Shown: piece by piece, positions 1 to 59,261 of the stretch
Layout: each line of letters opens with the position of its first letter
How positions within the stretch are numbered: position 1 is the stretch's first letter
NCBI GenBank assembly: GCA_035517655.1
Contig: DATIYJ010000036.1
Location: 1 to 59,261, forward strand
Reading direction: 5' to 3'
Length of the DNA stretch: 59,261 bases
From: Nitrospiria bacterium
GTDB taxonomy: Bacteria > Nitrospirota > Nitrospiria > JACQBZ01
The notes under the pieces: generated by a model
Database searches by the model: none
Told to the model about the DNA's origin: nothing
The model's input: the letters and a program-made list of their open reading frames with translations, nothing else
Made by a program: the position numbers and the translations under genes

Positions 1-834
1 TTTCAAGGCCCGATCATTAATACCGTTTTTGATCTTTCCATCTTGCTTTGGCCTGAAACGCATCCGGAGAACCGAAGGCGGTATTTTGAGAAGTACTTTT
101 ACAAAAGGTTGCCCTGGGCGGCTCACATGATCACGACATCGGAAGCCACAAAAAGCCAAATGATCGAACATCTGAATATCAAACCCGATAAAATCACGGT
201 CACCTACCTCGGAGTGGATGACAGTTTTGCCGCCGTGCCGGCGGAAACCGCCCGCGCCGTGCTTTCTCATTACGGTCTTGCGTACGGATCTTACATCTTG
301 TACGTGGGAACGTTGGAACCCCGGAAGAATATAACGGCGGTTCTGCAAGCGTATGCGCAGTTGCCGAAAAAAATCCAATCCGCTTATCCCCTGGTTCTGG
401 CGGGTGGGAAGGGTTGGCTGATGGAGGACCTCGACGAGGAAATCAAGCGGCATCGTATCGCATCGTCGACGATTCTCACAGGGTATGTTTCCAAAGCGCA
501 CCTCCCGTCGCTTTACAGCGGCGCGACTGTTTTTGTCTACCCCTCCCTGTATGAAGGATTCGGTCTTCCTCCCCTCGAAGCCATGGCCTGCGGCGCCCCC
601 GTCATTGCATCGGATGTCTCGTCGCTTCCGGAAGTGGTCGGTCCGGCCGGGGTGTTGGTGGCGCCCCGGGACGTGAAAAGGCTTAAGGATGAAATGGAGC
701 GCGTGATCGAGGATTCTTCTCATCGGGCCTTGTTGAGCAAACTCGGCTTGGAAAGGTCCCGGCAGTTTACCTGGGAAGCCTGCGCGAGGCAAACGGTGGA
801 CGTTTATAATCGTGTTCTGAACACGGGTGGATAA
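1..834 (+). CDS. GT4 family glycosyltransferase (5' truncated)
   Basis: The reading frame is open from base 1, and conserved GT4 sequence ([17 protein letters not shown]) lies upstream of the first possible internal start (TTG at 43), so the gene is cut by the window edge. 277 residues are visible. The C-terminal GT-B nucleotide-sugar domain is intact: [10 protein letters not shown] at about residue 101, the glycine-rich LVLAGGKGW, and [14 protein letters not shown] at about 185 with the two glutamates of the E-x7-E donor site, followed by [15 protein letters not shown]. Members transfer a sugar from a nucleotide donor, usually to a lipid-linked glycan on the cytoplasmic face. It is the first visible gene of the polysaccharide locus and ends 20 nt before the next glycosyltransferase. 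Sugar specificity cannot be read from the sequence. Confidence 0.93.
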
Positions 835-854
835 CGAAGGGTTGAGTCTTCTTT

Positions 855-2012
855 ATGAGAGTTGCGCTGATACATGACTGGTTGACCGTGATGCGGGGAG
901 GGGAGAGGTGTCTTGAGGCCTTTTGCGATTTGTTTCCTGAAGCGGATCTCTTTACGCTGTTGCATTTCCCCGGAACGGTCTCGGCCAAGATTGAGAAGCA
1001 TCGCATTGTAACGAGTTTCATCCAACGTTTCCCGTTCAACCAACAAGCCTACCGTTACTATCTTCCTTTCTTTCCCCTGGCCATTGAATCTTTTAACCTT
1101 TCCGGATATGATTTGATCTTAAGCTCGAGCCACTGCGTGGCAAAAGGGGTTCGGGTTCGGAAAGGGTCCTGTCACGTTGCGTATCTCTATACTCCCATGC
1201 GTTACATTTGGGATCAGCACGAAGCTTATTTCGGGGAAGGTCGTTCCGGGTGGCCGGCGCGGAAGGGGATGCGGCTCTTTCGGCCCTGGCTTCAACGATG
1301 GGACGCGGCTTCCAATAACGATGTTCACGCTTTCATCGCAAGCTCCCGCCACGTGGCGGAACGAATTCGGCGTTGCTATGGAAGGACGGCGGATGTCATC
1401 CCTCCGCCCGTGGATTTTCGGGCCTTCTCATCCTCCCGTCGGGATGACGGATTCTATCTCATGGTGACGGCCTTCGCCCCCTATAAACGCGTGGATCTGG
1501 CCGTCGAGGCTTTTAACCGGTTAAAACAACCGCTCAAGATTATCGGAACGGGTCAGGATGAGAAACGCCTCAAGTCCATGGCCGGGCCGACCGTCGATTT
1601 TCTGGGTTGGAAATCGGACTCGGATATTCGGGACGCCTACGCCGCCTGTCGCGCCGTCGTTTTTCCGGGAGAAGAAGATTTTGGGATCGTTCCCTTGGAG
1701 GCCATGGCCAGCGGAAAACCGGTGATCGCCTACGGCAGGGGCGGCGTCCTGGAGACCGTGATTCCATTGCAAACGCCGGGAGCCGGAGCTCGTCCGTCGG
1801 AAGCCGTCCATCCCACGGGCCTGTTTTTTTATGATCCGACGCCCCAGGCTTTGATGCAAGCGGTGCGTTATTTTGAATCCCACCGGGACGCGTTCGATCC
1901 CGACCGCATCCGGGAACATGTAAGGATGTTCGATCGCCAACAGTTCATGGAAAAGATCGATCGGTATATCCAAGAGACGTACGGGGAATTTAAGAAGGCG
2001 CAGCATGCTTAG
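855..2012 (+). CDS. GT4 family glycosyltransferase (WbaZ-like)
   Basis: 385 aa, full length for GT4. The N-terminal acceptor domain opens with HDWLTVMRGGER (residues 8-19), a signature of the mannosyltransferase-like WbaZ subgroup. The donor domain carries the basic APYKR motif near residue 207 and GEEDFGIVPLEAMASGKPV from about 271, which includes the E-x7-E pair. It probably adds one sugar to the lipid-linked repeat unit; mannose is only suggested by similarity to WbaZ. It starts 20 nt after the preceding gene, and its last 8 nt overlap the next gene, so it is probably translationally coupled to the sugar phosphotransferase that follows. No strong Shine-Dalgarno precedes the ATG. Confidence 0.92.
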   Translation: MRVALIHDWLTVMRGGERCLEAFCDLFPEADLFTLLHFPGTVSAKIEKHRIVTSFIQRFPFNQQAYRYYLPFFPLAIESFNLSGYDLILSSSHCVAKGVRVRKGSCHVAYLYTPMRYIWDQHEAYFGEGRSGWPARKGMRLFRPWLQRWDAASNNDVHAFIASSRHVAERIRRCYGRTADVIPPPVDFRAFSSSRRDDGFYLMVTAFAPYKRVDLAVEAFNRLKQPLKIIGTGQDEKRLKSMAGPTVDFLGWKSDSDIRDAYAACRAVVFPGEEDFGIVPLEAMASGKPVIAYGRGGVLETVIPLQTPGAGARPSEAVHPTGLFFYDPTPQALMQAVRYFESHRDAFDPDRIREHVRMFDRQQFMEKIDRYIQETYGEFKKAQHA

Positions 2013-3408
2013 AAAGTACAGCGAGTTTTTTAAAGCCCTCCTTTTCATAGTTGATCTGGCCCTGATCTCGGGCGCATGGTGGGGGGCCTATGCCTTCCGT
2101 TTTTATGCGGATCAAATTCCGGTTACGAAAGGCCGGCCGTCTTTTGAGCCTTACCTGGCCCTCTTGCCGGCGATACTAATCGTCTGGGGCTTTGTCTTCA
2201 AGGCCTTTGACCTGTATCGGCCCCGCCGAATGTCTTCTCACCTGGCCGAGATCTGGGACATCACCAAGGCCTGCAGCTTCGCCGTACTGGTCGTCGTTAC
2301 ATTGAGTTTTTTCTTAAGACAGTTTGAGTATTCCCGGCTGGTTTTTTTGTTGTTCTGGGGATTTAGCATTGTGTTGGTGACCCTCAGCCGCTGGAGCTTC
2401 CGCGAGCTTCTCCGCTTTTTCCGCAGGAGGGGACGCAATCTGCGATACGCCCTCATTGTAGGCGCCGGACCGCTGGCTCAGGAACTCGCCGGCAAGCTTC
2501 GTCGTCATCGCGAACTGGGAATCGAGATCATCGGTTATCTGACACGGAAGGATGAAAAAGTCGGCCGGGAGCTGCGGGGAATCAAGGTTCTGGGCACCTA
2601 TGAGGAATTACCTGCGATCCTGCGGGACCGAACGGTCGACCATATCTTTGTAGCGCTTCCACACGATGCGTATACTCATGCCGAAAAGATTCTCCGTTTT
2701 CTTCAAGGCCAGACCATGGATGTCCGAATCGTTCCGGATCTCCTCCAGTTCATGACGGTTCGGGGGCAGGCCGAGTTGTTCGACGGTCTTCCCTTGGTCA
2801 CGCTTCAGGCGACCCCCCTGTACGGTTGGAACCAGGTCTTGAAAAGGGCGACCGACATTCTGTTTTCTCTCACCATCCTGACGTTGTTGTCGCCTTTGAT
2901 GCTGGTCCTCGTGGCGCTCGTTAAGCTGACATCACCCGGTCCGATTTTATATTGCCAGAAACGGATGGGGTATGACGGCCGGCTCTTTGAAATCCTGAAA
3001 TTCCGCTCAATGCGCGTGGATGCGGAAAAGGAAACCGGCGCGGTCTGGACCGGCGCGGACGATCCAAGGCGTACCCCGGTGGGAAGGTGGCTCCGCTGGA
3101 CGGGTCTGGATGAGTTGCCCCAGTTTTTCAATGTGCTCAGGGGGGAGATGAGCATCGTAGGGCCGAGGCCGGAGCGTCCGGAGTTTGTGGAGAAGTTCAA
3201 AACGGCGATTCCCCGGTATATGTTGAGGCATAAAATCAAGGCCGGAATAACCGGATGGGCCCAGGTGAACGGCTGGCGCGGGAACACGTCCCTGGAAGAA
3301 CGGATAAAATGTGATCTCGAGTATATCGAGAAATGGTCGCTCGGACTTGACCTCAAAATCATGTGGCTGACGCTCTGGAAAGGTCTCATCAACAAAAACG
3401 CCTACTGA
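2005..3408 (+). CDS. Undecaprenyl-phosphate sugar phosphotransferase (first copy)
   Basis: 467-aa polyprenyl glycosylphosphotransferase of the WbaP/WcaJ type. It moves a sugar-1-phosphate from a nucleotide sugar to undecaprenyl phosphate, the first committed step of repeat-unit assembly at the inner membrane. The N-terminus has about four hydrophobic segments (roughly residues 8-130). A Rossmann-like middle domain (IVGAGPLAQELAGKL near 150) follows, and the catalytic sugar-transferase domain runs from about residue 278 (KRATDILFS, one membrane segment, then LKFRSMRVDAE, LDELPQFFNVLRGEMS, VGPRPERPEF and GITGWAQVNGWRG). This is the complete order for the family, including the Asp-Glu catalytic region. 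It overlaps the upstream glycosyltransferase by 8 nt. A second copy sits at the other end of the locus (12345-13766). Confidence 0.93.
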   Translation: MLRKYSEFFKALLFIVDLALISGAWWGAYAFRFYADQIPVTKGRPSFEPYLALLPAILIVWGFVFKAFDLYRPRRMSSHLAEIWDITKACSFAVLVVVTLSFFLRQFEYSRLVFLLFWGFSIVLVTLSRWSFRELLRFFRRRGRNLRYALIVGAGPLAQELAGKLRRHRELGIEIIGYLTRKDEKVGRELRGIKVLGTYEELPAILRDRTVDHIFVALPHDAYTHAEKILRFLQGQTMDVRIVPDLLQFMTVRGQAELFDGLPLVTLQATPLYGWNQVLKRATDILFSLTILTLLSPLMLVLVALVKLTSPGPILYCQKRMGYDGRLFEILKFRSMRVDAEKETGAVWTGADDPRRTPVGRWLRWTGLDELPQFFNVLRGEMSIVGPRPERPEFVEKFKTAIPRYMLRHKIKAGITGWAQVNGWRGNTSLEERIKCDLEYIEKWSLGLDLKIMWLTLWKGLINKNAY

Positions 3409-3492
3409 GGGGATTAAAAGTTACTCGCTGTTTCCTTGGTGTTCTTTCCTCGCATTCGAACTGTTATTTGAGCCGTCCGATTCAAAAAACCC

Positions 3493-3521
3493 TTGATTTA
3501 CCTCCATTAATTCGTTATATT
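3493..3521 (+). promoter_or_regulatory. Candidate sigma-70 promoter for the O-antigen ligase-like gene
   Basis: TTGATT and TATATT are separated by 17 nt in an AT-rich pocket of the 253-nt gap between 3408 and 3662. It would give a leader of about 130 nt before the GTG at 3662. The rest of the gap holds only a short dyad around 3550-3562. Confidence 0.4.
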
Positions 3522-3661
3522 TAATTGCTATTGCCATGGCATGGAGCCCTTGGGGCTTGGCGGGAATCGTGCCATGAATGAGCGGTCAAGCGAACGACCC
3601 CGGGGTTTATGAAGCGCCGGAGCGACAACTGATGAACGGTTAGAGAGTCTGAACGGGCTTA

Positions 3662-4903
3662 GTGACTAAATTGGGAATCGAGCCGTTTCTATACGCCCTG
3701 GTGTTGAGCCTTCCTCTTTCCATCGCGGCCGTCCATGTTTGTCTGGGAATCCTGATCCTCCTGTGGGGCTATCAATATGCAATAAAGAGAGAGCCGTGGG
3801 TCCATACTTCCCTGGATCGCCCCATCCTGATTTATCTATCCGCGGTGCTGGCCGCCGCCCTCTTCGGCGTGAACCCCGGCCGGAGCATCCTTCATATTTT
3901 GGCGCTTTGGCATATCGTACTTTATCTCTATGTCGTGAAATGGGTGCCCGATCAAACTCTGGCGCGTCGTCTGATCTGGACCCTTTTCGGATCCGCCGCA
4001 CTGAACGGAATTTACGGCATCGCGCAGCACGTCGGCGGCGGGCTCGATCTTTTCCGGTTCGGCGGCGCCGAACGGATTTTTAAGATTGACGGCCAGGTGC
4101 GGGCATCGGGAGTCTTCGACCATTACATGACGTTCTCCGGCCAGATGCTTTTGTTGGGGCTGTTGGGGACGGGTCTTCTCCTGTTTTGGGCCCGGGGGCG
4201 GACCCGTTGGATTCTGGCCGGCGCGGTGCTCGTCTTTTTTTGCGCGGTCTGGTCTTCGTTTACCCGCAACGCCTGGGTTGGGCTCGGGGCCGGATTTTTT
4301 GCGATTGCGCTGTTCAAAGAGAGAAGGACCATGATCGTTCTCGTAGCCGGCCTTCTTCTGACCGTTGTTCTCTTGTCCGTGGCCGATCGGGGATTTCGGA
4401 CACGGGCCGTCAGTACGGTGAAGATTCATGAAGGCAGCACGGTGGAACGGTTTGAAATCTGGCGTGCGACGCTCGAGATGATAAAAGATCACAGCCTGCT
4501 CGGGGTCGGCATCGGCAACTTCACGACGGTTTTTGATCGGTATCGCGATCGCACCGGCGCTGGGGCGCATTCCCACGCCCATAACACGTTGCTTCAGATC
4601 ACGGCTGAAAGCGGATTGATCGGACTCGCGGCCTATCTTTATTTGTGGTATGCGTTCTTCCGCATGATGATCCGGCGGGCGATGACGTCCGCCGATCCTT
4701 TTGTCCGCGGTGTGACCATCGGGGCGATCGGGGCGCTTGTGGGCTTCCATGTCGCCGGTCTGTTTGAATACAACTTGGGGGACAGCGAAGTGGATGCGAT
4801 GATGTGGTTTGTTGTGGGATTGGGCATGATGGCGCAGAACATGGGCCTCCAAGAAGCCGCGGCCTTTGATAAGTCCGTCGTTTCCAAGGCCGCCTTGGCT
4901 TAA
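3662..4903 (+). CDS. O-antigen ligase / polymerase-like membrane protein
   Basis: 413 aa, GTG start. It is a polytopic membrane protein with around ten hydrophobic segments and a large periplasmic loop containing TRNAWVGLGAG and, near residue 302, HSHAHNTLLQITAESGLIG. The last motif is the hallmark of the Wzy_C / WaaL family, with the histidine implicated in glycan transfer. Such proteins either polymerise undecaprenyl-linked repeat units or ligate the polymer to a lipid acceptor in the periplasm, and sequence alone does not separate the two roles. Because the locus also encodes a Wzx flippase, a Wzy-type polymerase role is the simpler reading. Confidence 0.88.
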   Translation: MTKLGIEPFLYALVLSLPLSIAAVHVCLGILILLWGYQYAIKREPWVHTSLDRPILIYLSAVLAAALFGVNPGRSILHILALWHIVLYLYVVKWVPDQTLARRLIWTLFGSAALNGIYGIAQHVGGGLDLFRFGGAERIFKIDGQVRASGVFDHYMTFSGQMLLLGLLGTGLLLFWARGRTRWILAGAVLVFFCAVWSSFTRNAWVGLGAGFFAIALFKERRTMIVLVAGLLLTVVLLSVADRGFRTRAVSTVKIHEGSTVERFEIWRATLEMIKDHSLLGVGIGNFTTVFDRYRDRTGAGAHSHAHNTLLQITAESGLIGLAAYLYLWYAFFRMMIRRAMTSADPFVRGVTIGAIGALVGFHVAGLFEYNLGDSEVDAMMWFVVGLGMMAQNMGLQEAAAFDKSVVSKAALA

Positions 4904-4936
4904 CCGTTGTAAATCACGGGTTCATTCCCCCGGTAA

Positions 4937-5884
<948 letters not shown>

Positions 5885-6084
5885 TCCTCTTGCCGTCAAT
5901 ATGCAAGAAGCGGTCGGGTGAAAAAAATCCTTCCATGACGTAAATGTCCTTTGCGGGGCCGAGCGCGCCGTCTGTTCTCGAAGACGTTGCGTTACCGTTG
6001 CGACACCCTTTCTTGCCGAGAAGGTTTTCAGTATTCCAACATCGGAACCTGGAGATTTCGCATTAAACCATATCAGGAGCCAGT

Positions 6085-6915
6085 GTGAGCCGCTCATTTA
6101 TCAAAGGCATTCAACCGGGCGATCTCGTCCTGGAGATCGGAAGCGGACATAACCCTTACCCCCGATCGAATATCCTGTGCGACAAACACCTCGAAAACCT
6201 GGAAAGGGGCGGCGGGATCCGCACGGGAGGGCGGCCTCTGGTCATTGCCGACGGGGAGTCCCTTCCGTTCCCGGACAAGTCGTTTGATTTTATTATTTGC
6301 TCGCACGTCCTTGAACATGCGGAGGATCCGGGGAAATTTTTAAATGAATTGTCCCGCGTGGGAAAGGCGGGATATATCGAGACCCCCTCCGAAGTATGGG
6401 AAGCCCTGATGGAACCGCGGGAGTATCATCGGTGGTTCGTTATTTCCGACGGGGACGGTCTTGTCGTCAAGAAAAAGGAAGCCTCCAATGTCCTTCTGGG
6501 AAAACTTTACGAGCGGCTGGTCGCCCAAAATGGAAAGCTGTGCGGATACCTGATGTCCAGACAGATCGATGTTTTCTTTACGCGTCATTACTGGCGGGAT
6601 AGGATATTTTTCCGGATCATTCCTCCCTCGGAGAAATGCTATTTTAATTATCACGACCCCAAGATCGCGGACGAGCTCATCGGCCGGCGAACCAGCCATC
6701 GCGAGATCTTCGCTTACAAGCTTTACAAGGCCCTCGATCGGATCCGTCCGTCTTTTCTGCGCGGGAAAGCCAAAGCCCTTCGGGAGATCCTGGTCTGCCC
6801 TTTGTGCAAGGCCTCTTTTCGCTGGGAGTCGAACCGGGTGGAGTGCGTTGCGTGCGGGGCGGCCTATGCCTGTTCCAACGGTGTTCCGATCCTAAACAAG
6901 CCCTTGAGGAAATGA
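6085..6915 (+). CDS. SAM-dependent methyltransferase with C-terminal Trm112-like zinc ribbon
   Basis: 276 aa, GTG start after CAGGAG at a good distance. The N-terminus is a class I methyltransferase: VLEIGSGHNPYP (about residues 15-26, SAM-binding motif I), IADGESLPFPDKSFDFI and SHVLEHAEDP. A poorly recognised middle segment of about 100 residues follows. The last 40 residues form a Trm112/UPF0434-type ribbon, LVCPLCKASF with Cys 238 and 241 and Cys 254 and 257, ending in NGVPILNK. Methyltransferases in polysaccharide loci usually methylate a sugar or cap a chain, but the substrate here is unknown. The stop codon overlaps the start of the flippase gene. Confidence 0.82.
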   Translation: MSRSFIKGIQPGDLVLEIGSGHNPYPRSNILCDKHLENLERGGGIRTGGRPLVIADGESLPFPDKSFDFIICSHVLEHAEDPGKFLNELSRVGKAGYIETPSEVWEALMEPREYHRWFVISDGDGLVVKKKEASNVLLGKLYERLVAQNGKLCGYLMSRQIDVFFTRHYWRDRIFFRIIPPSEKCYFNYHDPKIADELIGRRTSHREIFAYKLYKALDRIRPSFLRGKAKALREILVCPLCKASFRWESNRVECVACGAAYACSNGVPILNKPLRK

Positions 6916-8420
6916 CCCGTGAGGTTCGTGTGACTGTTTTTCGGGATATAACGCGGCAAACCGTTATTTACGGGGCCGGGGCCGGTCTTAACGGTGCCGT
7001 GGGTTTCATCCTCATTCCCATCGTGACGCGCTATTTGCTTCCCAACGAGTACGGAACCTATGCCCTTCTTGAGATTGCACTCCAGTTTCTTGTGACGGTA
7101 TACGGTTTGGGTTTTAACGTCTCCCTGCTGAAAGGCTACTCCGAAGCCGATGACTCGGTTTCCAAAATTAATCTTATCAATAATGTCTTGATATTTTTGG
7201 CGACAACTTCATTTATTTTCTCCGGGGTTATTATCGCGCTGGCGGGTCCCATTTCAAACGGCCTATTCGCCGGCGTGCCGGAGCATTTGATTGTTTACAT
7301 CGGGCTGATCGTCTTCTTTGAATCCATTTGGGCCTTGTTCCTTGCCATCTACAGGGCGGAACAGAAGGCGGTCCGGTATTTAGCGGCCTCTCTTCTTCAA
7401 GTAGGTTTAGGACTCATGGCCACGGTCGTTTTTGTGGTGGGAATGAACGAAAAAGCCGAGGGAATCTTACGAGGGCGATTGGTCGGGGATGTGTTGGTCT
7501 GCGGCGTGTTGTTGTGGGGCCACCGAAATCGATTCACGTTCGACCATTCCTGGCCGAGAATTCGACGGTTGTTGGCCTACGGTCTTCCTTATCTACCCGC
7601 CGGACTGGCCATCATCTGGATTAATCTTTCCGGGCGCTATTTTTTGAATCTGTTTTCATCCCTCGGTGAGGTCGGCGTGTACGCCATCGCCCAGAAACTA
7701 TCCGGTTTTGTAAATTTGTTGCTCATTCAACCCTTTGGCACCGCTTGGCTTCCGATCATGTTTGAGCTGGGTAAAAGAAATAATGCGCCTCTCATTTATG
7801 CCAGGGTCGCCACCTACTACTTATTCTGTGCGGCCTTCAGCTTCCTGATCCTGACTCTGTTCCTGCCCGAGATTTTTCTGATCTTCACGACCAAGGGTTA
7901 CCAAAGCGGAACGAAAGTGTACCCGATTCTGGTATTGGCCTTGCTCGTGTACGGGTTATTTTATGTTCTCTCCATCGGGATTTTCCTGAAAAGCCGGAAT
8001 TGGGTGATGCCGTACATCTACGGGGCCGGTATTATCGTCAATCTCCTGTCCAATACGATCCTGGTCCGGTTGTACGGTGCTTGGGGGGCGGCTTTGTCGA
8101 TGCTATTGACCTTTATCGTGGTCTCGGGTTGTCAGGGGCTGATAGCCCAACGGTATTATCCCATACCGTTTGAGTTTAATCGCCTGGGCAAGATCTTATT
8201 GGTGGGGGTGATTCTTTTCATGACCGGGCGGTTTTTTATGTCCGAGGGGGTTCCCCACCTGGTCCTGAGAACGGGATTGATCGCGCTGTTTCCCGTGGCG
8301 TTGTACGGGTTGGGATTTTTTACCGATGAGGAACGAAACAGGGCCTTCTATTTTTCTCATCACCTCCGGCTTCGCGGCGCATTGATCGCGAAGGCGATTC
8401 TAAAACGACGAGAACAATGA
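6912..8420 (+). CDS. Wzx-type polysaccharide flippase
   Basis: About 502 aa, MATE/MOP superfamily oligosaccharide translocase. The N-terminal signature is present (QTVIYGAGAGLN, GFILIPIVTRYLLPNEYGTYALLE), followed by about 12 to 14 hydrophobic segments and the mid-protein GVYAIAQKLSGFVNLL. It would flip undecaprenyl-linked repeat units to the periplasm. Two starts are possible. The ATG at 6912 gives an ATGA overlap with the methyltransferase stop. The GTG at 6930 has GAGG 5 nt upstream and removes six residues. The frame stays open further upstream, but that stretch lies inside the preceding gene and is not flippase-like. Confidence 0.9.
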   Translation: MTREVRVTVFRDITRQTVIYGAGAGLNGAVGFILIPIVTRYLLPNEYGTYALLEIALQFLVTVYGLGFNVSLLKGYSEADDSVSKINLINNVLIFLATTSFIFSGVIIALAGPISNGLFAGVPEHLIVYIGLIVFFESIWALFLAIYRAEQKAVRYLAASLLQVGLGLMATVVFVVGMNEKAEGILRGRLVGDVLVCGVLLWGHRNRFTFDHSWPRIRRLLAYGLPYLPAGLAIIWINLSGRYFLNLFSSLGEVGVYAIAQKLSGFVNLLLIQPFGTAWLPIMFELGKRNNAPLIYARVATYYLFCAAFSFLILTLFLPEIFLIFTTKGYQSGTKVYPILVLALLVYGLFYVLSIGIFLKSRNWVMPYIYGAGIIVNLLSNTILVRLYGAWGAALSMLLTFIVVSGCQGLIAQRYYPIPFEFNRLGKILLVGVILFMTGRFFMSEGVPHLVLRTGLIALFPVALYGLGFFTDEERNRAFYFSHHLRLRGALIAKAILKRREQ

Positions 8421-8423
8421 ACG

Positions 8424-9539
8424 ATGAATGAGCCGGTAAAAATCGCCTTTATTACGAACCTCTGTCCCACTTACCGTGTCAAGGCGTTTCAAGGTTTGGC
8501 CAAGCGGTACGATGTCGATTTTTATTTCTACTGCAGACCGGAGGACTCCAGGGTAAGCCATCTGGAAATCGTCAGCGACGCCGAACGGTTTCACTATTTG
8601 ACCACGGCTCAAATTCTTATGCGCTTGTTCACCCAAAACTATCCGGTTGTGATTAAGTGCAGCAACGGGAAGTACATTACACTCCTGTCCTTTCTAACGG
8701 CCAAGTTAATGCGAAAAAAATTCATCTTTTGGCATTCCATGTGGTACACGCCTCAAACGCTTTTCCGAAGGTTTTCGATGCCGGTTTTAAAATGGATATT
8801 CAAATATTCGGATGCGGTTGTGGTCTACGGGGAACACGGTAAAAAGTATCTGGAGTCGCACGGCGTGGAACCCCGGAAAATTTTCATCGCCTGGCAGTCC
8901 GTCGATAACGAATTGTTCGCTAAAGCGGTCCCTGCGAAAGCGCTTTCGACGATCCGCGGAGCCCGCGCTGCGGCCGGAAAAAAGGTCGTTCTTTTCGTCG
9001 GCCGTTTCGTGGAAGAAAAGGGCGTTTCCTATTTGATCGAGGCGGTGGCCCAATTGAAGGATGATGGCCTCTGTCTGATGCTGGTCGGAGAAGGCCCTCT
9101 AAAAGAAGCGTTGGAAAAACAGTGCGTGGAAAACCGCTTGGATTGTTTTGTGTTTGTCGGCAAAGTCCCGAACTCCGAGTTGTATAAATATTACGCCTTG
9201 GCGGATGTTTTCGTCCTGCCCTCGATCACGACCCGCGAGTTCAAGGAACCATGGGGCCTGGTTGTGAACGAGGCGATGAACCAGGGAACCCCGGTGGTGG
9301 TCACCGATGCGGTGGGCGCCGGAGTCGGCGGTTTGGTTCAGGAGGGCGTCAACGGTTTTGTGGTTCCCGAGCGGGACAGTCAGTCTCTTTCGGTCGCGCT
9401 GCGCAAGATCATTTCCGATGACGCTTTAAGGGCGGCGATGGGTCAAAATGCGAAACGCGTCATAAAAGACTGGACGTATGAACGAATGGTGGAAGGATTT
9501 ACGGATGCCATTGCCTATGCACAAGGAGCCAAAAAATGA
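8424..9539 (+). CDS. GT4 family glycosyltransferase
   Basis: 371 aa. The N-terminal domain begins KIAFITNLCPTYRVKAFQ. The donor domain contains LFVGRFVEEKGVSYLIEAV with the conserved Arg and Lys, MLVGEGPLKEALE and FVGKVPNSELYKYYA. PWGLVVNEAMNQGTPVVVTDAVG replaces the usual E-x7-E, keeping the second Glu but with Trp-Gly in place of the first Glu-Gly region. It should act in the cytoplasm on the lipid-linked glycan. It starts 3 nt after the flippase stop, and the polysaccharide deacetylase gene overlaps its end by 4 nt, so this is one transcription unit. Sugar specificity is unknown. Confidence 0.9.
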   Translation: MNEPVKIAFITNLCPTYRVKAFQGLAKRYDVDFYFYCRPEDSRVSHLEIVSDAERFHYLTTAQILMRLFTQNYPVVIKCSNGKYITLLSFLTAKLMRKKFIFWHSMWYTPQTLFRRFSMPVLKWIFKYSDAVVVYGEHGKKYLESHGVEPRKIFIAWQSVDNELFAKAVPAKALSTIRGARAAAGKKVVLFVGRFVEEKGVSYLIEAVAQLKDDGLCLMLVGEGPLKEALEKQCVENRLDCFVFVGKVPNSELYKYYALADVFVLPSITTREFKEPWGLVVNEAMNQGTPVVVTDAVGAGVGGLVQEGVNGFVVPERDSQSLSVALRKIISDDALRAAMGQNAKRVIKDWTYERMVEGFTDAIAYAQGAKK

Positions 9540-10354
9540 GTATCGGCACTAAAGTTTATTCCAGGACGCAAGGGCCGCGACTTCACCCGATTGTTACGAC
9601 TTCCTGGGATGACGGCCACCCGTGCGATCTTCAACTGTCGCGGCTCCTTTCGGCGCGAAAATTAAAAGGCACGTTTTATGTGCCCATTCGAAATTCGGAA
9701 GGCCGGCGGACCATGGAATCGGATGAAATCCGAACATTGGCCCGGTCCCATGAAATCGGGGGACATACTTTAAATCACCTCGACCTGACTTCTTTGAGTC
9801 GGGCGATGGCCCGTGACGAGATCGTCGAGGGAAAGCGGCAACTCGAACGGTTAATCGGCCGTTCTCTGAAGGGTTTCGCTTTTCCAAGAGGACGCATGAA
9901 TGCTTCGATCGTCTCCTTGGTCAAGGAGGCCGGATTCAAGTTCAGCCGTACGATTTATGGGTTCCATTTCACATTGAGGGACGGATTCTTGATCCATCCC
10001 ACCTTACAGGCTTACCCGCATAACCGGATGACCTATATCCGGAATGCCGTCCGGCGCGGAAATTTTGAAGGGTTGGGGGCCTATGTGTTCCGGCTTCAAT
10101 TAAAATCGAATTGGAAGGAATTGGCCAAAACGGCTTTCGATACGGCGATTCGAGATGGGGGCGTATGGCACCTCTGGGGCCATTCCTGGGAAATCGATGA
10201 GCTAAACCTGTGGGGACAAATCGAGGAATTATTCGACTACATATCCAACCGGCCCGGCGTTCTCTATTTGACCAACGGGGAGGTCTCGGAACAACGTCGA
10301 GGGATCGCGATGAATAACGATCCGGTCGCTGATTCCAGGGCTTCCACCGGATGA
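9536..10354 (+). CDS. Polysaccharide deacetylase (NodB homology domain)
   Basis: 272 aa, CE4 family. Motif 1 appears as TSWDDG (about residues 21-26), with the Asp-Asp pair for catalysis and metal binding. Motif 2 appears as HTLNHLDL (about 75-82), the His-x3-His zinc-ligand pair. FAFPRGRMN supplies motif 3 with Arg, and WHLWGHSWEID is a C-terminal His motif. There is no signal peptide, so it probably acts in the cytoplasm on a lipid-linked or activated N-acetyl sugar rather than on the exported polymer. It has 4-nt ATGA overlaps with the glycosyltransferases on both sides, which implies coupled translation. Confidence 0.88.
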   Translation: MSIGTKVYSRTQGPRLHPIVTTSWDDGHPCDLQLSRLLSARKLKGTFYVPIRNSEGRRTMESDEIRTLARSHEIGGHTLNHLDLTSLSRAMARDEIVEGKRQLERLIGRSLKGFAFPRGRMNASIVSLVKEAGFKFSRTIYGFHFTLRDGFLIHPTLQAYPHNRMTYIRNAVRRGNFEGLGAYVFRLQLKSNWKELAKTAFDTAIRDGGVWHLWGHSWEIDELNLWGQIEELFDYISNRPGVLYLTNGEVSEQRRGIAMNNDPVADSRASTG

Positions 10355-11532
10355 AGATCCTGCTCGGCCATAATTTCTACCGGTCGAAAGGCGGAGAAGA
10401 CCGCTGCGTTGAACTCTTATCGGACCTATTGACGATGAAAGGACATGCAGTTCTCCCCTTTTTTAAATACAGCCGGGCCTTTGAAACGGCCAACTGGACC
10501 CAACGTCTGGCCTTTCCTTTCGAGATGGTTTATTCGCGTTCCAATCGTTCCGCGATTCAATCCATGATCAAGGCCGACCCTCCCCAATTGGCGTACCTCC
10601 ACAACCTCTACCCCTTCATCTCGCCATCGGTGTTGAGGGCATTAAAGGATCACGGAATTCCGATCATTTTGACCGTGCATGCCTTTAAGCCCCTCTGCAT
10701 CAACGGCCTTTTTTTCACCCAGGGACGTGTCTGCGAAAAGTGCGGGGACGGCAATTACTTCCATGGCGTGATGAACAACTGCAGGAACAGTTATGTTGAA
10801 TCCGCGGTCTACGCGATCGCGTTCGCGATCCATCGCCGGTTGAAATTAATCGAGCCCTATGTGGATATTTTTGTGTCCCCATCGGAGTTTCTAAAAACGA
10901 AATTGATCCAATACGGGTTTCCGGAAAATAAGGTCAGGGTCATTCCCCATTTCGTTTCGATAGAGAAGAACGAGTCCGTCAAGCGTTCCCCGGCGGATTA
11001 TGTCGTCTATTTCGGCCGCTTGTCTCATGAGAAAGGAGTGATCACGTTGCTCAAAGCGGCCAAAATGTCGCCGCACATCGAAGTGGTTATTATAGGAGAC
11101 GGGCCGTTGCGAGCCCGGGTTTCAAGCCATATCCGGGAGCAAAAACTAAACAACGTTTGTCTGGCGGGCTATCTTTCCGGAGATGATTTATGGTCGCGTA
11201 TCTCGGGAGCGAGATTTACGATTGTTCCTTCGGAGAGTTATGAGTCGTTCGGGTATTCGGCGATCGAGAGTCTCTATTGGGGCAAGCCCGTCGTCGCGTC
11301 GCGTATCGGCGGACTGCCCGAAATCATTGAAGACGGGGTCGACGGTCTGCTGTTTAACCCGGGAGATCCGCACGATTTGGCGGAAAAAATCAACGACCTT
11401 TGGGCCAAACCGGACCGGATCAAAGAACTCGGAATTCACGGCGAGCGAAAAGCAAAAACTCAGTATACCCCGGAACGGTTTTACGAACGGTTGTCGCAGG
11501 CGTTTGAACGACTCGGTTTAAAAGAAGGTTGA
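10351..11532 (+). CDS. GT4 family glycosyltransferase with Cys-rich acceptor loop
   Basis: 393 aa. It opens LLGHNFYRSKGGEDRCVELL, typical of a GT4 subgroup found in exopolysaccharide loci. A cysteine cluster characteristic of that subgroup follows near residues 109-148 (CINGLFF, VCEKCGDG, NNCRNSY), possibly a structural zinc or disulfide site. The donor domain has VVYFGRLSHEKGVITLLKAA, VIIGDGPLRARV and PSESYESFGYSAIESLYWGKPVV, with both Glu of the E-x7-E region present in altered spacing. It overlaps the deacetylase by 4 nt. Substrates are unknown. Confidence 0.9.
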   Translation: MKILLGHNFYRSKGGEDRCVELLSDLLTMKGHAVLPFFKYSRAFETANWTQRLAFPFEMVYSRSNRSAIQSMIKADPPQLAYLHNLYPFISPSVLRALKDHGIPIILTVHAFKPLCINGLFFTQGRVCEKCGDGNYFHGVMNNCRNSYVESAVYAIAFAIHRRLKLIEPYVDIFVSPSEFLKTKLIQYGFPENKVRVIPHFVSIEKNESVKRSPADYVVYFGRLSHEKGVITLLKAAKMSPHIEVVIIGDGPLRARVSSHIREQKLNNVCLAGYLSGDDLWSRISGARFTIVPSESYESFGYSAIESLYWGKPVVASRIGGLPEIIEDGVDGLLFNPGDPHDLAEKINDLWAKPDRIKELGIHGERKAKTQYTPERFYERLSQAFERLGLKEG

Positions 11533-11587
11533 TAATGACAACATTAGAGATTATCATAGGGAGTGATTTTGGACGGGGGAGTGATTC

Positions 11588-12340
11588 ATGCCGCAGCCGC
11601 TCAAGTTGCTCGGGGTAAAGGTCGATAGGGCGACGATGGAAGAGACGATCGATGCGGTCAAAGCGTTGATTCGATCCCATGAGCGTCGCGGCCGTTATCT
11701 ATGCGTGGCGAATGTTCACAGCGTGGTCTGTTCCCGGCGGAATGAGAAAATAAAGGCCGTCATGAACGCATCGTGGCTGACGGTGGCCGACGGGATGCCG
11801 CTCCTCTGGTCGGCGGGGCTGCTGGGTTGTCCGATTAAAGAGAGAGTCGCCGGTCCGGATTTAATGACGAATCTCTTGGGGGTTTCTGAAAAAGAGGGAT
11901 TTAAAAATTTTTTCTACGGTTCATCCGATGCGGTCCTGACGGCGTTGAGTAAGAACCTGACGGAGCGATTCCCACGTCTAAGGATCGTCGGAGCGATCGC
12001 GCCTCCGTTTCGACCCTTGACGCCCGCACAGGACCTGGAAATCGTGGAAGCCATTCATGCCGCCTCGCCCGACATCCTGTGGGTGGGCCTGGGCGCTCCG
12101 AAGCAGGAACTCTGGATGGCGGAGCATTCCGGCCGCTTGAGGGTGCCGGTCATGATCGGCGTAGGGGCCGCTTTTGATTTCCATGCGGGACACAAGAGTC
12201 GGGCGCCGTTGTGGATGCAGAAAAGCGGGTTGGAATGGGCCTGGCGGCTTTATCAGGAGCCGGGAAGACTGTGGAAAAGGTATCTGATTGATGATCTGCC
12301 TTTTTTTTGGTATATTCTGAAGCAAAAATATATCGGTTGA
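11588..12340 (+). CDS. WecG/TagA/CpsF family glycosyltransferase
   Basis: 250 aa, GT26 family, full length. Diagnostic stretches are VANVHSVVCSRRN, VADGMPLLWSAGLLG, ERVAGPDLM, FFYGSSDAVL, LWVGLGAPKQELWMAEH and GVGAAFDFHAGHKSRAP. Family members (WecG, TagA) transfer ManNAcA or ManNAc from UDP to an undecaprenyl-PP-GlcNAc acceptor, usually as the second sugar of the repeat unit. GGGGGAG before the ATG is a clear ribosome binding site. It lies directly upstream of the second sugar phosphotransferase, so the two may carry out the first two steps of one repeat unit. Confidence 0.92.
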   Translation: MPQPLKLLGVKVDRATMEETIDAVKALIRSHERRGRYLCVANVHSVVCSRRNEKIKAVMNASWLTVADGMPLLWSAGLLGCPIKERVAGPDLMTNLLGVSEKEGFKNFFYGSSDAVLTALSKNLTERFPRLRIVGAIAPPFRPLTPAQDLEIVEAIHAASPDILWVGLGAPKQELWMAEHSGRLRVPVMIGVGAAFDFHAGHKSRAPLWMQKSGLEWAWRLYQEPGRLWKRYLIDDLPFFWYILKQKYIG

Positions 12341-12344
12341 ATCC

Positions 12345-13766
12345 ATGCTCCGCCAACGCGCAAAATTAGTTGCCGCCTCCGTTTACCTCGGCGATCTGAT
12401 TCTGATCGTGATCGCATTTTTTCTGGCGTATTGGGTTCGGGACGCCTTTTTTTCCGATTCGTACGGAAAACTCGTCGAAGTCGACAGGTACCTGTGGCTG
12501 CTGCTTTTTATCGTTCCGACCTGGTCCTTCCTGCTTTATTACTTCCGGCTTTACCGATCTTTTCGGACAAAAAAACTTTGGACCGAGCCGCTCGCCCTGT
12601 TGAAGGTCGTATTGGCGGGCACCTTGCTCCTGGGCGCCGCGATCTTTGTATTTAAACAGCATGATCTCAGCCGTCTCTTCGTCGTCCTGTTCGGAGGAAC
12701 CGCCTTCGTATTTTTGTCGGTTGGACGAATCGCCCTTCGCGTGATCGCCAAGAAGGCCCGATGGAATGAATTGAATACAAGGAATGTGCTCTTGGTGGGA
12801 ACGGGGAGGCGCGCCCGAGAAATCGCGAAAGTCCTGGAAGACAACAAAGATTGGGGCTTCAAACTTCTCGGCCTGATTTCCGATACCGGCGACGGCGAGC
12901 CGGCCAAAGCGGGAGGGTATCCGGTCATCGGCCACGTCAATCAGATTTCGGAGATCCTTCAGCATCAGGTGGTGGACGAGGTCATTTTCGCCGTGTCCCG
13001 GAAAAAGTTGGAGGAGCTGGAGACGATTTTCCTGATGTGTGAAGAACTGGGCGTTCGCGCCCGGGTGGCGGTGAACTTCTTCCCGCACATGATCGCGAAA
13101 ATTCATCTGGATGATCTGCACGGCGTCCCTCTGCTGACGTTCACCACCACGCCCTATAATGAATTTCTGCTCGCCTTTAAGAGATCGTTCGATCTGGCCG
13201 TGTCCGGACTTTTACTTGTGGCGCTGTTCCCGTTGTTCCTGCTGATCACGCTGACGATTAAGCTCACATCGAAAGGACCGGTGTTTTTCAAGCAAACACG
13301 GGTGGGTCTGAACGGCCGGCGGTTTACACTCTATAAATTTCGATCGATGGTTCGGAATGCGGAGGCCCAAAAGCACGAGTTGCTTCATTTGAACGAAATG
13401 GACGGACCGGTCTTCAAGATGAAAGGCGATCCCCGGTTGACTTCCATCGGGAGGTTTCTTCGAAAAACGAGTTTGGATGAACTGCCGCAGCTCATCAACG
13501 TTCTCAACGGCGATATGAGCATCGTCGGCCCGCGGCCCCCCTTGCCGGAAGAGGTGGCCCAGTACGAGCGCTGGCAGCGGCGTCGGCTGAGCATGAAACC
13601 CGGCCTGACCTGTCTCTGGCAGATTCACGGCCGCAGTCACATCGTCGATTTTAATAAATGGATGGAACTGGACCTTCAATACATCGATAATTGGTCCCTC
13701 CAATTGGACTTTGTGATCTTTCTCAAAACGATTCCGGTGGTGCTGCTTGGAAAAGGCGCTTCTTAA
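12345..13766 (+). CDS. Undecaprenyl-phosphate sugar phosphotransferase (second copy)
   Basis: 473 aa, the same family and architecture as the protein at 2005-3408: four or five N-terminal membrane segments, a Rossmann-like middle domain ([16 protein letters not shown] near 145) and a C-terminal sugar-transferase domain from about residue 276. The catalytic region reads [40 protein letters not shown] and [14 protein letters not shown]. The two copies differ clearly in the catalytic domain (LWQIHGRS here, WAQVNGWRG in the other), which suggests different sugar donors or two polymers. It follows the WecG-like gene by 4 nt. Confidence 0.92.
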
Positions 13767-14541
13767 AGTGGTTTTTGTCCTCGGGTCCGTCCTCCTTTGT
13801 TCTCCGCTGGCCGCCGCATCCTTGTCCGAACCCTCGCTCCCGTCCGTGACGCCGTCTTTTGTATTTGGCGAACGGCTGGTTTACGACATCAGCTGGGCGG
13901 GTCTGACCGTGGGGGAGGGCGTTCTCGAATCCCAATCCGGTGAACGATTCAACGGCCGCGACGTTTTCCGAGTCGTTTCCACAGCCACCTCGAACGAGTG
14001 GCTCTCTGTTTTTTTTCCGGTCAACGACCGCGTCGAGTCCATCATTGACGCCAAGGGGCTGTATCCTTATAAAATCACCGTAGACCAGCGGCACGGTTTC
14101 CGCAAACGGTATAAGGAGGTTCAGTTCGATCAGGAAGAGCATACGGCCCTGATGCGGTTTAAAGGTCGGACGTCCAAGTTTGAGATCCCGCCTCAGGCCC
14201 AGGACATCCTTTCCTGTCTGTACTATTTCAGGACGGTCCCCAATCTGGCCGCGGGATCGTCGGTCTTTATCGATGTCCACGAAAGTAAAAAAAACTACAA
14301 ATTAGAGGTTCAGATTCTCGGGAGCGAAACCCTCCGGACCGCGATCGGGACGGTTCCGACGATCAAAGTCAGAGCGATCGTCCTGTTTGATGGACTTCTC
14401 TGGAATAAAGGAGACCTTTATTTATGGGTGACGGATGATGCCCGCCGGATCCCCGTCAGGATGAGCGGGAAGGTGGCCATCGGTTCCGTCACCGCGACGC
14501 TGACCCGGGTTGAACCGTCGCGGTTGCTTCCGGTTCCCTGA
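13747..14541 (+). CDS. DUF3108 exported protein
   Basis: 264 aa with the DUF3108 pattern: FVFGERLVYDISWAGLTVGEG after the signal sequence, VNDRVESIIDAKGLYPYKI, the middle QDILSCLYYFRT, and the C-terminal DDARRIPVRMSGKVAIGS. The family is periplasmic and beta-rich, of unproven function, and often found near envelope genes. The start is uncertain. A TTG at 13747 lies inside the end of the preceding gene, after a GGTGGTG stretch, and gives a positively charged signal-peptide n-region. A GTG at 13768, one base after the preceding stop, gives a shorter leader without charges. I prefer the TTG. Confidence 0.82.
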   Translation: MEKALLKVVFVLGSVLLCSPLAAASLSEPSLPSVTPSFVFGERLVYDISWAGLTVGEGVLESQSGERFNGRDVFRVVSTATSNEWLSVFFPVNDRVESIIDAKGLYPYKITVDQRHGFRKRYKEVQFDQEEHTALMRFKGRTSKFEIPPQAQDILSCLYYFRTVPNLAAGSSVFIDVHESKKNYKLEVQILGSETLRTAIGTVPTIKVRAIVLFDGLLWNKGDLYLWVTDDARRIPVRMSGKVAIGSVTATLTRVEPSRLLPVP

Positions 14542-14553
14542 ATCCGCGTCGAG

Positions 14554-15186
14554 GTGGATGTGCCGACCGAAAAAAACTTCCGAACCGGGCGGCCTAGGAT
14601 CACAAGCCGAACCGCGCTTCTCATCGTGGATGTGCAGAACGATTTCTGTCCGGGCGGGACACTGGCCGTTCCGGAAGGGGACCGGGTCGTGCCTCTTCTT
14701 AACAAATATATCCGCATCTTTCAGGCCGAAGGCGCCCCGATCGTCGCCACACGGGACTGGCATCCGCGCGACCATTGTTCGTTCAAACCCTTCGGCGGGA
14801 TCTGGCCCCCGCACTGCGTCCGGAATACGCCCGGCGCGGAGTTTCATGCCGAACTGAAACTTCCCAAAGAGGCGACGATTATTTCAAAGGGAACGAACCC
14901 CAAAATCGAGGCCTACTCCGGATTTCAGCAGACCGCCTTGAGCGAATGGTTGACGACGCGGAGGGTCGAAGCGGTTTTCGTGGGCGGATTGGCCACCGAC
15001 TACTGCGTGAAAAGCACCGTTCTGGATGCGTTGAAGGCGGGGTTCAAAGCGGTTTATCTGGCGGATGCGTCGCGGGGGGTGAACGTCAAACCGACGGACA
15101 GCGAACAGGCCGAGCGGGAAATGCAAAGGGCCGGTGCCGGAAGGGTCACGCTGGCCGAAATCGAGTTGAAGACGGGCGAAGTCTAA
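14554..15186 (+). CDS. pncA: Nicotinamidase
   Basis: About 208-210 aa, isochorismatase-like hydrolase. It converts nicotinamide to nicotinate for NAD salvage in the cytoplasm. ALLIVDVQNDFCPGG carries the catalytic Asp, ATRDWHPRDHCSF carries the Asp-His-His metal ligands typical of PncA, and GLATDYCVKSTVLDAL carries the nucleophilic Cys near residue 151. The catalytic Lys lies in SKGTNPKIEAYSGF. GAGG at 14551 favours the GTG at 14560 over the GTG at 14554, a difference of two residues. The stop overlaps by 4 nt the end of a gene on the other strand. Confidence 0.93.
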   Translation: MDVPTEKNFRTGRPRITSRTALLIVDVQNDFCPGGTLAVPEGDRVVPLLNKYIRIFQAEGAPIVATRDWHPRDHCSFKPFGGIWPPHCVRNTPGAEFHAELKLPKEATIISKGTNPKIEAYSGFQQTALSEWLTTRRVEAVFVGGLATDYCVKSTVLDALKAGFKAVYLADASRGVNVKPTDSEQAEREMQRAGAGRVTLAEIELKTGEV

Positions 15187-15596
15187 AGATCGGCGGCAAG
15201 GTTAGAAGACGATTGGGCCGGGTGAGCAAAGGCTGCAACGGGGATCTGGACAAGGTCGGATGAGAGGGCCCTTCCGTCTGAGAAGAAGTACCCGCATTGG
15301 AAATTCACGTCGGCCAGATCGCGCTCGTCGATGGGAAAGGCCACGCAAGGCTTGGGCCGTCCTTCGTAAACCATGCATCTCGGGTTTTCATCCGTCCCCC
15401 CGAGAAACGGACACTTGAAGACCAACTTGCAGCATTTCCCGCACTGAACGCATTCGCCCCCCCGGTGCTGGATCATTTGTTCGACATAATGAGGTTTGAC
15501 GGCGCAAAGAAAAAACCGGCGGATTTTGTTGCCCAGTCGGGTTAACCGGGTTGCAGAGACGCTCCGCATCAACTTTCTCAACCGTCGGTTCGTCAT
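15183..15596 (-). CDS. YkgJ-family cysteine cluster protein
   Basis: 137 aa. The core is GGECVQCGKCCKLVFKCPF (Cys at about 49, 52, 55, 56 and 62) followed by CMVYEGRPKPCVAFPIDERDL, the C-x2-C-x2-CC pattern of the UPF0153/YkgJ family, believed to bind zinc or an Fe-S cluster. Function is not established for the family. A strong GGAGGGG lies 4 nt before the ATG. The gene converges on pncA with a 4-nt overlap of the stop codons, so the two transcripts must overlap. Confidence 0.85.
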   Translation of the reverse strand: MTNRRLRKLMRSVSATRLTRLGNKIRRFFLCAVKPHYVEQMIQHRGGECVQCGKCCKLVFKCPFLGGTDENPRCMVYEGRPKPCVAFPIDERDLADVNFQCGYFFSDGRALSSDLVQIPVAAFAHPAQSSSNLAADL

Positions 15597-15631
15597 AAAC
15601 CCCTCCAGTTAGGGATAGACAAATTTCGTCA

Positions 15632-15660
15632 TTTTTATCACAGAACCAACCGGAGTGCAA
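15632..15660 (-). promoter_or_regulatory. Candidate promoter for the YkgJ-family gene
   Basis: On the minus strand, TTGCAC and TAAAAA are separated by 17 nt, about 35 nt before the ATG at 15596, which has a strong Shine-Dalgarno. The -10 box is imperfect. Confidence 0.35.
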
Positions 15661-15677
15661 GAAGATTTTTCGGGCGT

Positions 15678-16361
15678 CTATTCTTTTTCAAACCGGAGAA
15701 CGTCAAAATAACTCTCGGCGCTTGACCGCGTGTCGTCCGAGTCGATCATCAGTGTCACCCCTCCGACCTGGGGCGGCTCTTCTCCGAACAGGTCGCGGTA
15801 ATCCTGAAGGACATTCCGTTTTTCAGACATCCACTGACCGAGGGGATCCGTTCCGTTCCGGAGAACAACGTATCGCGTCTTGGAGGATTTCTGGCTGGTG
15901 ACGTGCAGGCCCTTTGGCGTGAGGTTTTCCCAGATGTAGCCTACCAGGCGTGTATTGACGGCCGAAGGGAATTTGGGGAAAAGGACATAGACCTCCGCCG
16001 CCTGATCGTCCGTTTTTTTATTCCGCACGTCCCCGCCGGTCGGGAGAACCGTGGCTTTCCATCGCCAGGAAAGATAGGGATAGTCACGGATATCGAAATT
16101 CATTTTTTTGTAAATACCGAAGCTGTTTTGTTTTGAGACCAAACGGAGAACGGGCTTTCCGTTTTCACTTTCGATCCGGACATCATGGCCGCCGCCGAAC
16201 CATTGTTTGAGGTCCCAGCCGACCGGAAGCCCGTCGCTCCCGAGTCCGGCGCTTACCGGATCGACGGTCAAAGCCTCCGGAGCGGCCGATAGTCCCGCCG
16301 TGAAAACCGTCGAAGTCAATAAAAGGATCGTGAGGAACGGTAAAGATGGATGACGCCGCAT
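15678..16361 (-). CDS. DUF3047 exported protein
   Basis: 227 aa from the ATG at 16361; a TTG three codons upstream lies within the -10 box described separately. A signal peptide ends near AGLSAAPEAL. The body matches DUF3047: GLPVGWDLKQWF, VLRLVSKQNSFGIYKK, YPYLSWRWKATVLPTGGDVR, DDQAAEVYVLFP, and the C-terminal IDSDDTRSSAESYFDVLRF. The fold is probably a carbohydrate-binding-like beta sandwich, and function is unknown. It is the first gene of a minus-strand pair with the YkgJ protein. It has no Shine-Dalgarno and its ATG is 8 nt from a TATAAT box. Confidence 0.85.
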   Translation of the reverse strand: MRRHPSLPFLTILLLTSTVFTAGLSAAPEALTVDPVSAGLGSDGLPVGWDLKQWFGGGHDVRIESENGKPVLRLVSKQNSFGIYKKMNFDIRDYPYLSWRWKATVLPTGGDVRNKKTDDQAAEVYVLFPKFPSAVNTRLVGYIWENLTPKGLHVTSQKSSKTRYVVLRNGTDPLGQWMSEKRNVLQDYRDLFGEEPPQVGGVTLMIDSDDTRSSAESYFDVLRFEKE

Positions 16362-16369
16362 AATGCGCA

Positions 16370-16378
16370 ATTATACCA
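16370..16378 (-). promoter_or_regulatory. Extended -10 promoter abutting the DUF3047 start
   Basis: On the minus strand, TGG-TATAAT (an extended -10 element) ends 8 nt before the ATG at 16361. The -35 region is poor (TTTCTT), as expected for extended -10 promoters. Transcription would begin one or two bases before the ATG. Confidence 0.5.
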
Positions 16379-16402
16379 TGTTCAAAAATAATAAGAAAAC
16401 AC

Positions 16403-16431
16403 TTGATAAATTCCATGGATTCGTGTAAAAG
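16403..16431 (+). promoter_or_regulatory. Candidate promoter for the MinD/FlhG-like operon
   Basis: TTGATA and TAAAAG are separated by 17 nt, about 40 nt before the ATG at 16471. It is divergent from the DUF3047 promoter in the same 110-nt gap. The -10 box is imperfect. Confidence 0.33.
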
Positions 16432-16470
16432 TAACCCCATCGTCAATCGGGATGATGAAAGACTGAGGGA

Positions 16471-17436
16471 ATGCAGCTTCGGGATTCGGCCAATCTATCC
16501 AGAGGCGAAATCTGGGCGGTAGGCGGCGGTAAAGGCGGCACCGGTAAAAGCTTCCTTGCCGCCAACTTGGGGATTGCTCTTTCCAATCAAGGGAAGCGCG
16601 TTCTCATGATCGACGCCGACCTTGGATGCGCCAATCTCCACACCTGCCTGGGTATCGATTATCCGGAAGCCACGCTGTCGGATCTCCTGACCGGACGCAT
16701 CAAGCGAATCGAGCAGGCCATCGTTCCAACCGGCATCCGAAACTTAAGCCTCATCAGCGGGGCGCAGGACATTCTGGAAATGGCCAACCCCAAGCATGCC
16801 CAGAAGATGCGCCTCCTTCGCCAGATCCAGGAATTGGATATGGAGTATATCATTCTGGACCTGGGGGCCGGCACGTCGTTTAATATCCTGGATTTCTTTC
16901 TGATCGCCGACCAAGGCATCCTCGCCGTTTTGCCCGAGCCGACCTCGATCGAAAACGTCTACCGATTCATTAAAAGCGTTTTTTACCGTCGGTTTCGGAA
17001 GATCGCGAGGGAGGACGCCGTCAAAGAGATCATTGCAAAGGCGATGGATCAGAAGAACGAGTACGGAATCAAAACGCCCTACGATTTGATCGAGCGGGTG
17101 GCCCGCATGGACCCGGCGGTCGGCGAGCTGCTGAAAAAAGAGATGTACGGTCTCCGGCCGAAACTGGTCGTGAACCAGGTCCGGTCGAAGGACGACATCA
17201 CCCTCGGGTTCTCGATGCGCAGCTCCTGCACGAAGTATTTCGGCATCACCGTGGAATATGTCGGCCATGTGGAGTACGACGACCATGTCTGGCAGGCCAC
17301 GAAACGTCGACGACCGATGTTGACCGAGTATCCCCTGTCCAACTCGGCCCGTGGAATCCAGAAAGTCGCCGCCAACCTGGTCGGCCACGCCCAGTTGACC
17401 TTGGATTACCTGGTGGACACCGCTCCTCGGCGATGA
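16471..17436 (+). CDS. MinD/FlhG-like P-loop ATPase
   Basis: 321 aa, SIMIBI-class ATPase of the ParA/MinD group. GGGKGGTGKS (residues about 18-27) is the deviant Walker A with the signature lysine, MIDADLGCANLHTCLG is switch I, and YIILDLGAGTS is the Walker B region. The C-terminal half is longer than in MinD and contains MRSSCTKYFGITVEYVG. FlhG/FleN proteins of this shape set flagellar number or position, but no flagellar or division gene is nearby, so the partner is unknown. The last 4 nt overlap the next gene (ATGA). A PGGYGKGGVGK-type duplication is absent, so it is a single-domain protein. Confidence 0.85.
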   Translation: MQLRDSANLSRGEIWAVGGGKGGTGKSFLAANLGIALSNQGKRVLMIDADLGCANLHTCLGIDYPEATLSDLLTGRIKRIEQAIVPTGIRNLSLISGAQDILEMANPKHAQKMRLLRQIQELDMEYIILDLGAGTSFNILDFFLIADQGILAVLPEPTSIENVYRFIKSVFYRRFRKIAREDAVKEIIAKAMDQKNEYGIKTPYDLIERVARMDPAVGELLKKEMYGLRPKLVVNQVRSKDDITLGFSMRSSCTKYFGITVEYVGHVEYDDHVWQATKRRRPMLTEYPLSNSARGIQKVAANLVGHAQLTLDYLVDTAPRR

Positions 17437-18047
17437 AGCCCATCCGGGAACAAAACTTTTACGAGATCTTCGAGATCCCGATTCACGCGACGCGCGCGCA
17501 GATCGACCAGGCCTATGCGTTGGCCAAAAAGACGTACGGCGATCAGTCGTTGGCGGCCTATTCGTTGTTTGATTCGGAGGAACGCAAAGAGATTGTCCGA
17601 AAGGTCCATCTGGCTTACGAGACGCTTTCGGATGAAAACCGACGAAGGGCATACGATCAGGACGTGTTGGGATCGGCCGGTCCCTCCAAACCGAATCCGT
17701 CGGGTTCCGACCCGGCCGGGGCCGTGTCGTCGATTCCCGGACCCGATTCTCAAAATTCTCCCGTCCAGAAATCGGACCCGGCCGATATTGAATCCATGAC
17801 CGGGACGGAACTCCGGCAGATTCGGGAGCGGCGCGGGATACCGCTCCAGGAGATTGCAAGCCGGACCCGGATCAACATCACCTATTTGGAGTTCTTGGAG
17901 AAAAATCAGTTTCGCTCTTTGCCGCCGGCCGTTTACCTTCGCAGCTACGTTCTGCAATACGCGCGTCTCTTGGACCTCGACGCCGGTCGGGTGGCCGACC
18001 GCATTTTGTTCTTGGTGGAGCAGGCCAAGCGCTCTGAACCGGCATAA
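17433..18047 (+). CDS. J-like domain plus RodZ-type HTH protein
   Basis: 204 aa. Residues about 7-70 align with a J domain (NFYEIFEIPIHATRAQIDQ, then AYETLSDENRRRAYD), but the diagnostic His-Pro-Asp is missing and replaced by a Tyr-Gly-Asp region, so DnaK stimulation is unlikely. A proline- and serine-rich linker covers about 80-118. The C-terminus is an XRE-like helix-turn-helix of the RodZ/HTH_25 type: ELRQIRERRGIPLQEIASRT, ITYLEFLEKNQF and LPPAVYLRSYVLQYARLL. It is translationally coupled to the upstream MinD-like ATPase, so the two proteins probably work together, perhaps with the HTH part as a localisation or partner-binding module. Confidence 0.83.
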   Translation: MKPIREQNFYEIFEIPIHATRAQIDQAYALAKKTYGDQSLAAYSLFDSEERKEIVRKVHLAYETLSDENRRRAYDQDVLGSAGPSKPNPSGSDPAGAVSSIPGPDSQNSPVQKSDPADIESMTGTELRQIRERRGIPLQEIASRTRINITYLEFLEKNQFRSLPPAVYLRSYVLQYARLLDLDAGRVADRILFLVEQAKRSEPA

Positions 18048-18079
18048 ATCTCTGCAGCCTTGGTGTAAAAGGGGACCCG

Positions 18080-18244
18080 ATGTCGCAACGTTCGGAAGAT
18101 CTCTATGTCATAACGTCCCATTGTGATCTGTGCGGTCGAAAGCTCTGGAAGGGCTACTTTTTGATGGTTCCGGACGAGATTCAGTCCATGGCGATTAAGG
18201 TGGTCTGCTGGCGGTGTAAACTGTTTGGAAAGAAAAATGCGTAG
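18080..18244 (+). CDS. Small zinc-ribbon protein (54 aa)
   Basis: A 54-residue protein with two Cys-x2-Cys knuckles, Cys 15/18 (SHCDLCGRK) and Cys 43/46 (VVCWRCKLF), about 24 residues apart. This is the layout of a treble-clef or ribbon zinc site. GGGGA lies 5 nt before the ATG. It is 32 nt downstream of the J-like/HTH gene on the same strand, so it is probably the third gene of that operon. I do not recognise a named family, and no function can be assigned. Confidence 0.7.
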   Translation: MSQRSEDLYVITSHCDLCGRKLWKGYFLMVPDEIQSMAIKVVCWRCKLFGKKNA

Positions 18245-18265
18245 GATGGGCCGTATGCCGTTCCC

Positions 18266-19642
18266 TTATATTCCCGCGGCAACCCCGATGGATTCGTCAA
18301 GGATCGAAATCATCTTTCTCAACTGAGGGATCGTGACCGACAGCGGCGGCAGGAGCGGAACGACGTTTCCAAGCGGCCGGAGGATCATTCCGCGTTTTAA
18401 GGCCTCCTTGGCCACGCGATAGCCCCATCGCTCTTCCAAAGGATACGGTTCTTTCGTGGGCCGATCCTTAACCAACTCCACCGCCGCGATCAGACCGATT
18501 TGACGAATATCCCCCACGTGCGGATGACGCCAGAGCGGTTTCAATCCATCGGCCAACGCCCTGATCTTGGGTCGGAGTCGCGACAGGACCCGTTCCCGGT
18601 CAAAGACGTCAAGACTGGCCAATGCGACCGCGCACCCGAGCGGATTGCCGGTATAGCTGTGGCCGTGAAAAAAGGTCTTGAATTCCCCGTACCCGCCTAA
18701 AAAAGCGTCATAGATTTCCCGAGTCGCCAGCGTGGCCGCCAGCGGCAGATAGCCTCCCGTGAGACCTTTCGCGACGGCCATCAGATCCGGGGTTACTCCT
18801 TCATGCTCGCAGGCAAACATCGTTCCGGTCCGCCCGAAGCCGGTGAAAACCTCGTCCGCGATCAAGAGACTGTGATAACGCGTGCAGAGGTCACGGATCC
18901 GTTTTAAGTATCCCGGCGGCCAGGTCAACATTCCGGCCGCGCCCTGTATCAGCGGCTCGATAACCACGGCCGCAATCTCATCATGATGTTCGGACAAAAC
19001 CCTCTCGACTTCATCCCCGCAGGCCAGGCGGCATTCCGGGAAGGTTTTATTTAGGAAACATCGATAGCAGTACGGAGCGCCGACCTTGTAGGTCGGAAAT
19101 AAAAGCGGCGAATAGAGGCCGTGAAACAACTCAATCCCGCCGAGGCTGACCGAGCCGATGGTGTCACCATGGTAGGCGTTGTTCAGCGACAAGAATTTTG
19201 TCTTGCGTGCCTTTCCCCGATGGCGCCAGTACTGCAACGCGATCTTGAGCGCGACCTCCACGGCGGTCGAGCCGTTGTCCGAGAAAAAAACCTTCGTCAA
19301 TCCGGGCGGAGCCAGCGTCACAAGTTTCTTCGCGAGCCGGATCGCCGGCCGGTTCGTCAGGCCGAGGAGCGTGGAGTGGGCGATTTTATCGATCTGGTTT
19401 TTCAGCGCGCGGTCCAGCGCGGCTTTTCGATGGCCGTGCAGGTTCACCCAGATGGATGAGACAGCGTCCAGATATCGTTTCCCGTAAACGTCGTAAAGAT
19501 AAACGCCCTTTCCGCGTTCAATAATAAGCGGCGGTTCCTTTTCCCATTCGGCCATCTGGGTAAAGGGATGCCAGATGTAGCGCCGTGCCTCCTCTTCCAG
19601 GCTTTCAATTCGGTCCCGATTCCGGCTCGATGTCTTTTTCAT
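18266..19642 (-). CDS. bioA: Adenosylmethionine-8-amino-7-oxononanoate aminotransferase
   Basis: 458 aa, class III aminotransferase. It converts KAPA to DAPA in biotin synthesis, using S-adenosylmethionine as amino donor. BioA-specific stretches are IWHPFTQM near the N-terminus, SSIWVNLHGHR, FFSDNGSTAVEVALK, the PLP-phosphate region NNAYHGDTIGSVSLGG, LIADEVFTGFGRTG, and VAKGLTGG with the PLP lysine at residue 292, then FFHGHSYTGNPLGCA. No other biotin genes are adjacent. The ATG is 8 nt from a TATAAT box on the same strand, so the mRNA may be nearly leaderless. Confidence 0.94.
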   Translation of the reverse strand: MKKTSSRNRDRIESLEEEARRYIWHPFTQMAEWEKEPPLIIERGKGVYLYDVYGKRYLDAVSSIWVNLHGHRKAALDRALKNQIDKIAHSTLLGLTNRPAIRLAKKLVTLAPPGLTKVFFSDNGSTAVEVALKIALQYWRHRGKARKTKFLSLNNAYHGDTIGSVSLGGIELFHGLYSPLLFPTYKVGAPYCYRCFLNKTFPECRLACGDEVERVLSEHHDEIAAVVIEPLIQGAAGMLTWPPGYLKRIRDLCTRYHSLLIADEVFTGFGRTGTMFACEHEGVTPDLMAVAKGLTGGYLPLAATLATREIYDAFLGGYGEFKTFFHGHSYTGNPLGCAVALASLDVFDRERVLSRLRPKIRALADGLKPLWRHPHVGDIRQIGLIAAVELVKDRPTKEPYPLEERWGYRVAKEALKRGMILRPLGNVVPLLPPLSVTIPQLRKMISILDESIGVAAGI

Positions 19643-19650
19643 AGGCCCCC

Positions 19651-19679
19651 ATTATACTGTATGGCCGGCGACCCGTAAA
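19651..19679 (-). promoter_or_regulatory. Promoter abutting the bioA start
   Basis: On the minus strand, TTTACG and TATAAT are separated by 17 nt, and the -10 box ends 8 nt before the bioA ATG at 19642. A run of G between the box and the ATG would fall outside or at the very start of the transcript, so it is unlikely to serve as a ribosome binding site. Confidence 0.55.
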
Positions 19680-19704
19680 GCCTCGGACTCGGCCGTGATT
19701 CGTC

Positions 19705-19733
19705 TTGACAATACGGCCATAATTTTGTTAATT
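19705..19733 (+). promoter_or_regulatory. Candidate promoter for glyQ-glyS
   Basis: TTGACA and TTAATT are separated by 17 nt, giving a leader of about 55 nt before the TTG start of glyQ. The leader shows no T-box-like conserved sequence and is too short for one. Confidence 0.42.
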
Positions 19734-19794
19734 TTACTTGCTTCTATGCAAACTTATCAATCCATGATTCCGGGTGCAGGCGGAGAGGTGAAAG

Positions 19795-20685
19795 TTGACT
19801 TTTCAAGAGATCATTTCGGTTCTTCTGGACTATTGGTCTCGTCAGGGCTGCGTTTTGCATCAGCCCTATGATCTGGAAGTGGGGGCCGGCACTTTTCATC
19901 CGGCCACCTTCCTCCGAGTTCTCGGTCCGGAACCCTGGAAGACGGCCTATGTCCAACCCACCCGCCGACCCTCGGACGGTCGCTACGGTGAAAACCCAAA
20001 CCGTCTGCAACATTACTATCAGTTTCAGGTCATCCTCAAACCTTCCCCGGCGAATGTCCAGGACCTGTACCTCGACAGCCTCAAGAAACTGGGCATCGAC
20101 GGTCGGATTCATGACATCCGGTTCGTCGAGGACGACTGGGAATCGCCCACCCTCGGCGCCTGGGGACTGGGGTGGGAGGTTCGCCTCAACGGAATGGAGA
20201 TCACGCAGTTTACTTATTTCCAGGAAGTCGGGGGGATCGAACTTTCGCCGGTCTCGGTCGAATTGACGTACGGCCTGGAGCGCCTCGCGATGTACCTCCA
20301 GGGCGTCGACAGTGTGTTTGATCTGCGATGGAACGCCGCGGTGACCTACGGTGACGTGCATCACCGGACCGAGATCGAGTTCTCCAAACACAACTTCGAG
20401 CTGACCGACCCGAAGGACATCCGTGAAGTTTTCGGCCGGTGGGAGTCCCAATGCAGGGCGTTGTTGTCGACGGGCCTGCCGCTCCCGGCTTACGACTATT
20501 GCATTAAGACATCCCATCTTTTTAATCTCTTGGACGCCAGGGGCGCGGTCAGCGTGACGGAACGGGCCAGCCTCATTGCCCGAGTGCGTGATCTGGCCAA
20601 ACAATGTGCCGAGGCTTATTGCAAGAGCCGTGAGGCGCTGGGGTACCCCCTGCTGTCCAAATCCGACGTTCGGGTGCGGTCGTGA
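19795..20685 (+). CDS. glyQ: Glycyl-tRNA synthetase alpha subunit
   Basis: 296 aa, the usual length. It forms an alpha2beta2 enzyme with GlyS that charges tRNA-Gly; the alpha chain holds the catalytic site. [18 protein letters not shown] and [20 protein letters not shown] near the start are diagnostic, as are [20 protein letters not shown] and [15 protein letters not shown]. The start is a TTG at 19795, supported by GGAGAGG 6 nt upstream and by the family's conserved MTFQ beginning; no ATG or GTG is in frame nearby. It overlaps glyS by 1-4 nt. Confidence 0.97.
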
Positions 20686-22847
20686 TGCGGCCCGCGCGTC
20701 AAACCTCAAAGCGCGAAAGCGAGTTGCTTTTGGAGATCGGGACGGAAGAAATCCCGTCGCGGGTTCTCCCGACGGCGCTCATCGAGTTGAAGGAGAAGGC
20801 CGTCCGAATGCTTTCCGAAGCGAGAATTCCGGCCGATCGGGTGGAGACATTCGCCACTCCGCGGCGTCTAGTTGTCCGCGCCACCGGCGTTCCGACACGC
20901 CAGGTGACGCAGGTCACGGAAGTGACCGGCCCGCCCCGGTCGGCGGCTTACGCGGCCGACGGACGGCCCACGGCGGCCGCGATCGGGTTTGCAAAAGCCC
21001 ACGGCGTTTTGGTCGATGGCCTGACGATCAAAAAAACCGAAAAAGGGGATTACGTCTGCGTTGTTCAAAAGCAGCCGAGCCTCCCCTCGACTCGCGTCTT
21101 GAAAGCGCTGCTGCCCGACTTGGTTTCATCCTTGGGATTTCCAAAGACGATGCGGTGGGACGGGCAGGGTGTGCGATTCGCCCGCCCCATACGACGGATC
21201 CTCGCCCTGCTCGACGGGCGGATCGTTCCCTTCCATCTGGCCGGTCTCGCCAGCGGCAACCGAACGTGGGGCCATCGTTTTATGGCGAACCGGTCGTTTC
21301 CGGTGAGAAATTGGGACGGCTATTGCCGGGATCTGAAGCGACATCACGTGATCCTGGATCCGGCCGAACGCGAACAGTTGATCCGGCAGGAGCTCTTGCG
21401 GTTCGCACAGCACAAGAAAGGCCGCATGGCGGAGGATCCCGACCTGCTTTCGCAGGCCGTCTTTCTCACCGAGGAGCCGGTCGTAATGCTCGGCGGCTTT
21501 GATAAAAAATATCTCGATCTCCCCTCCGAGGTCCCGATCACGGTCATGAAGGAACACCAGGGTTATTTCCATCTTTTGAATAAAAACGGTTCGCTGCTGC
21601 CTTATTTTCTCTTTGTAAGCAACGTCAAGACCCAAAAGCCGGACCTGATCCGGGCCGGCAACGAGCGGGTTCTTCGGGCCCGGCTGGAGGACGCCCGGTT
21701 CTACTTTGAGCAGGACAAAAAGCGGACCTTGAACGAGCGCAGGGCCGAACTCACGGGGCTTATTTTTCATGAGAAGCTCGGAACCGTTCACCAAAAGATG
21801 GAGCGCATCAAGGAGCTCGCTTCCGGGTTGGCGCGCGAATCCGGCAGATCGGATGGGGAAGTCGGCCGCATTGAAAAGGCGGCCCTGCTGTGCAAATCGG
21901 ATCTCCTGACCGGTATGGTGCGTGAATTTCCGAGTCTGCAGGGCGTCGTGGGCCGTGAGTACGCGCGTTTCCAAGGAGAAGAATCGGAAGTGGCCGAGGC
22001 GATCTCGGAGCATTATTTCCCGAGGCACGCCGATGACCCGAACCCGCCCCGGACGATCACGGGGAAGTTCCTGACCGTCGCCGACCGGCTCGACACGCTG
22101 GTCGGGTTTTTCGGGGTGGACCTCGCGCCCAGCGGTTCGATGGATCCTTACGCGCTCCGGCGGCAGGGTTTGGGCCTGGTTCAAGTGCTTCTGGATGAAG
22201 CCTTCGCCGGCATCTCGCTCGGAAAGGCGATTGAGACCTCGGCCGGCCTTTACGCGGATCGGGGCGTTTCCCTGAAAAAGAGCTCCAAATCGATTCGCGA
22301 TGGATTGGAGCGTTTTCTTTCCCAGCGGATGGAGACCTATCTAAGGCGGCGCTTCGGCCAGGCGCCGCGGGACGGCATCGGGTTCCGCGCCGATTTAGCC
22401 GACGCGGTGCTGTGCCGTCCGTTTGACAATCCGCTCGACCTGTATCTGCGGTTCGTCGCCCTGACGGCGATTCAACGACAGCCGGATTTCGATCCGTTGA
22501 TCGTGGTTTTCAAACGGGCTTCGCGCATTCTACCTCCCGGCTTTGCGGGGGCCGTTCAGCCGGAAGCGCTTCGGGAATCCGCAGAGCAAACGCTGCATCG
22601 GGACTATCTGAAGATCGAGAAACAAGCGACCGAATTCATGCGGAAACGGGATTACCTTCAGGCGCTTCAGGCGCTTTCGCAACTCCGTCGGCCGATCGAT
22701 GCTTTTTTTGACGCCGTCATGGTGATGGACAAGGATCCGTCCCTCCAGAAGAATCGTTTGGCTCTCTTGCTCGGGATTACGGAGCTTTTTTCCCGATTCG
22801 GCGATTTTACGCGGGTCATGGTGGACGAAGGCACAAAAGCAAAATAA
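20682..22847 (+). CDS. glyS: Glycyl-tRNA synthetase beta subunit
   Basis: 721 aa from a GTG at 20682, or 720 from the ATG at 20685, which shares one base with the glyQ stop. [16 protein letters not shown] at the N-terminus is the GlyS signature, followed by [35 protein letters not shown] and the HD-like region with [12 protein letters not shown]. The C-terminal anticodon-binding DALR-like domain contains [22 protein letters not shown]. The subunit recognises and binds tRNA-Gly. Translation is coupled to glyQ. Confidence 0.97.
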
Positions 22848-22868
22848 TTTCCCTCGGGCAGGTTCAAG

Positions 22869-23378
22869 ATGTCGGCACCCCCCATGGATGACGGCCGTCT
22901 TCGGCTGGAGTTGCGGATTTACGCCCGCCGGGTGACGTGGGTGCTGGTGTTCATCGGCGGGTTGCTCTTCATCGGCGGCTTACGGTTCGCCAACGTTGAT
23001 CTCGATGAATTGGGGTCGAGCGGCAAATATTTTAGGCCGGACCGGCATATCTGCTTGAAGACCGAATGGTTGGAAACAACCGTCGGTGAAAAAGACCGGG
23101 CTCAATTCTGCGTGGAATGGCTCGATCCGAGCGATCCGAGCGGAAACACCCATAAACTGATCGTGTCCGATCTGGTGATTGTGAAGGATAAGGACGGTAA
23201 GATTCATTCGCAGCACAAGTGGAAGGTCAATTTCCCGTTGATCGGAACGATGCTCTTCCTGGCTTTTCTACTCGTGATCGGGAAACGGGTCCAGAAGAAT
23301 TTGATCGAGAGGCGTCGGGTCCGATTGGGACTTGAACCGTCAACCAACCAATCGACTGGAACCCCGACGACGGGATAA
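22869..23378 (+). CDS. Conserved-context membrane protein of unknown function
   Basis: 169 aa. One hydrophobic segment lies near residues 22-39 (WVLVFIGGLLFIGGL) and another near 122-138 (LIGTMLFLAFLLVIG), with a polar 80-residue domain between them that has two Cys (residues 58 and 77) and a basic C-terminus. With two membrane spans, the middle domain would face the periplasm. I recognise no family. It sits between glyS and ppdK on the same strand (21 nt after glyS, 35 nt before ppdK), so it is probably co-transcribed. Confidence 0.7.
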   Translation: MSAPPMDDGRLRLELRIYARRVTWVLVFIGGLLFIGGLRFANVDLDELGSSGKYFRPDRHICLKTEWLETTVGEKDRAQFCVEWLDPSDPSGNTHKLIVSDLVIVKDKDGKIHSQHKWKVNFPLIGTMLFLAFLLVIGKRVQKNLIERRRVRLGLEPSTNQSTGTPTTG

Positions 23379-23413
23379 TCCAAGGCCGCAACGGCGTGTA
23401 GGAGGAGGCGTCT

Positions 23414-26239
23414 GTGAAACAGAAAAAATACGTCTACTATTTCGGGACCGGCAAGGCCGAGGGGCGCGGCGACATGAAGGACCTCCTCGGAGGCAAAGGC
23501 GCCGGCCTGGCCGAGATGACTCGCTTGGGAATACCGGTGCCGGCCGGTTTTACAATCACCACGCAGGCCTGCGTTGAGTATTTCAAAAACGGAAAGCGGT
23601 TTCCCAAAGGAATGTGGGAGCAGGCGCTTCGAAATCTCAAAGATGTCGAACAGGCGATGGGAATGACCTTCGGCGATTCCGAACGACCGTTGCTGGTCTC
23701 GGTACGATCCGGGGCCAAGGCTTCCATGCCGGGGATGATGGACACCGTGCTCAACCTGGGGTTGAACGAGCAGACCCTCAAAGGGATTATTCGACGGACC
23801 GGAAACGAACGGTTTGCCTACGACGCTTATCGCCGCTTCATCACGATGTTCGGAAGCATCGTCATGGAAATAAAACGGGAGCAGTTCGAGCATCTATTGG
23901 ACGAGGAAAAGAAACGAAAGCGGGCGAAGCTGGACACCGACCTGGGCGCCGAGGACATGAAATCCCTTACGGCCCGATACAAGAATTTGGTGAAGCATGA
24001 AACGGGCCGCGAATTTCCGGACGATCCGTTCGAGCAGCTCAAGATGGCGATCGACGCCGTTTTTAATTCATGGTTCGGCGCCCGCGCCGTCACGTACCGC
24101 CGTCTCCAAGGAATCCCGGACGGCTGGGGCACCGCCGTCAACATCGTCGCGATGGTCTTCGGGAATATGGGCGACACCAGCGGAACCGGTGTTGCGTTTA
24201 CGCGGGATCCTTCCAACGGCGAGCGGCGGTTTTTCGGCGAATGCCTGATGAACGCGCAGGGAGAGGACGTCGTGGCCGGAATCCGGACGCCGCTGGCGAT
24301 CGAGGCCTTGGCCAAGACGGTGCCGCCGGCCTACCGGGATCTGCTGCGCGTCTTTAAGAAGTTGGAGCGCCATTACCGGGACATGTTGGACCTGGAATTC
24401 ACCATTCAGGAAGGAAAGCTCTATATGCTCCAGACCCGCGTGGGAAAACGCACCGGGCTGGCGGCCGTCAAGATCGCGGTCGATATGGTGAAGGAAAAAC
24501 TGATTACAAAAGAAGAGGCGATTCTTCGCGTCTCGCCCGATCAGATCGCCCAGTACCTCTATCCGATCTTCGATTCCCAATCGGAATCAGCCGCCCGTCC
24601 GGTCGGAAGGGGGCTGCCGGCCGGTCCGGGTGCGGCGGCCGGCAAGATCGTCCTGACGCCGGACAAGGCGGTGAAAATGCGGGAAGACGGCGAGCGCGTG
24701 ATCCTGGTGCGGCGCGAGACCAGTCCGGACGATATTCACGGCATGGACGCGGCGATGGGATTTCTCACGGCGAAAGGCGGCATGACGTCGCATGCGGCTG
24801 TTGTGGCCCGGCAGATGGGGAAAGTCTGCGTGGCGGGGTGCGAGGCGGTCGAAGTCAACGAGGCTGAGCGGACCGTAAAGATCGGCCCGGCCACGCTTAA
24901 AGAAGGAGACTCTCTTTCGATCGACGGTTTTACGGGCCAGGTCTACGCGCAGGATCTTCCCGTCGTGTCTTCCGAGGTGACCCAGGTCATTCAGGGAAAA
25001 ATGAAGCCGCATCAATCGCAGAAGTATCGTTACTTTGCCACGATCCTAGGCTGGGCCGATCGGGTCCGTCGGCTCCGCATCCGGGCGAACGCCGACATCC
25101 CGGATCAGGCCAATATCGCGAGAGGCTTCGGCGCCGAAGGGATCGGTCTGTGCCGCACGGAACATATGTTTTTTGCGGAGGACCGCATCTCCATTATGAA
25201 GAAAATGATCCTGTCCCGGACTCGCGAGGAACGGGAGCAGTATCTGGACAAACTTCTGCCGCTTCAGAAGAGCGATTTTCTCGGCCTGTATCACAAAATG
25301 CAGGGCTATCCGGTGACCATCCGGCTGCTGGATCCCCCGCTGCACGAATTCCTTCCCAAGCGCGAAGAGTTGATGGTGGAAATCGCCGGATTGGAGGCCA
25401 CGCGTGGTGATCGAGCCCTACTGGAGGAAAAGCGGAAGCTCCTGGCGCGGGTGGAGGAACTGCATGAATTCAATCCGATGCTGGGCTTAAGGGGATGCCG
25501 ATTGGGTATTACGATGCCCGAGATCACGCGAATGCAGGTGCGCGCCATTATGGAGGCGGCTTGCGAGATCGCGCGCGAGGGGAAAAAGATCGTTCCGGAG
25601 ATCATGGTCCCGCTGGTCGGGATGGTGACCGAGATGAGGGCCCAGAAGGACCTGGTCCGAAAAACCGCGGATGAGGTCATCAAACAATACGGCGTCAAGC
25701 TCAAATACCTTGTCGGCACAATGATCGAACTGCCCCGTGCGGCCGTGACGGCCGGTCAGATTGCGAAAGAGGCCGAGTTCTTTTCCTTTGGGACAAACGA
25801 CATGACCCAGACCACTTACGGATTCTCAAGGGACGACGCCGCCAAGTTCATCCAATTTTATATGACGACGGCCGATCTCTGCCCGAACTGCCACAGTTCG
25901 GAGGTCGACAAGAAAACGAACACCTGCCGTTCCTGCGGATTTGTCATTACGGAACAACCGGCCAATATCATCGAGTTCGATCCGTTTGCCACGTTGGATC
26001 AAGAGGGGGTCGGTTATCTGATGCGTCTGGCGGCCGTCGCCGGACGGAACACGCGGAAGAATATCAAACTCGGCATCTGCGGGGAGCACGGCGGCGATCC
26101 GGCCTCGATCGAGTTCTGTCATCGAATCGGCCTGGACTACGTGAGCTGCTCGCCCTACCGCGTTCCGATCGCGCGCCTGGCCGCCGCGCACGCGGTGTTG
26201 AAAAATGATAAGAAGAAAAAGAGGGAGAAGCGGATCTGA
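23414..26239 (+). CDS. ppdK: Pyruvate, phosphate dikinase with a zinc-ribbon-like insert
   Basis: 941 aa, GTG start behind a strong GGAGGAGG. It interconverts pyruvate + ATP + Pi and PEP + AMP + PPi. The N-terminal ATP-grasp domain has GGKGAGLAEMTRLGIPVPAGF, the swivelling phosphohistidine domain has GGMTSHAAVVARQMG with the catalytic His at residue 460, and the C-terminal TIM barrel has GLCRTEHMFF, FSFGTNDMTQTTYGFSRDD and GICGEHGGDP with the catalytic Cys at 889. The enzyme is longer than typical members of about 875 aa. Residues about 823-841 hold Cys-x2-Cys-x11-Cys-x2-Cys (CPNCHSS, CRSCGF), inserted right after the substrate loop, where normal enzymes have a short linker. The insert is in frame and flanked by fully conserved sequence. 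Confidence 0.96.
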   Translation: MKQKKYVYYFGTGKAEGRGDMKDLLGGKGAGLAEMTRLGIPVPAGFTITTQACVEYFKNGKRFPKGMWEQALRNLKDVEQAMGMTFGDSERPLLVSVRSGAKASMPGMMDTVLNLGLNEQTLKGIIRRTGNERFAYDAYRRFITMFGSIVMEIKREQFEHLLDEEKKRKRAKLDTDLGAEDMKSLTARYKNLVKHETGREFPDDPFEQLKMAIDAVFNSWFGARAVTYRRLQGIPDGWGTAVNIVAMVFGNMGDTSGTGVAFTRDPSNGERRFFGECLMNAQGEDVVAGIRTPLAIEALAKTVPPAYRDLLRVFKKLERHYRDMLDLEFTIQEGKLYMLQTRVGKRTGLAAVKIAVDMVKEKLITKEEAILRVSPDQIAQYLYPIFDSQSESAARPVGRGLPAGPGAAAGKIVLTPDKAVKMREDGERVILVRRETSPDDIHGMDAAMGFLTAKGGMTSHAAVVARQMGKVCVAGCEAVEVNEAERTVKIGPATLKEGDSLSIDGFTGQVYAQDLPVVSSEVTQVIQGKMKPHQSQKYRYFATILGWADRVRRLRIRANADIPDQANIARGFGAEGIGLCRTEHMFFAEDRISIMKKMILSRTREEREQYLDKLLPLQKSDFLGLYHKMQGYPVTIRLLDPPLHEFLPKREELMVEIAGLEATRGDRALLEEKRKLLARVEELHEFNPMLGLRGCRLGITMPEITRMQVRAIMEAACEIAREGKKIVPEIMVPLVGMVTEMRAQKDLVRKTADEVIKQYGVKLKYLVGTMIELPRAAVTAGQIAKEAEFFSFGTNDMTQTTYGFSRDDAAKFIQFYMTTADLCPNCHSSEVDKKTNTCRSCGFVITEQPANIIEFDPFATLDQEGVGYLMRLAAVAGRNTRKNIKLGICGEHGGDPASIEFCHRIGLDYVSCSPYRVPIARLAAAHAVLKNDKKKKREKRI

Positions 26240-26320
26240 AATATATCGTCATCGACCCCGCACCATAATCGATCTTCTGCCTGATCCCTTTCTTGGGTTG
26301 CGTCCGTCAAACTCCTGCTG

Positions 26321-26383
26321 TGGTATAACTTGAACAGCAAGCATTTTAAGTTGCTTGACTCTTGATGCCTCTTCGCTTATAAC
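26321..26383 (+). promoter_or_regulatory. Tandem promoter region of ribD
   Basis: The downstream promoter is TTGACT (26355-26360), 17 nt, TATAAC (26378-26383), ending 11 nt before the ribD ATG. An upstream extended -10 element, TGG-TATAAC, lies at 26321-26329. A 6-bp dyad (CAAGCA, 8-nt loop, TGCTTG, 26338-26357) overlaps the -35 box and could be an operator or the tail of a ppdK terminator. I see no FMN riboswitch and no Shine-Dalgarno. Confidence 0.55.
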
Positions 26384-26394
26384 AAGCGCAGGGT

Positions 26395-27507
26395 ATGTCG
26401 AAAAATCCTCTTACAGCAGATGAGACCTTCATGCGCCGGGCGCTGGAATTGGCGGAACGGGCGGCGGGCCGGACGAGCCCCAATCCGATGGTCGGAGCCG
26501 TCGTGGTCAAGTCCGGACGGATCGTCGCCGAAGGGCATCACCGCCGGGCGGGCGGACCGCATGCCGAGGCCGTCGCCTTGAGAAAGGCCGGTCCCCGGGC
26601 CACGGGCGCCACGCTCTATCTGAACCTCGAACCCTGCTGCCATCTCGATAAACGCACCCCGCCCTGTGTTCCGTTCATCATCAAACGTCGGATCCGAAGA
26701 ATCGTCATCGGGATGCGGGACCCCAATCCCAAGGTGAACGGAAGGGGGATCGCGATGCTGCGGCGAGCAAGGGTTCAAGTCGTGGAAGGGGTCTTAAGAC
26801 GGGAAGCGTTACGGCTCAACGAGGTTTATGTCAAGTACGTGACGACCGGCCGGCCGTTCGTGATCTCGAAAACCGCGATGAGCCTGGACGGAAAGATCGC
26901 CTCTGAGCAAGGTTCCGCCACGCGGATCACGGGGGAGAAAGCCCGGAGGGAAGGACATCGTCTCCGAAATGGGTCGGACGCCGTTCTGGTTGGAATCAAT
27001 ACCGTTCTGACGGATGATCCGCGGCTTTCGACCCGCCTTCCCAAAATAAAAGGACGCGACGCGGTCCGCGTCGTTGTGGACAGCACATTGAAGATTCCTC
27101 CCACCGCTCGTCTATTGACGCAGAAATCATGCGCCGGAACCATCCTGGCTACGACCCGCCGTGCCCATCCGGACCGGGTACGGGCGATCGAGTGGGCGGG
27201 CGCGACGGTCTGGATCGTCAAGGATCAGAACGGTCGTGTCAGCCTTCCGGAGCTGATGAGTCGATTGGGCGAAATCGGGATCACCAGCGTTCTGATCGAA
27301 GGCGGGGGCGAGTTGAACGCCTCGGCCCTTCGTTCCGGCATCGTGGACAAACTCGTCTGGTTCATCGCGCCGATCGTCGTCGGACGCAAAGACGCCGTCG
27401 GCGTCGTGGATGGACCGGTGACCGACGGGCCGGGAGAAGTCCTCCCGATCCGTGACCTTTCGATGACGCGGGTCGGCGATGATTTCATGCTGGAGGGGTA
27501 TCTGTGA
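26395..27507 (+). CDS. ribD: Bifunctional diaminohydroxyphosphoribosylaminopyrimidine deaminase / reductase
   Basis: 370 aa, two-domain RibD. The N-terminal cytidine-deaminase-like domain has SPNPMVGAVVV, the zinc site GGPHAEAVAL, and EPCCHLDKRTPPC with the two Cys ligands. The C-terminal DHFR-like reductase has KTAMSLDGKIA, GSDAVLVGINTVLTDDPRLS, and LIEGGGELNASAL. It performs the second and third steps of riboflavin synthesis. The ATG at 26395 lies only 11 nt behind a good -10 box and has no Shine-Dalgarno. The last 4 nt overlap the next gene (GTGA). Riboflavin synthase lies about 7 kb downstream rather than adjacent. Confidence 0.95.
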   Translation: MSKNPLTADETFMRRALELAERAAGRTSPNPMVGAVVVKSGRIVAEGHHRRAGGPHAEAVALRKAGPRATGATLYLNLEPCCHLDKRTPPCVPFIIKRRIRRIVIGMRDPNPKVNGRGIAMLRRARVQVVEGVLRREALRLNEVYVKYVTTGRPFVISKTAMSLDGKIASEQGSATRITGEKARREGHRLRNGSDAVLVGINTVLTDDPRLSTRLPKIKGRDAVRVVVDSTLKIPPTARLLTQKSCAGTILATTRRAHPDRVRAIEWAGATVWIVKDQNGRVSLPELMSRLGEIGITSVLIEGGGELNASALRSGIVDKLVWFIAPIVVGRKDAVGVVDGPVTDGPGEVLPIRDLSMTRVGDDFMLEGYL

Positions 27508-28394
27508 AGATCTTCGTGACCGGCGGCACGGGGTTTGTCGGCCGGGAGATTGTCCGCCAGCTTCATGGAGTCGGACACAAGGTCCGCTGCTTGGTCCGGG
27601 ATGCCGAGCGGGCCAGGCGCCTTCTGCCGCCTGACGTCGAGTTGTATTCGGGGGATCTGAACGATTCGCAGGGACTGGCGGCCGGTGTGAAAGAATGCCA
27701 GGCCGTGATTCATCTGGTCGGGATCATCGTCGAGAAAGGACGATCGACGTTTGAGCGAATTCACGTTCAGGGAACAGAGGACCTTTTAAAAGCGACGGCG
27801 GAGGCCCGGATTCGGCGGTTCATTCATATGAGCGCGTTGGGCAGTCGTCCCAACGCGCCCAGCCGTTACCATCAAACCAAATATCGAGGAGAGCAGGCCG
27901 TGATCCAGAGCGGTCTGGACTGGACCATTTTTCGTCCTTCGGTGGTCTTCGGACCCGGAGATCAATTTGTTAACCTCCTCGCCCGCATCATCCAATCCGC
28001 TCCGGTCGTCCCGGTCATCGGTCGGGGGGAGTCCCGAATCCAGCCGATCAGCGTCCGGAATGTGGCCTCCTGTTTTGCATTGGCGGTTGGAAATCAATTG
28101 AGCTACCGAAAGATTTACGAGCTCGGTGGACCCCGGCGTTTGACCTACAACCAGATCTATCAAATCATCGCCCGTGTTCTCGACAAAAAGAAAAAAGCCG
28201 TCCACATCCCCGTTCCTTGGGTCAAACCGGGGGCGTTGATCTCGGAATGGCTGTTGCCGAATCCGCCGATTACACGGGAGCAGTTGATCATGCTGCAGGA
28301 AGACAATATCTGCGATCCGACCGATGCGGTACAAGACTTCGGCTTGGAACTGCAGGATTTTGAGGAAGGGGTTCGGGAATTTGTGAAACCGTAG
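27504..28394 (+). CDS. NDUFA9-like NAD(P)-binding epimerase/reductase
   Basis: 296 aa, extended/atypical SDR related to the complex I accessory subunit NDUFA9. The nucleotide-binding motif is GGTGFVGREIV (residues 7-17). VIHLVGIIVEKG, the active-site-like SALGSRP and YHQTKYRGEQ (Tyr and Lys), and FRPSVVFGPGDQFVN follow. Bacterial homologues are often annotated as complex I NDUFA9 subunit family proteins, and their substrate is unknown. The GTG start overlaps the ribD stop by 4 nt, so the two are co-translated, although a role in flavin metabolism is not established. Confidence 0.85.
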   Translation: MKIFVTGGTGFVGREIVRQLHGVGHKVRCLVRDAERARRLLPPDVELYSGDLNDSQGLAAGVKECQAVIHLVGIIVEKGRSTFERIHVQGTEDLLKATAEARIRRFIHMSALGSRPNAPSRYHQTKYRGEQAVIQSGLDWTIFRPSVVFGPGDQFVNLLARIIQSAPVVPVIGRGESRIQPISVRNVASCFALAVGNQLSYRKIYELGGPRRLTYNQIYQIIARVLDKKKKAVHIPVPWVKPGALISEWLLPNPPITREQLIMLQEDNICDPTDAVQDFGLELQDFEEGVREFVKP

Positions 28395-28454
28395 CCGTGA
28401 GCGTCCCCATCGGGCGGCCGCAGATCGCCATGGCAATATCAAAAGGAGGGTTCG

Positions 28455-28838
28455 ATGCGAAAGTTAATCCCGGTATTGCTGCTCGTGTGTCTCGCGGGCT
28501 GGATGAGTCCGGCTCGGGCGGTGGCGGATGAAAACAGTTTTGAGACGGTTTTCAAAGACGGGTTTTACGGTGGATTGGCCGGCGCCCTGGTAGGTGGCGC
28601 AGCCCTCGCTCTCCGGAACCATCCGGGCGATCACCTGAACTATCTCAGCTACGGCGCCGCGATCGGCGTGTTCGCGGGCGTGACCTTCGGGCTTGTCACG
28701 ATCAGCCATTCATTGGCCGAGCTCGACGATCATCGGCTGGTTTTCCATCTTCCGACCCCGATGCTGGTATCCGGCCCGACGGGCCCGGCGCCGAACGAGG
28801 TGATCGGTTCCATCGGCATACTGACCGTCCGCTTCTGA
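28455..28838 (+). CDS. Small exported glycine-zipper-like protein
   Basis: 127 aa with a clear AAAGGAGGG ribosome binding site 5 nt before the ATG. A signal peptide covers residues 1-23 (LLLVCLAGWMSPARA). A glycine- and alanine-rich segment with GxxxG spacing (GFYGGLAGALVGGAALAL) and a second one (YGAAIGVFAGVTFGLV) resemble glycine-zipper membrane insertions. The C-terminal 40 residues are polar and proline-rich. I do not recognise a named family. It is 60 nt downstream of the NDUFA9-like gene. Confidence 0.72.
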   Translation: MRKLIPVLLLVCLAGWMSPARAVADENSFETVFKDGFYGGLAGALVGGAALALRNHPGDHLNYLSYGAAIGVFAGVTFGLVTISHSLAELDDHRLVFHLPTPMLVSGPTGPAPNEVIGSIGILTVRF

Positions 28839-28854
28839 AGTCCGTCCATTCATT

Positions 28855-30027
28855 ATGGCCAAAACCGATTTCGGATCATCCTTCCGCCTCCTCTGTCTCA
28901 TCGGGTTTCTTGCATTCGTCAGCTATGATTTGATTCGATCCCCGCTGCTTCCGCTTTTTGCGGAGCGGCTCGGAGCCCGTCCGGAAGCGATCGGTTTGAT
29001 CGTGGGTGCCTCAACCCTAACCGGCGTCCTGCTCAAGCTTCCGGCGGGGACCTTGTCGGATCTCCTCGGCCGTCGTCGGCTCCTCTTTATCGGGCTGTCG
29101 GCCTTTGCTCTCGCTCCCTATTTCTATTTTGGAGTGAACCAAGTCTGGCAGCTCGTGCTCCTTAGAACGTTTCACGGTCTGGCCACGGCGGTCTTCGCTC
29201 CGGTGGCGATGGCCATCGTGGCGGACCTGTTTCGTGAAGGACGGGGCGAGGCCCTGAGCTGGTATGCCTCCTTCAGCCAGGCCGGCCGGCTGTCGGGGCG
29301 GATGATCGGCGGATACCTCCTCGTCTGGTCCGGATTCCAGCAGATCTTTTCGGTCTGCGCCGTTATCGGTGTCGTTTTGATCGTCCTGTTTGTGATGCTG
29401 AAGCTTCCGGATGATCGATCGTCGATATCGGTACGACACGAATCCGTCTCGGCTCTTTTCCAAGGACTCCGGGAACTGGGGCGCGATCATCGGGTGCTCG
29501 TGACAAGCGGGATGGAGGCGATTTTGATGACCGCCTCGGGCTCCCTGATGGCTTTTCTTCCATTGTATGGGATCCGTGTCGGACTGAATGCCGGAGAGGT
29601 CGGGCTTTTATTCGGCATGATGGGAATCGCTTCGATTTTGGCCAAGCCCGTCATGGGCCGTCTCTCGGATCGCATCGGCCGTCAACCGCCGATCATAGCG
29701 GGCCAAATCATCTGCGCGGCCGCCATGTTTTTCCTCCCATGGACGAAAGGACTCCTCGGTCTCCTTTTCCTATCGTTGATTTTCGGTTTCGGAGAGGCCG
29801 TGATCGGATCATCCACTTCCGCGATGGTGACGGATCTATGCAAACGGGAGTCTCTGGGGTCCGCGATGGGCGTTTTCGGAACGATCATGGATATCGGCCA
29901 TGCCGGCGGACCGATCCTCACCGGCTTGATGATCGGGCTTTCCGGCTACACAAGCGCCTTCAGCGTGATTGGGGGTCTCCTTTTAGGGATGACCATCCTG
30001 TTCGCCGCGTCGGTCCGGCAGGCTTGA
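28855..30027 (+). CDS. Major facilitator superfamily transporter
   Basis: 390 aa with about twelve hydrophobic segments in two halves. The MFS motif A loops are present: AGTLSDLLGRRRLLF after the second segment and MGRLSDRIGRQPPII in the equivalent place of the second half. The family moves small solutes or drugs with proton coupling across the inner membrane, and the substrate cannot be told. It starts 16 nt after the previous gene with no Shine-Dalgarno. It converges on the DUF2892 gene on the minus strand. Confidence 0.88.
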   Translation: MAKTDFGSSFRLLCLIGFLAFVSYDLIRSPLLPLFAERLGARPEAIGLIVGASTLTGVLLKLPAGTLSDLLGRRRLLFIGLSAFALAPYFYFGVNQVWQLVLLRTFHGLATAVFAPVAMAIVADLFREGRGEALSWYASFSQAGRLSGRMIGGYLLVWSGFQQIFSVCAVIGVVLIVLFVMLKLPDDRSSISVRHESVSALFQGLRELGRDHRVLVTSGMEAILMTASGSLMAFLPLYGIRVGLNAGEVGLLFGMMGIASILAKPVMGRLSDRIGRQPPIIAGQIICAAAMFFLPWTKGLLGLLFLSLIFGFGEAVIGSSTSAMVTDLCKRESLGSAMGVFGTIMDIGHAGGPILTGLMIGLSGYTSAFSVIGGLLLGMTILFAASVRQA

Positions 30028-30085
30028 AACAGGATAAGGACTTGCCTCGCTCCCTTGGATTCCGGCGGTCCGGACGTATGAATAT

Positions 30086-30292
30086 CTACTTCCCCTTTCT
30101 TTCGGCCGTGTTAAATCCCAGCATGGCATGAATCGGACAGTAGCCGAGAAGGCCCGTTCCGATTCCAAGCACGGCCACGAGTCCCAACAGCAGGCGAAGC
30201 GCCATATCATCGGCCGTGTAAGCGAAAGCGGCCGATGCGAAACCGACGGACAATCGGAAAAGACGGTCAAGACCCCCGACGTTCTTCTTCAT
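30086..30292 (-). CDS. DUF2892 (YgaP-type) small membrane protein
   Basis: 68 aa. It begins KKNVGGLDRLFRLSVG and has two hydrophobic segments separated by a short turn (ALRLLLGLVAVLGIGTGLLG), then CPIHAMLGFNT, a typical DUF2892 ending. The domain forms the membrane anchor of the YgaP rhodanese; here it stands alone without a sulfurtransferase domain. GGAGGA lies 6 nt before the ATG. It is 39 nt downstream of the geranylgeranyl-reductase-family gene on the same strand and probably shares its transcript. Confidence 0.82.
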   Translation of the reverse strand: MKKNVGGLDRLFRLSVGFASAAFAYTADDMALRLLLGLVAVLGIGTGLLGYCPIHAMLGFNTAERKGK

Positions 30293-30331
30293 GTATTCCT
30301 CCTCTCAATCAATAAAAACAGTCCGGCAGGA

Positions 30332-31462
30332 TTACAACCTTTTGATCCAGTTGCGTGGATCGAGACCCCGCTTCCACAGACCACGGTAATTCAACCGGCC
30401 CTGGAGCACCTTTCCGTATTCCTTAAGCCATTGGGGATGATCGGCCGTCAGATTAAAAAGCAGGCGGGGAAAGCGATAGACGAGGGAGGCGATTCTGGAA
30501 GCGGCATGAAGTTCGGGATAGATTTCATTCCGGACCGTCTCACCGTAGCGGGCCAACGGCGTTTCCCTTTTCATGAAACCTGCGATAGCCTCAGCCGCCA
30601 ACCGGCCGCTCCAAACGGCGTAATAAATTCCTTCTCCCAGGAAAGGATCCACCATTCCGGCCGCATCCCCAACCAGGACGGCACGGTGGCCGACGAGGGA
30701 TACTGTTTTTGGTGAAAAAAGCGGAATGAGATGACCGGCCGTCTGCTCTTGTTGAGACGCTGGAAGCACGGGCTGAGCCCGGACGAGTTGGTCGTAATGG
30801 AAGCGGAGGTCTAGCCGGGTCCGGTGGAACGTAGCCACTCCGCTTGAAAGATGATCCGATTTAGGAAAGACCCAGGCGTAGCCCTGTCGGATGATGCCGA
30901 TATCAATGAGAACGGAATCGCCGGACCAGGATCGACCGGGCGCCGGAGCCGCTTCGCTTTCCAGGCCCGCCCCCAAAAGCGCGGCATTATTGGGGAAGAG
31001 GGTTTTGGCCACCCGGCTGGGGGCCCCATCCGCTCCAATGACCGTGCGTGCTTCGTAGTCTCCGTTGGATGTTCTCACGAGGATCGAATTTTCCAGAGCG
31101 GTTAATTCCACGGCCGGCTCGTTCTCGCGAAGTTCACATCCTGCCTCTTGGGCCTGGTGCATCAAGTGGGCATCGAACCGGCTCCTCATGGTCATGTACG
31201 CCAACGGCGCGTCGAAGGAGATCTCGAAGGGCGTTTTGCCGTTACAGGTCATCACCAGTCGCGTGACGGTCTTCTCTACCGTTGCATGATATTGTCGTCC
31301 GAGCAGATGGTCGAGTCGAGCCGACAATCCCCCCCCGCAGACCTTGTATCGGGGATGGCTTTTCTTCTCCAGGGCGAGCACACGATAGCCGCGGCGGGCC
31401 AGTTCAAAAGCCGCGGTGGATCCGGCCGGACCGGTTCCGATGATGATGGTATCATGAATCAT
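30332..31462 (-). CDS. Geranylgeranyl reductase family FAD-dependent oxidoreductase
   Basis: 376 aa. The start is taken at the ATG at 31462, which begins MIHDTIIIGTGPAGSTAAFEL with the FAD-binding GxGxxG only nine residues in. An in-frame ATG 25 codons upstream would lie before the promoter. PRYKVCGGGLS, VIGADGAPSRVAKTLF and VGDAAGMVDPFLGEGIYYA complete the FAD/NAD(P) signature of the family. Members saturate isoprenoid chains, such as archaeal-type lipids, menaquinone side chains or chlorophyll precursors. In this Gram-negative context a quinone or polyprenol substrate is most plausible but not shown. It is the first gene of a two-gene unit with DUF2892. Confidence 0.87.
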   Translation of the reverse strand: MIHDTIIIGTGPAGSTAAFELARRGYRVLALEKKSHPRYKVCGGGLSARLDHLLGRQYHATVEKTVTRLVMTCNGKTPFEISFDAPLAYMTMRSRFDAHLMHQAQEAGCELRENEPAVELTALENSILVRTSNGDYEARTVIGADGAPSRVAKTLFPNNAALLGAGLESEAAPAPGRSWSGDSVLIDIGIIRQGYAWVFPKSDHLSSGVATFHRTRLDLRFHYDQLVRAQPVLPASQQEQTAGHLIPLFSPKTVSLVGHRAVLVGDAAGMVDPFLGEGIYYAVWSGRLAAEAIAGFMKRETPLARYGETVRNEIYPELHAASRIASLVYRFPRLLFNLTADHPQWLKEYGKVLQGRLNYRGLWKRGLDPRNWIKRL

Positions 31463-31479
31463 GCATCGCCCCCGCAGGG

Positions 31480-31509
31480 ATTTTACCAGGGTCACGGTCG
31501 CACAATCAA
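31480..31509 (-). promoter_or_regulatory. Promoter of the geranylgeranyl-reductase-family gene
   Basis: On the minus strand, TTGATT and TAAAAT are separated by 18 nt, with a TGG extension before the -10 box. The predicted leader is about 10 nt and includes a GCGGGGGC stretch before the ATG. It is divergent from the porin promoter about 75 nt away. Confidence 0.5.
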
Positions 31510-31579
31510 TCGCGTCAACTTCTGTTCGGATCGACAAGAGCCTCGACCATTGTTGTCCGGGAGAGGTTTTTCATGCGTC

Positions 31580-31588
31580 TGCTATACT
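31580..31588 (+). promoter_or_regulatory. Extended -10 promoter of the porin operon
   Basis: TGC-TATACT fits an extended -10 element. No convincing -35 box is at 17 nt. The leader would be about 58 nt and ends in the strong GGAGGTGAGG ribosome binding site that selects the GTG at 31653. Confidence 0.42.
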
Positions 31589-31652
31589 TAAACTAATTGG
31601 AACTGCAGGCAAATTGTAGCCCAACAGCATCATAATGGGAGGAGGTGAGGAC

Positions 31653-32867
31653 GTGCATTACATTGGGCCAAGCAAAATGCGCTATCTCGTTAAAAAACAA
31701 TCATTATTTATCGGTTCTGCTCTTCTCCTTCTCCTTCAAACGACCCCGTCTTATGCGGGGGAGCCCGACTGGACCCTGGTGGGCACCCTGGCCCAATCAT
31801 CCAAAACCAACAGCCAGCAGGATGAAATAAATCAACTGCGCCAGCGCGTAGAGATGCTTGAAGAAAGCGAAGCCACGGAGGAACTCCATCCGCAGTTCGG
31901 CTTGAATCTCGGCGCTTACGGCGATGTGAATTTTGTCACAAAAGATCGAGGGGAAGCCCATCCGGCCTTTGTATTAGGTCCCTTGGACCTCTACAGCACG
32001 GTCCAGATCGGGCCGCGGCTGACCTTTTTATCCGAGATGAATTTTGATTTTGATCAGGCCCCCGGCGAAGGTGATGTTGAGATTGAGAGGCTCTGGGTCG
32101 GGTATACGTTCAATGATCTCCTGACCATACGGGCCGGCCGACAGCATACGGCGATCGGTTTCTGGAATAACACCTATCACCATGGAAAGCTGCTCTTTCT
32201 TACGGTCGACCGTCCTTTTTTCTTGGCCTTTGAGGATGACGGGGGAGTTCTCCCGGTTCATATCGTCGGGCTGGAATTTTCGGGATCTCAAAATCGTCCG
32301 GGATTTCGATGGATGTACATGTTGGATGTCGGAAACGGTCATCAGATCAATCCCGACACCAAGAAACTGGTGCCGAATGTGACGGCGGATAATAATGCTG
32401 CGAAGCAGATCGCTTTGCGGCTGTCGCTTCAACCGGATAGATTGCCGGGACTGACCCTCGGAGTCTTCGGCACGGTGGACCGAATGGGCATCCAAGATAT
32501 CAAAAACGTCGACGAGCGTGTGTATGGAAGCGATCTTTCTTACATTCACGACAAAATGGAATTTATTACGGAGTATTTCGAACTGGCGAATCTGGAGAAA
32601 CACGCCGATGCCTACTACATTCAGTTGGGATACAAAGTCATCCGTGACTTCACGCCGTACGTCCGATACGAATCGCTGAATGTGAATCCGAACGATCCCT
32701 ATTTTATGGAGCTTGAGAACAACACGGATCGTAATCAAAAGATCGCCGGCGTGCGGTTCGATATCGACGAGTTGAGAAGCGCACTGAAGTTTCAGTTCCG
32801 CCGCGACGCAAAGGAAGGAAGCAAGACGTTCAACGTGCTGGAGGCGCAGTGGGCTTTCAGTTTTTAA
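31653..32867 (+). CDS. Outer-membrane porin (OprO/OprP-like)
   Basis: 404 aa from a GTG at 31653 chosen because GGAGGTGAGG lies immediately upstream; an ATG at 31677 would also keep the signal peptide (LFIGSALLLLLQTTPSYAG). After the signal comes a short coiled coil (QQDEINQLRQRVEMLEES), then a beta-barrel with alternating strands: GLNLGAYGDVNFV, GPRLTFLSEMNFDFD, LTIRAGRQHTAIGFWN and a C-terminal aromatic strand ending WAFSF. This matches phosphate-selective porin-like proteins. Anion or phosphate specificity is not proven. It is followed, with a 19-nt overlap, by a small periplasmic binding-protein-like gene. Confidence 0.82.
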   Translation: MHYIGPSKMRYLVKKQSLFIGSALLLLLQTTPSYAGEPDWTLVGTLAQSSKTNSQQDEINQLRQRVEMLEESEATEELHPQFGLNLGAYGDVNFVTKDRGEAHPAFVLGPLDLYSTVQIGPRLTFLSEMNFDFDQAPGEGDVEIERLWVGYTFNDLLTIRAGRQHTAIGFWNNTYHHGKLLFLTVDRPFFLAFEDDGGVLPVHIVGLEFSGSQNRPGFRWMYMLDVGNGHQINPDTKKLVPNVTADNNAAKQIALRLSLQPDRLPGLTLGVFGTVDRMGIQDIKNVDERVYGSDLSYIHDKMEFITEYFELANLEKHADAYYIQLGYKVIRDFTPYVRYESLNVNPNDPYFMELENNTDRNQKIAGVRFDIDELRSALKFQFRRDAKEGSKTFNVLEAQWAFSF

Positions 32868-33334
32868 AACCGATCCTCTCATTTTTAAATGAGCGCGGCA
32901 TCCTCATGGGTATCCTGGTTGCGGGCTGCCTTTTGTGCTCTCCCGTGAATCTACGGGCGGAACAGGTCGCCGTGATCGTGAAAAAGGATGGCCCGTTGAC
33001 TCATCTTTCCAAGGTGGACATCCGGGGGATTTATCTCGGTGAAATCCGGTTTTCGGGAGGGATGCCGATCCGGCCGGTCCAGTATGCCGAGGGGCACGTG
33101 AAGGACGTCTTCCTCTTGGGTGTCGTCGGTCTAACCTCCAAGGACTACAAGTTGTATTGGGTCAAGAAACTGTTTCAGGAAGGTTTGACGCCGCCCATCG
33201 TTAAAGGCGATCCCGCAGAGATTATCGGCGCCGTCCATGAGGATCCATGGACGATCGGTTATGTGCCCAAGGAATTCATCAACGGGTCGCCGGACGTTCA
33301 GATTATTTACATCATCGAGGATGTACAACCGTGA
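32849..33334 (+). CDS. Small PstS-like periplasmic protein
   Basis: 161 aa from a GTG at 32849 with GGAGG 4 nt upstream, or 142 aa from the ATG at 32906, which starts directly at a signal peptide (LVAGCLLCSPVNLRAEQ). The mature part resembles one lobe of phosphate-type binding proteins: VAVIVKKDGPLTHLSKVDIRGIYLGE, FLLGVVGLTSKDYKLYW and DPWTIGYVPKEF. Full PstS proteins are about twice as long, so this is a short stand-alone sensor- or scavenger-like form. It overlaps the porin gene and the GGDEF gene on either side. Confidence 0.78.
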   Translation: MGFQFLKPILSFLNERGILMGILVAGCLLCSPVNLRAEQVAVIVKKDGPLTHLSKVDIRGIYLGEIRFSGGMPIRPVQYAEGHVKDVFLLGVVGLTSKDYKLYWVKKLFQEGLTPPIVKGDPAEIIGAVHEDPWTIGYVPKEFINGSPDVQIIYIIEDVQP

Positions 33335-34629
33335 AGCTCGGCATTCGGGAAAAGTTGCTCGGATCGTTTCTCGCGTTCAGCGTTATTTTTATCGTCTGCT
33401 TGGGCATTATTCTGCTGGAGGTGCAAGACATCGAGGTGAGGATGGGAGACGTCCAGCGAGAAGCGCACAAGGTCGAGTTGACGGATCATCTCCAGTTGCT
33501 CCTCCACATGTTCCTTCAGCCGGCCAACAATTATCTGATCTCGGGCGATGTCAAGGAAAGGGATAATTTCGACCAATTGAGCAACGAGATATCTCAGATC
33601 ATTAAAGAACTCCAAACGTATCACGGAGACCATCGATGGGAAATGTTGTCCGGCGCGCTGAACCACGATGTTCTCCGGTTGAGCGAGATGCTGGTCACAA
33701 TTTTGTTTACGGATCGGCCCGTTGGAAACCCGCGGGACGCGCAGTTGATTCAAGAGGCGACCGTTTTTTCAGGGAGTTTGATTAAAAAAGCGGACGCGTT
33801 TCATGATCTTTCCGAACAAGAAATGCTTCGAATGGTTCACGACGCACAATCCAGGAGTGAGAGGGTTAATTTCGTTTTCTATGGAAGCTTGGGAACGACC
33901 GTGCTTTTTTTTATTTTGCTCTCGATCTACCTTTCGCGGTCCGTGATCCGGCCGATCTTGGATCTCCATCGGGGCGCGCAGACCGTCGGTCAGGGCAACC
34001 TGGATTACCGATTGACGATCAAGACCAAAGATGAAATTGAAAATCTGGCCGGTGAATTCAATCAGATGGTAGAATCCATCTCCAGCATGAAGAAAGATCT
34101 CGATAAAAAAATCGAGCTGACCCAGCAACTGGCCATCACCGATTCATTGACGGGTCTGTACAATCGCCGCTTTTTCATGGAGAAATTAAGTGAGGAGGTC
34201 AAACGAAACGAGAGGTTCAACCATCCCATCTCCATTATTCTTGTGGATGTCGACGATTTTAAGGTTTACAACGATACCCACGGGCACTTGACCGGGGACG
34301 ATTTGTTAAGAAGCCTGGCGGTGATTTTGAAGAAACACGTCCGGAGCGTGGACTTCGTCTGCCGAATCGGCGGAGAAGAATTCATGGTGATCCTTCCCGA
34401 AACAAACCACACCGCCGCTCTGAAAATTGCAGAGGGGTTGAGACAGGCGGTGGAGCAGTACCCGTTCGCCCATGAAGAGATGCAACCGTCCGGAAAACTG
34501 ACGATCAGTCTGGGCGTCGCCACCAGCGTGAAGGGGGAAAAAGATCTGCTGAAACTGATCAAGTCGGCGGATGACGCCCTTTATCATGCGAAGAGGACGG
34601 GCAAGAACAAGATCGGAATGCTCAGTTGA
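33331..34629 (+). CDS. Membrane diguanylate cyclase (HAMP-GGDEF)
   Basis: 432 aa from the GTG at 33331, which overlaps the preceding stop by 4 nt (GTGA). The first membrane segment is near residues 9-29. A periplasmic sensor of about 160 residues rich in helices follows, then a second membrane segment (TVLFFILLSIYLS), a HAMP domain (VIRPILDLHRGAQTVGQGNLDYRL) and a GGDEF domain starting TDSLTGLYNRRFF. The active-site motif is GGEEF at 347-351, and an intact RxxD inhibitory site (RSVD, 338-341) lies five residues before it, so the enzyme should make c-di-GMP from GTP and be feedback inhibited. It probably senses the small binding protein encoded just upstream. Confidence 0.93.
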   Translation: MKLGIREKLLGSFLAFSVIFIVCLGIILLEVQDIEVRMGDVQREAHKVELTDHLQLLLHMFLQPANNYLISGDVKERDNFDQLSNEISQIIKELQTYHGDHRWEMLSGALNHDVLRLSEMLVTILFTDRPVGNPRDAQLIQEATVFSGSLIKKADAFHDLSEQEMLRMVHDAQSRSERVNFVFYGSLGTTVLFFILLSIYLSRSVIRPILDLHRGAQTVGQGNLDYRLTIKTKDEIENLAGEFNQMVESISSMKKDLDKKIELTQQLAITDSLTGLYNRRFFMEKLSEEVKRNERFNHPISIILVDVDDFKVYNDTHGHLTGDDLLRSLAVILKKHVRSVDFVCRIGGEEFMVILPETNHTAALKIAEGLRQAVEQYPFAHEEMQPSGKLTISLGVATSVKGEKDLLKLIKSADDALYHAKRTGKNKIGMLS

Positions 34630-34692
34630 TTTTTCCTCATCGACGGACGTTCGTCGCTCGAAAACTACCATCCAGCACCATCCCGCCCGGTT

Positions 34693-34722
34693 TTGACAGC
34701 TCCAAACAATCTTTGGTATGAT
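34693..34722 (+). promoter_or_regulatory. Near-consensus promoter abutting the ribE start
   Basis: TTGACA and TATGAT are separated by 18 nt. The -10 box ends at 34722 and the ATG is at 34729, six bases later, so transcription is expected to begin at or next to the A of the ATG. There is no ribosome binding site between them. Confidence 0.72.
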
Positions 34723-34728
34723 GGATTC

Positions 34729-35379
34729 ATGTTTACCGGAATCATTGAAGAGATGGGCGTCGTCCGGGCTTTCAACCGGGATAAGAAGTCCGGCCGATTG
34801 TCCATCCTGGCCAAAGCCGTCCTGGAGGATTTGGCCTTGGGGGACAGCGTCACCGTGAACGGGGTCTGTCTGACCGTGACGGAAAAGAGTGAAGGGGAAT
34901 TCTCGGCGGATGTCTCGCCCGAAACACTCCTCATCACCAACATGGATTCCTTAAACGTGGGGGATGCCGTCAATCTGGAGCGCGCCGTTCGGGTCAACAG
35001 CCGCCTCGGCGGTCATTTGGTGACCGGGCATATCGACGGCGTCGGCCGGATCAGGGACCGCCGCCAGGAGGACGAGGCGATCTTTTTCACAATCGAAATC
35101 CCGAAGGACCTGCTGCGGTATTGCGTCAGGAAAGGATCGATTGCCGTGGACGGGATCAGCCTGACGATCAATCAGGTATCCGACCGGGATATACAGGTCG
35201 CGATTATTCCCCACACCGCCAAAGCGACCACGCTCGGGTTAAAGGGCGTCAACGGCCGTGTGAATATCGAGTGCGATCTGATCGGAAAATATTTGGAACG
35301 CCTTCTTCAGGAACGCGGTTCGGAAGAATCTCCGCAAAAAGTCGATCGGGACTATCTTAGGCGTCGAGGATTACTATAG
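34729..35379 (+). CDS. ribE: Riboflavin synthase, alpha subunit
   Basis: 216 aa. It starts with the family hallmark MFTGIIEEMGVV and shows the typical duplicated lumazine-binding barrel: LGDSVTVNGVCLTV and SRLGGHLVTGHIDGVG in the first half, KGSIAVDGISLTIN and IPHTAKATTLG in the second. It dismutates two 6,7-dimethyl-8-ribityllumazine molecules to riboflavin and a pyrimidine. The ATG at 34729 is fixed by the conserved N-terminus; an upstream in-frame start would lie within the promoter. Lumazine synthase and RibBA are not in the window. The mRNA is predicted to be leaderless. Confidence 0.96.
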   Translation: MFTGIIEEMGVVRAFNRDKKSGRLSILAKAVLEDLALGDSVTVNGVCLTVTEKSEGEFSADVSPETLLITNMDSLNVGDAVNLERAVRVNSRLGGHLVTGHIDGVGRIRDRRQEDEAIFFTIEIPKDLLRYCVRKGSIAVDGISLTINQVSDRDIQVAIIPHTAKATTLGLKGVNGRVNIECDLIGKYLERLLQERGSEESPQKVDRDYLRRRGLL

Positions 35380-35433
35380 TGCCATGACGGCGCTCGCGGG
35401 GTGATTCCGCGGGCGGACCGGCGGGATCTACGG

Positions 35434-35463
35434 TTGACAAACCCCTCCGTTGTCTGTTATAGA
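35434..35463 (+). promoter_or_regulatory. Promoter of the btuFCD-tonB operon
   Basis: TTGACA and TATAGA are separated by 18 nt, placed so that transcription would begin about 10 nt before the first paired base of the cobalamin aptamer. Confidence 0.62.
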
Positions 35464-35479
35464 TAGCGTCACATAACAC

Positions 35480-35622
35480 ATTCAGGCCAAGGGAACCCCG
35501 TTGAAATCGGGGGCGGTCCCGCCGCTGTGAGTGGGGACGATGCCCGCATTAAAGTCACTGTCCGACAACGATGGGAAGACGCGGGCGGAGGACGATCCAC
35601 AAGCCAGAAGACCTGCCTGAAT
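35480..35622 (+). promoter_or_regulatory. Cobalamin riboswitch 1
   Basis: Closing stem P1 pairs ATTCAGG (35480-35486) with CCTGAAT (35616-35622). Inside are the conserved core GGGAACCCC-type segment, GCCGCTGTGAGTGGGGACGA, a second conserved AAGTCACTGTC segment, and the 3' B12 box AAGCCAGAAGACCTGCC. These are the class hallmarks of adenosylcobalamin riboswitches. It lies between a strong promoter and btuF, so B12 should repress the uptake operon. Confidence 0.93.
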
Positions 35623-35689
35623 GCGCGGCTCGTTTCCTTTCGATACAAGAGAGAAACGGGCTCACCTTAGGGTGAAGAAGCAGGGTGCA

Positions 35690-35728
35690 ATCCTCAAGGG
35701 CTGGGTATTTGGCCTTTGAGGATCTTTT
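35690..35728 (+). promoter_or_regulatory. Riboswitch expression platform: hairpin sequestering the btuF ribosome binding site
   Basis: ATCCTCAAGGGC (35690-35701) pairs with GGCCTTTGAGGAT (35711-35723) to give a near-perfect 12- to 13-bp stem with one G-T wobble. The 3' arm contains GAGGAT, the only plausible Shine-Dalgarno for the btuF ATG at 35729. It is followed by CTTTT, so the same structure could also act as a weak intrinsic terminator. A second small hairpin (TCACC/GGTGA, 35662-35675) lies between it and the aptamer. Confidence 0.75.
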
Positions 35729-36646
35729 ATGCGTTCTAAAGTCGTCTTTGCTGTTCTTCTTTTTCTCTTCAACGTTTACTCCGTATTCCTCGCATTTTCT
35801 CCTATCCAAGCCGAACCGCTTGTCGTGACGGATGATCTGGGCCGTTCGGTCCGGCTCGTGAAGTCCCCGGACCGGATTATTTCCTTGGCGCCCGCCCTGA
35901 CCGAGATTCTCTTTTCTCTCGGCCTCAAAGATCGAATCGTCGGTGTTACGGATTACTGCAACTACCCGCCGGAGGCCTTGTCCAAAGCCAAGGTGGGCGG
36001 GTTGAATGCGAACATCGAAAGAGTCCTTTCCTTAAAGCCGGACCTGGTGGTCGGCGTTGCAGGATCGTACCAACAAGATAATCTGACCCGGTTCGAGCGA
36101 TTTCATATTCCGTATTTTGTGGTCGATCCCTCTTCCTTGGAAAAAATTTTCGAAACGATCCTTGTTTTGGGCAGAATCGCCGACGCTCAGAAAACGGCCG
36201 AGGAAAAAGTTCGACAGCTTCGTGAACGGCTGAATTGGATTAGAAATGGAGTGCGGGCGGCTTCCTCGCCCCGCCTTCTCTACGTGGTGGATAAGGAACC
36301 CCTGATTTCAATCGGAAAAGGGAGCTACCTCAATGATCTGATCCGTGATGCGGGCGGCATCAACATCGCCGGGGGACTGAAGAAGGCCTACCCCATGCTC
36401 TCGATGGAATACGTGATTCAGCAGGACCCGCAGGTGATCATCCTGGCCATGGACGCCGATCGCCGACTGTCCGATCAAGAGAAGGGGTATTGGAGTCGAT
36501 GGTCTTCTCTGTCCGCCGTTCGGGACGGAAAAATTTACAAGGTCGATCGGGATCTTTTAAACCGACCGGGGCCGAGAATCATGGACGGGCTGGAAGAACT
36601 GGCCCGGCTGCTTCATCCGACCGTCGATTTTGAATCGGGGCGATGA
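35729..36646 (+). CDS. btuF: Cobalamin ABC transporter substrate-binding protein
   Basis: 305 aa, class III periplasmic binding protein. A signal peptide ends near FSPIQAEPL. The body has the family pattern VVTDDLGRSVRLVKSPDRIISLAPALTEILF, LGLKDRIVGVTDYCNYP, LKPDLVVG and the long backbone helix near residues 150-180. GKGSYLNDLIRDAGGINIAG marks the second lobe. It delivers B12 to the BtuCD permease in the inner membrane; siderophore proteins are related, but the cobalamin riboswitch upstream makes B12 the likely ligand. Its stop is separated by one base from the permease ATG. Confidence 0.92.
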   Translation: MRSKVVFAVLLFLFNVYSVFLAFSPIQAEPLVVTDDLGRSVRLVKSPDRIISLAPALTEILFSLGLKDRIVGVTDYCNYPPEALSKAKVGGLNANIERVLSLKPDLVVGVAGSYQQDNLTRFERFHIPYFVVDPSSLEKIFETILVLGRIADAQKTAEEKVRQLRERLNWIRNGVRAASSPRLLYVVDKEPLISIGKGSYLNDLIRDAGGINIAGGLKKAYPMLSMEYVIQQDPQVIILAMDADRRLSDQEKGYWSRWSSLSAVRDGKIYKVDRDLLNRPGPRIMDGLEELARLLHPTVDFESGR

Positions 36647-36647
36647 A

Positions 36648-37688
36648 ATGCTCACCTTCAAACGATGGCTATCCGTTCTTTCTCTCCTGGGGCTGGGATG
36701 GATGATCACGGTTCTGATCTGTCTTCTCCACGGTACGGAGCCGATTGCATTGGCGGAAGCCGTCCGGATTTTCGCCTCCCGACTTTCACCGGGATCGGGA
36801 GGCGCGGTGGACCCCGGCAAGGGCGCCATTCTCTTGGATGTCCGTCTGCCGCGCGTCTTGCTCGCCGGACTGGTGGGGGGGACGCTGGCGATGGTGGGAG
36901 TGACCCTTCAGGCCTTGCTTCGCAACCCTCTGGCCGATCCCTTTGTGATCGGCATCTCGAGCGGGACGGCCTTGGGCGTCGTCTGTTTTCTTTTGTCGGG
37001 TCTCAGCGTGACGTTCTGGGGAACGACGGCCTCGCCGCTCTTCGGTTTTACGGGCGGACTTCTGACGCTGTTTTTTCTCTATCGCCTGTCCCGCGTTCAC
37101 GGCCGGATTTTTGTTCAGACGCTCCTGCTGGGCGGGGTGATCATCAACGCCATGCTCTCGGCCGTGATCATGTTCATCACGTACATGGTGGACGCAGATA
37201 AAGTAATGGGGATCGTTTACTGGTTGATGGGGAATCTGGGATCTCTTGATTTCAAAGCGCTGGCCGTGGTGGCCTTGTACGCGCTGGCCGGCATGGTTGT
37301 GCTCTTCAAATCGGCCAGAGGGTTGAACCTGCTGGCTCTCGGGGATGAGACGGCGGTCACCCTCGGTCTGGATGCCGAGCGGACGAAGCGGGTCGCCTTT
37401 TTCGCTTCCGCTTTGTTGACGGGGGCCGTGGTGTCGGTCAGCGGGCTGATCAGCTTTGTCGGCATCATGATTCCGCATGTCCTTCGGATGGTGATCGGGC
37501 CGGATCATCGCTTGCTGCTTCCGGCCTCGGTTTTGGGGGGCGGGATTTTTCTAATGGCGGCGGATACGATCGCCCGCTCGCTGATCTCGCCGACCGAGAT
37601 TCCGGTCGGGGTGATTACGGCGCTCTGCGGCGGGCCTTTTTTCCTTTTCCTTCTCTGGAGGGGAAGATCGAGATATTGGAGCGCATGA
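36648..37688 (+). CDS. btuC: Cobalamin ABC transporter permease
   Basis: 346 aa from the ATG at 36648, preceded by GGGG and one base after the btuF stop. FecCD/BtuC family with about ten membrane segments. Hallmarks are DVRLPRVLLAGLVGGTLAMVG, LRNPLADPFVIGISSGTALG, LALGDETAVTLGLDAERTK and GLISFVGIMIPHVLRMVIGPDHR; the last is the cytoplasmic loop that contacts the ATPase. Two copies form the transmembrane channel. It overlaps btuD by 4 nt. Confidence 0.93.
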   Translation: MLTFKRWLSVLSLLGLGWMITVLICLLHGTEPIALAEAVRIFASRLSPGSGGAVDPGKGAILLDVRLPRVLLAGLVGGTLAMVGVTLQALLRNPLADPFVIGISSGTALGVVCFLLSGLSVTFWGTTASPLFGFTGGLLTLFFLYRLSRVHGRIFVQTLLLGGVIINAMLSAVIMFITYMVDADKVMGIVYWLMGNLGSLDFKALAVVALYALAGMVVLFKSARGLNLLALGDETAVTLGLDAERTKRVAFFASALLTGAVVSVSGLISFVGIMIPHVLRMVIGPDHRLLLPASVLGGGIFLMAADTIARSLISPTEIPVGVITALCGGPFFLFLLWRGRSRYWSA

Positions 37689-38536
37689 TTCAAGAAGGAG
37701 GTCACGACCCCGAGATGTCTTCCATGTATACATTAAAGGGGGTGGGTTTTCGGTACGAAACGGAGTGGGTCCTGAAGGACGTCGATCTGACGATCGAGCG
37801 TGGAGAAATCGTCGGTCTGATCGGCCCCAACGGCTCCGGAAAGACGACCCTGCTGAAGATTCTGGGACGGCATCAACGGCCGGCGGAGGGCGAGGTCCGG
37901 CTGGGGTCGGATGACCTCTCGACCGTTCCGCCCCGCGCGCTGGCCCGTCGGGTGAGCACGGTGCCTCAGGATCACTCCATCGCGTTTTCTTATACCGTTT
38001 TGGAGATAGTTTTGATGGGACGCTATCCCTATTTGAAAGGATGGGCCTTTGAGAGCGCGGAGGATCACCGCATCGCCCGGTCGGCGATGGAACGCATGGG
38101 CGTGGATTCATTCGCCCACCGGCTTTTCACCGACCTGTCGGGCGGGGAAAAACAACGCGTCATCATCGCCCGCGCCTTGGCCCAGCGGGCGGAAGTCCTT
38201 CTGTTGGATGAGCCGGCGACGTTTCTGGATCTTCACCATCAGGCCGGGATTTACGGGTTGCTTCGGGAACTGAATCGGGACGACGGAATTACGGTGGTGG
38301 TTGTCTCGCACGACCTGACCATGGCCGCCCAGCTTTGCCGGAGGTTGCTCCTTTTAAACAAGGGAAGAATCATTCGACTGGGAACGCCATCCGACGTGTT
38401 GACGGAACGGGTGATCGAAGAGGTCTATCGTTGCGGAACTCTGGTGGATGCGCACCCGACAACCGGTCGTCCGAGAGTCACCGTGATCCCGGATTGGAAA
38501 GAGGCACGAATTCCGCGGCCCCCTTCCATTGTATGA
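37685..38536 (+). CDS. btuD: Cobalamin ABC transporter ATP-binding protein
   Basis: 283 aa from the ATG at 37685, which overlaps the btuC stop (ATGA); the ATG at 37715 or 37724 is also possible because AGGAGGT lies 12 or more nt upstream of them. Walker A is GPNGSGKTT, the Q-loop is STVPQDHSIAF, the signature is LSGGEKQRV, Walker B is VLLLDEPATFLD, and the H-loop is VVVSHDLT. The FecE/BtuD subfamily has the VLEIVLMGRYPY stretch seen here. It powers B12 import and overlaps tonB by 4 nt. Confidence 0.94.
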   Translation: MIQEGGHDPEMSSMYTLKGVGFRYETEWVLKDVDLTIERGEIVGLIGPNGSGKTTLLKILGRHQRPAEGEVRLGSDDLSTVPPRALARRVSTVPQDHSIAFSYTVLEIVLMGRYPYLKGWAFESAEDHRIARSAMERMGVDSFAHRLFTDLSGGEKQRVIIARALAQRAEVLLLDEPATFLDLHHQAGIYGLLRELNRDDGITVVVVSHDLTMAAQLCRRLLLLNKGRIIRLGTPSDVLTERVIEEVYRCGTLVDAHPTTGRPRVTVIPDWKEARIPRPPSIV

Positions 38537-39255
38537 GAATGTTAAATCGAATTTCTTGGAAATTTGTTTCGGTTTCGGTCGGGTTTCATCTACTGATCGG
38601 CGGGCTGCTTTTCTGTTTTTTATTAAATCCTCCGCCGACTCGTCCGGCCGTTTCCGTGGTGCAGGTCCGCTTGGCGGATCCGATTGAAAACCGTCCGGCC
38701 AAAGCCAAGACCCTGCAACCGCTTGAAGGTCGACCCGTGTTGCCGACCGTTGTGCCGGTTCGACCGGAATCCTCCGTGCCGGGTGAGCCTGCAACCCCAG
38801 ACGGCTCGCACATGGAGAATCAAGCGACCGTATCGGAGACGGTCCCTGTGCCGATTGTGAAAACGCCGCCGGAAGAGCAGCGGCCGATCTCGAGCGGGTC
38901 ATCTTTGATTGAGAACGCGCAGGCCCGGATTGAGCCGACCGCGGAGGGGGGCCTAAGGTCCGATGAGTTATCGCGCTTCCTTCAAGACGTTCAAAATCGT
39001 TTGGAGGAGGCCAAACGATATCCGTGGCTGGCCAGGGTAGAAGGCCAAGAAGGAACGGTCCGCGTTCAATTCATGATCGATCCCGCAGGAAAAGCGCAGG
39101 ATATCCGGCTCCTCGAATCGTCTCGATCGAGCATTCTGGATGAAGAAGCCGTCGAAACCGTGAGGCGGGTGGGGCGTTTTTCTCATTGGCCCGTTTCATG
39201 GAATAAAAAGATTCAGGTTCAGGTGCCGCTGGTATTTCAACTGAATCAACCCTGA
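38533..39255 (+). CDS. tonB: TonB energy transducer
   Basis: 240 aa. An N-terminal membrane anchor (VSVGFHLLIGGLLFCFLL, about residues 14-31) is followed by a proline-rich periplasmic linker of about 110 residues. The C-terminal TonB box-binding domain starts near 150: RLEEAKRYPWLARVEGQEGTV, VQFMIDPAGKAQDIRLLESS and ILDEEAVETVRR. It transmits proton-motive force from ExbBD to the outer-membrane receptor. ExbB and ExbD are not in the window. It is the last gene of the first B12 transcription unit and lies directly upstream of the second riboswitch. Confidence 0.92.
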   Translation: MRMLNRISWKFVSVSVGFHLLIGGLLFCFLLNPPPTRPAVSVVQVRLADPIENRPAKAKTLQPLEGRPVLPTVVPVRPESSVPGEPATPDGSHMENQATVSETVPVPIVKTPPEEQRPISSGSSLIENAQARIEPTAEGGLRSDELSRFLQDVQNRLEEAKRYPWLARVEGQEGTVRVQFMIDPAGKAQDIRLLESSRSSILDEEAVETVRRVGRFSHWPVSWNKKIQVQVPLVFQLNQP

Positions 39256-39274
39256 ATGAGAACGAAAGGAGGCT

Positions 39275-39283
39275 TGTTATAAG
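39275..39283 (+). promoter_or_regulatory. Candidate extended -10 promoter for btuB
   Basis: TGT-TATAAG lies 12 nt before the first paired base of the second cobalamin aptamer. No good -35 box is present. If inactive, btuB would be read from the upstream operon. Confidence 0.35.
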
Positions 39284-39295
39284 ATTTAAAACGGT

Positions 39296-39494
39296 CGGAT
39301 GGATTCCGGGAACTCCGTGATTCCGAGCTTAGGCGAGGAAGAATCGGAGACGGGGCCGCCACTGTGAGCGGGGACGAATCCCCGGGTATGCCACTGTCTT
39401 GAGAACGGGTTGGGAGGGGACAACAGAAGCCCTTCCAAAGAGACGGGAAGGCGGGGAGGAGAACGATCCGCAAGTCAGGAGACCGATCCATCCG
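39296..39494 (+). promoter_or_regulatory. Cobalamin riboswitch 2
   Basis: A 9-bp P1 stem pairs CGGATGGAT (39296-39304) with ATCCATCCG (39486-39494). The core contains GCCGCCACTGTGAGCGGGGACGA, a second TGCCACTGTCTTGAGA segment and the 3' box AAGTCAGGAGACC. A GAAGG/CCTTCC-rich variable arm lies at about 39426-39455. It precedes the TonB-dependent receptor gene, whose AAGGAGG lies 31 nt downstream of the P1 stem. Confidence 0.93.
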
Positions 39495-39539
39495 ATATAA
39501 ACGCCACGCATTCTTTTCGCAACCGGAAGGAGGTGCAGG

Positions 39540-41591
39540 ATGAAATTTGTTTGTGCGGGAATCTTGACGGGGTTATTGTTGGGAACGGGTCTTACGGCGA
39601 CGGCGCAGGATGCCGCCGGCACGTTGGAATTGAACCCGGTCGTGGTCACGGCCACGCGGCAGGAAGAGAAGGTCCTCCAGGTTCCGTCCCACGTCACCGT
39701 GATCACGCAGGAGGACATCCGCGGGACGAACGCGACGAACGCCGGAGATCTGCTCAGGACCGAGGCCGGACTTTGGGTCGCCAACACCAGCGGGTCCGCG
39801 CCGTCCGGCATGATCATCGACGGACGAGGATTCAACAACGGCGGAGGCAACGGCGGACGGATACTCGTCCTGGTCGACGGCCGTCGCGCCAACTTGGTCG
39901 ACACCAGCAACCCGGACTGGGCCTCGATCCCGGTTGAGGCCATCGATCGGATCGAGATCGTCCGCGGCCCGTCCGCGTCGTTTTACGGAGACAACTCGAT
40001 CGCGGGCGTGATCAATATTATCACCAAAACCGGAGCGAAACAGGCTTATACGGACCTGTCGTATGAAAGCGGCAGCTATGACTTCTCAAAACGCAAGGCG
40101 GCTCTCTCCGAAACCTCGGGGGCCTTCGGTTACTATCTTTACGGCGGCTATGAAACAAGCGACGGTTACCGCGAGAACAGCGATTACCGGGCGTCGAATT
40201 ATATCGGAAACCTGAGTTATAAGATCAGCGATTTTTCGACGGTTCATTTGCGGTCCGCTTATATCAGCAATGATTATTTGTTGCCCGGCAGCCTCACGCA
40301 GGACGAGATCGATACGGTCGGCCGGCGCGGCTCGGTGACCCCTCTGGATCATGCGGGAACCAACCAGGGGCGGATCGATCTGGCGTTTGATTCGTATCTG
40401 GATCGGAATCAATGGATGGAGCTGACGGCCGGCCAAACCCTTCGCGGCGAGGGATCGCTGACGACCATTCCGAATTCGGGTTCGACCAATCTGGATGACG
40501 ACAGCCGGTCGGTGGCGCTCTCCGGAAAGTATCGAATCACCGGTCCGATTGCGGGGGGCGAAAATCGTTTCCTGTTGGGAACCGATCTGCTCAAGGAAGC
40601 CATCCGGGCGAAAAGCTTTAACGATTATCCCGATCCCAATTTCCCGTTCATCACGGTTGAAAATACGGATTACGGGCGCCGGTTGATCGGGGCGTACGCA
40701 AGCGAGGAGCTTCCGATTCTGTCCGCGCTGACCCTGAATGCGACCGGCCGGATGGACTGGTCCCGGTTTACGTTCTCGCAGGCGACGACGGACTTGACGG
40801 CCAGTGCGATGAGCGAAGCGTCCGGGAATCGGTCCTTTCGCGTGTGGAGCCCGACGGTCGGCCTGACCTACCTGACCTCGCCTTCCACGAGTCTGTTCGC
40901 GTCCTGGTCCAGAACCTTCCGCTTTCCAAACCGGGACGAACTGACCGGACTTTTCGGCGTGACGCCGGAACTCGATCCGGAGCGGGCGACCACGTACGAG
41001 GCGGGAGAAAAAATTCAGGCCGGATCGGCCTTCGAAGGGACCCTTTCCCTTTTCCGGACGGATGTAAAAAATGAAATTCTCTTTGTCCCTCCGGCGATCG
41101 GCGCTTCGGCATTCGGTGTAAATGAAAACGTTCCCGAGGTGAGGCATGAAGGAATCGAGGCCTCGGCCGCGGTCCGGCCCTCTCCGACGTTTCGCGTCAG
41201 AGGGAGCTACGCATTTACCCGGACCGAAATTCAACAGGGTCCGTTTGACGGGAGTCATCTGCCGATTACTCCGAGACACGCGGGTAGCGTCACGATGGAC
41301 TGGGGGCAGGATCAAGGCTCGATTCTCTCCGTGACGGGCCGATTCGTCGGAAATCGGATCCTCGCCAACGACCTGGCCAATCAGCAGGAGAAACTTCCGG
41401 CTTATTCGGTCTTGGACGCGAAGTACAGTTATCGGGCCGATTACGGCGAGGTTTTTTTCGGGATAAACAATTTTCTGAACCGTAAGTACGATGATTTCGG
41501 AGGGGTGGGAGGGTTTCCGTTCGGCAGCCGGATCGGGTTCAATCCGGCTCCGGAGCGAAACTACATCGGCGGAGCGACCATCCGATTTTAG
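39540..41591 (+). CDS. btuB: TonB-dependent outer-membrane receptor, probable B12 receptor
   Basis: 683 aa with GGAAGGAGG 6 nt before the ATG. A signal peptide ends near TATAQDAAG. The TonB box region reads NPVVVTATRQEEK, the plug domain carries VPSHVTVITQEDIRG, ILVLVDGRRANL and RIEIVRGPSASFYGDNSIAGVINIITK, and the 22-strand barrel ends GGATIRF with a C-terminal Phe. The preceding B12 riboswitch and the neighbouring btuFCD and tonB genes support cobalamin as substrate. It imports B12 across the outer membrane using TonB energy. Confidence 0.93.
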   Translation: MKFVCAGILTGLLLGTGLTATAQDAAGTLELNPVVVTATRQEEKVLQVPSHVTVITQEDIRGTNATNAGDLLRTEAGLWVANTSGSAPSGMIIDGRGFNNGGGNGGRILVLVDGRRANLVDTSNPDWASIPVEAIDRIEIVRGPSASFYGDNSIAGVINIITKTGAKQAYTDLSYESGSYDFSKRKAALSETSGAFGYYLYGGYETSDGYRENSDYRASNYIGNLSYKISDFSTVHLRSAYISNDYLLPGSLTQDEIDTVGRRGSVTPLDHAGTNQGRIDLAFDSYLDRNQWMELTAGQTLRGEGSLTTIPNSGSTNLDDDSRSVALSGKYRITGPIAGGENRFLLGTDLLKEAIRAKSFNDYPDPNFPFITVENTDYGRRLIGAYASEELPILSALTLNATGRMDWSRFTFSQATTDLTASAMSEASGNRSFRVWSPTVGLTYLTSPSTSLFASWSRTFRFPNRDELTGLFGVTPELDPERATTYEAGEKIQAGSAFEGTLSLFRTDVKNEILFVPPAIGASAFGVNENVPEVRHEGIEASAAVRPSPTFRVRGSYAFTRTEIQQGPFDGSHLPITPRHAGSVTMDWGQDQGSILSVTGRFVGNRILANDLANQQEKLPAYSVLDAKYSYRADYGEVFFGINNFLNRKYDDFGGVGGFPFGSRIGFNPAPERNYIGGATIRF

Positions 41592-41610
41592 CGAAGGAGG
41601 CGAAGGGGGA

Positions 41611-42213
41611 ATGATGAGAATCACACGGGTCTACACGCGGACCGGCGATAAGGGGAAAACACGTTTGGCCGGGGGACAGATGATCTCTAAGGATCATCTG
41701 CGCATCGAAGTTTATGGGACCGTGGATGAACTGAACTCCGCCGTCGGCGTCGTGCGGGCCTTCAACCGGCCGCGGATGAAGCGGCTTTCCCAGGCCCGGA
41801 AGCTTGAGACCGAACTCCACCGTATTCAAAACCGCCTCTTCGATATCGGAGGGCTGCTCGCGACACTGCCCCGGGATCAAAAGCGGTTCCGGAACATGCC
41901 CAAGATAACGTCCGACGAAGTGAGCCATCTCGAGAAGTTGATGGACGCCTGTCAGAGGGAACTAAAACCGCTGGAAGAGTTTATCTTGCCGGCCGGTGAT
42001 CCGGTCACGGCTTTTCTTCATCTGGCCCGGACGATCTGTCGTCGGGCCGAGCGGCTCTGCGTTCGGCTGGATGCCCGTGAAGGGGTGGCTCCGACGATCC
42101 TTCAATATCTGAATCGTTTGAGCGACGCCTTTTTTGTGCTGGCCCGTTGGATCGGCCGGGCGGGGGGGGAACGGGAGACGCTCTGGGAGCGCCCTTCCGC
42201 ATCGAAAGGGTGA
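41611..42213 (+). CDS. cobO: Cob(I)alamin adenosyltransferase (PduO type)
   Basis: 200 aa from the ATG at 41611 (a second ATG follows at once), behind AAGGAGG and GAAGGGGG. The PduO-type signature is clear: VYTRTGDKGKTRLAGG for ATP binding, IEVYGTVDELNSAVG, FILPAGDPVTAFLHLARTICRRAER, and LNRLSDAFFVLARW. It transfers the adenosyl group of ATP to cob(I)alamin to make the coenzyme form that also controls the riboswitches. It lies 19 nt after btuB and is probably co-transcribed. The function matches the operon; the symbol is shared loosely with the unrelated CobA/CobO fold, so pduO would be equally apt. Confidence 0.9.
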   Translation: MMRITRVYTRTGDKGKTRLAGGQMISKDHLRIEVYGTVDELNSAVGVVRAFNRPRMKRLSQARKLETELHRIQNRLFDIGGLLATLPRDQKRFRNMPKITSDEVSHLEKLMDACQRELKPLEEFILPAGDPVTAFLHLARTICRRAERLCVRLDAREGVAPTILQYLNRLSDAFFVLARWIGRAGGERETLWERPSASKG

Positions 42214-42247
42214 TCCTTTTCGGTTTTTTACATCGACCGGACAACTG

Positions 42248-42276
42248 TTGCAACGCGGACCCTGTTGCCGTATAAT
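42248..42276 (+). promoter_or_regulatory. Consensus promoter abutting the yacG start
   Basis: TTGCAA and a perfect TATAAT are separated by 17 nt. The -10 box ends at 42276 and the ATG is at 42283, six bases later, the same geometry as at ribE. There is no ribosome binding site. Confidence 0.72.
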
Positions 42277-42282
42277 TCTTCC

Positions 42283-42498
42283 ATGAAACTCCCATGCCCG
42301 ATCTGCCATAAATCGGTGGAATGGAGAAGCAATGCGTTTCGACCGTTTTGTTCCGAGCGCTGCCGAATGACCGATCTGGGAAACTGGGCGCTTGAAAAGT
42401 ATCGGATCAAGACCGAAAACAAAGCCGACGAACAGTCCGACCAACCCGCGCCGTCCGATACCGCCGATGCCGAAATTCATCACCGTCAAAAAAGCTGA
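42283..42498 (+). CDS. yacG: DNA gyrase inhibitor YacG (zinc-binding)
   Basis: 71 aa. The zinc site is [10 protein letters not shown] near the N-terminus and [16 protein letters not shown], the Cys4 pattern and DLxxW tail of YacG, which binds gyrase GyrB and blocks its DNA binding. The acidic C-terminal tail (ENKADEQSD) is usual. The ATG at 42283 begins with the conserved KLPCPIC. It has no Shine-Dalgarno and sits six bases behind TATAAT. Its last 32 nt overlap the start of the next gene. Confidence 0.92.
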
Positions 42499-42979
42499 GC
42501 AGGAGCACCGGCAGGCCGCCCGCTATCTGAAGAGCTCGCTGGTCTACTCGTCCGCGCTGATTGGACTGATCTCGCTGATCCTGGGCTACGGGAGCCTCCT
42601 CTATTTGATGTTCAAGGGCCGGCCCTTGACGGAACTTCTCATCGACAGTCTGATTCTGCTGTCGTCCGGTCTGGTTGTGGGACTTTTCCAGGCCGGCTAT
42701 CAACATTATCTTTACAATACGCATCCGGACTATTTTGCCGACCGCATGCGGCGGGCCGAGTTAAGGCTGTCCCGCCAACTCAAAAAGCTCGGGGATCCGA
42801 TTAAGGTCGAACATCCCGGGCGTTGGGCCGTGCCTTATCTGTATCTCATCGGCTGGCTTGCTTTCGCGGGCCTGATCGTCATCTACACCCCCAAATTAAA
42901 TGTGCTTTCGGTCGTCTTTCTCCCGATGGCGGGTTTCTTTAACGCGAGGTTTTTTTATCTGAAGCGGCTGATAAAGTAA
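42467..42979 (+). CDS. Membrane protein of unknown function
   Basis: About 170 aa from the ATG at 42467, whose product begins [21 protein letters not shown]. Upstream in-frame codons would lie deeper inside yacG. Four hydrophobic segments are visible ([72 protein letters not shown]). A basic loop with [20 protein letters not shown] lies between the second and third. I recognise no named family. It overlaps the end of yacG by 32 nt, so the pair is probably expressed together. Confidence 0.72.
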
Positions 42980-43054
42980 TGGCCCCGCCGAATCGCGGCC
43001 TGTTCGTCTAGGGGAGAAGGCCCTTGCGAGCCGGCGGGTCCAGAGTCAGAGGAT

Positions 43055-45100
43055 ATGCCTCCTATCGAATTTCTCCAGGATCTGGTGGTCATTTTCGGGT
43101 TTTCCATCGTCGTCGTCCTGATTTTCCAGCGCATCCAGCTTCCTTCCATCATCGGATTCCTGATCGCCGGCGTGGTCGTGGGACCCTACGGTCTGAACCT
43201 CATCGACGATGTGGGCCAGGTGAGGGTTCTCGCCGAGATCGGCGTGGTCATGCTTTTATTCACGATCGGTTTGGAGTTCTCGCTGGCGCGGCTGTCGCAG
43301 GTGCGCGCCTTCGCTCTGAGCGGGGGCGCGCTTCAGGTCGGCCTCACGATCGTCCTGACGGCCTCGGTCTTCTTGGGTCTTCAGCAATCGATCAAGGCCG
43401 GCATCTTTTGGGGATGTCTGTTGGCGCTGAGCAGCACCGCGATCGTCCTGAAAATTTTGATGGACCGAAACGAACTGGACGCGCCGCACGGCCGGCTTTC
43501 GGTCGGGATCCTGATCTTTCAGGATCTCATCGTGGTCCCGATGATGTTGGTGACGCCTTTTTTGGGAAACGGCAACGGAAGGTCGGAATCAACAGGCGCG
43601 ATCCTCCTCACCCTGGTGGAGATGGTGCTTCTGCTTGGAGTTCTCCTCCTGGCCGCGCGATGGGTCGCGCCGAAGCTTCTGATGTGGGTTGTCCGGACCC
43701 GGAACCGGGAAATATTTGTGATCGCCGTGATCCTTATTTGTCTTGGGATCGCGTGGCTCACATCCCGAATCGGCCTTTCGTTGGCCATCGGGGCGTTCAT
43801 CGCCGGGCTGGTGATTTCGGAGTCGGAATACGGCCATCAGGCGCTGGCCGAAGTGACCCCGTTTCGGGACAGCTTCAACGGTCTTTTTTTCGTCTCGATC
43901 GGGATGCTGCTTGACCTTCGCATTCTGGTGAACGATCCCGTCCTGATTCTTGGTGCGGCCGCGGCCGTAATGATTCTCAAAGGACTGGTCGCGGGCGGGG
44001 TAACCCTGGTCATGGGGTATCCCATCCGCGTCGCGGCCCTGGTGGGCCTCGCGCTGTTCCAGGTCGGGGAATTCTCCTTCGTCCTGGCCCAATTCGGACA
44101 GGATCAGGGCGTGCTGGGCGAGAAACCGTATCAACTTTTTCTGGCGATTTCGATCCTGAGCATGGTCGCCACCCCCTTTGCCATCCGGCTGGGGCCGCCG
44201 CTGTCCGATCGGGCCGAATCCTTCCGTCCTCTCCGGAGATTGTTCGGAACCCGGCAAATGAACAATTTGCAGCCCAAGGATCTGGCGATGAAGGAACATG
44301 TCATTATCGCCGGATATGGTTTTAACGGCCAAAATCTTGCGAAGGCCCTGACGGAAGCGGGGATTCATTATGTCGCGGTCGATATCCACGGGGATCTGGT
44401 CCGATTGGGCCGCGCCCAAAATATTCCGATTTATTTCGGGGATGTCACGCGGCCCGAAGTGCTCCGTCATCTGAGAATCGACACGGCCAAGACGCTGGTG
44501 CTGGCCCTCTCGGATCCGTTTGCGCTGCGCCGGGCCTTGCACGTTGCCCGACAGGCGAATCCGTCGTTGCTGATCATCGCACGTTCGCGCTACGTCCGGG
44601 ACCTGGACGAACTGTACCGGTTGGGCGCCAACGACGTGGTGCCGGAGGAACTGGAAAGTTCGGTCGAGATCGCCGGGCTCGTCCTCAACCGACACGGGGT
44701 TCCTCGCGGACAGATTACGCTGAAACAGGACGAAATCCGGCGGGAAGGTTACTCCAGCCTGACACGCGCCGCGATCCAGCCGATGATCACGAAAGAGATC
44801 CTCCCGCCCGAAGTCGAAGTGTTCCGGCATCGTCTGCTGCCGGATTCGCCGGCGGTCGGTCAGAGTCTGGCCCAGCTGGGGCTGCCGGTTCGCACCGGCG
44901 CGATCATCGTCGCCGTGATTCGAGAAGGAGAGACCCGATCCAATCCGGGCGGATCGTTCATTCTGGAAGCGGAGGACGTCCTAGTGCTGGCCGGCGTTCA
45001 GGAGGTGATAAAGCAGGCGATCATCTATCTGGATGAAGGCGATCGCGGTCGCACGATGCCGCCGGAACCCGACGGAGGAAACCCCGCCCCATCGGCATGA
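43055..45100 (+). CDS. KefB-type cation/proton antiporter with TrkA-N and TrkA-C domains
   Basis: 681 aa, CPA2 family. Twelve or so membrane segments form the transport domain. QLPSIIGFLIAGVVVGPYG, GVVMLLFTIGLEFSLARL and LALSSTAIVLKIL are typical, and IFQDLIVVPMMLV carries the transport Asp. A TrkA-N Rossmann domain begins near residue 415 (HVIIAGYGFNGQNLAKALTEAG), and a TrkA-C domain ends the protein (LAQLGLPVRTGAIIVAVIREGE). Such proteins exchange K+ or Na+ for protons under control of bound nucleotide. AGAGGA lies just before the ATG. It converges on lptG. Confidence 0.92.
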   Translation: MPPIEFLQDLVVIFGFSIVVVLIFQRIQLPSIIGFLIAGVVVGPYGLNLIDDVGQVRVLAEIGVVMLLFTIGLEFSLARLSQVRAFALSGGALQVGLTIVLTASVFLGLQQSIKAGIFWGCLLALSSTAIVLKILMDRNELDAPHGRLSVGILIFQDLIVVPMMLVTPFLGNGNGRSESTGAILLTLVEMVLLLGVLLLAARWVAPKLLMWVVRTRNREIFVIAVILICLGIAWLTSRIGLSLAIGAFIAGLVISESEYGHQALAEVTPFRDSFNGLFFVSIGMLLDLRILVNDPVLILGAAAAVMILKGLVAGGVTLVMGYPIRVAALVGLALFQVGEFSFVLAQFGQDQGVLGEKPYQLFLAISILSMVATPFAIRLGPPLSDRAESFRPLRRLFGTRQMNNLQPKDLAMKEHVIIAGYGFNGQNLAKALTEAGIHYVAVDIHGDLVRLGRAQNIPIYFGDVTRPEVLRHLRIDTAKTLVLALSDPFALRRALHVARQANPSLLIIARSRYVRDLDELYRLGANDVVPEELESSVEIAGLVLNRHGVPRGQITLKQDEIRREGYSSLTRAAIQPMITKEILPPEVEVFRHRLLPDSPAVGQSLAQLGLPVRTGAIIVAVIREGETRSNPGGSFILEAEDVLVLAGVQEVIKQAIIYLDEGDRGRTMPPEPDGGNPAPSA

Positions 45101-45165
45101 GAACCATCGGGATTCCTGAAATGGCCCTTCCGAACCAACGTGAAAGCACACCCCCCGCTGCGGGA

Positions 45166-46248
45166 TTACTGCCTGATACCAAGATACAGGTAAAGTCCGA
45201 CCGCGAGAAAGAGAACATTGGCCGTCCCGCCGGCCAGAAACGGCGGGATCAATCCGGCGTGGCCCAGCGCGAGCGCAATGGAAAGAACGATCCAGTAGCA
45301 ACTGCCGATCAACAGACTGATGCCGACTCCCCGCGCGATTCCCCGTGATCTTGTTTCCACCAAACCGAACGGGATCGCCATCAAGCTCATCACGAAATTG
45401 ACAAAAGGGAGGGAAACCTTGTTATAAAGATCCACCCGGTAACGTCGGACGTCGTAGCCGTCCTTGTCCAGGAGCTTGATGTATCGGTTGAGCTCCTTGA
45501 ACTTCATTTTATCGGTGTCGATGTCCAGACCTTTAAATTCTTTCGGCTTCCGCTCCAGCGCGACCGTCTGTTTTTCAAAAGAGCTTTCAGTCATATTCCC
45601 ATCCGTTAAAAAGTCGAGGGCCCGACCTTGATACATGGTCCACGTTCCGTTTTCGTATTGGATGCGTTTGGCCTCGATCCGTTCTTCCAGGGTAAAGTCG
45701 TCTCGAACCTTGTAAATCGTCACATCGTGCAATACGCGGTTGATCGGATCGGCCAGACGAATATTGAGAAAGGTGTGACGTCCGTCGCGCAACCAGAGCT
45801 GGCTTTGACCGTAATAGGCTTGCTCGGCGAACTTTTTTATTTTTACAAAACGTACGAAGTCCGTCTTTTGCCTTGTCAGGGGAACGAAGGAAAGGTTGCA
45901 CAAACCAAGAAAAAGGCTGAGTGCGAATGCGAGGATCAGTATCGGCGCGGTCGCATAGAGCAGGCTAACCCCGTTGCTTTTCATCGCGACGATTTCGTTG
46001 TGCCTGGAAAGGAGACCCAGATGAATCAGTGTGGCTACCAGCATGGCGATCGGTGCGACATCAAAAACGGTCTTCGGGATTTTAAGTCCGAAGTATAAAA
46101 GAATGAGCGGGAATGAAGCGTTCTCCTGAATCAACCGTCCGATCTTGCTGAAAAAGTCGATGGTGGTGTAGACCAGGACGAGCATCGCCAGGCAGAGGAG
46201 CAGGATCTTGATATATTCGCGGAAGATATATTTCAGTAAAATAGGCAT
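45166..46248 (-). CDS. lptG: LPS export permease LptG
   Basis: 360 aa from the ATG at 46248, selected by GGGAGG 8 nt upstream; an ATG at 46266 would overlap the lptF stop. YjgP/YjgQ family, with membrane segments at the N-terminus (LLCLAMLVLVYTTIDFF), two before the periplasmic jellyroll domain, and three at the C-terminus. The conserved HNEIVAMKSNGVSLL cytoplasmic stretch contacts the LptB ATPase. With LptF it forms the inner-membrane channel that extracts LPS for the Lpt bridge. LptB is not in the window. Confidence 0.92.
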   Translation of the reverse strand: MPILLKYIFREYIKILLLCLAMLVLVYTTIDFFSKIGRLIQENASFPLILLYFGLKIPKTVFDVAPIAMLVATLIHLGLLSRHNEIVAMKSNGVSLLYATAPILILAFALSLFLGLCNLSFVPLTRQKTDFVRFVKIKKFAEQAYYGQSQLWLRDGRHTFLNIRLADPINRVLHDVTIYKVRDDFTLEERIEAKRIQYENGTWTMYQGRALDFLTDGNMTESSFEKQTVALERKPKEFKGLDIDTDKMKFKELNRYIKLLDKDGYDVRRYRVDLYNKVSLPFVNFVMSLMAIPFGLVETRSRGIARGVGISLLIGSCYWIVLSIALALGHAGLIPPFLAGGTANVLFLAVGLYLYLGIRQ

Positions 46249-46262
46249 GGTGAATGCCTCCC

Positions 46263-47390
46263 TCATCGCCCGCCGGGCCGAAGCGATTGGATGAACAGCC
46301 CCCGGCTGGGTCCCGCAATAAAGAAGATCGCGAGGAGGGTCATAAGTATATTCGGCGCCCATGCCGCGATCAACGGGGGCAACAAGAGGGACGTAACCAG
46401 GAAATCCGAGACCATCATGAACAGATAATAAAGCAGGGCCATGGCGATGCCGAGCGCAAAACCGCCGAGACGGCCGCCTTGTTTAATCACCAATCCAAGA
46501 GGAATCCCGATCATCCCGAAAATCAGACAGGAGAAGGGAAAGGAATAGGTTTTATAATATTCCTCCAGCGTTCTCAGCTCGCTGCGATCCAGAGTTTGAG
46601 CGGCGGTCATTTTCGCCTTGATCTGCTGGATTCTCGTTGAGGTATCGGTGTCTTCGGATGAGCGCTTGGCGATGGCCGCCAGATCCAGTTTAAATTCGTA
46701 TTTTTTGAACGTGATCCATTGATGGCGGGACGGATCGCCGCTTTCACGGTGTTGGCTGCCGTTGAGCAATCGAAGGCCGACCATGTCCGACGTCGGGTCG
46801 CTCAGAATCGTCCCTTCCTGCGCCAAAATCAGAACCGGCTGGGCCGAATCCCTCAGATCGTAGATCATGATGCCTTTCAGCCGTGTGGGCTCCGGCATGT
46901 CATCGACATAGATCATCATGTTGTCCAAGGGCTCGTTGAAAATGCCGGGCTCGAGCCCCAACGAAAACTCCTGTTTCAACAGATCCATGGCGGCCGACTT
47001 CATCGAGTGGCCAACCCACGGCTGGGCCCATGCGGACAGACTGAACGTCAAGGCGAAGGTCAGGACCGTGAAAACTTGCACCGGAAAGGCTAATCGGGAC
47101 AGGCTGACACCGCTGGCCATCAAGGCGGTAATTTCATGGTCCGCCATTAAACGCGAGAAACTGATGATCGTTGCGATCAAAACGCCCATGGGAATGGCGA
47201 TGACCAGAAAGGTGGGAAGGAGATAGACAAATATTTTCCCGACGGTCGAAAAGGATACCCCTTTGTTGATGAACAGGTCGGTCAACTGCACCATTTGTTC
47301 GATCAGCAGGATCATCATCAAGGCCGATAGGGTGAGCACGAAGGGGGTCAGAAGTTCGAAAAAGACGTAGCGATCCAGAAGTTTCCACAT
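46263..47390 (-). CDS. lptF: LPS export permease LptF
   Basis: 375 aa. The same six-segment plus periplasmic-domain plan as LptG: LLDRYVFFELLTPFVLTLSALMM-like first segment, LPTFLVIAIPMGVLIATIISFSRL, the cytoplasmic HEITALMASGVSLSRLAFPV, and the C-terminal SCLIFGMIGIPLGLVIKQGGR. It is upstream of lptG, the usual order. Its ATG has no Shine-Dalgarno and is six bases from a TATAAA box. The presence of the pair implies that the cell makes LPS or another lipid moved by the Lpt machine. Confidence 0.92.
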   Translation of the reverse strand: MWKLLDRYVFFELLTPFVLTLSALMMILLIEQMVQLTDLFINKGVSFSTVGKIFVYLLPTFLVIAIPMGVLIATIISFSRLMADHEITALMASGVSLSRLAFPVQVFTVLTFALTFSLSAWAQPWVGHSMKSAAMDLLKQEFSLGLEPGIFNEPLDNMMIYVDDMPEPTRLKGIMIYDLRDSAQPVLILAQEGTILSDPTSDMVGLRLLNGSQHRESGDPSRHQWITFKKYEFKLDLAAIAKRSSEDTDTSTRIQQIKAKMTAAQTLDRSELRTLEEYYKTYSFPFSCLIFGMIGIPLGLVIKQGGRLGGFALGIAMALLYYLFMMVSDFLVTSLLLPPLIAAWAPNILMTLLAIFFIAGPSRGLFIQSLRPGGR

Positions 47391-47396
47391 GGTTCA

Positions 47397-47425
47397 TTTA
47401 TATCGAAATTGTCGGGATTTGTAAA
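47397..47425 (-). promoter_or_regulatory. Promoter abutting the lptF start
   Basis: On the minus strand, TTTACA and TATAAA are separated by 17 nt. The -10 box ends six bases before the lptF ATG. It is divergent from the candidate cold-shock promoter, whose -35 box begins about 30 nt away. Confidence 0.62.
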
Positions 47426-47455
47426 GACGATCCGAATCACCGCCGGAAAAAAATC

Positions 47456-47484
47456 TTGACAATGAAAAATGACTGTGTTAATTA
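47456..47484 (+). promoter_or_regulatory. Candidate promoter upstream of the cold-shock gene
   Basis: A perfect TTGACA is followed after 17 nt by a weak TAATTA (or TTAATT at 16 nt). It would start an RNA near 47491, about 145 nt before the cold-shock protein start. Confidence 0.42.
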
Positions 47485-47490
47485 TGACCG

Positions 47491-47589
47491 GGTTGCAGTA
47501 TTTATTTAGAAAATATTGTCGTCCTTTGTGGAAAAAAAATGGCGTGAGGCTTCAACAAGACCGCGGGAAATCCATGCCGCGGTTTTTTT
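47491..47589 (+). ncRNA. Candidate small RNA or attenuated leader in front of the cold-shock gene
   Basis: The approximately 100-nt segment between the TTGACA promoter and a strong intrinsic terminator has no convincing reading frame. It could be an independent small RNA or a leader whose terminator is bypassed under some condition. The ends are inferred from the promoter and terminator positions only. Confidence 0.35.
47560..47589 (+). terminator. Intrinsic terminator between the promoter and the cold-shock gene
   Basis: ACCGCGG (47560-47566) pairs with CCGCGGT (47577-47583) around a 10-nt loop, and seven consecutive T follow (47583-47589). This is a textbook rho-independent terminator on the plus strand, placed 47 nt before the cold-shock protein start. 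It is too far from lptF to serve the minus strand. Confidence 0.8.
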
Positions 47590-47635
47590 ATTCGTATAGT
47601 TACTTCATAACGTCCGCGTAAAGAAAGGGGGGCTT

Positions 47636-47845
47636 GTGAAAAGCAAAGGCACGGTGAAATGGTTTAACGACCGCAAAGGATTTGGGTTTATAAAATTAGA
47701 CGATGGAAAGGATGTGTTTGTGCATTATTCCGCGTTACAAGGCGAAGGATTCAAGACCTTGAAGGAAGGGGAAGCGGTTGAATTTGATGTCGTTGATGGC
47801 ACGAAAGGACCTCAGGCTGCGAATGTGACTCGTCTAACTCCTTGA
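47636..47845 (+). CDS. Cold-shock domain protein
   Basis: 69 aa, GTG start after GGGGGG. A complete cold-shock domain: [15 protein letters not shown] with RNP1 (KGFGFI), DVFVHYSAL with RNP2 (VFVHY), and [23 protein letters not shown]. Such proteins bind single-stranded RNA or DNA and melt secondary structure, and some act as antiterminators. This is relevant because a terminator lies in its own upstream region. No second copy is in the window. Confidence 0.96.
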
Positions 47846-47854
47846 CAGATCTGG

Positions 47855-47894
47855 ATTTCTAAAAAGAAATATCTTGAAGAAACCGTTTCTTCTT
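47855..47894 (+). terminator. Weak hairpins after the cold-shock gene
   Basis: ATTTCT/AGAAAT with a 4-nt loop (47855-47870) and GAAGAAA/TTTCTTC with a 3-nt loop (47876-47892) follow the stop codon. The second is followed by TT only. They may terminate the cold-shock transcript, but the stems are AT-rich and the T run is short. Confidence 0.3.
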
Positions 47895-47977
47895 ACAGGT
47901 TTACCTCTACAGCAGAATGGATTGCCGGCCCTCTTGAATTTGCCTATTCCCCCTGAATCGACAGACTCTTCCGTTGT

Positions 47978-48006
47978 TTGACTTCCATACTAACTTCTGG
48001 TATTCT
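47978..48006 (+). promoter_or_regulatory. Promoter of the TPR protein operon
   Basis: TTGACT and TATTCT are separated by 17 nt. It gives a leader of about 22 nt that contains GAGG 6 nt before the TTG at 48035, a conventional arrangement. Confidence 0.6.
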
Positions 48007-48034
48007 TTAAAAAAAGTGTCACCCGAGGTTGATT

Positions 48035-51001
48035 TTGGCTGATAAAGCGACGATAGTGCAAAATGCCCAGCGCTACATGGCGAAAGGGCAGATAGATAAG
48101 GCCATAGATGAATGGCAGAAACTCATCTCTGAATCTCCCAATGATGGCAATATTTACAATACCATCGGGGATCTATTACTCAAGAAAAACGACCTTTCCA
48201 AAGCGGTTGATGCCTACCTGAAGGGAGCAGAAGTTTTCCGTTCCGCCGGTTTTGCTCTCAAGACCATCGCGATCTACAAGAAATTGATCAAATTGGTTCC
48301 CCAGCGATTGGACATCATGGTCAAATTGGGCGATCTCAACGCCGAACGAGGATTGGTCGGTAATGCGGTTGAAGACTATCTTTCGGCCGCAAAACAATTT
48401 ATCCAGGATGGAGATGTCCGTGGGGGTCTTGAGGTTTACCGAAAAATTGCTAATTTAGACCCGACCAATACAACCATTCGTTTGAAATTGTCGGATCTTT
48501 GTTTAAAAGAGGGGTTGCAACAAGAGGCTGTTGCCGAGTACTTAAAGGTCGCCGAATCGTATCTAAATAATAACCAGGTCAAGGAAGCCCACGATCTTTT
48601 TGAACGCGTCTTAAAACTGGATCCCAAAAATGAAGCCGCCCGCAAGCAGATAGGCAAGGACGCCTTGCCCGAAGAAGCCCCTTCAAAATCGGGTTTAATT
48701 TCCAAAGAGCATCTGCTTTCAAAGATTGACGCTTTAATCAACGAAAACAGGCTGGACGATGCACGGAAATTCTTGGATCAATTCATTGAGCAGAATCCGG
48801 ACGATCCCCTGGGTCCCCATAAACTCGGAACGGTCGTATTGAAGACGGGGAACATGGATGAGGCCTTCAACTTGTTTAAGACGGCCGTTCAAGGGTATAT
48901 GAACCGAACCGAATACGGGCAGGCCGGCAAGTTGATGAAGGATTATCTTGAAACGGATCCGGATCGGGTCGAAGCCCATCTTTTGCTTGCCGAGGCCTAT
49001 GATCGCGGCGGAAATCCCCATCTGGCCGTTTCGGCATATGCTCACGTCATCGATGAAGACTTGGCTTCCGGAGAAACGACGCGGGCCAGGGAGTTATTCG
49101 GAAAGATCAAAGGGCTTGAACCGGAGCACCGCGATGTCCGGCGCTTGCGGCATGCGTTTGAAGCTACGGAAGCGTCTCAGCCCCATATCGTTCTCCCCGA
49201 AATGAATCCTCCGATCAATCCGACCGTCCCTCCGATAGCGCGGGAATCGGAGGAGGCCGTTGAGATGCGGACCGACTCGGAAGTCGATGCGCCTTCCGCC
49301 GAGCCGACTCCGATCGTTGATCCGGCCGCGCTACAGAGCCTTTTCACCGAGGCCGAGGTCTATCTAAAATACGGCTTATCGCAGAAGGCCATCGAACAAC
49401 TGGACCAAATTCTTGCGATGGACCCTGAAAATGAAATGGCCCACCAGCAACTCAAGGAAATATACAAGAACGAAGGACAGACCGAAAAGGCCGTGGAAGA
49501 ATGCTTTCTCTTAATGGAAATCTACAAAAAAGCGGGCGATATGGAACGTCGCATGGCCGTTCTGGACGAGGCGAAAAGCATTGACCCGGAGAATCCAAGA
49601 ATCCGCGAGGCGACGAACCTGGCCCCGATCTTGGACAGCGGCAGGATGAAGGCGATCTTGGCCGAAGAGCTCGTCGATCATGACTCGGCTCCAGCTGCAT
49701 CCGAAATCGAGTCGGTTAAACCGGAATCCGAATTGCATGAAGACGTTCAGGTCGGACTCTCCTCTCCCTCGCTTCATGAGCGGGAAAGGGTGGCCGAACA
49801 AATGGCCGAGGCCGATTTCTATCATCAACAAGGCCTTCGGGACGAGGCGAAAAAAATGTACGAGCTTATTTTAGCTCAGAAACCGGATCATTCGCCCGTG
49901 AAGGAGAAACTCGATGCCATCGCAACGGAAGAGGTTCAGGAAAATGCACTGAAATCCCAACAAACCAAGGTCCTCCAGGAAGCCGAGGCCGTCGCCGAGC
50001 CCCCTCCGACCAAACCTGAAAAGGAAATCCATCGTGCGGCACAAACGCCCATGGAGTCAAAACCGGTCAAAGTAAAATCGGCCGATGAGCGTCTGTTGGA
50101 TGAAGAATTGGATAAGTCCTTCGCTCCTTTCATGAGCCATGAAACGGAGGAGTCCGCCAAGGCTTCCAAATACGCGGTAAATGAAACAGATGATACCATT
50201 GACCTGGAATCACTTTTGAAGGAGACCGAGGAAAGGCAGAAAGATTCCGATCAAGTGGCCAAACCTTCACGAGAAGACAAAGACCACAATAAAGATTTTG
50301 TTAATGTATCCGATACATTAGACGATATCGTAAAAGATGATTTTGAAATAGGTTCGTCCGGTGATGTTCAGGAAGAAGAGTCGGTCAGCCAGCAACTTGA
50401 CAGCATCTTTTCGGAATTCCAGAAAGAGGTGGTGCAAGTTGATGATATCGATTACGAGACCCACTATAATTTGGGAATCGCCTACAAGGAAATGGGGCTT
50501 CTGAATGAAGCGATTATCGAATTCAAGCAGGCCATGAACGGGCCGGAACGCTTCATTGATTCATGCAACATGCTGGCGGCATGCCATCAGGAGAACGGCA
50601 ATCATTCGGAGGCGATCAAGCTTCTGGAACGGGCTCTTTCAGACCCTCAATGCGGCGAGGCTCAGGGCCAATGGCTGCGGTACGACCTGGCCGCCCTTTA
50701 TGAGAAGGAATCGCGACCGGAAGAAGCCCTGGCCCTATTCGGTGAGATCGCGAAGGTTGATCCTAATTTTAAAGACGCTGCCCAACGGATTAAACATCTG
50801 GAAGGGATGCTTGGAAAACCTAAACGGAAGGCGTCGGCAACTCCGGTAAAACGGGATGAAGAAGATGAAGATGTGGATGCCATGATGGAGCGGATTTTCG
50901 GCGATTCGTCTCCGGCCACCAAGGCGCAAAGCGGCCAAGGTGCCGGCCGGGACGGTTTAAAAGACGACTCCAAGAAGAAGGATCGGATATCTTATCTTTA
51001 A
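48035..51001 (+). CDS. Large tetratricopeptide repeat protein
   Basis: 988 aa. I place the start at the TTG at 48035 (MADKATIVQNAQRYMAKGQ), because GAGG is 6 nt upstream; another TTG lies two codons earlier. The N-terminal 400 residues are tandem TPR units (AIDEWQKLISESPNDGNIYNTI, DYLSAAKQFIQDGDVRGGLEVYR, and later AHDLFERVLKLDPKNEAARKQIG). More TPRs surround 440-560 and 590-640, an acidic low-complexity stretch covers about 660-800, and a last pair lies near 810-930 (YNLGIAYKEMGLLNEAIIEFKQAM). There is no signal peptide or membrane segment, so it is probably cytoplasmic and acts as a scaffold. It precedes an ExeA-like ATPase by 15 nt. Confidence 0.85.
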   Translation: MADKATIVQNAQRYMAKGQIDKAIDEWQKLISESPNDGNIYNTIGDLLLKKNDLSKAVDAYLKGAEVFRSAGFALKTIAIYKKLIKLVPQRLDIMVKLGDLNAERGLVGNAVEDYLSAAKQFIQDGDVRGGLEVYRKIANLDPTNTTIRLKLSDLCLKEGLQQEAVAEYLKVAESYLNNNQVKEAHDLFERVLKLDPKNEAARKQIGKDALPEEAPSKSGLISKEHLLSKIDALINENRLDDARKFLDQFIEQNPDDPLGPHKLGTVVLKTGNMDEAFNLFKTAVQGYMNRTEYGQAGKLMKDYLETDPDRVEAHLLLAEAYDRGGNPHLAVSAYAHVIDEDLASGETTRARELFGKIKGLEPEHRDVRRLRHAFEATEASQPHIVLPEMNPPINPTVPPIARESEEAVEMRTDSEVDAPSAEPTPIVDPAALQSLFTEAEVYLKYGLSQKAIEQLDQILAMDPENEMAHQQLKEIYKNEGQTEKAVEECFLLMEIYKKAGDMERRMAVLDEAKSIDPENPRIREATNLAPILDSGRMKAILAEELVDHDSAPAASEIESVKPESELHEDVQVGLSSPSLHERERVAEQMAEADFYHQQGLRDEAKKMYELILAQKPDHSPVKEKLDAIATEEVQENALKSQQTKVLQEAEAVAEPPPTKPEKEIHRAAQTPMESKPVKVKSADERLLDEELDKSFAPFMSHETEESAKASKYAVNETDDTIDLESLLKETEERQKDSDQVAKPSREDKDHNKDFVNVSDTLDDIVKDDFEIGSSGDVQEEESVSQQLDSIFSEFQKEVVQVDDIDYETHYNLGIAYKEMGLLNEAIIEFKQAMNGPERFIDSCNMLAACHQENGNHSEAIKLLERALSDPQCGEAQGQWLRYDLAALYEKESRPEEALALFGEIAKVDPNFKDAAQRIKHLEGMLGKPKRKASATPVKRDEEDEDVDAMMERIFGDSSPATKAQSGQGAGRDGLKDDSKKKDRISYL

Positions 51002-51016
51002 GGACGACGCCGCGCG

Positions 51017-51835
51017 ATGAGCTATCTTGACCATTACAATCTCAAAGAAGAGCCATTCTCAACTTCAGTCGACAATCGGTTTTATTACAACAGCACGCAG
51101 CACGCGGAGGCGCTGGTCCGGCTCAAATACGCGGCCGAGCAGAGGAAAGGCCTGGCGCTTCTGGTCGGGGATGTCGGAGCCGGAAAAACCACATTGGCCC
51201 GAAGGCTATTGGATGAGCTGGATGAAAGCAGCTACGAATCCGCCCTTCTGATTGTTATCCATAGCTCGATCACCTCCGAATGGCTTCTTCGAAAAATTTC
51301 GGTTCAGTTGGGCGTCGAGAAACCGGCCGAGGGTAAAACGGACCTGCTCGGACAGTTGTACAACCGCCTGGCGGAGATTCATGATAAAAAGAAAAGAGCC
51401 GTCGTCCTGATCGACGAGGCGCAGATGCTCCAGACCAAGGAGGTCATGGAGGAGTTTCGCGGTATTCTCAATATTGAATTGGACGGTCATAAATTAATCA
51501 CCTTCATTTTATTCGGCCTGCCGGAGGTGGACCAGCATCTGGCGCTCGATGAACCCTTGAGGCAGCGGGTGGCCATCCGCTATCATCTCCAGGCCTTTAC
51601 GGAAGGATCTTCCGAGGATTATATGAAATACCGGCTCCAGATCGCCGGCTGCAAAAAGGACCTCTTCACCAAATCGGCCTATTCGGCGGTTCATCAATTT
51701 GCCAAAGGCATCCCCCGCCTCATCAACACACTCTGCGACAACGCCCTCCTGGAAGGCTATCTTCGGAAGAAGGATCGGATCGACCACGACATGATACGCG
51801 AAATCGCGGTCGACTTGAAACTGGTCAACAAATAG
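51017..51835 (+). CDS. ExeA/GspA-like AAA ATPase
   Basis: 272 aa. It begins YLDHYNLKEEPFSTSVDNRF, the family signature. Walker A is GDVGAGKTTLARRLL, Walker B is AVVLIDEAQML, and sensor elements follow (FGLPEVDQHL, LRQRVAIRYHL, GIPRLINTLCDNALL). Family members act in type II secretion assembly (ExeA), in MSHA pili, or as transposition-type ATPases. There is no peptidoglycan-binding or membrane part, so this is the ATPase domain alone. It is probably co-transcribed with the TPR protein. No pilus or secretin genes are visible, so the partner is unknown. Confidence 0.88.
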   Translation: MSYLDHYNLKEEPFSTSVDNRFYYNSTQHAEALVRLKYAAEQRKGLALLVGDVGAGKTTLARRLLDELDESSYESALLIVIHSSITSEWLLRKISVQLGVEKPAEGKTDLLGQLYNRLAEIHDKKKRAVVLIDEAQMLQTKEVMEEFRGILNIELDGHKLITFILFGLPEVDQHLALDEPLRQRVAIRYHLQAFTEGSSEDYMKYRLQIAGCKKDLFTKSAYSAVHQFAKGIPRLINTLCDNALLEGYLRKKDRIDHDMIREIAVDLKLVNK

Positions 51836-51842
51836 GCCGCGA

Positions 51843-52802
51843 TTATCGGATCGTGTTGGGCGCCGGTTTTCCCTTCAGGACCGCTTGGATGTTCTCGATC
51901 ACCATCCATCCCATTCGGATGCGGGTCTCGACCGTGGCGCTGCCGAGATGGGGGAGCAACACCATATTGGGCAGGTTCAACAGGCCTTTTTGAACACGGG
52001 GTTCCTCCTCAAAAACATCGAGCCCGGCCCCGGCGATTCTTCCCTTCCTCAACGCCGTCGCCAGAGCCATCTCGTCCACCACGGGACCTCTCGCCGTGTT
52101 GATGAGAAGCGCCGTGCTTTTCATGACGTCGAATGCCCGGCGATCGATCAGGTGGCGGGTTTCGGAGGCGAGCGGGACATGCAGGCTGACGATATCGGCG
52201 GCCGCCAGCAAACGGGAGAGCGGCCGGTAGGCGACGCGGAATCTTTTCTCGACGGGCGGCGGGAGACGCCGGCGGTTGTGATAGATCAGACGCATTCCGA
52301 AGCCCGCGGCTCTTTCGGCCACGGCCCGTCCGATCCGGCCCATTCCGATGATGCCCAGTGTCTTTCCGGAGACCTCCATTCCCAGAAGCTGGGTGGGATT
52401 CCATCCCGTCCATCGGCCGGTCCGTACGAGCCGGTCGGCTTCCGGGACGCGCCGCGCGAGGCTCAGGATCAAGGCCCAGGTCAGATCGGCGGTGGCCTCC
52501 GTGAGCACGCCCGGAGTGTTGGTCACGACGATCTCCCGCGCGGCGGCCGCTTTCAGATCGATGTTGTTATAACCGACGGCATAATTCGCGATGACCTTCA
52601 AGCGGGGATGGCCGCCGATCACTTCCTCATCGACGGGATCCGACAACATCGAGATCAGCGCCGGTCTCCCCCGAAGGCCGCGCATCAGTTCCGCTTTTGT
52701 GATCGGCCGGTCGCGGACGTTGTATTTCAGATCAAACAGCGTTTTCAGCCGATGCATCACGGGCGTCGGCAAAACGCGCGTGAGAAAGACGCCGGGTTTC
52801 AT
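51843..52802 (-). CDS. 2-hydroxyacid dehydrogenase (glyoxylate/hydroxypyruvate reductase-like)
   Basis: 319 aa, D-isomer specific family. NAD(P) binding is in KTLGIIGMGRIGRAVAERA. The catalytic Arg lies in LLINTARGPVVDEMA, the Glu in DVFEEEPRVQ, and the His in LLPHLGSATVETR. The N-terminal substrate domain has VIANYAVGYNNIDLKAA. It resembles GyaR-type glyoxylate reductases and phosphoglycerate dehydrogenase relatives; the substrate is not certain. AGGAGA lies 6 nt before the ATG. It converges on the ExeA-like gene with a 7-nt gap. Confidence 0.9.
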   Translation of the reverse strand: MKPGVFLTRVLPTPVMHRLKTLFDLKYNVRDRPITKAELMRGLRGRPALISMLSDPVDEEVIGGHPRLKVIANYAVGYNNIDLKAAAAREIVVTNTPGVLTEATADLTWALILSLARRVPEADRLVRTGRWTGWNPTQLLGMEVSGKTLGIIGMGRIGRAVAERAAGFGMRLIYHNRRRLPPPVEKRFRVAYRPLSRLLAAADIVSLHVPLASETRHLIDRRAFDVMKSTALLINTARGPVVDEMALATALRKGRIAGAGLDVFEEEPRVQKGLLNLPNMVLLPHLGSATVETRIRMGWMVIENIQAVLKGKPAPNTIR

Positions 52803-52886
52803 TCAATCTCCTCTTTGAAGGGGCTCGCGTCGCCGCCATGATCCATGGGGGCCCGTGCGAAGAATAGATTCCGCGTCCTCCGACCC

Positions 52887-52900
52887 GCCTGCCGGCAGGC
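52887..52900. repeat. Short perfect palindrome
   Basis: GCCTGCCGGCAGGC is a 14-bp perfect palindrome, and AGGC is repeated once more at its end. It lies in the 277-nt gap between the 2-hydroxyacid dehydrogenase and oppA, in a stretch that otherwise holds nothing I recognise. Similar palindromes occur as dispersed repeats in many genomes. Confidence 0.6.
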
Positions 52901-53079
52901 AGGCGCCCCCGCGCCCCGCGCTCGGACCGGCAAAGCCAGATCCTCGCTTTATCCACCGGTAAAGCCGGATGGAGCCGCCGAAGGACAGGACCCGCCGATG
53001 GAACAGGATAAAAGATCCTTGTATTAGTATTTTAAAGCGTCATCATATATAATCAGCCGCGGGTTTGCAATCACTCGTG

Positions 53080-54672
53080 ATGATCAATCACAACCGGATC
53101 AAATGGGCCGTTGCGTTGGCGTTGGTTTTTGCGTCGGCGGGGCTTATCGTCCGCCCGGTCGCGCGCGTTCCCCCGGTTCCGGACGGATCGACCTTTCGAA
53201 TGACGCTTTCCAACGAGCCGCCGACGCTCGATTGGAATCTCGCCACCGACAGCGTTTCGTTCGACGTCCTGATCAACCTCATGGAAGGCCTCACGGAGTA
53301 CGACGAGCAACTCCGGCCGCGGCCCGCCGTCGCCCGTTCCTGGGAGGTCGCGCCGGACGGCCGGACCTATCTTTTTCACCTTCGCGAGGACGCCCGCTGG
53401 AGCGACGGGAAACCGGTCACGGCCGGAGATTTCGAGTATTCCTGGAAGCGCCTATTGGATCCGAAAACCGCGGCGGAATATGCTTATTTCCTATACGATA
53501 TCGAGGGCGCGGAGGACTACAATACCGGAAAAACCGACCGTCCGGATTCGGTCGGCGTTCGCGCGCTGGACGACCGGCGGCTTGAAGTCCGGCTGCGGAA
53601 GCCGATCGTTTTCTTCCCGAGCATCACCACGTTCATGGTCACCTTCCCGATGCGCCGCGACGTCGTCGAGAAATTCGGCGAGCGGTGGACCGAGCCCGGC
53701 CATCTCGTCACCGAGGGGCCCTTTATGCTTGACGAATGGCGGCACGAGTACAAGCTCACCCTGCGGCCCAACCCGTATTATTACGGTGAACGGCCCGCGC
53801 TTTCAAAGATCGTGATGTTCGTCGTCAACGAAACCGCGACCGCCTTGACCCTGTATGAGACCGGCGATCTGGAGATGGCCACCCTGCCGCCCGAGGCGAT
53901 GTCCGCCTACCGGGGGAAGACCGAGTATGTTTCCGCGCCGATTCTGCGGGGGTATTATTACGGCTTCAATGTTCTGAAACCCCCTTTCAGCGATCCGCGG
54001 GTCCGTCGTGCCTTTTCGATGGCGGTCGACCGAAGGGAATTCCCGGCGATCTTAAAACGCGGAGAGATCCCGGCCTCCTTTTGGATCCCGCCGGGCATGC
54101 CGTACTACAACCCCGCCCTCGGCCTGCCCTTCGATCCCGAAGGCGCGCGCCGCTTGCTGGCCGATGCGGGTTATCCCGGCGGACGCGGCTTTCCGACCGT
54201 CACGGCGGCCTTTAATACCGCTCCGGAGAACAGTCTGATCGCCGAGAACCTTCAGGCGCAGTGGAAACGGAACCTGGGCGTGGAGGTTTTGCTGGACAAC
54301 CAGGAATGGAAGGTCTATCTAAAACAGCTTCAGACCGACCCGCCGCCCTTGTTCCGGTTGGGCTGGGGGGCCGACTATCCCGATCCGGATAACTTCATGA
54401 ATCTCTTTACCTCGACCAGTGGAAATAACCGGACTCGCTGGAAAAACGACCGCTACGATGCGCTCATCCGTTCGGCCGCGGCCGAGCCCGATCCGCACCG
54501 GCGGCAGGCGGCCTACGACGAGGCGCAGCGGATTCTGCTGGAAACGGACGCGGCGATCATGCCGCTCTTTGTCGCCACGCAGAACTGGGTGATCAAGCCG
54601 TACGTGCGGGGACTTCGGGTCAACGCACTGGAGCTGCTCGAGTTCAAGAACGTTCATCTGGAGAGGCCGTGA
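53080..54672 (+). CDS. oppA: Oligopeptide ABC transporter substrate-binding protein
   Basis: 530 aa, class V binding protein (SBP_bac_5). The N-terminal hydrophobic segment (WAVALALVFASAGLIV) has no lipobox Cys, so it is a cleaved or uncleaved signal rather than a lipoprotein signal. Family stretches are LSNEPPTLDWNLATDS, LINLMEGLTEYD, PAVARSWEVAPDGRTYLFHLR, ARWSDGKPVTAGDFEYSWKRLLDP and RLGWGADYPDPDNFMNLF. The best start is the ATG at 53080, although a TTG at 53065 sits 11 nt behind a TATAAT; neither has a Shine-Dalgarno. Peptide binding is inferred from the family. It overlaps oppB by 4 nt. Confidence 0.92.
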   Translation: MINHNRIKWAVALALVFASAGLIVRPVARVPPVPDGSTFRMTLSNEPPTLDWNLATDSVSFDVLINLMEGLTEYDEQLRPRPAVARSWEVAPDGRTYLFHLREDARWSDGKPVTAGDFEYSWKRLLDPKTAAEYAYFLYDIEGAEDYNTGKTDRPDSVGVRALDDRRLEVRLRKPIVFFPSITTFMVTFPMRRDVVEKFGERWTEPGHLVTEGPFMLDEWRHEYKLTLRPNPYYYGERPALSKIVMFVVNETATALTLYETGDLEMATLPPEAMSAYRGKTEYVSAPILRGYYYGFNVLKPPFSDPRVRRAFSMAVDRREFPAILKRGEIPASFWIPPGMPYYNPALGLPFDPEGARRLLADAGYPGGRGFPTVTAAFNTAPENSLIAENLQAQWKRNLGVEVLLDNQEWKVYLKQLQTDPPPLFRLGWGADYPDPDNFMNLFTSTSGNNRTRWKNDRYDALIRSAAAEPDPHRRQAAYDEAQRILLETDAAIMPLFVATQNWVIKPYVRGLRVNALELLEFKNVHLERP

Positions 54673-55592
54673 TCCGCTTTATCCTGGGAAGGTTGGCCTG
54701 GGGAGTCCCGGTGTTGTGGCTGGTGGCCACGGCCACCTTCATACTGATGCACGTCGTTCCGGGCGGACCCTTCGACCAGGAAAAATCGCTGCCGCCCGAA
54801 ATCCGCGCCAATGTCGACGCGAAATACCATCTGGATCGACCGGTTTTAACGCAGTATGTTTTGTATCTGGGGGATCTCCTTCGCGGAAACCTCGGCCCCT
54901 CCTATAAATATTTAGGCCGCAACGTCGATGATATCATTCGCGATACCCTGCCGGTTTCGGCGCAGCTCGGCCTCTGGGCGGTTTTGATCTCGGTGATCGC
55001 GGGCGTCGGCGCCGGGATCGTCGCCGCCGCTCGTCCGCGCTCCTGGGCGGATCACGCCGGGATGTTCCTGGCCACGATCGGAATCTCGGTCCCGAATTTC
55101 GTGATCGGGACCTTCCTGATCATGATCTTCAGCTACCGGCTTCATCTGTTTCCCGCGGCGCTGTGGGAAGGATGGCGCTACAGCGTGCTTCCCGCCGTCA
55201 CCCTGGCCTTGCTTCCGGCGGCGTATATCGCGCGACTGACACGGTCGAGCATGCTTGAGATTCTCGATAAAGAGTTCATCCGGACGGTCCGGGCCAACGG
55301 GTTCGGCGAAGGGCGGGTCCTTTTAAAACATGCCTTGAAAAATTCGATCACGCCGGTGGTGTCCTTCCTGGGTCCCTTGACGGCGACCCTGGTGACCGGG
55401 TCCTTCGTGGTCGAGTTCATTTTTTCGGTCCCGGGGATGGGGCGGTACTTTATCACGGCCGTGACGAACCGGGATTATCCGTTGATCATGGGAGTGACCT
55501 TGGTCTACGCCGTCCTGATCGTTGCGGCGAATATCGTCGTGGACCTGGCCTACATGTGGCTTGATCCACGGATGCGGATTAAGGATCAATAG
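54669..55592 (+). CDS. oppB: Oligopeptide ABC transporter permease
   Basis: 307 aa, GTG start overlapping the oppA stop (GTGA). Six membrane segments of the DppB/OppB type: FILGRLAWGVPVLWLVATATFILMH-like first segment, GPFDQEKSLPPEIRANVDAKYHLDRP before the first large loop, and the EAA motif for ATPase docking in FIRTVRANGFGEGRVLLKHALKNSITP. FVVEFIFSVPGMGRYFI is the typical C-terminal end. It forms the transmembrane channel with OppC, which is separated from it here by a 239-nt gap holding a long inverted repeat. Confidence 0.93.
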   Translation: MIRFILGRLAWGVPVLWLVATATFILMHVVPGGPFDQEKSLPPEIRANVDAKYHLDRPVLTQYVLYLGDLLRGNLGPSYKYLGRNVDDIIRDTLPVSAQLGLWAVLISVIAGVGAGIVAAARPRSWADHAGMFLATIGISVPNFVIGTFLIMIFSYRLHLFPAALWEGWRYSVLPAVTLALLPAAYIARLTRSSMLEILDKEFIRTVRANGFGEGRVLLKHALKNSITPVVSFLGPLTATLVTGSFVVEFIFSVPGMGRYFITAVTNRDYPLIMGVTLVYAVLIVAANIVVDLAYMWLDPRMRIKDQ

Positions 55593-55617
55593 CGGGTGGT
55601 GGGGCGCGCCATCATAA

Positions 55618-55800
55618 ACAGGCCGAACGGGGCTGGGTCCATGAGGCGACTCGGCTTACGTTTGGGCTACCCGGCTTGGCGAAGGACGCGGCCCGCAGGG
55701 TCAATTTTCCGTCGAGCCCCTTCGGAAAATTGAGCGGCCGAGCCTAGCCGGGTCAAACGAAAGCCGTTGGAGCCGATGGGTACAGCCTCGGTCGGCCTGT
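55618..55800. repeat. Long imperfect inverted repeat between oppB and oppC
   Basis: The two ends, ACAGGCCGA (55618) and TCGGCCTGT (to 55800), are inverted repeats. Matching continues inward with mismatches: CGGCTTACGTTTG against CAAACGAAAGCCG, ACCCGGCTTGGC against GCCTAGCCGGGT, and finally a perfect 11-bp stem (TCAATTTTCCG 55701-55711, CGGAAAATTGA 55723-55733). Transcribed, it would fold into one hairpin of about 180 nt. It has no coding capacity. Such structures are typical of small nonautonomous elements or structured intergenic repeats. Confidence 0.7.
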
Positions 55801-55831
55801 CCGGGACCGGCTTGCGTACAAGAGAATTCTT

Positions 55832-56662
55832 ATGACGGTTCAGCGATTCATTCAATCCCATCCAAGGATCATCTTCAGCGCCGGCTTTATCATGCTGATC
55901 GGCTTGGCCGCGCTGGCCGCCCCGTGGCTGTCGCCGTATCCGTTCGATCAACAGGACACCCATTCCATACTGCAGGGACCCGGCCCGCAGCACTGGATGG
56001 GGACGGACCGTCTCGGGCGGGACCTTTTCTCCCGCCTGCTTTACGGCGCGCGCATGTCCATGTCCGTGGGAATCTTCACGGCCTTGTTCGCCGTACTGTT
56101 CGGCACGGTTTACGGCGCCGTCTCGGGCTACGTGGGCGGGAGGACGGACAACCTTCTCATGCGGCTCGTCGACCTGGTCTATTCGCTGCCGGATCTCCTG
56201 CTGATCATTCTCATCACGGTGACCATCGGCCGGGGGGTCCTGGGAATTTTTCTGGCCTTGAGCCTTGTGAGCTGGGTCACGGTGGCCCGGATCATCCGCG
56301 GGGAGGTTTTGAAGCTGCGGGAGTTCAGTTTCGTTGAGGCGGCCCGTGCCGTCGGCGCGTCGCATCACCGGATTCTGTTTCTCCACATCCTTCCCAACAC
56401 GCTGGGCGTGCTGATCGTCACACTGACCTTCCGCATCCCGGCCGCGATCCTGGCCGAATCCACACTGAGCTTTATCGGACTCGGCATCGCGCCGCCCTTC
56501 GCCAGTTGGGGCAGCATGGCGAGCGAGGGCTGGAGCGCGATGAAATTCTATCCCCATCTGATCCTGTTTCCGAGTCTCGTGCTGTTTCTCACGATGGTCG
56601 CCTTCAACGTCCTGGGCGACGCCCTACGCGACGCCCTCGATCCGCAGCGCCGGTCGCGATAG
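55832..56662 (+). CDS. oppC: Oligopeptide ABC transporter permease
   Basis: 276 aa, DppC/OppC type. The N-terminal segment (FSAGFIMLIGLAALAAPWLSPYP) is followed by HWMGTDRLGRDLFSRLLYGARMSMSVG, the family signature. The EAA motif is in SFVEAARAVGASHHRILFLHILPN, and LAESTLSFIGLGIAPPFASWGSMA ends the protein. It pairs with OppB. The OppD and OppF ATPases, which normally follow, are not present in the window; unrelated genes come next after a 399-nt gap. No good Shine-Dalgarno precedes the ATG. Confidence 0.92.
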   Translation: MTVQRFIQSHPRIIFSAGFIMLIGLAALAAPWLSPYPFDQQDTHSILQGPGPQHWMGTDRLGRDLFSRLLYGARMSMSVGIFTALFAVLFGTVYGAVSGYVGGRTDNLLMRLVDLVYSLPDLLLIILITVTIGRGVLGIFLALSLVSWVTVARIIRGEVLKLREFSFVEAARAVGASHHRILFLHILPNTLGVLIVTLTFRIPAAILAESTLSFIGLGIAPPFASWGSMASEGWSAMKFYPHLILFPSLVLFLTMVAFNVLGDALRDALDPQRRSR

Positions 56663-57061
56663 CGTCCCTTGAGCTTTTTAGCCGCTTCTTGTATACTCCC
56701 ACCCATCTGTCCTGCCGAATTTTTATCCGTTGTTGAGCTCGTCATGGCATCCCTAGGCCTCGTGAGGTCAGAACTTGGGCCGCGAAAAGGACGAATATAT
56801 TCGATCTGCATCTATTATATATAGGGGGCCCGGGGGCGTAGAGGCAGGGCTTGCCCTGCCCGATAAATCAGGGCACCGTAGGGGCGACGCATGCGTCGCC
56901 CGTACGAAAACCACACGGGTGGAATGCCTGGGGCGCGGACAGAACGCGCAATGGCGAAAGACGGCCCGGTGGGGGAAATAGGTAATACAGAGTTGAATAG
57001 GTAATGAATTAGGTGCAAATGTGTTCGCCCGAATTGACGCATTCGGATACACGATAATTCC
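56663..57061. other. Non-coding gap with palindromic repeats
   Basis: 399 nt between oppC and yaeQ. I see no convincing gene. It holds two palindromes described separately, an AT-rich stretch (56804-56823), and low-quality frames built from the repeats. No terminator with a T run was found. Confidence 0.7.
56843..56901. repeat. Pair of GC-rich palindromes
   Basis: GGCAGGGC-TT-GCCCTGCC (56843-56860) and the perfect 20-bp palindrome GGGCGACGCATGCGTCGCCC (56882-56901) lie 21 nt apart. Palindromes of the second type, often flanked by GTAGGG and ending CGTAC or CCTAC as here, occur as dispersed repeats in many environmental genomes (recalled, not searched). They probably represent a nonautonomous or REP-like element. 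Confidence 0.65.
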
Positions 57062-57625
57062 ATGGCCTTAAGTTCCACAATTTATAAAGCCGCGCTTCAA
57101 ATCGCCGACATGGACCGGCCCTACTACCACGACCATGCGCTCACACTCGCGCGCCATCCCTCCGAAACGGACGAGCGGCTGATGGTGCGGATCGTGGCCT
57201 TCGCGCGGCATGCGGACGAGCGGCTGTCCTTCGCACAGGGCCGGCTCGGGGCGGGGCCGAATTCAGAAGACGAGCCCGATCTGTGGCGGAAGGACCTGAC
57301 CGGCGCCGTCGAGCTGTGGGTCGAGGCGGGCCTCCCGGATGAACGCGCGATCCGCCAGGCCTGCCGCCGCGCCGGGCGGGTCGTCGTGTATGCCTATGGC
57401 GGACGCAAGGCCGATTTGTGGTGGGAGGAAAACCGCGCCGGATTGGAACGGGCGAAGAATTTAACCGTTATCAATCTTTCCCCCGAAACCACCCGCGCCC
57501 TCGCCGCGCTTGCAAAGCGGGGCTTGGAATTGAATTGCATAATACAGGAGGGTCAAATGTGGATGGGGGAGGGGGAGGAGAGGGTGGAGGTCAAATTTAC
57601 GGTGATGATGGAAGGTAAAACGTGA
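57062..57625 (+). CDS. yaeQ: YaeQ family protein
   Basis: 187 aa, full length. The N-terminus ALSSTIYKAALQIADMDRPYYHDHALTLARHPSETDERLMVR is strongly conserved in the family, followed by DEPDLWRKDLTGAVELWVEAGLPDERAIR and AYGGRKADLWWEEN. YaeQ proteins have a PD-(D/E)XK nuclease-like fold; in this sequence the Glu-Leu-Trp-Val and later Lys could be the remnant catalytic residues. No biochemical role is firmly established, although some members have been linked to transcription elongation. There is no clear Shine-Dalgarno. The family is best known in Gammaproteobacteria, so transfer is possible. Confidence 0.9.
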   Translation: MALSSTIYKAALQIADMDRPYYHDHALTLARHPSETDERLMVRIVAFARHADERLSFAQGRLGAGPNSEDEPDLWRKDLTGAVELWVEAGLPDERAIRQACRRAGRVVVYAYGGRKADLWWEENRAGLERAKNLTVINLSPETTRALAALAKRGLELNCIIQEGQMWMGEGEERVEVKFTVMMEGKT

Positions 57626-57637
57626 CCCTCAGGTTTC

Positions 57638-57663
57638 TGCAAAAACAACCGGCGGTTTTTGCA
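57638..57663 (+). repeat. Inverted repeat after yaeQ
   Basis: TGCAAAAAC (57638-57646) and GTTTTTGCA (57655-57663) form a perfect 9-bp stem with an 8-nt loop, 13 nt after the yaeQ stop. The T run lies inside the 3' arm rather than after it, so a terminator role is possible but not typical. It could equally be an operator for the DUF4258/DUF2283 pair 40 nt downstream. Confidence 0.5.
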
Positions 57664-57702
57664 TCGTGGCGAGCGAATGTATATAGTGACTGAGCGGGTC
57701 CC

Positions 57703-57966
57703 GTGAAAGAGATTGAGATTATCCCGCTGGCCAAAAAGAAAATGGGGCGCCGATCCGTTTCCGATGAATGGGTCGATGAAACTCTGAATTCTCCGGAGCA
57801 GGTCGTGGAAGGTTACGGCGGGCGGAAGGTGGCCCATCGGCGGTACAAGGTTCGAGGAAAGGATAGACTGCTACGGGTCGTGTTTGAGGAAACACCGGAA
57901 AAATATATCGTGATTACGGCCTATCTAACCTCGGCCGTGAAACGATACTGGAAGGAGGATCGTTAA
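57703..57966 (+). CDS. DUF4258-like protein, possible toxin
   Basis: 87 aa, GTG start. The sequence runs KMGRRSVSDEWVDETLNSPEQVVEGYGGRKVAHRRYKVRGKDRLLRV-like (a basic beta-rich centre), then VFEETPEKYIVITAYLTSAVKRYW. This matches the DUF4258 pattern, small RelE-like beta proteins often found beside a DUF2283 gene. The stop TAA shares its last base with the ATG of the downstream DUF2283 gene, so they are translated together. A toxin-antitoxin role is proposed for such pairs but not demonstrated. No Shine-Dalgarno is obvious. Confidence 0.75.
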   Translation: MKEIEIIPLAKKKMGRRSVSDEWVDETLNSPEQVVEGYGGRKVAHRRYKVRGKDRLLRVVFEETPEKYIVITAYLTSAVKRYWKEDR

Positions 57967-58238
57967 TGAAGATCGAATATGATACGGACCATGATCTGCT
58001 GAACATCGAGTTCCTGCCGGATGTTTCGATCGATGATTCGCAAGAGATCGACGGCATTGTTATCGATTACGCCAAGGACAAGCGAATCGTCGCGATCGAA
58101 GTCCTGGACGCGAGCAAGCGGACCACCCATGATCCCGCGGACCTGATCGGCCTGGCCGTCGTCCGGGCCAAATCGGCCCCGTCGGATCGCGTGCGCGAAC
58201 GGGAAACGGGATACGGAAAGAAGAAAAGGAAATCGTAG
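57966..58238 (+). CDS. DUF2283 protein, possible antitoxin
   Basis: 90 aa. The DUF2283 core is IEYDTDHDLLNIEFLPD, SQEIDGIVIDYAKDKRIVAIEVLDAS, a short beta-rich domain. The C-terminus is unusually basic (RVRERETGYGKKKRKS) and extends beyond the usual end of the family at about 65-70 residues. It begins on the last base of the upstream DUF4258-like stop codon (TAATG) and has GAAGGAGGA as ribosome binding site inside that gene. This arrangement fits a coupled toxin-antitoxin or regulatory pair. Confidence 0.83.
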   Translation: MKIEYDTDHDLLNIEFLPDVSIDDSQEIDGIVIDYAKDKRIVAIEVLDASKRTTHDPADLIGLAVVRAKSAPSDRVRERETGYGKKKRKS

Positions 58239-58427
58239 GGGCGTATGGCATATTCCTCACTTCCTTGTCCCCATTTTTCCCTATAGACCGGCCGTGGAGA
58301 CAAGATGGGGTTTGAGGAGAAGCGCTGGAAGGCGGGGGATGTTGAAAGGCTAGTTTTGCCCCTATTCTTTGCATGAGTCCAGCATATGCGATCAGATTAT
58401 GGTTCCATATATAATTGCAAGGCCAAG

Positions 58428-58444
58428 GAGGTGCATTGCACCTC
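58428..58444. promoter_or_regulatory. Dyad upstream of the restriction-modification gene
   Basis: GAGGTGCA-T-TGCACCTC is a perfect 8-bp inverted repeat with a single central base, 13 nt downstream of a TATAAT (58410-58415) and 31 nt before the ATG at 58476. The spacing is right for an operator bound by a dimeric regulator; the loop is too small for an RNA hairpin. Confidence 0.45.
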
Positions 58445-58475
58445 AACGACGACACGACGACTCAGAGGATAGCGT

Positions 58476-59261
58476 ATGGACCTTATTGCTGAAGGCTTGA
58501 AACAAGGACTAATCCGTTTCGAAGATGGCGGCAAGTACATTGTCTATGTGTCGCAAGGGAAGCGGCGGAATTATGAAAATCCGGAGGAAAAAGTTCAGGC
58601 CGAAGCGTTTCTTCGTCTCGTCCTTGTCTACAAATATCCAGTCAGGCGCATTCGACAATATGTGTCGGTGCAAATGGGTGCAGAAACGAAAGAGGCAGAT
58701 ATCGTTGTTTACTCAGACGAAGCATTAAAATCACCGTGGATCATTGTCGAGTGCAAGAAGCCTGATGTGTCAGAACTTGAGTTCGTCCGTGCGGTGGATC
58801 AGGCATTCAGTTACGGCGTCGCAGAGGGAGCCAAGTATGTTTGGACTACCTCCGGACTGAAGAATGAGTATTATGAAGTCACCGCCAAGAAACCGAAGGC
58901 GCGTATCACTATACCCGACGTACCACAATTCGGCGTCGAGGAGCTTGCGAAATTCAAGTTCGCTAAAGGTGGCGGCGCGACCAAGACTGGCCAGAAGCTC
59001 TTTGACCTCGAAAAGGTTACCGAGGACGAACTCACTCGTCGCTTTCAGCAAGCGCACCAGGCGCTTTGGGGCGGAGGAGAATTAAATCCCTCCGAAGCAT
59101 TCGATGAACTTGACAAGCTTATTTTCTGTAAGCTCTGGGATGAACGGAAGGCACGAAAAAACGGCGAACCCTATGACTTCCAAATATTCACCGAAGACAC
59201 GAGAGAGAAGACCGAACGTGAGTTGTTGGAGCGCTTAAAAAAGCTCTACGCCGAGGGCCGC
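58476..59261 (+). CDS. Restriction-modification protein with HsdR-type N-terminal domain (3' truncated)
   Basis: The frame is open for 262 codons from the ATG at 58476 to the window edge, with AGAGGAT before the start. The N-terminus is a type I restriction enzyme R-subunit-like nuclease domain: NYENPEEKVQAEAFLRLVLVYKYP, then the PD-(D/E)XK-type core with EADIVVYSDEA and WIIVECKKPD (Asp, and Glu-x-Lys). The later part, LNPSEAFDELDKLIFCKLWDERK, is typical of proteins that continue into an N6-adenine methyltransferase domain, so a fused nuclease/methylase is likely but its methylase part lies outside the window. Codon choice and base composition are more AT-rich than in the rest of the window, which suggests recent transfer. 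Confidence 0.85.
   Translation, partial: MDLIAEGLKQGLIRFEDGGKYIVYVSQGKRRNYENPEEKVQAEAFLRLVLVYKYPVRRIRQYVSVQMGAETKEADIVVYSDEALKSPWIIVECKKPDVSELEFVRAVDQAFSYGVAEGAKYVWTTSGLKNEYYEVTAKKPKARITIPDVPQFGVEELAKFKFAKGGGATKTGQKLFDLEKVTEDELTRRFQQAHQALWGGGELNPSEAFDELDKLIFCKLWDERKARKNGEPYDFQIFTEDTREKTERELLERLKKLYAEGR

Follow-up and report, generated by a model that had tools for sequence, protein, structure and literature searches.

A -10 box beside the start codon of ribE and a predicted leaderless mRNA in a bacterial family probably of the Nitrospirota

The riboflavin synthase gene ribE raises the question of whether its mRNA has a leader, since a promoter-like sequence ends only a few bases before its start codon. 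We analyzed this locus in a stretch of 59,261 nucleotides from a Nitrospiria bacterium (the whole stretch is called the window) and in related genomes. We estimate, at a probability of roughly 0.85, that ribE is read from its own promoter by the housekeeping sigma factor and that the first base of the mRNA is the A of the ATG or lies at most one or two bases before it, giving an mRNA that would have no 5' UTR and a translation start free of a Shine-Dalgarno sequence.

We searched 40 related genomes for ribE and found it in 37. The family of the window (f1) contributes seven of the 40 (G000 to G006, G000 being the window's own genome, a fragmented assembly), and six of these have ribE; there was no match in G006, which is 69% complete.

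The start codon and the promoter of ribE

The start codon of ribE was established independently of the promoter. The gene lies at 34729 to 35379 on the forward strand and encodes 216 amino acids. Two NCBIfam riboflavin synthase models match it from residue 1 (NF006767, 239 bits against a cut-off of 155; TIGR00187, 237 bits against 157), and homologous proteins also align with the product from its first residue. The first-pass annotation had fixed the start at the ATG at 34729 to 34731 from the MFTGIIEE beginning of the protein, and both the models and the relatives bear this out. The start codon is ATG in all six f1 genomes with ribE; outside the family there were 26 ATG and 3 GTG among 29 rows, a weak contrast.

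Two other starts were considered and rejected. The one alternative in-frame start seen, a TTG at 34693 that opens the longest ORF, is cut off by a TGA in the same frame in L002 and L003 and does not share the ribE frame in L004 to L006, and the protein family begins with MFTGI. ATGs inside the -10 box are out of frame in G000 to G002 and in frame in G003 to G005, so the frame is not conserved. In the last three genomes (L260, L262, and L263) the gene caller had added four residues (MMQS, MMKS, and MMKR, as in MMQSMFTGI) by starting at these ATGs, and this N-terminal extension of riboflavin synthase is likely a misannotation.

The sequence upstream of ribE resembles a sigma-70 promoter (TTGACA, 16 to 19 nt, and a TATAAT-like box). 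On the forward strand, the -35 hexamer TTGACA (34693 to 34698, 6 of 6 consensus bases) is separated by 18 nt from the -10 hexamer TATGAT (34717 to 34722, 5 of 6), for 11 of 12 consensus positions overall. The last three bases of the spacer are TGG (34714 to 34716), an extended -10 element with its TG at 34714 to 34715. The gap between the -10 box and the ATG, GGATTC (34723 to 34728), is 6 nt long and too short for a Shine-Dalgarno sequence. The near-consensus promoter described in the first pass, and the six bases it counted between the -10 box and the ATG, were thus both found exactly as described.

We scanned the window with spacers of 16 to 19 nt, at least 5 of 6 matches in the -35 box, and the A and T of the -10 box fixed. 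Counting both strands of the 59 kb, no site other than the ribE promoter reached 11 of 12 matches. Sixty first-order Markov shuffles averaged 0.18 such sites per window, or 0.067 when an ATG 5 to 8 nt behind was also required. Sites with at least 9 of 12 matches were at chance level between 30000 and 40000 (4 found, 4.4 expected), and a bare 9 of 12 match is meaningless because such sites are no commoner than chance.

Where transcription of ribE begins

The position of the -10 box predicts that transcription starts at the start codon. Sigma-70 transcription usually begins 6 to 8 nt (about 7) downstream of the -10 box. The ribE -10 box ends at 34722, which puts the usual start on the ATG or at most one base from it; if the promoter is used, there would be no 5' UTR long enough for a Shine-Dalgarno sequence. 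The A at 34729 is the predicted transcription start, judged from this spacing. In the six f1 sequences, the last 25 nt ahead of the ribE ATG contain no GGAG, GAGG, or AGGA; L001 had one GGA trimer. The marks of a leaderless gene found at ribE are thus the placement of the -10 box, the independently fixed start, the absence of a Shine-Dalgarno core, and the ATG. The first-pass proposal that transcription begins at the ATG, with no room for a Shine-Dalgarno sequence, is supported by the spacing, by the lack of a core in those 25 nt, and by conservation in six genomes; from these data we infer the start site, the use of the promoter, and initiation on a 5'-terminal AUG. The housekeeping sigma factor would transcribe ribE from TTGACA-TATGAT, the mRNA would begin with AUG and lack a 5' UTR, and the ribosome would initiate on that terminal AUG without a Shine-Dalgarno sequence.

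The ribE promoter is conserved throughout the family. TTGACA, 18 nt, TATGAT, and then ATG were kept in all six f1 ribE loci, which represent three genera, as was the TGG before the -10 box. The distance from the -10 box to the ATG was 6 nt in G000, G001, and G002 and 7 nt in G003, G004, and G005. All 12 hexamer columns and 8 of the 18 spacer columns were invariant; within the ribE coding sequence of the same six genomes, no more than 13 of the 63 fourfold-degenerate sites and 32 of the 216 codons were invariant. No conserved block was seen across the six genomes in the 60 nt that precede the -35 box (0 invariant columns after MAFFT alignment, 1 without gaps). The riboflavin synthase proteins of the six are 73-87% identical, and the closest named match in genome_contigs came from a Nitrospirae bacterium (L031, 59%). 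A second Nitrospirota record stood at 56%, with Bacillota and others close behind, which makes the phylum probable. Conservation of the hexamers is a stronger argument than the shuffle statistics that the predicted ribE promoter is real.

A very short leader is the alternative that survives best, although we consider it improbable. The promoter would be used as proposed, with transcription beginning 3 to 5 nt before the ATG. Such a leader would fit with a distance from the -10 box to the ATG that is 6 or 7 nt depending on the genus, and with the ribD promoter of the same genome, where a distance of 11 nt suggests a leader of about 4 nt. A start 3 to 5 nt upstream of the ATG would, however, be unusually close to the -10 box. 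Furthermore, counting from the -10 box in G000 to G002, position seven is the A of the ATG; this is a preferred transcription start position, and the base is a purine. A leader of 1 to 2 nt is possible, above all in G003 to G005 with their distance of 7 nt.

The ribD gene itself (26395 to 27507, forward strand, identified by family search) ends approximately 7.2 kb upstream of ribE in G000. Its promoter, TTGACT-17-TATAAC (within 26355 to 26397, forward strand), ends 11 nt before the ATG at 26395, and similar promoters precede ribD in G001 to G005 at varying distances from the start. This arrangement suggests that the ribD mRNA of the window has a very short leader.

Transcription from upstream of the promoter is slightly less probable still. 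The main ribE transcript might come from read-through of the upstream gene or from a promoter inside it, and TTGACA-TATGAT would then be minor or a chance match. In G000 to G002, a GGDEF-type gene lies upstream on the same strand as ribE and ends 78 to 101 nt before it, and read-through from this gene into ribE is possible; in the window, the scan showed no terminator-like site from 34629 to 34729. Elsewhere in the family the neighbors differ: there is a reductase-like gene divergent from ribE in G003 and G005 and an MFS-type gene on the same strand in G004 (these labels are our reading of the sequences; ribD and ribE alone were checked against families). The promoter accompanies ribE under all three upstream neighbors with identical hexamers in the six genomes, which argues against an upstream start, and read-through is impossible in G003 and G005 because the neighbor is divergent. 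In the 301-bp stretches scanned in G003, G005, and G004, there were no other promoter-like sites on the ribE strand. In all six genomes, a longer transcript would also have no Shine-Dalgarno core within the last 25 nt ahead of the ATG. That the ribE promoter is a chance resemblance is extremely unlikely: sites with at least 9 of 12 matches are as frequent as in shuffled windows, but this is an 11 of 12 site (0.18 expected per window) whose 12 hexamer columns are all invariant, against 13 of 63 fourfold sites. We therefore retain a start at or within one or two bases of the ATG as the preferred reading.

Translation starts elsewhere in the genome

Leaderless translation does not appear to be the general habit of this genome, and we rejected that explanation for ribE. 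Among 350 genes that a simple gene caller predicted over 394 kb, we found a peak of Shine-Dalgarno cores around -12 to -9 and a small peak of TATNNT at -15 to -12. The underlying 20 stretches were not random, in that eight had been picked for holding a promoter match; these were kept in the 350-gene profile and dropped from the counts that follow, which come from 12 stretches and the window, not picked by promoter match (244 kb, 211 genes). A Shine-Dalgarno core was present at -16 to -5 in 67 of the 211 genes, compared to 31 of 211 at a control place, and TATNNT was present at -15 to -12 in 8 of 211, compared to 2.6 expected from control bins. The 3' end of the 16S rRNA of the window's genome carries GGATCACCTCC; the variable-spacer pattern used in this search matched in one of the six genomes tried, the window's own. 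We conclude from these results that the genome is of the Shine-Dalgarno type and has a predicted minority of leaderless genes. Such genes are few, and there is therefore no general habit to invoke for ribE.

Control of ribE by an FMN riboswitch was also rejected, as the RF00050 aptamer had no hits in eight genomes searched, four of them from f1, and none in the window at the gathering score. Of 14 control genomes, 7 were positive. Cobalamin riboswitches (RF00174) are present in the window at 35467 to 35634 (100 bits) and 39284 to 39505 (80 bits). The genes behind them look like a putative set for uptake of vitamin B12 and a putative TonB-dependent receptor.

Starts adjacent to a -10 box were found at other genes of the family. 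We counted matches to TTGACN{18,20}TATNNTN{5,8}ATG, with control distances of 11-14 nt and 24-27 nt and with reversed-pattern controls. In G000 to G005, there were 22, 23, 21, 24, 15, and 21 matches at 5-8 nt (total 126; reversed control 3), 15, 11, 16, 9, 12, and 11 at 11-14 nt (total 74; reversed control 5), and 14, 19, 10, 16, 10, and 12 at 24-27 nt (total 81; reversed control 3). The 5-8 nt bin was highest in each of the six genomes, with a moderate excess of 1.6- to 1.7-fold; in the comparison of 126 with 74 or 81, orthologues are not independent and some of the 11-14 nt matches are second ATGs behind 5-8 nt ones. The control-distance bins also hold real promoters, because the reversed-pattern counts were far lower (3, 5, and 3).

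The ATGs at 5-8 nt tended to open reading frames. In G000, 18 of 22 opened at least 60 codons, compared to 5 of the 13 examined at 11-14 nt (Fisher p 0.024), where the 13 come from 15 matches, the other two being second ATGs behind a 5-8 nt match, and L243 (54 codons, running off its contig) was scored as a miss. At least 60 codons were opened by 68 of 88 class ATGs in G000, G001, G003, and G005; the 88 are the distinct strings from 90 matches, with the ribE loci of G001 and G005 absent, and G002, G004, and G006 were read in part.

Eleven orthologous groups, defined by protein similarity, share the pattern in at least three genomes. These are ribE (six genomes), hisS, a DUF255 protein, a rhodanese, a DsrE-like protein, a YacP-like NYN protein, an MBL-fold protein, and four unnamed groups (hisS was named by NCBIfam, the five from DUF255 to MBL-fold by Pfam); L184, from one of the unnamed groups, had no Pfam hit. 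Six further groups share it in two genomes, including recJ and a class II glutamine amidotransferase protein, both named from their G000 members. The pattern also occurs in eight genomes from other families of the same taxonomic class (G007, 7; G011, 10; G013, 14; G018, 11; G023, 26; G028, 8; G036, 23; G039, 11), counts that were made without a control distance and for which the reversed controls came to 6 in all.

Two genes of riboflavin and biotin synthesis have similarly placed boxes. In G023 and G036, both of family f9, ribD and ribE stand on the same strand in a tight row with a single gene between them. Before ribD there is TTGACA, an 18-nt spacer, and TATAGT, followed after 6 or 7 nt by an in-frame ATG (G036:C1:3636715-3636753; G023:C18:32025-32064), and this ribD, at the head of the row, looks leaderless. 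In the window, bioA (18266 to 19642, reverse strand, NCBIfam) has a promoter, TTTACG-17-TATAAT (about 19679 to 19651), that ends 8 nt before its ATG. Among its orthologues, TATAAT lies 9 nt before the ATG in G001, G004, and G005 and 8 nt before an upstream ATG in G003. We consider bioA a second, nearly leaderless candidate in the window.

Based on the pattern counts, ribE is a predicted member of a minority class of -10-adjacent starts in its genome. Within f1, ribE lies apart from ribD with its own promoter and would be one of a small conserved leaderless set. It is conceivable, but we think doubtful, that f1 keeps a set of housekeeping genes leaderless or nearly so and that this enables their separate translation, with the balance of initiation factors as one possible means. 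The proposed set would include ribE, hisS, and the rhodanese, DUF255, YacP-like, and MBL-fold genes, and, with distances of 8-9 nt, also recJ, an alanine dehydrogenase/PNT-like gene, and bioA.

Comparison with known systems

Reports of leaderless genes in this phylum were sought in the literature. A search on leaderless genes and transcription start sites combined with Nitrospira, Nitrospirae, and Leptospirillum gave no recognizable report, as judged largely from listings. The word start Nitrospir is absent from the main text of Zheng et al. 2011 (PMC3160421) and from the main text of PMC5397173, which compares non-Shine-Dalgarno genes in 260 prokaryotes. Nitrospirota appear among the anti-Shine-Dalgarno types in PMC10783764.

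Comparison of the ribE loci lends support to the presence of leaderless genes in an uncultured family that probably belongs to the Nitrospirota. A conserved -10 box beside the start codon can serve to revise annotated starts and to predict individual leaderless genes, even in genomes where only a few genes are of this kind.

Bacterial genes that lack a leader and have a -10 box next to the start are already known, and ribE adds a predicted case. Riboflavin genes controlled by the FMN riboswitch (RF00050) encode the same biosynthetic enzyme; the riboswitch needs a leader, and all 8 genomes searched for it lacked a hit. In many bacteria, leaderless (TA-led) genes are described as marked by a Pribnow-like TANNNT located some 12 bp ahead of the translation start (Zheng et al. 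2011, PMC3160421). Like these, the ribE TATGAT starts at -12; unlike their description there, ribE has a full TTGACA -35 box, and the argument is carried by conservation among relatives. In Deinococcus-Thermus, a -10 region that lies a few bp ahead of the ORF was shown experimentally to drive leaderless mRNA and is described as common in the phylum, and -10 motifs can fall inside called ORFs with misannotated starts (Life Sci Alliance 2025, PMC12340547). The ribE -10 box is likewise a few bp before the start and lies inside called ORFs in G003 to G005. In contrast to the situation described for Deinococcus-Thermus (PMC12340547), the -10-adjacent starts here are a predicted minority class in a genome that uses Shine-Dalgarno sequences, and a consensus -35 box is present.
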